This document shows, one piece after another, positions 1 through 26,993 of a stretch of DNA of 26,993 bases. Within the stretch, counting starts at the first letter, position 1, and every line of letters begins with the position of its first letter. The DNA is taken from IMG/VR virus record IMGVR_UViG_3300007520_000064, positions 1-26,993 of that record; one strand, 5' to 3'. The DNA is from a virus. Under the pieces are notes generated by a model. The model worked only from the letters and a program-made list of their open reading frames with translations. It did not search any database and had not been told where the DNA came from. The position numbers and the translations under genes are program-made.

Positions 1-1
1 C

Positions 2-940
2 AATAACCTTAAGGTAGTTAAGCGTGACGCTAGCGGTAAGATCATTTCGACAATTAAGGTTCCATTGTCGTATGGCCCACGACAAAAGTTTTTAGCTCGT
101 ATTGCAGATGAAAAGTATTTGAACGATCCTAAGTTAGCAATACGTTTACCTCGCATGTCTTTTGAGATTGTGTCGCTAACATATGATACTAGTTCAAAAT
201 TACAAAAGGGTATGACAAAGAAGATACCGGTTTCAAACGAATCTGGTACTGATACATTTCAGCGTTCATCAGTCATGTATCCTATTTCATATCGGATTGG
301 TCTACAACTAAATATTTTAGCAAAGAATCAAGATGATGCTCTGCAAATACTAGAACAAATATTACCATATTTTCAACCTGACTATACCGTTACAATTAAA
401 GAAGTCAATAACAACTTTAAGTCTGATGTGCCATTTGTTATACAAGCAGTCACTATGTCTGATGACTATGAAGGCGACTTCATGTCACGCCGTTCTATCA
501 TATATTCAATAGAGTTTGAAGCAAAGGTTAAGTTTTATGGACCAGTGACAGGCCGTAGTATTACAAAAGATGTACGAATAAATATATCAGATACGGAAAT
601 GGCTTCGGCTGGTGTACCATATAGTGCATTGCGGTTTAAAGTATTTCCAATAGGAGCAGCAGAAAACGAAGAGCATGAAATTATTACCACATATTCTGCC
701 TTTGATAACGCAGAAACCGCAAGGCTAAACTATACTACTATTACTGGTATATTTGAGAATGGCGACATCATAAACGGAATTACCTCCGGTGCAACTGGTA
801 AAGTATCAGCCACAGGTACTGGATTTATAACGGTCAGTAGTCCAGATGAGAATTTTACTGTTGGCGAAACTGTTACAAATTCAGAAGGTACTGCATCAAT
901 TGTTATTTCGGCAATTGATTTGAGTTATAATATATTATAA
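2..940 (+). CDS. 15: Tail sheath stabiliser / tail completion protein gp15 (5' end missing)
   Basis: The reading frame is open from base 2, so the N-terminus lies outside the window; 312 residues are visible. In T4 this protein forms the ring that caps the contracted or extended sheath and joins the tail to the head. Family signatures visible here are RLPRMSFE, the QILEQILPYFQPDYTVTIKE segment (T4 has EQILPYFQPHF) and a DDYEGDFMSRRSIIYSIEFE segment matching the GDNLSRRRIEWSLTFE region of T4. A TTG at 65 could be read as a start, but upstream codons give NNLKVVKRDASGK..., which runs smoothly into the conserved region, so 65 is not the true start. The last roughly 80 residues are a Gly/Thr-rich tail (GDIINGITSGATGKVSATG) that resembles neither the T4 tail nor the core fold. 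Position just before 16-17 fits the T4 order. Confidence 0.9.
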   Translation, partial: NNLKVVKRDASGKIISTIKVPLSYGPRQKFLARIADEKYLNDPKLAIRLPRMSFEIVSLTYDTSSKLQKGMTKKIPVSNESGTDTFQRSSVMYPISYRIGLQLNILAKNQDDALQILEQILPYFQPDYTVTIKEVNNNFKSDVPFVIQAVTMSDDYEGDFMSRRSIIYSIEFEAKVKFYGPVTGRSITKDVRINISDTEMASAGVPYSALRFKVFPIGAAENEEHEIITTYSAFDNAETARLNYTTITGIFENGDIINGITSGATGKVSATGTGFITVSSPDENFTVGETVTNSEGTASIVISAIDLSYNIL

Positions 941-958
941 TAGGTAATCTTTAAGATT

Positions 959-1339
959 ATGAATAAAGAACAAATAGAAGATGACTTTGACTTCTCTCGA
1001 GACCAGTACTATAAACTGGTAAGGAATGGAGATGAAGCAATTGAGTTAATGATGGATCTGGCAAGAGAATCAGAAGCACCACGTGCATTTGAAGTACTAG
1101 CCACAATGATTAAGACTAATGCAGAAATCGCAGATCGTCTGATGGATCTACAAAAGAAAAAGAAAGACACTCTTAGAGTAGAAGAACCAAAGAGTGGTCT
1201 TGTGCCACAACTGCCAAATGGTGTAACAAACAATAACTTATTTGTTGGTTCTACACAAGAGCTTGCAAAAATGATTGAAGAACGGCAAGCAGTAAAACAA
1301 AATACAATTATTGATAACGATGACAACAACGACGCTTAA
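959..1339 (+). CDS. 16: Terminase small subunit gp16
   Basis: 126 residues. In T4-like phages this DNA-recognition subunit regulates the large terminase and starts headful packaging. The protein is highly charged and mostly helical: an acidic N-terminus, then a helical stretch (EAIELMMDLARESEAPRAFEVLATMIKTNAEIADRLMDLQKKKK) of the kind that forms the central coiled coil of gp16 oligomers. Sequence similarity to T4 gp16 is modest; the call rests on that helical core together with its position immediately before gene 17. Its last 20 bases overlap the start of gene 17, implying translational coupling. No obvious strong Shine-Dalgarno sequence precedes the ATG, only TAGGTAATC about 15 bases upstream. 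Confidence 0.85.
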   Translation: MNKEQIEDDFDFSRDQYYKLVRNGDEAIELMMDLARESEAPRAFEVLATMIKTNAEIADRLMDLQKKKKDTLRVEEPKSGLVPQLPNGVTNNNLFVGSTQELAKMIEERQAVKQNTIIDNDDNNDA

Positions 1340-3371
1340 AGCAAATAACCTAAATAATTATTTTGGTAATGCAAACCTAAAGGGCGCCAATGTAACAATT
1401 GATTGGACGCCAGAGATGGTTAAAGAATGGGTCAAATGTAAAAATGATCCATTATACTTTGCAAGAAATTATATTAAGATTGTACATCTAGACAATGGTC
1501 TAATAACGATTGAGCCATACGAATATCAAGAAGAAATTATACGTAAGTTTGAAAATACACGTAGACTAATTATCGTTGCTTCGCGCCAATGCGGGAAAAC
1601 AACGACCGCTACTATTATTATTTTACATTACATTTTGTTTAATGATCATAAACGAGTTGCGCTGTTAGCAAACAAAGGTGACTCTGCTCGTGAGATTTTA
1701 GATCGTATTCAAATTGCATTTGAAGGACTGCCGTACTGGTTACAGCAAGGTGTAGTACAATGGAACAAGGGATCTGTTGAACTAGAAAACGGATCACGTG
1801 TTATTGCTGCATCTACATCTTCAAGCGCAATTCGCGGTAAGTCTATGAACTTGTTATACATCGATGAAACTGCATTTATTGAAGGGTGGGAAGACTTTTC
1901 GGCTTCAGTATTACCAACTATTTCATCTGGTGTAACAACTAAACTATTATATACATCTACACCAAATGGATTGAACCATTTTTATAAAACCTATATGGGT
2001 GCTAAGCAAGGCACAAATGGTTTTGATTATGTAGAGATACCTTGGACAAGAGTTCCTGGTCGTGATGAGGCATGGAAAAAAGAAGCACTTGGCGGTATAG
2101 ATAATGATATGCAAAAGTTTGACCAAGAATATTCTTGTGTAACTGGCGATACAATTGTGACTGTTAAAGATAAATCAACTGGTGAAATTAAAAATATAAC
2201 TATTGAAGAGTTTGTCCAGATACAAAATAATTATGAAATTTTAACACATGAAGGATTCAAACCGTTTGATGGGATTAAACGGAGTTTATCTAATTCACTA
2301 GTGTTTATTGAAACTACATCAGGAAAAAAATTAAAATGTACAAGAGATCATTTAATTTGCATTGGAAACGAATATGTTGCGGCTGAGAGTTTAGTTGTTA
2401 GTAACACTATACTTACTAAAGACGGCGTAGAAAGTATAAAAATTAAAAAATATGTTAATGAAGAACAATATGTATATGATGTATTAGAAGTTAAAGATAC
2501 TAATGCATATTATACTAATGATATAATAAGTCATAATTGTGAGTTCCAGGGCTCGTCTGGTACTCTTATATCTGGTGCAAAGCTAAAAGAACTCGTTCCT
2601 ATGGACCCTATTATTTGTAAAGATAGTATGTCAATGTATGAGCGATATAAAAAAGAACATCAGTATGTATGTGTCTGCGATGTATCACGAGGCAAAGGTC
2701 TAGACTATTCTGCATTCTCAATTATTGATGTTACGCAAATGCCGTATAAGCAGGTATTCGTATTTAAAGATAATATGATTACTCCAACAGAATATGCAGA
2801 GGTTATATATCGTACATGTAAGTCTTATGGCGAATGCGCAGTTCTAGTAGAGATTAACGATATTGGCCAACAAGTATCAGATTCGTTACACAATGACTAT
2901 GAATATGAGAATATACTTTATACCGAAAGCGCAGGCCGATCTGGTAAACGTATTTCAAGTGGATTTGGTAAAGGCGCAGATTCTGGTATAAGAACTACTA
3001 AAAGTGTTAAGGCAGTTGGTTGTAATATGTTAAAGCTAATGGTAGAACAGAATCAATTGATTATCAATGATATGAATACTATTAATGAGTTGTCTAGATT
3101 TTCACGCAAAGGGCTTTCATATGAAGCAGAGTCTGGTGCAAATGATGACCTTGTTATGACACTAGTGTTATTTAGTTGGTTATCAGATCAACAATACTTT
3201 AAAGATATTACTGACATCAATACATTAGCAAACCTACGTGAAAAGTCAGAAGAAGATCTTATGTCTGAGCTTACACCATTTGGTTTTTATGATAATGGAA
3301 TTGCAGAAGAAGTCATATATGAAGGTCGAGAAATGTGGACCGTTGTACCAGGGTCTGGGGAATTGTACTGA
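1320..3371 (+). CDS. 17: Terminase large subunit gp17 precursor, interrupted by an intein
   Basis: Packaging motor ATPase and headful nuclease. The ATG at 1320 overlaps the end of gene 16; a TTG at 1311 in frame is a weaker choice. The precursor is 683 residues. ATPase domain: Walker A SRQCGKTT (about residues 88-95), Walker B LLYIDE with the following AFIEGW (about 178-188) and coupling motif TSTPNG (about 213). Nuclease domain: three acidic sites in CDVSRGKGLDYSAF, VLVEINDIGQ and ANDDLVMTLVLFSW, matching the D, E and D of T4 gp17. Residues 273-406 are an intein (separate entry) placed between the two domains, at EYS|CEFQGSSGTLISG. Removing it leaves 549 residues, normal for marine T4-like TerL. 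Splicing should be needed for packaging, because the insert separates motor from nuclease. No frame disruption is seen. Confidence 0.96.
   Translation: MTTTTLKANNLNNYFGNANLKGANVTIDWTPEMVKEWVKCKNDPLYFARNYIKIVHLDNGLITIEPYEYQEEIIRKFENTRRLIIVASRQCGKTTTATIIILHYILFNDHKRVALLANKGDSAREILDRIQIAFEGLPYWLQQGVVQWNKGSVELENGSRVIAASTSSSAIRGKSMNLLYIDETAFIEGWEDFSASVLPTISSGVTTKLLYTSTPNGLNHFYKTYMGAKQGTNGFDYVEIPWTRVPGRDEAWKKEALGGIDNDMQKFDQEYSCVTGDTIVTVKDKSTGEIKNITIEEFVQIQNNYEILTHEGFKPFDGIKRSLSNSLVFIETTSGKKLKCTRDHLICIGNEYVAAESLVVSNTILTKDGVESIKIKKYVNEEQYVYDVLEVKDTNAYYTNDIISHNCEFQGSSGTLISGAKLKELVPMDPIICKDSMSMYERYKKEHQYVCVCDVSRGKGLDYSAFSIIDVTQMPYKQVFVFKDNMITPTEYAEVIYRTCKSYGECAVLVEINDIGQQVSDSLHNDYEYENILYTESAGRSGKRISSGFGKGADSGIRTTKSVKAVGCNMLKLMVEQNQLIINDMNTINELSRFSRKGLSYEAESGANDDLVMTLVLFSWLSDQQYFKDITDINTLANLREKSEEDLMSELTPFGFYDNGIAEEVIYEGREMWTVVPGSGELY
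2136..2537 (+). other. Mini-intein in terminase large subunit (134 aa, no endonuclease)
   Basis: In-frame protein insert within gp17. Block A is CVTGDTIVTV with the nucleophile Cys1 (codon 2136-2138). Block B is KLKCTRDHLICI with the T-x-x-H pattern. Block F is YVYDVLEVKDTNAYYTND, and block G is IISHN with penultimate His and terminal Asn, followed by Cys+1 (2538-2540). All catalytic positions of a class 1 intein are present, so it is probably active. At 134 residues there is no room for an endonuclease domain. The flanks EYS and CEFQGSSGTL rejoin to a normal TerL sequence. Its middle part (ILTHEGFKPFDGI) resembles the start of the C-fragment of the known split TerL intein from Ace Lake metagenomes, but here the intein is continuous. 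Confidence 0.94.
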
Positions 3372-3385
3372 GAAATTGTGTTATT

Positions 3386-3393
3386 TATAAATA
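3386..3393 (+). promoter_or_regulatory. T4-type late promoter upstream of gene 18
   Basis: Exact TATAAATA octamer, the T4 late -10 element recognised by gp55-RNA polymerase, with no -35 needed. It lies 61 bases before the gene 18 ATG. Transcription would start about 11-13 bases downstream, leaving a leader with a strong ribosome site (TAAGGGGAA) before the ATG at 3455. Confidence 0.8.
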
Positions 3394-3454
3394 ATACTAT
3401 GACAAACAATCGTATAATGAACATCATATTAATAGTTTTCTAAGGGGAACACAC

Positions 3455-5167
3455 ATGTTTCAAGTCTCAGCAGGTGTTGAGGTCCGCGAAATTGATCTAA
3501 CCAATGTTGTCCCAGCCGTTTCAACTTCAGTTGGTGGTATTGCAGGCGCATATGCCTGGGGTCCAATAGAAGAAGTTATAACAGTTGGTTCAGAAAAAGA
3601 ATTGGCTACTCGATTTGGCAAACCCAACGATGATACATATAAGTACTTTATGCCAGCCGCACAATTTTTGTCGTATACAAATGCGCTTAAAGTTGTTCGT
3701 ACGGCTAACACAGGTCTTTTAAATGCTGCCGCTGGCGGGGTAGGTATTTTAATCAAGAATTCAAATACATATGAATCGACTACATTCACACAAGATACTG
3801 CTGGCGAAGACTATGAGTTTATTGCTAAGTATGCTGGTGCACTAGGTAATAGTATTCAGGTTATTGTATGTACAAACGAAGCAGCCTATGATTCTATTGG
3901 TTTTAATTCTTATCGTGGTCAATTTGCTTTTGCTCCAGGCATGTCAAATTATGCAGTATCACGTGGGCTAACATTATCTATTGACAATGGCGATGAAATG
4001 CATATTGTTGTAGTAGATTCAGATGGTGCATGGACTGGTGTTGCAGGTACAGTACTTGAAATATTCCAAGGTGTCTCTCAAGCAAGTGATGCACGTCGTG
4101 ACGACGGCGCATCAAACTATTATGTAGATGTATTGAACCGCGAATCAAGCTATGTCTGGTTCGGCGTTCATGATGACGAACTAATAAATGCTGGCGAAAC
4201 TGTTACCGAAGCTACCAGCGGTTATGCTACTCTTGATACAGTTACTTCTTATCAATTAGGCGGTGGTGCTAATGGTTCAAGCGTTACGGTTGGCCAATTG
4301 CAAACTGCATATGCTATTTTTGGCGATGCAGAAACTGTTGATGTTAACTTTTTAATCGGCGCAGATGTTCTTGAAGCAGATGCAATTACCCATGCTAATC
4401 AACTGATTGCTATTGCAGAACAACGTAAAGATGTTATTGCATTTGTTTCGCCTTATGTTGCTGCTACAGTTAATAATGTTACTGCTACAGACGATGTAAA
4501 AGCTTGGGCAGACGGTGTTACATCTAGTTCATATGCTGTAATGGATTCAACTGCATTATATGTATACGACAAGTATAACGACAAGTATCGTTGGATTGTT
4601 GCTGCTGGTGCAACGGCTGGTCTTTGTGCATATACTGATTCAATTTCTGATCCTTGGTTTTCACCTGCTGGTCTTAATCGTGGACAACTCCGCGGCGTGA
4701 CTAAGATTGCGTTTAATCCAAAGAAAGCAGATCGTGATACATTATATAAAGCACGTGTTAATCCTATTGTAGCTTTCCCAGGTGAAGGCATAGTTCTTTA
4801 CGGCGATAAGACTGCATTAGTTAAACCTTCTGCTTTTGACCGTATTAACGTTCGTCGGTTATTCATTACATTAGAAAAATCTGTTGCAACTGCAGCTAAG
4901 TTCCAATTGTTTGAATTTAATGACGAGTTTTCTCGTGCACAGTTCCGCAATTTAGTAGAACCATTTTTACGTGATGTACAAGGACGACGCGGTGTAACAG
5001 ACTTTGCAGTTATTTGTGATAGTACAAATAACACTGGCGAAGTTATTGATTCAAACCGTTTTGTTGCAGACATTTACGTTAAACCAACTCGATCAATTAA
5101 TTTTATTACTCTTAACTTCATTGCTACACGCACTGGTGTTGAGTTTAGTGAAATTGTTGGTCAATAA
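3455..5167 (+). CDS. 18: Tail sheath protein gp18
   Basis: 570 residues; contractile sheath subunit. The N-terminus FQVSAGVEVREIDLTNVVPAVSTSVGGIAGAYAWGP is the conserved sheath opening, in which the GVEVREID strand takes part in the inter-subunit mesh. The C-terminal part (DRINVRRLFITLEKSVATAAKFQLFEFND, then FRNLVEPFLRDVQGRRGVTDFAVICD and SINFITLNFIATRTGVEFSEIVG) is the strongly conserved sheath core. The length is somewhat shorter than T4 gp18 (659 aa), usual for marine relatives with smaller outer domains. It is the first gene after a late promoter and has a strong AAGGGGAA ribosome site. It is followed 11 bases later by gene 19 in the same transcript. Confidence 0.96.
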   Translation: MFQVSAGVEVREIDLTNVVPAVSTSVGGIAGAYAWGPIEEVITVGSEKELATRFGKPNDDTYKYFMPAAQFLSYTNALKVVRTANTGLLNAAAGGVGILIKNSNTYESTTFTQDTAGEDYEFIAKYAGALGNSIQVIVCTNEAAYDSIGFNSYRGQFAFAPGMSNYAVSRGLTLSIDNGDEMHIVVVDSDGAWTGVAGTVLEIFQGVSQASDARRDDGASNYYVDVLNRESSYVWFGVHDDELINAGETVTEATSGYATLDTVTSYQLGGGANGSSVTVGQLQTAYAIFGDAETVDVNFLIGADVLEADAITHANQLIAIAEQRKDVIAFVSPYVAATVNNVTATDDVKAWADGVTSSSYAVMDSTALYVYDKYNDKYRWIVAAGATAGLCAYTDSISDPWFSPAGLNRGQLRGVTKIAFNPKKADRDTLYKARVNPIVAFPGEGIVLYGDKTALVKPSAFDRINVRRLFITLEKSVATAAKFQLFEFNDEFSRAQFRNLVEPFLRDVQGRRGVTDFAVICDSTNNTGEVIDSNRFVADIYVKPTRSINFITLNFIATRTGVEFSEIVGQ

Positions 5168-5178
5168 GGAGATATAAC

Positions 5179-5706
5179 ATGGCTGTTTTAGGCGTAGATG
5201 ATTTCAAAGCAAAACTAACTGGCGGTGGCGCTCGCTCAAACCTATTTAAGGCAACGGTTAACTTTCCAGGCTATGCTGCTGGTAACGTTGAGCTAACTTC
5301 CTTTATGTGTAAGTCGGCGCAGTTACCAGCATCGACTGTTGCACCTATTGTGATTCCTTTCCGTGGACGTCAAGTCCAAGTAGCAGGTGATCGTACATTT
5401 GAACCAGCAACACTTACAATTATTAACGACACTAACTTTGTTGTTCGTAATTCGTTTGAACGTTGGATGAATGGTATTAATAACAATAAGACTAATACTG
5501 GTCTAACTCGTCCAACTGACTATCAAGCAGACGTTATTATTGAGCAGCTTGATAAGTCTGGTGTGGTTATTAAATCGTATACCTTACGTGGTTGCTTTCC
5601 AACAGAGCTTAGTGCAATTGAAGTTTCGTATGATAGCGAAAATGCAATTGAAGAGTTTACTGTTACATTGCAAATGCAGTACTGGGAATCTGGTACTACA
5701 TCGTAA
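5179..5706 (+). CDS. 19: Tail tube protein gp19
   Basis: 175 residues; forms the inner tail tube on which gp18 assembles. It matches T4 gp19 along its length: NLFKATVNFPG, the CKSAQLPAS loop, IPFRGRQVQVAGDRTFEPATLTIIND (T4 has VGFMNRKINVAGDRTFDDWTVTVMND), FERWMNGI, and the end GCFPTELSAIEVSYDSENAIEEFTVTLQMQYWE (T4 LWPTNVGELQLDWDSNNEIQTFEVTLALDYWE). The ribosome site AAGGAGATAT overlaps the end of gene 18. Cotranscription with the sheath gene from the late promoter at 3386 fits the one-to-one use of tube and sheath subunits. Confidence 0.96.
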   Translation: MAVLGVDDFKAKLTGGGARSNLFKATVNFPGYAAGNVELTSFMCKSAQLPASTVAPIVIPFRGRQVQVAGDRTFEPATLTIINDTNFVVRNSFERWMNGINNNKTNTGLTRPTDYQADVIIEQLDKSGVVIKSYTLRGCFPTELSAIEVSYDSENAIEEFTVTLQMQYWESGTTS

Positions 5707-5717
5707 TATTGATAGGT

Positions 5718-5725
5718 TATAAATA
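5718..5725 (+). promoter_or_regulatory. T4-type late promoter upstream of gene 20
   Basis: Exact TATAAATA 12 bases after the gene 19 stop and 56 bases before the gene 20 ATG. The expected transcription start falls inside or next to the hairpin at 5731-5757. Confidence 0.8.
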
Positions 5726-5730
5726 AGAAT

Positions 5731-5757
5731 AGCAGGGCGTATTAAGTACGTCCTGTT
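5731..5757 (+). terminator. Hairpin between genes 19 and 20, possible weak terminator
   Basis: Stem CAGGGCGTA (5733-5741) pairs with TACGTCCTG (5747-5755) around a 5-base loop, giving 9 pairs including one G-U, extendable by an A-T and a G-T at the base. TTTATTCT follows, a poor U-tract. It may end or process the 18-19 transcript. It lies at the expected start point of the transcript from the late promoter at 5718, so it is unlikely to be a complete leader structure of the new transcript. Confidence 0.45.
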
Positions 5758-5781
5758 TATTCTACAGGAGAGTTATACATA

Positions 5782-7323
5782 ATGGCCGATACAAACAATG
5801 GATTTAACCTTTTTGGTTTTGAGATAAAGCGAAAAGTAAACGATAAAGAAGAAAGCAAACGTGCTTCATTTGTTCCTCCAACAACAGAGGACGGTGAAGG
5901 CTATGTAGTCAATGCTGGTGGTTACTTCGGCTCATATGTTGATATGGAAGGTGACAGCGCAAAGACAGAACGCGATCTTATTATAAAATATCGTGACATT
6001 GCACAACAACCAGAATGTGATGCAGCCATTGAAGATATTGTTAATGAAGCAATCATATCAGATGAAAGTTCTTATCCAGTATCAATTGACCTAGATGACT
6101 TAGATCAACCTGATAGAATTAAAAAAATGATGCGTGAAGAGTTTGATTATATTATGAAGTTATTAAATTTTAATTGGCATGGTCATGACATATTCCGTCG
6201 TTACTATATTGATGGCCGATTACACTATCATATAATTATTGATGATCAGAATCCTAAGCGTGGCATATTAGAGGTTCGTAATATCGATAATACAAAAATT
6301 CGTAAGGTCCGCGAAATTAAAGAAGAGCGCGATCCTAAGACTGGTGTTAAGCTGATTAAATCAGTTAATGAATACTATGTCTTTCAAAATACATTGTTAT
6401 CAAAATCAAATCAGGGTCTAAAAATTGCAAATGACTCTATTTGTTATGTGACGTCTGGTGTACTAGATCCGTCACATAAACGAGTATTATCGTATTTACA
6501 TAAGGCTCTTAAACCAGTCAATCAATTGCGAATGATGGAAGATTCATTAGTAATCTATCGTATGGCTCGTGCACCAGAACGTAGAATATTTTATATCGAC
6601 GTCGGTAATTTGGCCAAGGGCAAGGCAGAAGAATACATTCGTAATATTATGGCGAAGTATCGTAATAAAATGGTATATGATGCATCAAGTGGTGAAATGA
6701 AAGATGACCGTAAACATATGTCAATGCTTGAGGATTTTTGGCTTCCACGTCGCGAAGGTGGTCGTGGTACAGAAATTACAACATTACCAGGCGGTGAAAA
6801 CCTTGGTCAGATTGATGATATTATTTACTTTCAAAAGAAGTTATATCGTTCGTTAAATGTACCAGTTCAACGTCTTGAAGCAGAAGGTACTTTTAATATT
6901 GGTCGGTCTACAGAAGTTACGCGTGACGAAATAAAATTTAAAAAGTTTATTGGTCGATTACGCAAAAAGTTCTCAACTCTGTTTATTGACTTAATGAAGA
7001 CTCAGCTTATTCTTAAAGGTATATTTACTGAAGAAGAATGGAATGATATAAAACAAAGTATTAATATTGATTATCTTGAAGATAACCATTTTAGCGAACT
7101 GAAAGATGCAGAAATTCTTCGTGATCGAGTTGCCACTTTGCGTGAGATGGACGAATATGTTGGACGTTATTTTTCTAAAGAATGGGTTCGCAAAAACGTG
7201 CTTCGTCAAACAGAAGAAGACATGACAGAAATTGATAAACAAATTAAAGAAGAAGGATCTGATGAAGATCTTGAAATGGACATGGAAGATAATGATCAGC
7301 AACCACCTAAACCAGAACAATAA
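5782..7323 (+). CDS. 20: Portal vertex protein gp20
   Basis: 513 residues. The dodecameric portal starts prohead assembly and is the channel through which gp17 pumps DNA. Conserved segments: RDLIIKYRDIAQQPECDAAIEDIVNEAI, the DIFRRYYIDGRLHYH and RNIDNTKIRKVREI stretch, VIYRMARAPERRIFYIDVGNLAKGKAEEYIRNIMAKYRNKMVYDASSGE (the hallmark of T4-like portals), and EAEGTFNIGRSTEVTRDEIKFKKFIGRLRKKFS near the stem/tunnel region. The C-terminal tail is very acidic (SDEDLEMDMEDND). Length is close to T4 gp20 (524 aa). The ribosome site is CAGGAGAG, 12 bases before the ATG. Expressed from the late promoter at 5718. Confidence 0.96.
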   Translation: MADTNNGFNLFGFEIKRKVNDKEESKRASFVPPTTEDGEGYVVNAGGYFGSYVDMEGDSAKTERDLIIKYRDIAQQPECDAAIEDIVNEAIISDESSYPVSIDLDDLDQPDRIKKMMREEFDYIMKLLNFNWHGHDIFRRYYIDGRLHYHIIIDDQNPKRGILEVRNIDNTKIRKVREIKEERDPKTGVKLIKSVNEYYVFQNTLLSKSNQGLKIANDSICYVTSGVLDPSHKRVLSYLHKALKPVNQLRMMEDSLVIYRMARAPERRIFYIDVGNLAKGKAEEYIRNIMAKYRNKMVYDASSGEMKDDRKHMSMLEDFWLPRREGGRGTEITTLPGGENLGQIDDIIYFQKKLYRSLNVPVQRLEAEGTFNIGRSTEVTRDEIKFKKFIGRLRKKFSTLFIDLMKTQLILKGIFTEEEWNDIKQSINIDYLEDNHFSELKDAEILRDRVATLREMDEYVGRYFSKEWVRKNVLRQTEEDMTEIDKQIKEEGSDEDLEMDMEDNDQQPPKPEQ

Positions 7324-7343
7324 TGTACTGAAAATTTATTTTT

Positions 7344-7351
7344 TATAAATA
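7344..7351 (+). promoter_or_regulatory. T4-type late promoter upstream of the prohead-core genes
   Basis: Exact TATAAATA 18 bases before the ATG at 7369, preceded by a T-rich run. The spacing places the start of transcription immediately upstream of, or inside, the AAAGGAG ribosome site, so the transcript would be nearly leaderless. Probably drives 67/68-21-22-23, because no other late octamer is seen before gene 23. Confidence 0.75.
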
Positions 7352-7368
7352 ATACAAAGGAGTTTATT

Positions 7369-7788
7369 ATGTCAGTTACAACTAACGATTTAATCAACAG
7401 TATTGCTACTGGTAATATGGCAGATGCTAAAAATGCATTTACAAGTATTATGCAGTCAAGAATTGATGATGCGCTTGAAGGCGAAAAGGTTCGTGTTGGT
7501 CAATCAATGACTGGTATGGAAGAAGAATTTGATTTGTCTGACTACTCTTTAGAAGAGCTTGAAGACTTTATGGTATCAGAAGATTATGAATCAATTGATG
7601 AGCTGTCAAAGAAGACTCTTAGGTCTTATGTTAAAAAGGCTCGTAGCGACAAAAGCATGCGTGGAAGCGAAGAAGAGTCTTATAGAGAATTTGGCGGTGC
7701 AGGCGGCCCAGGTCATAAAGCAGTTAAACAACAAATTGCTAAAAGAACTGCTGGGTTAAAACAAGCATCATCAAATTTAAGAAAATAA
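7369..7788 (+). CDS. Putative prohead core protein, gp67-like
   Basis: 139 residues. The first half has the pattern seen in core proteins of marine T4-like phages: DLINSIATGNMADAKNAFTSIMQSRIDDALEGEKVRVGQSM, a helix followed by a short motif. An acidic stretch (EEEFDLSDYSLEELEDFMVSEDYESIDELSKKTL) and a basic Gly/Ala tail (KQQIAKRTAGLKQASSNLRK) follow. Gene 67 of T4 lies at this place, between portal and protease, and encodes a small internal scaffold protein cut by gp21. The identification is mainly by position and composition; T4 gp67 is shorter (80 aa). It could equally correspond to the combined 67/68 role. Strong ribosome site AAAGGAG. Confidence 0.65.
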   Translation: MSVTTNDLINSIATGNMADAKNAFTSIMQSRIDDALEGEKVRVGQSMTGMEEEFDLSDYSLEELEDFMVSEDYESIDELSKKTLRSYVKKARSDKSMRGSEEESYREFGGAGGPGHKAVKQQIAKRTAGLKQASSNLRK

Positions 7789-7804
7789 GAATTCGATAAC
7801 ACAA

Positions 7805-8026
7805 ATGATTAACTTTAAAAGTTTTAGAAAAACCATTAATGAAGCTGTAGCAAATAAATCTGCAGAAGTAAAGACTTTTAAGATTAAAAAATTTGTTGCA
7901 GTTATCAAACAAGAAGGCAATAGGTTTGTTGCCTATTTAGATAAAGATCGCCTTGATTCGTTTAAGTCTGAAAAAGATGCGGTTCAAGGTATAAAAGACT
8001 TTGTTAGTCTATTGGATAATAAATGA
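7805..8026 (+). CDS. Small basic protein in the gene 68 position
   Basis: 73 residues, Lys-rich (FKSFRKTINEA, KTFKIKKFVAVIKQEGNRFVAYLDKDRLDSFKSEKDAVQGIKDFVSLLD). The middle reads as a short beta hairpin followed by a helix, suggesting a small domain rather than pure disorder. It sits where T4 has the prohead core gene 68, but I do not recognise sequence similarity to T4 gp68 and would not name it. No clear ribosome site is seen before the ATG. Its end overlaps the next gene by ATGA (8023-8026), implying translational coupling. Confidence 0.7.
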   Translation: MINFKSFRKTINEAVANKSAEVKTFKIKKFVAVIKQEGNRFVAYLDKDRLDSFKSEKDAVQGIKDFVSLLDNK

Positions 8027-8295
8027 GCAAAAGATATATGCCGCTAAGTGTTGAAATTGCAGCTCCAACAACAGTTGGTACTGCTAGTGATGTGTCAACA
8101 GCAAATGTAGTCAGGACAGCAAATACATCTGCTACAACTGCATATCTTGTTACTCTTGTCGATGCTAATGGTACAACTATTGGTTCATTTACGCTATTAC
8201 CTTTAGAAGTTATGTTCCTTGATAAATCAAAAACATCAAAGGTATTTGCTGATAATGCTGCAGTTAAATTAACATCGGTAAGCTATCCAGCATGA
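8023..8295 (+). CDS. Small beta-rich protein of unknown function
   Basis: 90 residues; Thr/Ala/Val-rich (STANVVRTANTSATTAYLVTLVDANGTTIGSFTLLPLEVMFLDKSKTSKVFADNAAVKLTSVSYPA). It reads as alternating beta strands, such as a small jelly-roll or sandwich, unlike the helical core proteins around it. It overlaps the preceding and following genes by 4 bases each (ATGA at 8023 and at 8292), so it is made in a tight coupled set with the protease. Its late-region position suggests a virion or head-decoration role, but that is inference; no family is recognised with certainty. Confidence 0.7.
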   Translation: MSKRYMPLSVEIAAPTTVGTASDVSTANVVRTANTSATTAYLVTLVDANGTTIGSFTLLPLEVMFLDKSKTSKVFADNAAVKLTSVSYPA

Positions 8296-8960
8296 AGTTA
8301 ATAACAGAAAATATAGAAGAAGTCCAGTACAGCATCGTTGAAGATGTTAAGACTGGTAAAAAGAAAAGCCTTATTGAAGGCGTCTTTATGCAAGCAGAAC
8401 AAAAGAACCGCAATGGCAGAATTTATACTAAGCCTGTTCTTGAAGCTGCTGTACACAAATATCAAACAGAACAAGTATCTAGGAATCGCGCTGTCGGTGA
8501 ACTTAATCACCCAGATAGCCCAACGATTAATCTAGACAAAGTATCGCATCGCATCACTGAACTTCGTTGGGAAGGCAATGATGTAATGGGTAAGGCACTA
8601 ATATTAGATACTCCTATGGGAAGAATCGCTCGCGGTCTTCTTGAAGGTGGTGTTCAACTTGGTGTCTCAAGTCGTGGTATGGGTAGTCTTGAGCAAAGAC
8701 AAGGCGTAGCATATGTTAAGCCTGACTTTATGTTAGCAACCATTGACATTGTCCAAGATCCAAGTGCACCAGGAGCCTATGTAAATGGGATCATGGAAGG
8801 TGTAGAATGGATCTTAGAGAATGGCGAATGGATTTGTAATAATAACATTGTTACACCTCAAGTATTTGAACAGTATGAGACAGAAATTAAAAAAGCATCG
8901 TCTAAAAACTTACATGAGTTGCAGATACGCGCCTTTAAAAATTTCCTCTCGAAACTTTAA
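8292..8960 (+). CDS. 21: Prohead core protease gp21
   Basis: 222 residues. Serine protease of the herpesvirus-assemblin-like fold that cuts scaffold and capsid proteins during head maturation. Visible motifs: EGVFMQAEQKNRNGRIYTKPVLEAAV, the catalytic His region VGELNHP (His73), SHRITELRWEGNDVMGKALILDTPMGRIARGLLEGG, and the nucleophile region LGVSSRGMG (Ser126/Ser127), matching the His and Ser sites of T4 gp21. Length is similar to T4 (212 aa). The start codon overlaps the preceding stop as ATGA. The C-terminal segment (TEIKKASSKNLHELQIRAFKNFLSKL) is probably the self-cleaved tail. Confidence 0.95.
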   Translation: MKLITENIEEVQYSIVEDVKTGKKKSLIEGVFMQAEQKNRNGRIYTKPVLEAAVHKYQTEQVSRNRAVGELNHPDSPTINLDKVSHRITELRWEGNDVMGKALILDTPMGRIARGLLEGGVQLGVSSRGMGSLEQRQGVAYVKPDFMLATIDIVQDPSAPGAYVNGIMEGVEWILENGEWICNNNIVTPQVFEQYETEIKKASSKNLHELQIRAFKNFLSKL

Positions 8961-8979
8961 CTCACAGGAGTAATATTTC

Positions 8980-9954
8980 ATGAATAAAAAACATGACGAT
9001 CTCCAAGATGAACTCTATGAATATGTTGAAGATTCTAATGAGGGAATTTCGGAAGAGATCGAAGAAGTAGAAGAAGGGTATAATCCAGAAACAGCACCTC
9101 AAGATGCTGTTAAATCTGTAGCAGCTGCTATCAGTACATCAAAGCGTCAGCCTTTACGGAAGGGCGATAAATCCAACTCACAAGGTATGGAAAAAGCTGG
9201 CATTAAAGCAAAAGAAGCAGTCATGGCTAAGGAATCTATCCAAGGCGCATTTGATGAAGACTTAGCTGCACTGGTCGAATCAGAAGCAACATTGTCAGAA
9301 GGTTTTAAAGAGAAGGCTGAAATTATTTTTGAAGCAGCCCTGTCGTCAAAACTTAATGAACATGTTGAGCGTTTGGAAGAGCGATATACAGAAGAGCTAT
9401 CAGAAGAAGTTTCTCGTATCGAATCACAATTGGTCGAGAAAGTTGATGGTTACTTAGGTTATGTTGTTGAATCATGGATGGAAGAAAATAAATTAGCGGT
9501 CGAAGGCGGTCTTCGTACCGAAATCGCTGAATCATTTATTTCTGCCTTACATAGCGTATTTAATGAGCATTACATTCATGTTCCTACAGAGAAGGTTGAT
9601 TTGGTCGACGGTTTAGCCAACAAGATCACTGAACTTGAAGAGCAATTGAATACTGCTGTTCAGGACAATATTGATCTTTCAGAAGCAGTAAAGCTTTATG
9701 CTCGTCAGTCAGTAATTGATGAAGCTGCTAGCGATTTATCTGAAGCTCAAGGCGAGAAGTTAAAAGCTCTTGCTGAAGGCGTTGAGTTTAAATCAATAGA
9801 AGCATTTGAAGTAAAAGTCTTTGCTCTTAAAGAATCATACTTTAAAAAGCGTGCAGTACAAACCCAGTCAGAGGAATCACAAATTGTTGAGGATACTAGA
9901 ACTACTGAAGTATCACCAATGATGCAGCAATACCTCGCCGCACTTAAGAAATAA
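8980..9954 (+). CDS. 22: Prohead scaffold protein gp22
   Basis: 324 residues; major internal scaffold around which gp23 assembles, later degraded by gp21. The protein is strongly acidic and predicted almost fully helical or coiled coil, e.g. ALSSKLNEHVERLEERYTEELSEEVSRIESQLVEKVDGYLGYVVESWMEENKLAVEGGLRTEIAESFI, a hallmark segment of gp22 (T4 has a similar VDKYLD...W..EN region). An acidic N-terminal part and a Lys/Ser-rich linker (about residues 45-75) precede it. It ends PMMQQYLAALKK, the usual C-terminus. The ribosome site CAGGAG is 9 bases upstream. It lies 18 bases before gene 23. Confidence 0.93.
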   Translation: MNKKHDDLQDELYEYVEDSNEGISEEIEEVEEGYNPETAPQDAVKSVAAAISTSKRQPLRKGDKSNSQGMEKAGIKAKEAVMAKESIQGAFDEDLAALVESEATLSEGFKEKAEIIFEAALSSKLNEHVERLEERYTEELSEEVSRIESQLVEKVDGYLGYVVESWMEENKLAVEGGLRTEIAESFISALHSVFNEHYIHVPTEKVDLVDGLANKITELEEQLNTAVQDNIDLSEAVKLYARQSVIDEAASDLSEAQGEKLKALAEGVEFKSIEAFEVKVFALKESYFKKRAVQTQSEESQIVEDTRTTEVSPMMQQYLAALKK

Positions 9955-9972
9955 CCCAAGGAGATTAAACAA

Positions 9973-11343
9973 ATGTTTAACGCAGAACGATTAGTAGAAA
10001 AATGGGCTCCAGTTTTGGAAGCCGAAAGCGCACCAGCTATTGGTGATAAGTACAAGCGTGCAGTAGTTGCTGCCGTTTTAGAAAACACAGAAAAGGCTCT
10101 TGCTGAAGAGCGTGGCCAAGCCATGTTCATGAATGAAGCTGCGCCTACAAATGCAACTTCAGGCGGTACTGGTGCAATCAGTAACTGGGATCCTATCTTG
10201 ATCTCATTGGTTCGCCGCGCAATGCCTAACTTGATAGCATATGATATTGCTGGTCTCCAGCCTATGTCAGGTCCTACAGGTTTGATTTTTGCAATGAAGT
10301 CACGCTACAAAGACAATGCCAATCGTCTAAATGCGACTGAAGCATTGTTCAATGAAGCAGATAGTGACTTCAGTTCAAGCTCATTCAGTGGTGTTACTGC
10401 TACAGCTAAGAATGGTACTCATGCTGGTGATTCTTCATCGCTTGGTACTGACGTTGTTCCTACTGGCGGTGACGGTGTTGCTGATAACTTTGGTTTTGGC
10501 GGCGGCATGACTACTGCTCAAGCAGAAGCCTTGGGTGATGCGTCAACTAATGCATTTGGTGAAATGTCATTCACTATCGAGAAAGCAACTGTCACGGCTA
10601 AGTCACGCGCCCTGAAAGCTGAATACACGATGGAATTGGCACAAGACTTGAAAGTAGTACATGGTCTTGACGCAGAAGCCGAATTAGCAAACATTTTGTC
10701 TGCTGAAATCTTGGCCGAAATTAACCGTGAAATGATTCGTACAATCAACTCACGCGCTAAGCTTGGTTCACAACAGTCAGATTTGACTAGCAATGGTGTG
10801 TTTGACCTTGATACAGATGCAGATGGCCGTTGGTCAGTTGAGAAGTACAAAGGTTTGTTAGTTCAATTGTCACGCGAAGCAAACGTTATTGCACGTGAAA
10901 CCCGTCGCGGTAAAGGTAACTTCATCATCTGTTCGTCAGACGTTGCTACTGCATTGTCTGCAACCGGCATGTTGGATTATACTCCGGCCTTGGCTGCTAA
11001 TGCAAACTTGGCTATTGACGACACTGGCAATACTTTTGCTGGTATCCTCAAAGGTGGTATGAAGGTTTATGTTGATCCATATACCGAAGTTAACTATATC
11101 ACTGTTGGCTATCGTGGCGCATCGCCATATGATGCAGGTATTTTCTATGCACCATATGTACCTCTCACGATGGTTCGTGCGGTTGGTGAAAATAACTTCC
11201 AACCAAAAATTGGCTTCAAAACTCGCTACGGCATGGTTGCGAATCCATTTGTTGGTGCAACACCTTCGAACGACATTGGTACTGCTCGCGGTAACCAATA
11301 CTACCGTATCTTTAAGGTTGAGAACATCCTCGGCGATGGTTAA
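9973..11343 (+). CDS. 23: Major capsid protein gp23 precursor
   Basis: 456 residues; HK97-fold hexamer subunit. Conserved segments: LVEKWAPVLE, the LISLVRRAMPNLIAYDIAGLQPMSGPTGLIFAMKSRY block (T4 has VRRAIPNLIAFDICGVQPMNSPTGQVFALRAVY), the FTIEKATVTAKSRALKAEYTMELAQDLK E-loop region, AEILAEINREMIRTI, and the C-terminal NPF-VGATPSNDIGTARGNQYYRIFKV. The N-terminal roughly 55 residues are a helical delta-region probably removed by gp21. The LAE at about residue 45 and FMNE|AAP at residue 55 both look like gp21 cleavage sites; the second fits the position in T4 best. The ribosome site AAGGAG is 10 bases before the ATG. Codon choice is enriched for TTG/AAC/GGT compared with neighbours, as expected for the most expressed gene. 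Confidence 0.97.
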   Translation: MFNAERLVEKWAPVLEAESAPAIGDKYKRAVVAAVLENTEKALAEERGQAMFMNEAAPTNATSGGTGAISNWDPILISLVRRAMPNLIAYDIAGLQPMSGPTGLIFAMKSRYKDNANRLNATEALFNEADSDFSSSSFSGVTATAKNGTHAGDSSSLGTDVVPTGGDGVADNFGFGGGMTTAQAEALGDASTNAFGEMSFTIEKATVTAKSRALKAEYTMELAQDLKVVHGLDAEAELANILSAEILAEINREMIRTINSRAKLGSQQSDLTSNGVFDLDTDADGRWSVEKYKGLLVQLSREANVIARETRRGKGNFIICSSDVATALSATGMLDYTPALAANANLAIDDTGNTFAGILKGGMKVYVDPYTEVNYITVGYRGASPYDAGIFYAPYVPLTMVRAVGENNFQPKIGFKTRYGMVANPFVGATPSNDIGTARGNQYYRIFKVENILGDG

Positions 11344-11369
11344 TCAAACCGGCAGTAACGGTATGTAAT

Positions 11370-11395
11370 AAGGGGGAACTTCGGTTCCCCTTTTT
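11370..11395 (+). terminator. Intrinsic terminator after gene 23 (UUCG tetraloop)
   Basis: Ten-pair stem: AAGGGGGAAC (11370-11379) with GTTCCCCTTT (11384-11393), including one G-T, closed by a C(UUCG)G tetraloop (the loop bases are 11380-11383), and continuing into a T-tract to 11395. Very stable; it ends the capsid transcript and insulates it from the endonuclease gene. Confidence 0.93.
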
Positions 11396-11399
11396 GTTA

Positions 11400-11428
11400 T
11401 TGTAGAAATTCTGTATTTGATATATAAT
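11400..11428 (+). promoter_or_regulatory. Sigma70-like promoter for the homing endonuclease gene
   Basis: TTGTAG (11400-11405), a 17-base spacer, then TATAAT (11423-11428), 30 bases before the ATG. The -35 is only a half match to TTGACA. It follows the terminator directly, so the endonuclease would be transcribed separately and early rather than with the capsid genes. Confidence 0.6.
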
Positions 11429-11458
11429 AGTATATTGCCATAACAGGATTTTAAGCCA

Positions 11459-12952
11459 ATGAATTATTCAATTACACCAATCATCTTTCGTGATAAACGT
11501 TATAATTCTATAAAAGAAGCAATCGAACAAACGGGTCTGTCACGATACAATATCAAGAAAGAATCTATATATGTCAATAGCACTGATGCACAAAAGTTTC
11601 AAGACTTTGGCCGTGCTCCAAAAACTATATCAGTGTTGCCTACAAAGGAACAAACGATTGTTACATATAAAGGTTCTGTTCGTAAGGCTGCGCGTCAGTT
11701 AGGCATAACAGAACCTATTATGAATCAACTGCTGACACAATACAATATACCAAAAATATCTTTGTCTGAGGCTATTATATTGAAGTCAGACAACCGCCGG
11801 CCAACAAAAGAACATTTACTTAAAAATTATAATATGCGTTCTGTCGAGCAATTATGTGCTTATTATCATGTTGGCCGTTCAAAGCTATTCCGTTGGTTTA
11901 AGCAATACGACATTGCGATTCGTTCGCTTGGCGAAACTGCTTCTATTAAAACAAAACTTCGACATGAAATGATTAGGCCAACAAAGGAAGTTTTAGAGGC
12001 GCATTATAAGAAAAATAATATATATGAAATAGCTTTGGAATATGGTGTCGACAAACACGTAGTTTCTGGTTGGTTGAACGAGCATGGTATTGAAGTAAAC
12101 CTTATGTCATCACGCGCAGAGACTGAACTGTTTGAATTTTGTCAGAGTCTTGATGATTCGTTTATACGGAATGATCGTAAAATTATTGGGCCATTTGAAC
12201 TAGACATTGTTTCAACTAAACATAAACTTGCAATTGAATATTGTGGTATTTACTGGCATGCTGAAATTAGTGGCGGCAAATCGCGTTCATACCATAGAAA
12301 CAAATATATTGCATGTAAAGAAAAAGGTTACACACTTATTACTGTATTTGAAACTGATGACATACATAAGGTAAAAGATCTTATTCGTACAAAGGTTGGA
12401 TCTAACAAACGTATATATGCACGTAATACAATTATTAAAGAAATCGATACAAAGACTGCCAGACACTTTCATGAGTCATATCATCTTAGCCAATTTGTAG
12501 GTGGAGAACATATTGGTCTATACTATGGCAATGAACTAGTAATGGCCGTTGCATTTAGCAAATCAAGATACTCTAAAAAATATCAATATGAATGTGGCCG
12601 TATGACTAGTCACGGAGACTATACTATTGTCGGCGGAGCATCAAAGTTGTTCAAATATTTTATGATATCACGAAATGCATCATCATGCGTGACATATGCA
12701 GATCTGAGGTTTGGTGAAGGCAAAGTGTATGAATACTGTGGTTTTGTACGTCTAAGTGATAGTGGCCCAAATTACTACTATATAAACCCTTTAAAAACAA
12801 TGGCTTACTCACGGGTAAAGTATCAAAAACACAAGTTAAATGCACTATTACCTATCTATGATAAAACACTTAGCGAATCACAAAATATGTTCAATAATAA
12901 ATATGATCGTATATTTGATTGTGGCAATGCTGTCTATGCCTGGTATAAATAA
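11459..12952 (+). CDS. Free-standing Vsr-like homing endonuclease with N-terminal DNA-binding repeats
   Basis: 497 residues. The N-terminal part holds several short helix-turn-helix-like modules: a NUMOD1-like unit near residues 8-35 (RYNSIKEAIEQTGLSRYNI), a second (GSVRKAARQLGITEPIMNQLL), and two that each open with RPTKE and end in a W-F/L-x-x-x-I/G pattern (about residues 115-155 and 176-214). The nuclease core follows: AETELFEFC (about 217), GPFELDIVSTKHKLAIEYCGIYWHAE (about 244-269) and HRNKYIACKEKGYTLITVFETDD (about 280-305). This is the Vsr / very-short-patch-repair type PD-(D/E)XK fold with the catalytic Asp in ELDIV. A C-terminal domain (IGLYYGNELVMAVAF, VGGASKLFKYF, YADLRFGEGKVYEYCGF, PNYYYI) is shared by phage endonucleases of this family. 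It acts as a selfish element that cuts unoccupied alleles. It is inserted between genes 23 and 12978, with its own promoter. Confidence 0.88.
   Translation: MNYSITPIIFRDKRYNSIKEAIEQTGLSRYNIKKESIYVNSTDAQKFQDFGRAPKTISVLPTKEQTIVTYKGSVRKAARQLGITEPIMNQLLTQYNIPKISLSEAIILKSDNRRPTKEHLLKNYNMRSVEQLCAYYHVGRSKLFRWFKQYDIAIRSLGETASIKTKLRHEMIRPTKEVLEAHYKKNNIYEIALEYGVDKHVVSGWLNEHGIEVNLMSSRAETELFEFCQSLDDSFIRNDRKIIGPFELDIVSTKHKLAIEYCGIYWHAEISGGKSRSYHRNKYIACKEKGYTLITVFETDDIHKVKDLIRTKVGSNKRIYARNTIIKEIDTKTARHFHESYHLSQFVGGEHIGLYYGNELVMAVAFSKSRYSKKYQYECGRMTSHGDYTIVGGASKLFKYFMISRNASSCVTYADLRFGEGKVYEYCGFVRLSDSGPNYYYINPLKTMAYSRVKYQKHKLNALLPIYDKTLSESQNMFNNKYDRIFDCGNAVYAWYK
12944..12951 (+). promoter_or_regulatory. T4-type late promoter inside the 3' end of the endonuclease gene
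   Basis: Exact TATAAATA that also encodes the last codons (Trp-Tyr-Lys-stop) of the endonuclease. It lies 27 bases before the ATG at 12978 and would drive the gp19-fold gene and its downstream neighbours late in infection. Confidence 0.65.
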
Positions 12953-12977
12953 TATTATAAAAAATTAGGAAATTACT

Positions 12978-13490
12978 ATGCCAATATATGATAAACCGAA
13001 TACGCTTAACAGTCCTGCAAATTTGACAGCTAATCCTTCGTTTGCAATGCCTATGAATTTTAGACTAACTATTGATGGTCTAAAATATAAGAACGTAATG
13101 TTTTCAGTTCAACGTGTAACCATACCAGATATTACTGCTCAGTTTGCTCAGGTAAACTATCGAACTACTAATCTTGGTGTTCCAGCAGATAAGATAACAT
13201 ATTCTGATTTAGAGTTATCGTTTATGGTCGATGAAGACTTTACGAACTATCGAGAAGTACACGACTGGTTATTTGATAATGTTGCCGTAGATGATTCGCC
13301 GACAGCAAATAAAACAAAAGATATATCATTGATTGTATTGAGTTCACATTACAATCCGGTACTAGAGTTTAAGTTCGTTGATGCATATCCTACTAACTTA
13401 GGCGCAGTACAATTTGATTCAACCGTAGCAGATGTAGAGTATCTAGTTGCATCGGCCACTTTTAAATATTCTTACTTTAGGATTATATAA
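12978..13490 (+). CDS. Tail-tube-fold structural protein (gp19 family relative; gene 3 position of marine T4-like phages)
   Basis: 170 residues. It has the same plan as gp19: an opening strand NFRLTIDGLKYKNVMFSVQRVTIPDIT, then a beta loop ending DKITYSDLELSFMVDEDFTNYREVHDWLFD (like GDRTF...VTVMND...FVDW), and the end KFVDAYPTNLGAVQFDSTVADVEYLVASATFKYSYF (like T4 WPTNVGELQLD...FEVTLALDYWE). It is therefore a paralogue of the tube protein, for example a tube initiator, terminator or baseplate tube ring. In marine T4-like genomes the gene between 23 and uvsY is commonly annotated as gene 3 (tail completion); I cannot confirm that identity from sequence. Its stop overlaps the next ATG by one base. 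Confidence 0.75.
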   Translation: MPIYDKPNTLNSPANLTANPSFAMPMNFRLTIDGLKYKNVMFSVQRVTIPDITAQFAQVNYRTTNLGVPADKITYSDLELSFMVDEDFTNYREVHDWLFDNVAVDDSPTANKTKDISLIVLSSHYNPVLEFKFVDAYPTNLGAVQFDSTVADVEYLVASATFKYSYFRII

Positions 13491-13939
13491 TGGAAAACCA
13501 AAAATTAGTACGTGCACTGACTGTTTTGTTAGCAACGACATATGCATATCAATTAAAAATACATAAGTATCATTGGAATGTTACTGGGCCTGACTTTGTA
13601 CAGTACCACAATTTTCTTGGAAAAATGTATGAAGAAATTCATGATGCAACGGATTTAATTGCAGAGTCTATCAGAACGCTTAATGCACTAGTCCCAGGGT
13701 CCTTTGATGAGTTTTCACAGTATTCAAAAATTGAATGTGATAACGAACCAAATAGCTCGTTTGATACTATGATATATAATCTAGTTGACGACAACAAAGT
13801 GGTCATTGATTTGATTAAAACAACATATGTAGAGGCAGAACGATTTACTGCATATGATATATCAGACCTGATGACTTCTAGGTTAGCCGCTCACGAAAAA
13901 AATAAATGGATGATGAACGCAATTATTGGAAAAATTTAA
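13490..13939 (+). CDS. Dps-like ferritin family protein
   Basis: 149 residues. The N-terminal helix LLATTYAYQLKIHKYHWNVTGPDFVQYHNFLGKMYEEIHDATDLIAESIRTLNA is the Dps/ferritin-like signature (HWNVTG...F...H..F...Y......D..AE.IR.L). The four ferroxidase ligands are present with family spacing: His28, His40, Asp55, Glu59 (12, 15 and 4 residues apart). The C-terminal helix is less typical. In bacteria Dps forms 12-mers that oxidise and store iron and protect DNA. A phage copy might protect replicating DNA or tie up iron, or be a repurposed structural protein. It lies between a tail gene and uvsY, overlapping the former by one base and separated from the latter by one base, so it is part of the same operon. 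Confidence 0.8.
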   Translation: MENQKLVRALTVLLATTYAYQLKIHKYHWNVTGPDFVQYHNFLGKMYEEIHDATDLIAESIRTLNALVPGSFDEFSQYSKIECDNEPNSSFDTMIYNLVDDNKVVIDLIKTTYVEAERFTAYDISDLMTSRLAAHEKNKWMMNAIIGKI

Positions 13940-13940
13940 T

Positions 13941-14387
13941 ATGATGAAATTAGATGATGTGTTAGAAATGTGGAAAAAAGATAATGTAATTGATGAAATG
14001 CATCTTGATGATACGACAATCAAATCTGCAAAGTTACATTCAAAGTACCTTGAATTGTTATCTGTAACAAAACTTCAGCTTAAGAAAAAAGAAATGGAGT
14101 TTAAGGTACTACTAAAAGATAAATGGCTTTGGTATAATGGAAAAATGTCAAAGACTGAAATTGATGCTCGTGGTTGGGGCTATGATCCACTATCTGGTCT
14201 TAAAGTATTGAAAGGCGATATGGACCATTTCTATAATAGTGATATTCATATTCAACAGGCTCAAGGTAAAATTGAATACCTTAAAACATTAGTAGAAACT
14301 TTATCTGAAATAATGGAAACTTTAAAATGGAAACATCAAAGTATTTCAAATATAATTAAATGGCGTCAATTTACATCTGGTGGATAA
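13941..14387 (+). CDS. uvsY: Recombination mediator UvsY
   Basis: 148 residues from ATG 13941 (a second ATG follows at once at 13944; the TTG at 13926 lies inside the previous gene and is rejected). UvsY loads the UvsX recombinase on gp32-coated single-stranded DNA. Family features: MKLDDVLEMWKKDNVID opening (T4 MRLEDLQEELKKDVFID), HSKYLELLSVTKLQLKKKEMEFKVLLKDKWLWYNGKMSKTEIDARGW in place of the T4 HSSIKKEMLRIEAQKKVALKARLDYYSG stretch, and a terminal helix IMETLKWKHQSISNIIKWRQFTSG like T4 IKSRGFAIKHIQDMRAFEAG. Length matches T4 (137 aa). GGA 11 bases upstream is the likely ribosome site. Confidence 0.93.
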   Translation: MMKLDDVLEMWKKDNVIDEMHLDDTTIKSAKLHSKYLELLSVTKLQLKKKEMEFKVLLKDKWLWYNGKMSKTEIDARGWGYDPLSGLKVLKGDMDHFYNSDIHIQQAQGKIEYLKTLVETLSEIMETLKWKHQSISNIIKWRQFTSGG

Positions 14388-14388
14388 A

Positions 14389-15894
14389 GTGGATATAATA
14401 AAAGTTCGTAAAAAGAATCATGCATACTTATATGTAGAAGCATCTCCTTCTGTTATGAATGAGCTTACGGACTTTTTTACCTTTTATGTGCCAGGCTATA
14501 AATTTATGCCGTCATATAAGAACAAGATGTGGGACGGCAAGATTAGGTTATATGATTCAAGAACTCGTGAATTGTATAGCGGTCTGTTTAAATATCTTCA
14601 AGAATTTGCAAATGCAGAAGGTCGTGAATACTCTATTGAAGTAGAACATGACAGTTATTATGGTTACCCAGGCTCAATTGATGGTACGGTTGATATGTCG
14701 TTTATCGATAAAATACCACTAGCATCTAATGGTAAAGTCATCAAGGCTCGTGACTATCAAATACGCGCAGTTCAAGAAGGACTGCAAAATAAACAATCAA
14801 TGTTAATATCACCGACTGGTTCTGGTAAGTCATTAATTATTTACTTACTGATTAGATATTACTTAGAGAACAATGACAAAAAGATTTTAGTGATTGTGCC
14901 AACTACTTCTCTTGTTCAACAAATGTGTACTGACTTTAAAGACTATGCAACATTTGATGAGTCATTTGATAGTGATGAACTCTGCCATATGATATATTCT
15001 GGTAAAGAAAAGTTAGATCTTAAAAAACTAATTATTGTTTCTACATGGCAGTCAATATATAAACTACCACAACAATGGTTTTCTCAGTTTGGTGCAGTCT
15101 TTGGCGATGAGGCTCATAACTTTAAAGCTAAGTCGCTCACATCAATACTGACAAAGATGAAAGACGCCGAATATCGTTTTGGTACAACCGGCACATTAGA
15201 CGGAGCTCAGACTCATAAGTTAGTTCTTGAAGGACTCTTCGGTCCATGTTATTATGTAACGACAACAAAGACATTGATGGATGCTGGTGATCTTGCTAAA
15301 CTTAAAATCAATATATTGTTATTGAAGTATCATAATGATCATTGCTTTAATTTAAAAAAAGCAACATATCAAGATGAAATTGATTTTATTGTTCAACATG
15401 AACCGCGTAATAAGTTTATATCTAATCTGGCATTAGATCAAGATGGAAATACTTTAGTCTTGTTTCAATATGTGGTTAAGCAAGGTAAACCCCTATATAA
15501 TATGATAGCCGAAAGAGCGCATGAAAGGCGTAAAGTATTTTATGTATCAGGCGAAACACCAGTCGATGATCGTGAAGCATTTAGACGTATTGTCGAAACA
15601 GAAAAGAATGCTATTATTGTTGCTTCTGCTGGTGTATTTTCTACGGGTATCAATATTCGGAATATACATAATATTATATTTGCATCACCATCAAAGTCGC
15701 AAATTCGAGTCCTACAATCAATTGGTCGTGGGTTAAGGAAATCTGATGATGGTCGTGATACGGTGTTATATGATATAGCAGATGATCTTCATTATAAGAA
15801 TCATAAAAACTATACCCTACAACATTCTGCACAAAGAATTCAAATATATACAAAAGAACGTTTCACCTATAAAATATATGAGGTAGCACTGTGA
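14389..15894 (+). CDS. uvsW: RNA-DNA / DNA helicase UvsW
   Basis: 501 residues from GTG 14389, one base after the uvsY stop; a GTG at 14380 would add three residues. SF2 helicase that unwinds R-loops and branched DNA, shutting off origin-dependent replication and driving fork regression. The N-terminal small domain is conserved (DFFTFYVPGYKFMPSYKNKMWDGKIRLYD, cf. T4 FNPRFRYGNWDGRIRLLD). Helicase motifs: Q-like RDYQIRAVQEGL, Walker A SPTGSGKS (about residue 140), DEAH in FGDEAHNF (about 240), motif III TTGTLDG, YVSGETPVDDRE, and motif VI QSIGRGLRKSDDGRD (about 445). Full length (T4 UvsW 503 aa). No intein here, although UvsW is an intein host in other phages. GTGA overlap with the next gene. 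Confidence 0.96.
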   Translation: MDIIKVRKKNHAYLYVEASPSVMNELTDFFTFYVPGYKFMPSYKNKMWDGKIRLYDSRTRELYSGLFKYLQEFANAEGREYSIEVEHDSYYGYPGSIDGTVDMSFIDKIPLASNGKVIKARDYQIRAVQEGLQNKQSMLISPTGSGKSLIIYLLIRYYLENNDKKILVIVPTTSLVQQMCTDFKDYATFDESFDSDELCHMIYSGKEKLDLKKLIIVSTWQSIYKLPQQWFSQFGAVFGDEAHNFKAKSLTSILTKMKDAEYRFGTTGTLDGAQTHKLVLEGLFGPCYYVTTTKTLMDAGDLAKLKINILLLKYHNDHCFNLKKATYQDEIDFIVQHEPRNKFISNLALDQDGNTLVLFQYVVKQGKPLYNMIAERAHERRKVFYVSGETPVDDREAFRRIVETEKNAIIVASAGVFSTGINIRNIHNIIFASPSKSQIRVLQSIGRGLRKSDDGRDTVLYDIADDLHYKNHKNYTLQHSAQRIQIYTKERFTYKIYEVAL

Positions 15895-16277
15895 AAGAAC
15901 TAGATGATGTTGATATTAGGCACTTTAAATTATCCTCAGGCGAAGATATCATATCATATGTAACAAAGGACGATAAGGATATTATTCTAATCTCCAATGC
16001 AATGCAATTACATAATATGGCCGATAAGGACTCGCAAGCATTCTACTTTACTGACTGGCATCCGTTAGCTAAATCAAATATATGTGGTCTATCTAAAATG
16101 CATATTATATCATTTGCTGAATGCTCGAATAATGTTAAGGAAAAATACATTCGTATGTGTCTTGATACTGAAAGTACTGAACATGAGTTCAACGATATAA
16201 ATATTGATGAATACGACGACGATGATTCTGAATATGATATTGAATCAATTGAAGATATACGACCGACAATACATTAG
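15891..16277 (+). CDS. Small conserved phage protein downstream of uvsW, possible Sm-like fold
   Basis: 128 residues from GTG 15891 (GTGA overlap with uvsW). The opening RHFKLSSGEDIISYVTKDDKDIILISNAMQLHNM has the strand pattern of a small beta-barrel of Sm/Lsm type (L.sGE.iis.V......i.l.nA), and genes of this type often follow uvsW in marine T4-like phages. The last 40 residues are very acidic (NDINIDEYDDDDSEYDIESIED), suggesting a disordered tail able to mimic nucleic acid or bind a basic partner. Function unknown; Sm-like is a fold guess, not a confirmed family. Confidence 0.7.
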   Translation: MKELDDVDIRHFKLSSGEDIISYVTKDDKDIILISNAMQLHNMADKDSQAFYFTDWHPLAKSNICGLSKMHIISFAECSNNVKEKYIRMCLDTESTEHEFNDINIDEYDDDDSEYDIESIEDIRPTIH

Positions 16278-16306
16278 TCTGGTATATTCCCTTTCCAAAC
16301 CATAGT
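16278..16306 (+). repeat. Direct repeat copy 1 upstream of gene 55
   Basis: 29 bases with pattern TCTgGTATATTCCCtttCCaAACCATAGT; 24 of 29 positions match copy 2 at 16396. A GTCAACAA follows at 16328-16335. Lies just after the stop codon of the preceding gene, in non-coding DNA. Confidence 0.75.
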
Positions 16307-16395
16307 AGTTATTATATTCATATATCCGTCAACAATAATATACTAGTGCAAACTGATAGTACAATAATAATTGTAGTAATATTGGTTTGTACTAA

Positions 16396-16424
16396 TCTAG
16401 TATATTCCCCCGCCGAACCATAGT
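16396..16424 (+). repeat. Direct repeat copy 2 upstream of gene 55
   Basis: Second copy, 118 bases after the first, with changes at the lower-case positions. It is likewise followed by GTCAACAA (16453-16460), 57 bases from the repeat start compared with 50 in copy 1, so the repeated unit may be about 60-65 bases with a small insertion. Between the copies is an inverted repeat TACAAT-AATA-ATTGTA (16360-16375). Confidence 0.75.
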
Positions 16425-16472
16425 TATTATTATATACCATTTTTCAAGATCTGTCAACAATTATTTTAGTTG

Positions 16473-16501
16473 TTTACATTTATGTGAAACTGTTGTATAA
16501 T
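16473..16501 (+). promoter_or_regulatory. Promoter for gene 55
   Basis: TTTACA (16473-16478), exactly 17 bases, TATAAT (16496-16501), then a ribosome site GCGGAG before the ATG at 16531. The spacer contains GAAACTGT immediately before the -10, shared with the promoters at 24188 and 25651. Confidence 0.8.
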
Positions 16502-16530
16502 ATATAATACACTTATGCGGAGTACACACA

Positions 16531-17097
16531 ATGATAGCAAAAAAACCTGTCAACTATGTCAACAATAAAGAATTCTCACTAGCTGTTGTTGATTATGTCA
16601 AAAGCGTTAATCTGGCAAAGGAACAAGAAAAACCAGTTCCGATTGTTCCTGACTATATTGCGCTATCCTTTTTAAAAATATCTGAAGGGCTGTCACATAA
16701 ATCAAACTTCATACGATATACCTATCGTGAAGAAATGGTAATGGACGGAGTAGAGAATTGCCTTCGTGCAATCTTAAACTATAATATTGATGCAGCTACT
16801 AGAACTGGTACTCCTAATGCATTCTCATATTTTACTCAAATTTGTTTCTATGCATTCTTAAGAAGACTTGCAAAGGAAAAGAAACAACAAGAAATCAAAT
16901 TTCGTTTTATTGAAATGGCTTCTGTTGAAGACCTTATGCAAATTGATTCGTTAAGCGAATATGATGCTGCTATCAACCAACCATTTGTTGATTACTTGCG
17001 TGATAGAATTGACCGAGTTAGAACGGCAGATACTAAAATGAAAACCATTATTGCTCAAGAAAAAACAAAGAATGGCATTGAACTGTTTATGGTATAA
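16531..17097 (+). CDS. 55: Late-gene sigma factor gp55
   Basis: 188 residues. It replaces the host sigma factor and recognises TATAAATA late promoters, four exact copies of which are in this window. It matches T4 gp55: YVNNKEFSLAVVDYVKSV (T4 YVNNKELLQAIIDWKTE), IALSFLKISEGLSHKSNFIRYTYREEMVMDGVENCLRAILNYN (T4 [45 protein letters not shown]), and FSYFTQICFYAFLRRLAKEKKQ (T4 [22 protein letters not shown]), the sigma region 2 core. The end NGIELFMV resembles the hydrophobic C-terminal clamp-binding tail of T4 gp55, which contacts gp45; this is inferred. Full length (T4 185 aa). Confidence 0.95.
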   Translation: MIAKKPVNYVNNKEFSLAVVDYVKSVNLAKEQEKPVPIVPDYIALSFLKISEGLSHKSNFIRYTYREEMVMDGVENCLRAILNYNIDAATRTGTPNAFSYFTQICFYAFLRRLAKEKKQQEIKFRFIEMASVEDLMQIDSLSEYDAAINQPFVDYLRDRIDRVRTADTKMKTIIAQEKTKNGIELFMV

Positions 17098-17101
17098 CAA
17101 C

Positions 17102-18166
17102 ATGAAAATTGCAATTATTAATGATACGCATTGTGGTGCACGTAACTCATCAGATATTTTCATTGAATATCAGGAAAGGTTCTACGACCAAGTATTCTTT
17201 CCATACTTAAAGAAACATAATATTAAAAACATTATCCACCTTGGCGACTATTATGATCATCGTAGGTATATTAACTTTAAGGCACTGAACTCTAATCGTA
17301 GTTGCTTTTTGAATGTCTTAAAGAAAGAAGGTATTACTATGGATATTATCCCTGGTAATCATGATGTATTTTACAAATCAACGAATGAGTTATGTTCTCT
17401 AAAAGAACTGATGGGTTACTATACTAACAATGTAAATATTGTTATGAAGCCAACTGTGATGGATTATGAAGGTCTTCGTATTGCTCTAGTCCCTTGGATT
17501 AATAATGAAAACTATCATGACACAATGAAGTTTTTAAGTTCTTGCGATGCATCATGGGTAGGCGCTCATCTAGAGTTGAACGGGTTTGAACTTATGAAAG
17601 GTGTAATTAATACTCATGGCATGGGTACTGAGGCATTCGATAGATTTGAAACTGTACTGACTGGTCATTTCCATACTAAGTCGACACAAGGCAATATTAG
17701 TTACCTTGGTGCTCAAATGGAATTTACTTGGGCAGATGCTCATGATCCTAAATACTTTCATATTATTGATACCACTACACGATTATTAACACCAGTACAA
17801 AATACTTTAAATTTATTTGAAAAAATTGTTTACGATGATCGTAAAATGGATTATAATAAACAATATGATCTAAGTAACTTAGTACAAAAGTTTGTCAAGC
17901 TTGTGGTAGTCAATAAGTCTGACCCATATTTGTTTGATACATTTGTTGATAAGATACTTGAGGTCGATACACATGAATTTAAGGTAGCAGAAACTTTTGA
18001 AGAGTTTCAAGGTCAGAATGTTTCTGATGACAGCATCTCAATTGAAGATACTACTGCTCTGCTAGATTCGTATGTTGATGCAATTGATACTGAACTAGAT
18101 AAAAATCGTATGAAAGCCTTTATGCGTGAAATATATGTCGAAGCAGTAAATGAGGAGATTATTTAG
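17102..18166 (+). CDS. 47: Recombination endonuclease subunit gp47 (Mre11/SbcD-like)
   Basis: 354 residues from ATG 17102, four bases after the gp55 stop; upstream in-frame codons overlap gp55 and are not used. Nuclease partner of gp46, resecting double-strand ends for recombination-dependent replication. Calcineurin-like phosphoesterase motifs in order: NDTHCG (Asp8, His10), IHLGDYYDHRR (about 45-55), IIPGNHDVFYKSTNE (about 81-95), the WVGAHLELNGFE histidine site, and TGHFHTKS (about 200). C-terminal capping and gp46-binding region follows. Full length (T4 gp47 339 aa). Tightly linked to the broken gene 46 two bases downstream. Confidence 0.95.
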   Translation: MKIAIINDTHCGARNSSDIFIEYQERFYDQVFFPYLKKHNIKNIIHLGDYYDHRRYINFKALNSNRSCFLNVLKKEGITMDIIPGNHDVFYKSTNELCSLKELMGYYTNNVNIVMKPTVMDYEGLRIALVPWINNENYHDTMKFLSSCDASWVGAHLELNGFELMKGVINTHGMGTEAFDRFETVLTGHFHTKSTQGNISYLGAQMEFTWADAHDPKYFHIIDTTTRLLTPVQNTLNLFEKIVYDDRKMDYNKQYDLSNLVQKFVKLVVVNKSDPYLFDTFVDKILEVDTHEFKVAETFEEFQGQNVSDDSISIEDTTALLDSYVDAIDTELDKNRMKAFMREIYVEAVNEEII

Positions 18167-18168
18167 TT

Positions 18169-18369
18169 ATGGTACTGTTTAAGACTATCAGATGGAAAAA
18201 CTTTTTATCTACTGGAGATGCATTTACTGAAGTATCATTAAACCGTTCGCCTAGTACATTAATTGTAGGAGAAAACGGCGCAGGCAAATGTGTTGATAAA
18301 CTTACTGAAATAGAGGTAGAATTTGAATCAGAAGAAATAAAGCAATTATATTTAAAACATCTTTCCTAA
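18169..18369 (+). CDS. 46: gp46 N-terminal fragment fused to a split-intein N-fragment
   Basis: 66 residues. Residues 1-40 are the start of the Rad50/SbcC-like ATPase gp46: FKTIRWKNFLSTGDAFTEVSLNRSPSTLIVGENGAGK, which stops inside the Walker A loop (T4: NIMSVGQNGIDIQLD...TLITGRNGGGKST). Residues 41-66 (from Cys codon 18289) belong to no ATPase and read as an intein N-fragment. The ORF ends at TAA 18367. Alone it cannot bind ATP, since the Ser/Thr of the P-loop is on the other ORF. Together with 18490-20469 it forms a fractured gene rejoined by protein trans-splicing (inferred). Confidence 0.88.
   Translation: MVLFKTIRWKNFLSTGDAFTEVSLNRSPSTLIVGENGAGKCVDKLTEIEVEFESEEIKQLYLKHLS
18289..18366 (+). 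other. Split-intein N-fragment (26 aa) in gp46
   Basis: Starts with Cys1 directly after the P-loop Lys. The block A pattern is C-V-D-K-L-T-E-I-E-V-E, comparable with the C-L-S-Y-E-T-E-I-L opening of DnaE inteins. A charged helix-like tail (ESEEIKQLYLKHLS) follows, then the stop. A break this soon after block A is the atypical split position known from the Ace Lake TerL split intein (about 25 residues), not the usual position near residue 100 between blocks B and F. Confidence 0.85.
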
Positions 18370-18489
18370 CCATTGATGTTTATGTACAAAAAATGAAATA
18401 CAAAGAATCAACATTTAATGCTAAGATATTATGGCATCAGCGAGATTATAAATCTTTTTTAGAAAATATTTTAATATGAGTAATACATT
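18370..18489 (+). other. 120-base gap between the two halves of gene 46
   Basis: The two halves are in the same frame, but five in-frame stops (18367, 18394, 18460, 18472, 18481) separate them, so simple read-through is excluded. The frame one base back (positions divisible by 3) is open from 18327 to TGA 18477-18479. A T-TTA-AAA heptamer at 18351-18357 is in the right register to shift ribosomes into it. That frame ends ATGA at 18476, opening a five-codon minicistron which itself ends ATGA at 18490, the start of the second half. GAG at 18478-18480 is the only Shine-Dalgarno-like site. No late octamer, only TATAAATC at 18447. Confidence 0.6.
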
Positions 18490-18861
18490 ATGAAAACTAC
18501 TGTCGGTGATATCGCTTCTTTCTATGCAAAGTATCCAGAACTTATTGGCACTATTAAAGTAAAAACTAGATTTGGTTATAAAAAAATTGAGGGTGCTGCA
18601 ATTACTGCAAAAAATTCTATAGTTCATAGCATTAAAACAGAATCTGGCGAGCATATAAAAACATCACCAGACCATTTAATGTTAGGCAATGATTGTGCAT
18701 GGGTAAAAACAAAAGACTTATATGTTGGTAATTTTTTATTTAATTCAAATGGTCCAACCAAAATTATTAAACATAAAATTTTAAAAACTCGTCAAGACTT
18801 ATATGATATACAAGTAGAAGATGTAAAAGAATATTTTGCTAATGGGTTGGTATCACATAAT
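18490..18861 (+). other. Split-intein C-fragment (124 aa) in gp46
   Basis: Starts with its own ATG (MKTTVGDIASFY). Contains the post-A strand region (GTIKVKTRFGYKKIEGAAITAKNS), block B HIKTSPDHLML (S-P-D-H in the T-x-x-H place), a KTKDLYVGNFL turn, block F DLYDIQVEDVKEYFANG and block G LVSHN with terminal Asn before Ser+1. All catalytic residues are present. With the 26-residue N-fragment it makes a 150-residue mini-intein without an endonuclease domain. Confidence 0.9.
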
Positions 18862-20469
18862 TCAACTATGTTAGATGCTCTGTCATTTGTGTTATTTGGT
18901 AAGGCACATCGAAACGTCAACAAGAATCAACTGGTCAATTCTATAAATAATAAAGCTGCCATCGTTGAAGCAGAATTTTCTGTGGCTAATCATGACTTCA
19001 AAATTATTCGTGGTATTAAACCAGTTAAGTTTGAAATATGGCAAAATGGTGCGCTGATTAATCAGGCAGCTCAGGCTCGTGACTATCAAAAACATTTAGA
19101 GCAAAATATTTTAAAGTTAAACCACAAATCTTTTCATCAGATCATTGTACTTGGTTCCTCTTCTTTTATTCCGTTTATGCAGTTACCAACATATGCCAGA
19201 CGAGAAGTTATTGAAGATCTTTTAGATATTCAAATTTTTGGTAAAATGAATGGTATCTTAAAAGAAAAACTATCGCGCCTTAAAGAAGACATTACGTCTA
19301 TTGTGTATGCCCTTGAATTAGTCAAAGAAAAATTGACAATGCAAAAGAATCATATACGCGATATTACAGAAATTAATAAAACTCATTTAAAGCAAAAGAC
19401 AGAAAAGATTGATTATATTAAGGTAGAAATTGACCAGCTTCAGACCCTGAATCAATCATTGTCTAATTTTGTGGCCGATACTAATAATGGTCTTGATGAT
19501 TCCTTAAAATCATTAGGTAATAAGAAATCTAAACTTAGTCAATATCAAGCTCAGTTTATGCGTCAAATATCTGATGTGGTTACTACTGCTAAGTTCTATG
19601 AAGATAACAATACTTGCCCTACTTGTACTCAAGAGATAACAGAAGACACGCGTGAACATAAAATGTGTACGGCTAAAGATAAAGCAAAAACACTGCGCGA
19701 AGCAATGACATCGGTAGAAACCGAAATAAAAACTATTGATACCGAACTTAACGAACTTAACGAACTAGCAGTTCTTATACGTCAAAGCAATTCTGAAATT
19801 CACACAAACAATTCTGGTATCACTAGACTACAAAATGAAATTAAGTCAATCAATACTGAAATTGAACTTATTAGCTCTGAAGATAGTGACTTATCTCGTG
19901 CAAATCAACAATGTCAAGATTTTATTGAAGAGCGCGATATATTGTCAGAACGTAGGCTAAAGATGTTAGAATCAAAAACCTATCTTGATGTCGTATCAGA
20001 AATGCTTAAGGATACTGGTATTAAAACAAAAATTATTAAAGAATATTTGCCAGTAATGAATACATTGATTAACAAATATTTGAATGTACTAGATTTCTTT
20101 GTATCGTTTCACCTAGACGAAAACTTTAATGAAATTATACGATCACGGCATCGCGATGATTTTAACTATTCATCATTCTCTGAAGGCGAAAAGCAACGAA
20201 TCAATTTAGCACTATTATTTGCATGGCGACAAATTGCCAGAATGAAAAACTCTGCATCTACTAATTTGCTTATACTTGATGAAGTACTTGATGCATCTCT
20301 TGATGCAGAAGGTGTCGAGAATCTTATGAAGATTCTTAATACAGTTGAAAACGATACTAATGTTTTTATTATATCTCATAAGGGTGATGTCCTAGACGGT
20401 AAGTTCAGAAGCAAGATTGAATTTAAGAAACATCAGAATTTTTCTACAATGGTGACAACTCGAGGATAA
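18490..20469 (+). CDS. 46: gp46 C-terminal part preceded by a split-intein C-fragment
   Basis: 659 residues. Residues 1-124 are the intein C-fragment; residue 125 (Ser, codon 18862) is the missing Ser of the Walker A loop, followed by TMLDALSFVLFGKAHRNVNKNQLVNSINNK (T4 STMLEAITFGLFGKPFRDVKKGQLINSTNKK). Next are KSFHQIIVLGSSSFIPFMQLPTYARREVIEDLLDI, long coiled coils, a zinc hook CPTC (about residue 376), the ABC signature FSEGEKQRINLALLFAW (about 563) and Walker B plus D-loop NLLILDEVLDASLDAEG (about 592), then the switch His in FIISHKG. Everything a Rad50-like ATPase needs is present once the 40 N-terminal residues are added; the rejoined protein would be 575 residues (T4 560). The host region is intact, so this is not a decaying pseudogene. 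Confidence 0.92.
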   Translation: MKTTVGDIASFYAKYPELIGTIKVKTRFGYKKIEGAAITAKNSIVHSIKTESGEHIKTSPDHLMLGNDCAWVKTKDLYVGNFLFNSNGPTKIIKHKILKTRQDLYDIQVEDVKEYFANGLVSHNSTMLDALSFVLFGKAHRNVNKNQLVNSINNKAAIVEAEFSVANHDFKIIRGIKPVKFEIWQNGALINQAAQARDYQKHLEQNILKLNHKSFHQIIVLGSSSFIPFMQLPTYARREVIEDLLDIQIFGKMNGILKEKLSRLKEDITSIVYALELVKEKLTMQKNHIRDITEINKTHLKQKTEKIDYIKVEIDQLQTLNQSLSNFVADTNNGLDDSLKSLGNKKSKLSQYQAQFMRQISDVVTTAKFYEDNNTCPTCTQEITEDTREHKMCTAKDKAKTLREAMTSVETEIKTIDTELNELNELAVLIRQSNSEIHTNNSGITRLQNEIKSINTEIELISSEDSDLSRANQQCQDFIEERDILSERRLKMLESKTYLDVVSEMLKDTGIKTKIIKEYLPVMNTLINKYLNVLDFFVSFHLDENFNEIIRSRHRDDFNYSSFSEGEKQRINLALLFAWRQIARMKNSASTNLLILDEVLDASLDAEGVENLMKILNTVENDTNVFIISHKGDVLDGKFRSKIEFKKHQNFSTMVTTRG

Positions 20470-20472
20470 TAG

Positions 20473-20490
20473 TGTTGTATTTTTACAACA
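20473..20490 (+). terminator. Small hairpin after gene 46
   Basis: Perfect 7-pair stem TGTTGTA / TACAACA with a TTTT loop, directly after the gene 46 stop. It is A/T-rich and lacks a following T-tract, so it is at best a weak terminator or an mRNA-end structure separating gene 46 from the next promoter. Confidence 0.35.
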
Positions 20491-20506
20491 ATAGTGAAAA
20501 AACTTG

Positions 20507-20535
20507 TTTACATCGTAACGATTTTGGTATATAAT
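20507..20535 (+). promoter_or_regulatory. Promoter for the CobT-like gene
   Basis: TTGTTTACA containing TTTACA (20507-20512), 17 bases, TATAAT (20530-20535), then AAGAGGAA as ribosome site. It overlaps codons of an upstream in-frame extension from GTG 20494, which shows the true start is ATG 20557. Confidence 0.75.
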
Positions 20536-20556
20536 ATAATTTCAAGAGGAACAACT

Positions 20557-22692
20557 ATGTATACACAATCAAAATCGTTACTTGCAAAATTGTTAGCTAA
20601 TGAAAACATATCGATACGTCATGGCAATTATGATACTGCATCGTTTGATGTAGACAATCGTATATTGTATTTTCCTCTATGGAAAGAACTTAACAAAGAT
20701 ACTTATGATCTTTTGATTGGTCATGAAGTTGGTCATGCACTGTATACTCCGTCTGAAGGCTGGCACAATGCCACTACAGAAATACCTGGAATACCTCGTT
20801 CCTTTGTCAATATTATTGAAGACATTCGCATTGAGAAATTGATACAACGTAAGTACCCAGGTCTTGTCAGATCTTTTAGGGGCGGTTATGCGCACATGTA
20901 TTCACTTGACTTTTTTAAGATTGAAGGTCGAGATGTACAAGCAATGAGCTTTATGAATCGATTAAACCTAAAATCAAAGTTACGCGATAATATAAATATC
21001 GCATACAGTAAAGAAGAACAAGTCTTTGTCGATATGGCTAATGCGTGTGAAACGTGGGAAGATGTTATTGTTTGCTGCAGAGCCATTTACAATTATGTAA
21101 AGGAAAAAAATGAGCAATCAAAAGACACTCGTAAAGAAAACGGTCGTAAAGAAAAAGGCTCCAGTTCAACCACAACCGAAACAGGAGAAACATATTCAGC
21201 ATCTGAATCAGACAGTGAACCAGCCGACGGACAAGATGACGCAAGCGAAAGCAACTCTGATAGCTCGCCTAATAGATCATCTACTACAATGGGCGAACCT
21301 AATGAGAATGAGAGCATGGCTGATATGTCGGAAGATAGATCAGCTGATAAAGCAGATTCAGAACAAGAAGTAGTTGACGAACTAGATACATCGACTGATG
21401 ATGCATATCGGTCGATGGAATCTGAAATTGTTGAACGTAATGAACAAGGCAATATTCCAACTGTAATTTCTGGATTAAATAAAGATCAGACTGATGCTAT
21501 GATTACGACATATGCTAAACTAGATGCATGTCGTAACGAAACACTTATAACTTCAGTGTTTGAAAAACATACTGATGAATTTAATAAATTTGTCAAAGAT
21601 AATACTAGACTTGTCAATGTTATGGCAAAAGAATTTGAGACACGTAAGGCTGCATATCAATATACTCGAGCAAAGGTATCAAATACTGGTTCTTTAAATA
21701 TGTCTAAGTTACATCAGTACAAATTATCTGAAGACATATTTTTAAAAATAACCACACTTGCAGATGCTAAAAGTCATGGCATGATTATGCTTATTGATAA
21801 GTCTGGTTCTATGTCTGGTAGCATTGATAATGTTATTTTACAAGTATTGATATTATCAATGTTCTGTAAAAAAGTATCAATTCCATTTGATGTATATACA
21901 TTTACGACATCATATACGACATCATATACTAATCACCGTGGGTTAAGCACATTACGAAGTACAATATGTCATGAGAATCTTCGTGTTGTACAAGTACTAT
22001 CTTCTTCTTTAAGCAATGCAGATTATAAAAAAGGATTTAGATTTTTATTTAATCAGACTCGTAGTTTTGTATTTACAACTGATTTAGAAAGATTGAACGG
22101 TACACCTATTGTTGAGGTTATGACTGCAATGCCATTGTTGGTTAAACGATTTAAAGCAAAACATAATCTTCAGCGAGTAATTGTGCCAATCCTTACTGAT
22201 GGCGACCCTTCTTCTGTTTTCGCAATGAATGAAGATGGTAAGCGTGGTCATGCTATTCGTTCTGATTCTACTATCTTAAATATTGATGGTGCCTATATTT
22301 CAGTAGAATCAGAACAAGATGCATTTGAAAAACTTACTGCTCATCTTGGTACATATCCTGGTGTTGTACCTATTGGTTATTTTATTGCTAATCGTGTAGT
22401 TGAATTTAATAAAAAGATAGCACATATCAATAAGTCATGGAATGCAGAGGTCTTTGATAATTCTCGTAAACAGGTACGTGACAAAGGTTATGCGTCATAT
22501 GACAATGTGTTAGGCTTTAAACGTATGTTTATTATGAAGTTTAGTTCATCATTGTTTGATACCACCATTAGTGAGTTTGACGTTGACGATGATGCCAAAA
22601 CCGCAGATATTACTAGAGCATTTAAGAAATACGCTAGTGGCAAGAAAAATAGTCGCATTTTTGCAACACAATTTACAGAAATAATTGCATAA
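20557..22692 (+). CDS. CobT-like protein: HExxH metallopeptidase-like domain plus VWA domain
   Basis: 711 residues. The N-terminal domain has a zinc-protease-type motif, LLIGHEVGHALYTPSEGWH (HEVGH at residues 56-60), with a following NIIEDIRIEKLIQRKYPG helix that probably gives the third ligand. Residues about 187-285 are a low-complexity, acidic Ser/Glu/Asp linker, as in CobT proteins. The C-terminal half is a von Willebrand factor A domain with the metal site MLIDKSGSMSGS (about residue 410) and ILTDGDPSS later. CobT is the partner of the AAA+ protein CobS in aerobic cobaltochelatase, and a CobS-like gene is next. MoxR-VWA pairs also act as chaperones that remodel other complexes. No CobN-like subunit is visible, so cobalamin synthesis is only one possibility. 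Own promoter. Confidence 0.85.
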   Translation: MYTQSKSLLAKLLANENISIRHGNYDTASFDVDNRILYFPLWKELNKDTYDLLIGHEVGHALYTPSEGWHNATTEIPGIPRSFVNIIEDIRIEKLIQRKYPGLVRSFRGGYAHMYSLDFFKIEGRDVQAMSFMNRLNLKSKLRDNINIAYSKEEQVFVDMANACETWEDVIVCCRAIYNYVKEKNEQSKDTRKENGRKEKGSSSTTTETGETYSASESDSEPADGQDDASESNSDSSPNRSSTTMGEPNENESMADMSEDRSADKADSEQEVVDELDTSTDDAYRSMESEIVERNEQGNIPTVISGLNKDQTDAMITTYAKLDACRNETLITSVFEKHTDEFNKFVKDNTRLVNVMAKEFETRKAAYQYTRAKVSNTGSLNMSKLHQYKLSEDIFLKITTLADAKSHGMIMLIDKSGSMSGSIDNVILQVLILSMFCKKVSIPFDVYTFTTSYTTSYTNHRGLSTLRSTICHENLRVVQVLSSSLSNADYKKGFRFLFNQTRSFVFTTDLERLNGTPIVEVMTAMPLLVKRFKAKHNLQRVIVPILTDGDPSSVFAMNEDGKRGHAIRSDSTILNIDGAYISVESEQDAFEKLTAHLGTYPGVVPIGYFIANRVVEFNKKIAHINKSWNAEVFDNSRKQVRDKGYASYDNVLGFKRMFIMKFSSSLFDTTISEFDVDDDAKTADITRAFKKYASGKKNSRIFATQFTEIIA

Positions 22693-22695
22693 CTA

Positions 22696-22724
22696 TTGAC
22701 AAATCTTTTTAAATGTGTTATAAT
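22696..22724 (+). promoter_or_regulatory. Promoter for the CobS-like gene
   Basis: Consensus TTGACA (22696-22701), 17 bases, TATAAT (22719-22724). The last spacer bases TGTGT match the ends of the 24188 and 25651 promoters. It starts four bases after the CobT-like stop. Confidence 0.85.
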
Positions 22725-22749
22725 TAACTATTGAATAGGAATCTACATC

Positions 22750-23922
22750 ATGACACCATTACAACAAACCCTAGTATCTGAACTTACTGCACGATTCAAT
22801 GACACTACTGACTTTAAATTGTCAATGTTACTGACTGTCGCAAAATCGATTGATATACCAGCTGGTGAAGTGTACCGACTTGTTAAAGATGCACCAAAAA
22901 AATCTCGTGGTATATATAATTTGCAGGCAGTACTTCTGCCATTCCCAGAACAACAACATAATGCACAAGTGACAACTTCTGATATGCAACCACCTAAAAA
23001 ATTACAATCAATCTTAAATGATTCAGTGTTTGTACCGCCAACAGATTTATACTTTGTTTCATGGGGCAACTATAAAACTATTGAAACTATTATAGGTTGT
23101 AATTTCTTTTATCCTACATACATCACTGGTATGTCTGGTAATGGTAAGACTGTAATGGTTGAACAGGCATGCGCTAAATTAAAACGTTCTTACATTCGTG
23201 TACAAATTACGCCAGAGACTGATGAAGACGATCTTATTGGCGGCTTCCGTTTGATTGATAGTGAGACCGTATTTAATAAAGGTCCTGTTATTAAAGCAAT
23301 GGAGACTGGTGCTATATTATTGATTGATGAGATTGACCGTGGCTCAAGCAAAATTATGTGTCTGCAAGGGGTGCTTGAAGGTAAACCAGTATTAATCAAA
23401 AAGACTGGTGAAATAGTTAGTCCTTCTGCAGGCTTCAACATTATTGCTACGGCTAACACAAAAGGTAAAGGCTCAGAAGATGGTCGATTCGTTACTGCTA
23501 ATATTATTGACGAAGCTTTCCTTGAGCGGTTTGTGGTTACGATTGAGCAACCATACCCTACAATGGCCATCGAAAAGAAAATCATTTTAAATCATATGAA
23601 GAAGTTTGATTGTCTTGATGAAACATTTGCAACTCTGTTAGCAACATGGTCTGACACAATTCGTAAAACATTTGAAGATGGTGGTCTTGATGAGCTAATT
23701 TCTACTCGCCGTATTTGCCATATTATCCAGACGTTTTCTATCTTTAAGAATCGTTCAAAGGCAATTGAACTTTGTGTCAATCGGTTTGATACTGATACAC
23801 GTGAAGCCTTTATTGATCTTTATTCAAAGGTTGATGCATCGGTTGTTACACCAGATGAAAATATAAAATCTGATACTGAAGCAAGCCAAGTTATTCTTGA
23901 CGAAATATTAGGATCAGCATAA
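22750..23922 (+). CDS. cobS: CobS-like AAA+ ATPase (MoxR/dynein-like class)
   Basis: 390 residues. The N-terminal roughly 100 residues form a helical adaptor (ELTARFNDTTDFKLSMLLTVAKSIDIPAGEVYRLVK), followed by the AAA+ core: TGMSGNGKTVMVEQACAKL (Walker A, about 128-135), PETDEDDLIGGFRL (MoxR/CobS insert), ILLIDEIDRGSSKIM (Walker B, about 190-197), FNIIATANTKGKGSEDGRF (sensor 1) and EAFLERFVVTIEQPYP with the arginine finger. This is the phage-type CobS conserved in marine T4-like phages. Together with the CobT-like protein upstream it should form a ring ATPase/VWA machine; the client is unknown. Its TAA overlaps the next ATG by one base. Confidence 0.9.
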   Translation: MTPLQQTLVSELTARFNDTTDFKLSMLLTVAKSIDIPAGEVYRLVKDAPKKSRGIYNLQAVLLPFPEQQHNAQVTTSDMQPPKKLQSILNDSVFVPPTDLYFVSWGNYKTIETIIGCNFFYPTYITGMSGNGKTVMVEQACAKLKRSYIRVQITPETDEDDLIGGFRLIDSETVFNKGPVIKAMETGAILLIDEIDRGSSKIMCLQGVLEGKPVLIKKTGEIVSPSAGFNIIATANTKGKGSEDGRFVTANIIDEAFLERFVVTIEQPYPTMAIEKKIILNHMKKFDCLDETFATLLATWSDTIRKTFEDGGLDELISTRRICHIIQTFSIFKNRSKAIELCVNRFDTDTREAFIDLYSKVDASVVTPDENIKSDTEASQVILDEILGSA

Positions 23923-24215
23923 TGACCGTAGGGATTAAACATGACCAAGATAAACTAGATTATTCATTAGTCCCGTTTGGTGCTCTTGATGAAGTGGTTA
24001 AGGTACTGACCTATGGCGCAAAAAAGTATGATCGTCATAACTGGCAATATGTTGATGAGACACGTTACCAAGCTGCATTGATGCGTCACTTTTCAAGTTA
24101 TATGCAAGGTGAACGACATGACCCAGAGACTGGTATAGACCATTTAGCTCACATGGCGTGTTCTGTGTTATTTTTATTACAAAAAGATTTACAAAATCCT
24201 AAAACTGTGTTATAA
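23922..24215 (+). CDS. Putative dATP/dGTP diphosphohydrolase N-terminal-type protein (DUF5664-like)
   Basis: 97 residues. The sequence KHDQDKLDYSLVPFGALDEVVKVLTYGAKKYDRHNWQYV, then RYQAALMRHFSSYMQGERHDPETGIDHLAHMACSVLFLL, has the K.D.gKl...L.P...l..v..vl..GA.KY...NW pattern and the H...GE..D.EtG..Hl.H..c...FL pattern of the phage family annotated as dATP/dGTP diphosphohydrolase, N-terminal. MazG-like enzymes of this kind hydrolyse (d)NTPs and may adjust the nucleotide pool during infection. It is compact and apparently complete. Its start overlaps the cobS stop, and its stop codon lies inside the -10 box of the clamp promoter. Confidence 0.8.
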   Translation: MTVGIKHDQDKLDYSLVPFGALDEVVKVLTYGAKKYDRHNWQYVDETRYQAALMRHFSSYMQGERHDPETGIDHLAHMACSVLFLLQKDLQNPKTVL

Positions 24216-24216
24216 T
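24188..24216 (+). promoter_or_regulatory. Promoter for the sliding clamp gene
   Basis: TTTACA (24188-24193), 17 bases, TATAAT (24211-24216). The spacer ends AAAACTGTGT, nearly the same as in the 25651 promoter. It is embedded in the last codons of the upstream gene, whose TAA (24213-24215) is part of the -10 box. Confidence 0.85.
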
Positions 24217-24240
24217 ATTATTTTAAACGGAAACTTACTT

Positions 24241-24930
24241 ATGAAACTTAGCGAAGATACAATCAAAATTCTTAAAAACTTTAGTGCAATCAATGCTAGC
24301 ATTATCTTTAAAGAAGGTAATACAATCAAATCACTGTCAGAAAGCAAAAACATTATGGCCTCGGCCAAAGTGTCTGAATCATTTCCCACAGAATTTGGCG
24401 TATATGATCTGAATAAATTCCTTAGTGTCGTAGGTATGTTTTCTGCTCCTGAGTTACGCTTCTCTGATGATATGACATCAGTATCAATTGTCGATTCACA
24501 TCGGTCAGTAAAGTACTTCTTTTCTGATACAAATATTTTAAGTAGTGCATATCCGTCACGTGATATTGTTATGCCTACTGTTGACTTAGAATTTGTTCTT
24601 ACTGAAGAAGATCTTCTCTCGTTACGCAAGGCAGCAGGTCCTCTTGATGTATCTGACATTGTTATTACAAATGGCAAAGACAAAAAGATTATTGTCAAAG
24701 CAACAGATACTAAAGATGCAACATCAAACTCATTTGAACTAGAAATTGATAACGTTAATATTAAACCAGATGAAGTCTTTTCATTCATCTTTAATATCAA
24801 TAACCTTAAAGTAATTCATGATTCATATACAGTATCAATCTCAAATAAATTAATTTCACGCTTTACTAATTCTGCAGGCGATGTAACCTACTACATTGCT
24901 TTGGAGAAAAACTCAACCGTAGGTCAATAA
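24241..24930 (+). CDS. 45: DNA polymerase sliding clamp gp45
   Basis: 229 residues. Trimeric clamp that tethers the phage polymerase and also serves as the mobile activator of late transcription through gp55. The opening MKLSEDTIKILKNFSAINASIIFKEG matches T4 MKLSKDTTALLKNFATINSGIMLKSG; FGVYDLNKFLSVVGMF matches VAIYDLNGFLGILSLV; and the end VTYYIALEKNSTVGQ matches ANYVVALEADS. Full length (T4 228 aa). AAACGGAAA upstream is a modest ribosome site. The operon continues with three small genes. Confidence 0.96.
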   Translation: MKLSEDTIKILKNFSAINASIIFKEGNTIKSLSESKNIMASAKVSESFPTEFGVYDLNKFLSVVGMFSAPELRFSDDMTSVSIVDSHRSVKYFFSDTNILSSAYPSRDIVMPTVDLEFVLTEEDLLSLRKAAGPLDVSDIVITNGKDKKIIVKATDTKDATSNSFELEIDNVNIKPDEVFSFIFNINNLKVIHDSYTVSISNKLISRFTNSAGDVTYYIALEKNSTVGQ

Positions 24931-24939
24931 GGAGATATT

Positions 24940-25176
24940 ATGTCAACAGAAACAACCCCACAAGTACAACTTAGTATTAATGATATTCAGGCTACTGTTC
25001 AGGTTATCGATGTCGTAACAAAACGTGGTGCATTTGAAGGATCAGAGCTAGAAGCAGTAGGCGGTCTTCGTAACCGATTTGCTACATTCTTAAATGCTAA
25101 TGCTCCAAAAGAGCAAGAATCACTACCAGAATCAACAACTGATTCTGCTCAACTTTTAAATGAATCAGGAGAGTAA
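24940..25176 (+). CDS. Small conserved phage protein between the clamp and dsbA genes
   Basis: 78 residues: STETTPQVQLSINDIQATVQVIDVVTKRGAFEGSELEAVGGLRNRFATFLNAN, then an acidic disordered tail (PKEQESLPESTTDSAQLLNESGE). The central helix pair has the look of a small conserved family seen beside clamp genes in marine T4-like phages. Strong AAGGAG ribosome site, identical over 17 bases with the gene 18/19 junction. Function unknown; cotranslation with gp45 suggests a replication or late-transcription accessory role. Confidence 0.7.
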   Translation: MSTETTPQVQLSINDIQATVQVIDVVTKRGAFEGSELEAVGGLRNRFATFLNANAPKEQESLPESTTDSAQLLNESGE

Positions 25177-25179
25177 ACA

Positions 25180-25443
25180 ATGTCTATTAATGTCGTGATC
25201 CCTACGTCACCAGATGACCGCGCAAAAGTACAAGCTTCTATGCGTGAAATCTCTGGTGCAATGAGCAGAATTGAATCAGAACGCGAATACATTAAAGAGT
25301 CATTAGCAATGCTAGAGGAAACATTTGAACTTCCTAAAAAGTATATGCGTAAGGTTGCAACAGTATACCATAAGCAAAACTTAAATGAAGTTAAGAATGA
25401 ATTCTCTGATGTAGAAGATATTTACACTGCAATAATTTCCTAA
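25180..25443 (+). CDS. dsbA: Double-stranded-DNA-binding protein DsbA
   Basis: 87 residues. The C-terminal half, LPKKYMRKVATVYHKQNLNEVKNEFSDVEDIYTAIIS, aligns with T4 DsbA DGKMFNRLLALYHKDNRDVFEAETEEVVELYDAVFS, and the N-terminal half is likewise a pair of charged helices (REISGAMSRIESEREYIKESLAMLEETFE). In T4 the protein binds near late promoters and helps late transcription. It lies next to the clamp gene, which with gp55 completes the late-transcription set in this window. GGAG ribosome site 8 bases before the ATG. Confidence 0.85.
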   Translation: MSINVVIPTSPDDRAKVQASMREISGAMSRIESEREYIKESLAMLEETFELPKKYMRKVATVYHKQNLNEVKNEFSDVEDIYTAIIS

Positions 25444-25452
25444 GGAATAAGC

Positions 25453-25650
25453 ATGATAGCCGTTATTAAAAACATTTTAATATTATCGCTATTTGTATTA
25501 TCCGTTATTTTTGTGCCGATGTTAACAATCATGTCGCTTAATACAATTTTTGCTTTGACAATTGAAATAACTTTCTGGACATGGTTAGCAATGGTATGGC
25601 TTCAGATAGTCACCTTTGGCGGAGTCATAGCAAATCAAAAGGGTAAATGA
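25453..25650 (+). CDS. Small membrane protein with two transmembrane segments
   Basis: 65 residues. Two hydrophobic stretches: IAVIKNILILSLFVLSVIFV (about residues 2-21), which may extend further, and TFWTWLAMVWLQIVTFGGVI (about 40-59), followed by a Lys-rich end (NQKGK). A charge pattern with Lys near the start and at the end is visible. Function unknown. Its ribosome site is TAAGGAA. It ends exactly where the gene 44 promoter begins. Small inner-membrane proteins of this sort are common among early phage genes; no family can be named. Confidence 0.7.
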   Translation: MIAVIKNILILSLFVLSVIFVPMLTIMSLNTIFALTIEITFWTWLAMVWLQIVTFGGVIANQKGK

Positions 25651-25679
25651 TTTACAAGTATATGAAACTGTGTTATAAT
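25651..25679 (+). promoter_or_regulatory. Promoter for gene 44
   Basis: TTTACA (25651-25656), 17 bases, TATAAT (25674-25679). The spacer ends GAAACTGTGT, the shared element of this promoter group. GGAG precedes the ATG at 25699. Confidence 0.85.
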
Positions 25680-25698
25680 ATATTATGGAGAGTATTAA

Positions 25699-26637
25699 AT
25701 GAGAAATGAATTCCTTTGGGTCGAACGTTATAGGCCTCAACGTATTGCTGATTGTATTTTACCAAAGTCAATCAAAGATACATTTTCTGAAATCTTAAAG
25801 ACTGGTGAACTGCCAAACATGCTGTTTTCTGGTACTGCTGGCGTAGGGAAAACTACAGTTGCCCGAGCGCTATGTAATGAACTTGGTCTAGATTATATTC
25901 TTATCAACGGCTCAGAAGAAGGTAATATTGATACTCTCCGTGGTAAAATTAAACAGTTTGCTTCTACTATATCGTTATCTGGTGGCTATAAAGTTATCAT
26001 TCTTGACGAGGCCGACTATACAAACCCTAACTCAACACAACCAGCGCTTCGTGGTTTTATTGAAGAATTCTCTCAGAACTGCAGATTTATTCTGACTTGT
26101 AACTTTAAGAATCGAATCATTACACCACTCCATTCACGATGTTCTGTATATGAGTTTGGTATACCTAATGCAGAAAAACCAAAAATGGCATCTGAGTTTT
26201 TCAAACGGTTAGGTACAATTCTTACTCAAGAAAATGTAATCTTTGAGCCACAAGCTCTAGCTAAATTGATTGAAAAGCATTTTCCAGACTGGCGCCGTAT
26301 ATTAAATGAATGCCAGCGTTATGCAATATCTGGTAAGATCGATTCTGGTGTACTTGTCAATATGTCAGAAGATAATGTCAAGGTATTAATGAAGTCTCTG
26401 AAAGATAAAGACTTTAAAGTTATGCGACGCTGGGTTGTCGAAAACATTGATGTCGAACCACAAGCAATCTTTCGTAAAGTATATGACGTAATGCTAGACT
26501 ATGTTCAGCCTCAGTCTGTACCACAAATTGTATTGATCTTGGCAGACTATCAGTTTAAAAACGCATTTGTGGCTGATCATGAGTTAAATGTTGTGGCATG
26601 TATGACAGAGCTAATGGCTTCAATTGAATGGAAATGA
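25699..26637 (+). CDS. 44: Clamp loader ATPase subunit gp44
   Basis: 312 residues. AAA+ subunit (RFC-small-subunit-like) that opens gp45 and places it on primer junctions. Motifs: opening FLWVERYRPQRIADCILP, Walker A FSGTAGVGKTTVARAL (about residues 43-54), Walker B YKVIILDEADY (about 97-106), sensor 1 FILTCNFKNRI, arginine finger LHSRCSVYEFGIP (about 146), sensor 2 region FPDWRRILNECQRYA. Length matches T4 gp44 (319 aa). In T4 gene 62 follows 44; here a nuclease gene does, so 62 must lie elsewhere or further right. Confidence 0.96.
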   Translation: MRNEFLWVERYRPQRIADCILPKSIKDTFSEILKTGELPNMLFSGTAGVGKTTVARALCNELGLDYILINGSEEGNIDTLRGKIKQFASTISLSGGYKVIILDEADYTNPNSTQPALRGFIEEFSQNCRFILTCNFKNRIITPLHSRCSVYEFGIPNAEKPKMASEFFKRLGTILTQENVIFEPQALAKLIEKHFPDWRRILNECQRYAISGKIDSGVLVNMSEDNVKVLMKSLKDKDFKVMRRWVVENIDVEPQAIFRKVYDVMLDYVQPQSVPQIVLILADYQFKNAFVADHELNVVACMTELMASIEWK

Positions 26638-26638
26638 T

Positions 26639-26993
26639 ATGACTAATAATTGTTTGATTTATGATTTTGAAACTCTAGGCAAGACTCCAGCTAATTCTGT
26701 TGTAGTATGTCTAGCATTGTTGCCCTTTAGCGAATCTCGTTATACTACAGATCCATATACATATAACGAGCTTTTAAAATCTGCCAAACTGATTAAATTT
26801 AATGTAGCAGAGCAAGTCAATAAGTATGGCCGCCTTATTGATAAAGATACTCTTAAGTGGTGGTCAGAACAAAGTAAAGAAGCACAGCAGTTATTAAAAC
26901 CATCTGACCAAGATATTCCACTAGAAGAACTACATGATATTTTGTTATCATTTGGCAAACCAAAAAAGATCTATACCAAAACTACCTATTCAA
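26639..26993 (+). CDS. dexA: DnaQ/DEDD-type 3'-5' exonuclease, DexA-like (3' end outside window)
   Basis: 118 complete codons are visible, running off the right edge. The opening CLIYDFETLGKTPANSVVVCLALLPF is the ExoI motif (D-x-E) of DEDD exonucleases, and the TLKWWSEQSKEAQQLL segment followed by a gap and DIPLEELHDILLSF is typical of the T4 DexA family. DexA degrades single-stranded DNA, and phage relatives help break down host DNA. The ATG is one base after the gene 44 stop (TGATATG). The remaining catalytic motifs lie outside the window, so activity cannot be judged. Confidence 0.8.
   Translation, partial: MTNNCLIYDFETLGKTPANSVVVCLALLPFSESRYTTDPYTYNELLKSAKLIKFNVAEQVNKYGRLIDKDTLKWWSEQSKEAQQLLKPSDQDIPLEELHDILLSFGKPKKIYTKTTYS

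Follow-up and report, generated by a model that had tools for sequence, protein, structure and literature searches.

The locus described here raises the question of what its nuclease moves. The window, that is the whole stretch of DNA analysed (a virus record of 26,993 bases), covers a gene cluster of a T4-like phage for head, tail and replication. It encodes a free-standing nuclease between gene 23 for the major capsid protein and a tail-tube gene, as well as two inteins, in TerL and gp46. Does the nuclease spread these inteins in trans, as a preliminary description of the sequence had proposed, or does it serve its own gene, and where would the home of that gene be?

Domain architecture of the nuclease

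The reading frame is uninterrupted from the ATG at 11459 to the TAA ending at 12952 (Table 1), and the gene is intact in three contigs of the window species, L002 and L003 among them. Its 497-aa product matches the PHROG 3339 family 'homing endonuclease' (E=2.9e-87) and also PHROG 559. Homologues were found in 405 of 50,697 phage records, many of them annotated as Hef-like, and a DNA-level search of the phage collection gave capsid-gene matches only. Judged by its sequence, the ORF is an intact free-standing homing endonuclease and a member of the already known Hef family.

Table 1. Positions of the nuclease gene, its domains, its neighbours and the two inteins in the window
Feature	Position	Strand	Evidence or remark
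TerL mini-intein, 134 aa, contiguous, without endonuclease	2136..2537	+	
Gene 23, major capsid protein	9973..11343	+	PHROG 138, E=2e-159; target region proposed at its 3' end
Hairpin resembling a terminator, with T run, between gene 23 and the insertion	11373..11395	+	read from the sequence
Motif TGATATATAATNGTATATT before the nuclease gene	11418..11436	+	common to the three closest carrier lineages, missing in empty junctions
Hef-type homing endonuclease gene, 497 aa	11459..12952	+	open frame, PHROG 3339
NUMOD-like DNA-binding module, residues ~8-35	11480..11563	+	Pfam PF22083 and model
Three HTH modules, residues ~61-95, ~115-150, ~174-209	11639..12085	+	repeats, model, Pfam
Vsr/EDxHD nuclease domain, residues ~218-313	12110..12397	+	alignment, PDB 3r3p, Foldseek 1cw0
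Catalytic residues E247, D249, E260, H267	12197-12199, 12203-12205, 12236-12238, 12257-12259	+	
Mom-like GNAT domain, residues ~316-497 (predicted)	12404..12949	+	profile, Pfam, Foldseek, hhalign
TATAAATA, putative late promoter of T4 type for the next gene	12944..12951	+	in the last codons of the nuclease gene
Tail-tube gene (gp19 type), next after the insertion	12978..13490	+	PHROG 45, E=2.8e-34
gp46 split intein, N part, 26 aa plus stop	18289..18369	+	
gp46 split intein, C part, 124 aa	18490..18861	+	Pfam Intein_splicing, E=2.4e-9

The protein begins with four putative DNA-reading modules, a number that the preliminary description had already given and that sequence repeats, Pfam matches and the structural model bear out. 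The first is NUMOD-like: it matches Pfam PF22083 (I-HmuI_NUMOD-like) with E=1e-4, below the cut-off of that family, and forms a beta hairpin plus helices in the AlphaFold2 model, which has a mean pLDDT of 87.8 for the 497-aa protein. The other three are trihelical HTH repeats, every one preceded by 'PTKE', whose Pfam matches are weak in the window protein and strong in its relative L119. The nuclease domain that follows has a Vsr-type fold, and its active site keeps the acidic residues and the histidine of the EDxHD/Vsr kind. E247, D249, E260, G263 and H267 are invariant in an alignment of 23 relatives; loss of the catalytic aspartate, which the preliminary description had named as an argument against its own proposal, was not seen in any of these sequences. 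With a profile of the 23 relatives we retrieved PDB 3r3p ('Mobile intron protein', E=1.4e-7), which we take to be the catalytic domain of I-Bth0305I, and a Foldseek search with the model retrieved Vsr (1cw0, E=2.1e-3). The relationship to I-Bth0305I is one at profile level, and that enzyme is intron-encoded, whereas the window enzyme is free-standing, with a GNAT domain in addition. Since PHROG assignment, alignment, the 3r3p match, the Vsr fold and the N-terminal modules all agree, the initial description of the protein as a Vsr-type homing endonuclease was right.

The GNAT domain, which takes up the C-terminal part of the protein, had been overlooked in that description. A profile of the relatives matches glyphosate N-acetyltransferase (PDB 2bsw, E=3.7e-5), and the top structure in the Foldseek search with the model is Mom of phage Mu (8bv8, E=1.2e-6). 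Five of the 23 relatives match Pfam Mom, L011 above the cut-off; the window protein itself gave no match to this family. In hhalign, the comparison with Mu Mom reaches E=2e-4 at a probability of 45% only, with TYADLRFGEGKVYEYCGF aligned to Mom SFADERCGRAGVVYQASNF and Mom S124 in a gapped stretch. One phage record names a homologue 'putative nuclease/acetyltransferase'. According to the predicted fold, the C-terminal domain is a relative of the GNAT acyltransferases, structurally nearest to phage Mu Mom.

Hef cleaves nrdB and has been reported in place of mobE between nrdA and nrdB (PMC2988022). In Salmonella phage SG1, the enzyme encoded between these two genes is 39% identical to the window protein over 267 positions, which cover both nuclease and GNAT domain. 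By this likeness to the SG1 enzyme and by PHROG 3339, rather than by the Hef sequence of phage U5 itself, the window gene resembles Hef (phage U5) and Hef-like genes in the C-terminal two thirds, the nuclease-plus-GNAT part. It differs from Hef at the N-terminus, where it has the NUMOD-like module and the three HTH modules, and in its home at gene 23 instead of nrdA/nrdB.

The junction behind gene 23

In nuclease-free relatives (L027, L107), gene 23 is followed by about 100 bp and then by the tail-tube gene. We collected 75 distinct junction sequences, a set biased to relatives of the window phage and to the records fetched: 57 are empty, 8 contain a Hef-like gene (three of these belong to the window species) and 10 contain other genes, so that a free-standing gene between conserved neighbours stands beside gene-free alleles in related phages. 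All of the closest copies lie between gene 23 and the tail-tube gene, namely those of the same species (L002/L003), of L004/L034 (60% identity) and of L005 (60%). The copy in L119 shares 38% identity and is inverted within this interval, and in L011 and L007 a Hef-like copy is found behind gene 23. Further cases come from named phages, whose records were taken from hit lists and do not form a random or unbiased sample. In all of them the Hef-like gene adjoins the 3' side of the capsid gene: on the opposite strand in Acinetobacter phages Abraxas and 133, Pseudomonas phage PspYZU05, Yersinia phage TG1 and Vibrio phage 1.081.O, and on the same strand in Vibrio phages D532 and K444. In phages 133 and PspYZU05, its neighbours are genes 23 and 24. 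In several phage lineages that are separate from one another, the 3' junction of gene 23 is thus occupied by Hef-like genes, in one orientation or the other.

We consider it likely that the window gene is a free-standing element of the Hef family, one of intronless homing, with its home at the junction of gene 23 and the next gene, and that the 3' end of gene 23 is probably the target region. The preliminary description had offered this junction as an alternative target, and its recurrent occupation together with the 57 empty junctions argues for such a role. Two observations speak against it: a search with the downstream gene for a nuclease-free allele of the same species gave only nuclease-positive contigs or a fragment (L152), and no co-conversion dip was seen in genes 22 and 23 between L034 with and L027 without the nuclease.

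The position behind gene 23 alone does not fix the target, because Hef relatives also occur elsewhere (beside uvsX and at the junctions of tail-tube with capsid-assembly genes, of nrdA with nrdB and of two connector genes) and because non-nuclease genes also enter the slot. The target of this Hef-family enzyme could accordingly lie elsewhere, the gene 23 junction being merely a tolerated landing site. We regard this as improbable: the same junction has been filled repeatedly and in both orientations, and also by a second nuclease type, as in L038, where a GIY-YIG-type gene bearing NUMOD3 is inverted in the slot behind gene 23. Moreover, the free-standing enzymes of T4 whose targets are known cut a neighbouring gene (PMC2988022, table). 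T4 itself carries segD between genes 23 and 24, and the target of SegD is unknown (PMC2988022). SegD thus sits in the same slot behind gene 23, and several Hef-like genes there share its reversed orientation, although as a GIY-YIG enzyme it belongs to a nuclease family unrelated to that of the window enzyme.

Genes of unclear function that are not nucleases lie behind gene 23 in L079 and L088, in the same interval in L103 and L035, and behind the tail-tube gene in L096. As such genes enter too, the gene 23 region is a general insertion hotspot. L120, which is the window phage species (TerL 100% identical), has a second Hef-like gene, 33% identical, between connector genes that we take for gp13 and gp14 (L120:1956-3437); this segment lies upstream of the first base of the window. 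A Hef relative is found at the same gp13/gp14-type place in L124, though TerL of L124 is intein-free. In L034, a GIY-YIG-type homing endonuclease gene is located between the gp18 and gp19 homologues (L034:4133-4819).

Within the junction, the nuclease gene is placed between the terminator-like hairpin of gene 23 and the next gene, and equivalent hairpins are present in nuclease-free junctions. The motif TGATATATAATNGTATATT is common to the three closest nuclease lineages, namely the window species, L004/L034 and L005, and occurs in 0 of 57 empty junctions; it may be a promoter of the nuclease gene or a binding site. On the downstream side, TATAAATA at 12944-12951, which the preliminary description had missed, falls inside TAT-AAA-TAA, the final nuclease codons Y-K-stop. 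The same sequence is found in 36 of the 57 empty junctions, at a median of 36 bp before the next gene, compared with 1% of shuffled junctions. Since the gene lies between the terminator of gene 23 and the next gene, whose putative promoter overlaps it, imprecise loss would harm the phage. Promoters embedded in T4 homing genes are known and are thought to favour retention (PMC2988022).

Inteins in TerL and gp46

Neither intein of the window carries an endonuclease; for both, the TerL intein (134 aa) and the gp46 intein (26 + 124 aa), the earlier observation was confirmed. gp46 is split within one frame into N-intein, stop, a gap of 120 bp without an endonuclease and C-intein, inserted in the P-loop at GENGAGK/S (the slash marks the insertion point). 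With its N part of 26 aa, this intein is atypically split like that of AceL-TerL, whose N part comprises 25 aa (PMC11766414). A frameshifted gp46 pseudogene was considered and rejected, as the halves lie in one frame and the intein C1, the terminal HN and S+1 are intact. A 27-codon ORF in the gap (window 18367-18489; MKYKESTFNAKILWHQRDYKSFLENILI) is possibly a remnant of an intein or a nuclease.

Both inteins are polymorphic among relatives. An intein-free gp46 allele is found in L106 (96.5% identity, 601 ungapped bases) and another in L113, and between L105, L106 and the window (18289-18861) the gp46 intein is present or absent at strain level. At L184, on the contig of L106 (C1:26700-26804), a weak intein-splicing match below the Pfam cut-off lies inside an open frame of 464 aa, which belongs to a strain without the gp46 intein. 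The TerL intein shares 89.6% nucleotide identity with that of L035 (L035:2171-2566) and is thus far more alike than the exteins (70% and 78-79%), which indicates that it has moved between lineages. The assumption that the two inteins are mobile is therefore sound.

Fractured TerL genes with nucleases of their own were also encountered. In L026 (323-2988), the gap of a TerL split intein holds a gene for a GIY-YIG homing endonuclease; this intein sits one codon from the TerL intein site of the window. TerL of L126 (9001-12960) apparently contains two intein insertions with separate endonuclease-like ORFs between the intein parts, one of these gap ORFs being of the T5orf172/MUG113 type.

In 2009, Dassa and colleagues reportedly described Vsr-like nucleases that belong to fractured genes with split inteins. 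The window enzyme is likewise Vsr-related and its genome also has a split intein. It differs from the fractured-gene nucleases in that it lies outside the split-gene gap, 5.3 kb away from it, and the 120-bp gap of gp46 is nuclease-free.

Proposed homing, possible self-protection and competing readings

In the homing cycle that we favour, the protein would read a long DNA site with its NUMOD-like and three HTH modules, and the Vsr/EDxHD domain would do the cutting. In a mixed infection, the 3' region of gene 23 in a co-infecting phage without the gene would most likely be cut, and recombination repair off the carrier would then place a copy of the gene, with some flanking DNA, in the cut genome. 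Cleavage, homing and the exact target are what we infer from the data above. The Mom-like domain could protect the carrier's own target, could act as a DNA-binding scaffold, or could do neither. That Hef enzymes are self-protecting, with the Mom-like GNAT modifying adenines at or near their own target so that only unmodified co-infecting genomes are cut, appears to us a rather doubtful extension.

The joining of a nuclease and a Mom-like domain in one protein also invites comparison with a restriction-modification-like weapon, in which the GNAT would modify the phage DNA and the nuclease would attack unmodified DNA of the host or of a superinfecting phage. Fusions of Mom-type GNAT and restriction-fold nucleases in jumbo phages, which by their description have the same domain pairing as the window protein, have been read as restriction-modification (PMC7824862). 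In contrast to what is described for these fusions, the genomic pattern of the window gene is that of a homing gene. Its sporadic presence, the empty alleles (57 related junctions without the gene), the modular target-reading domains and the many copies in Campylobacter phages, where 9-12 matching places per genome were found as expected for a mobile gene, all fit a homing gene better, and PADLOC returns 'homing endonuclease' alone. A role as a weapon is for these reasons unlikely.

The headline proposal of the preliminary description, collaborative homing in which the nuclease cuts intein-free TerL or gp46 alleles, or both, and so spreads the two endonuclease-less inteins, did not hold. Such trans homing exists elsewhere, for example between MobE and I-TevIII (PMC2988022), and the missing endonucleases, the polymorphism of both inteins and the horizontal movement of the TerL intein would suit it; we nevertheless rejected it as very unlikely because of the distribution of the elements, their distance and the comparison of the sites. 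The nuclease occurs without the inteins and the TerL intein without the nuclease: L034 has a nuclease copy (60%) at the gp23/gp19b junction while its TerL and gp46 are both intein-free, in L119 the nuclease is present and the gp46 intein absent, and L035, a possibly incomplete record of 87 kb, has the TerL intein but neither a gp46 intein nor a Hef-like gene. The nuclease gene is 8.9 kb away from the TerL intein site and not between the halves of the gp46 intein, and the TerL site, the gp46 site and the gene 23 junction share no 24-mer similarity beyond chance. As the gap genes of L026 and L126 illustrate, TerL intein sites do harbour nucleases, but these are of a different kind, GIY-YIG or T5orf172.

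In T4-like phages, nuclease genes of at least two families that are not related to each other have inserted behind the major capsid gene, and in both orientations. Gene 23 is a standard marker of T4-like diversity, and gene conversion around it would therefore matter for diversity surveys. The targets of T4 SegD (PMC2988022) and of the Hef-type enzymes in this slot become testable on one substrate. That a homing endonuclease has a conserved Mom-like domain furthermore poses the concrete question of self-protection, which, if true, would mean that the logic of restriction-modification, contained in a single protein, serves the homing of a gene.
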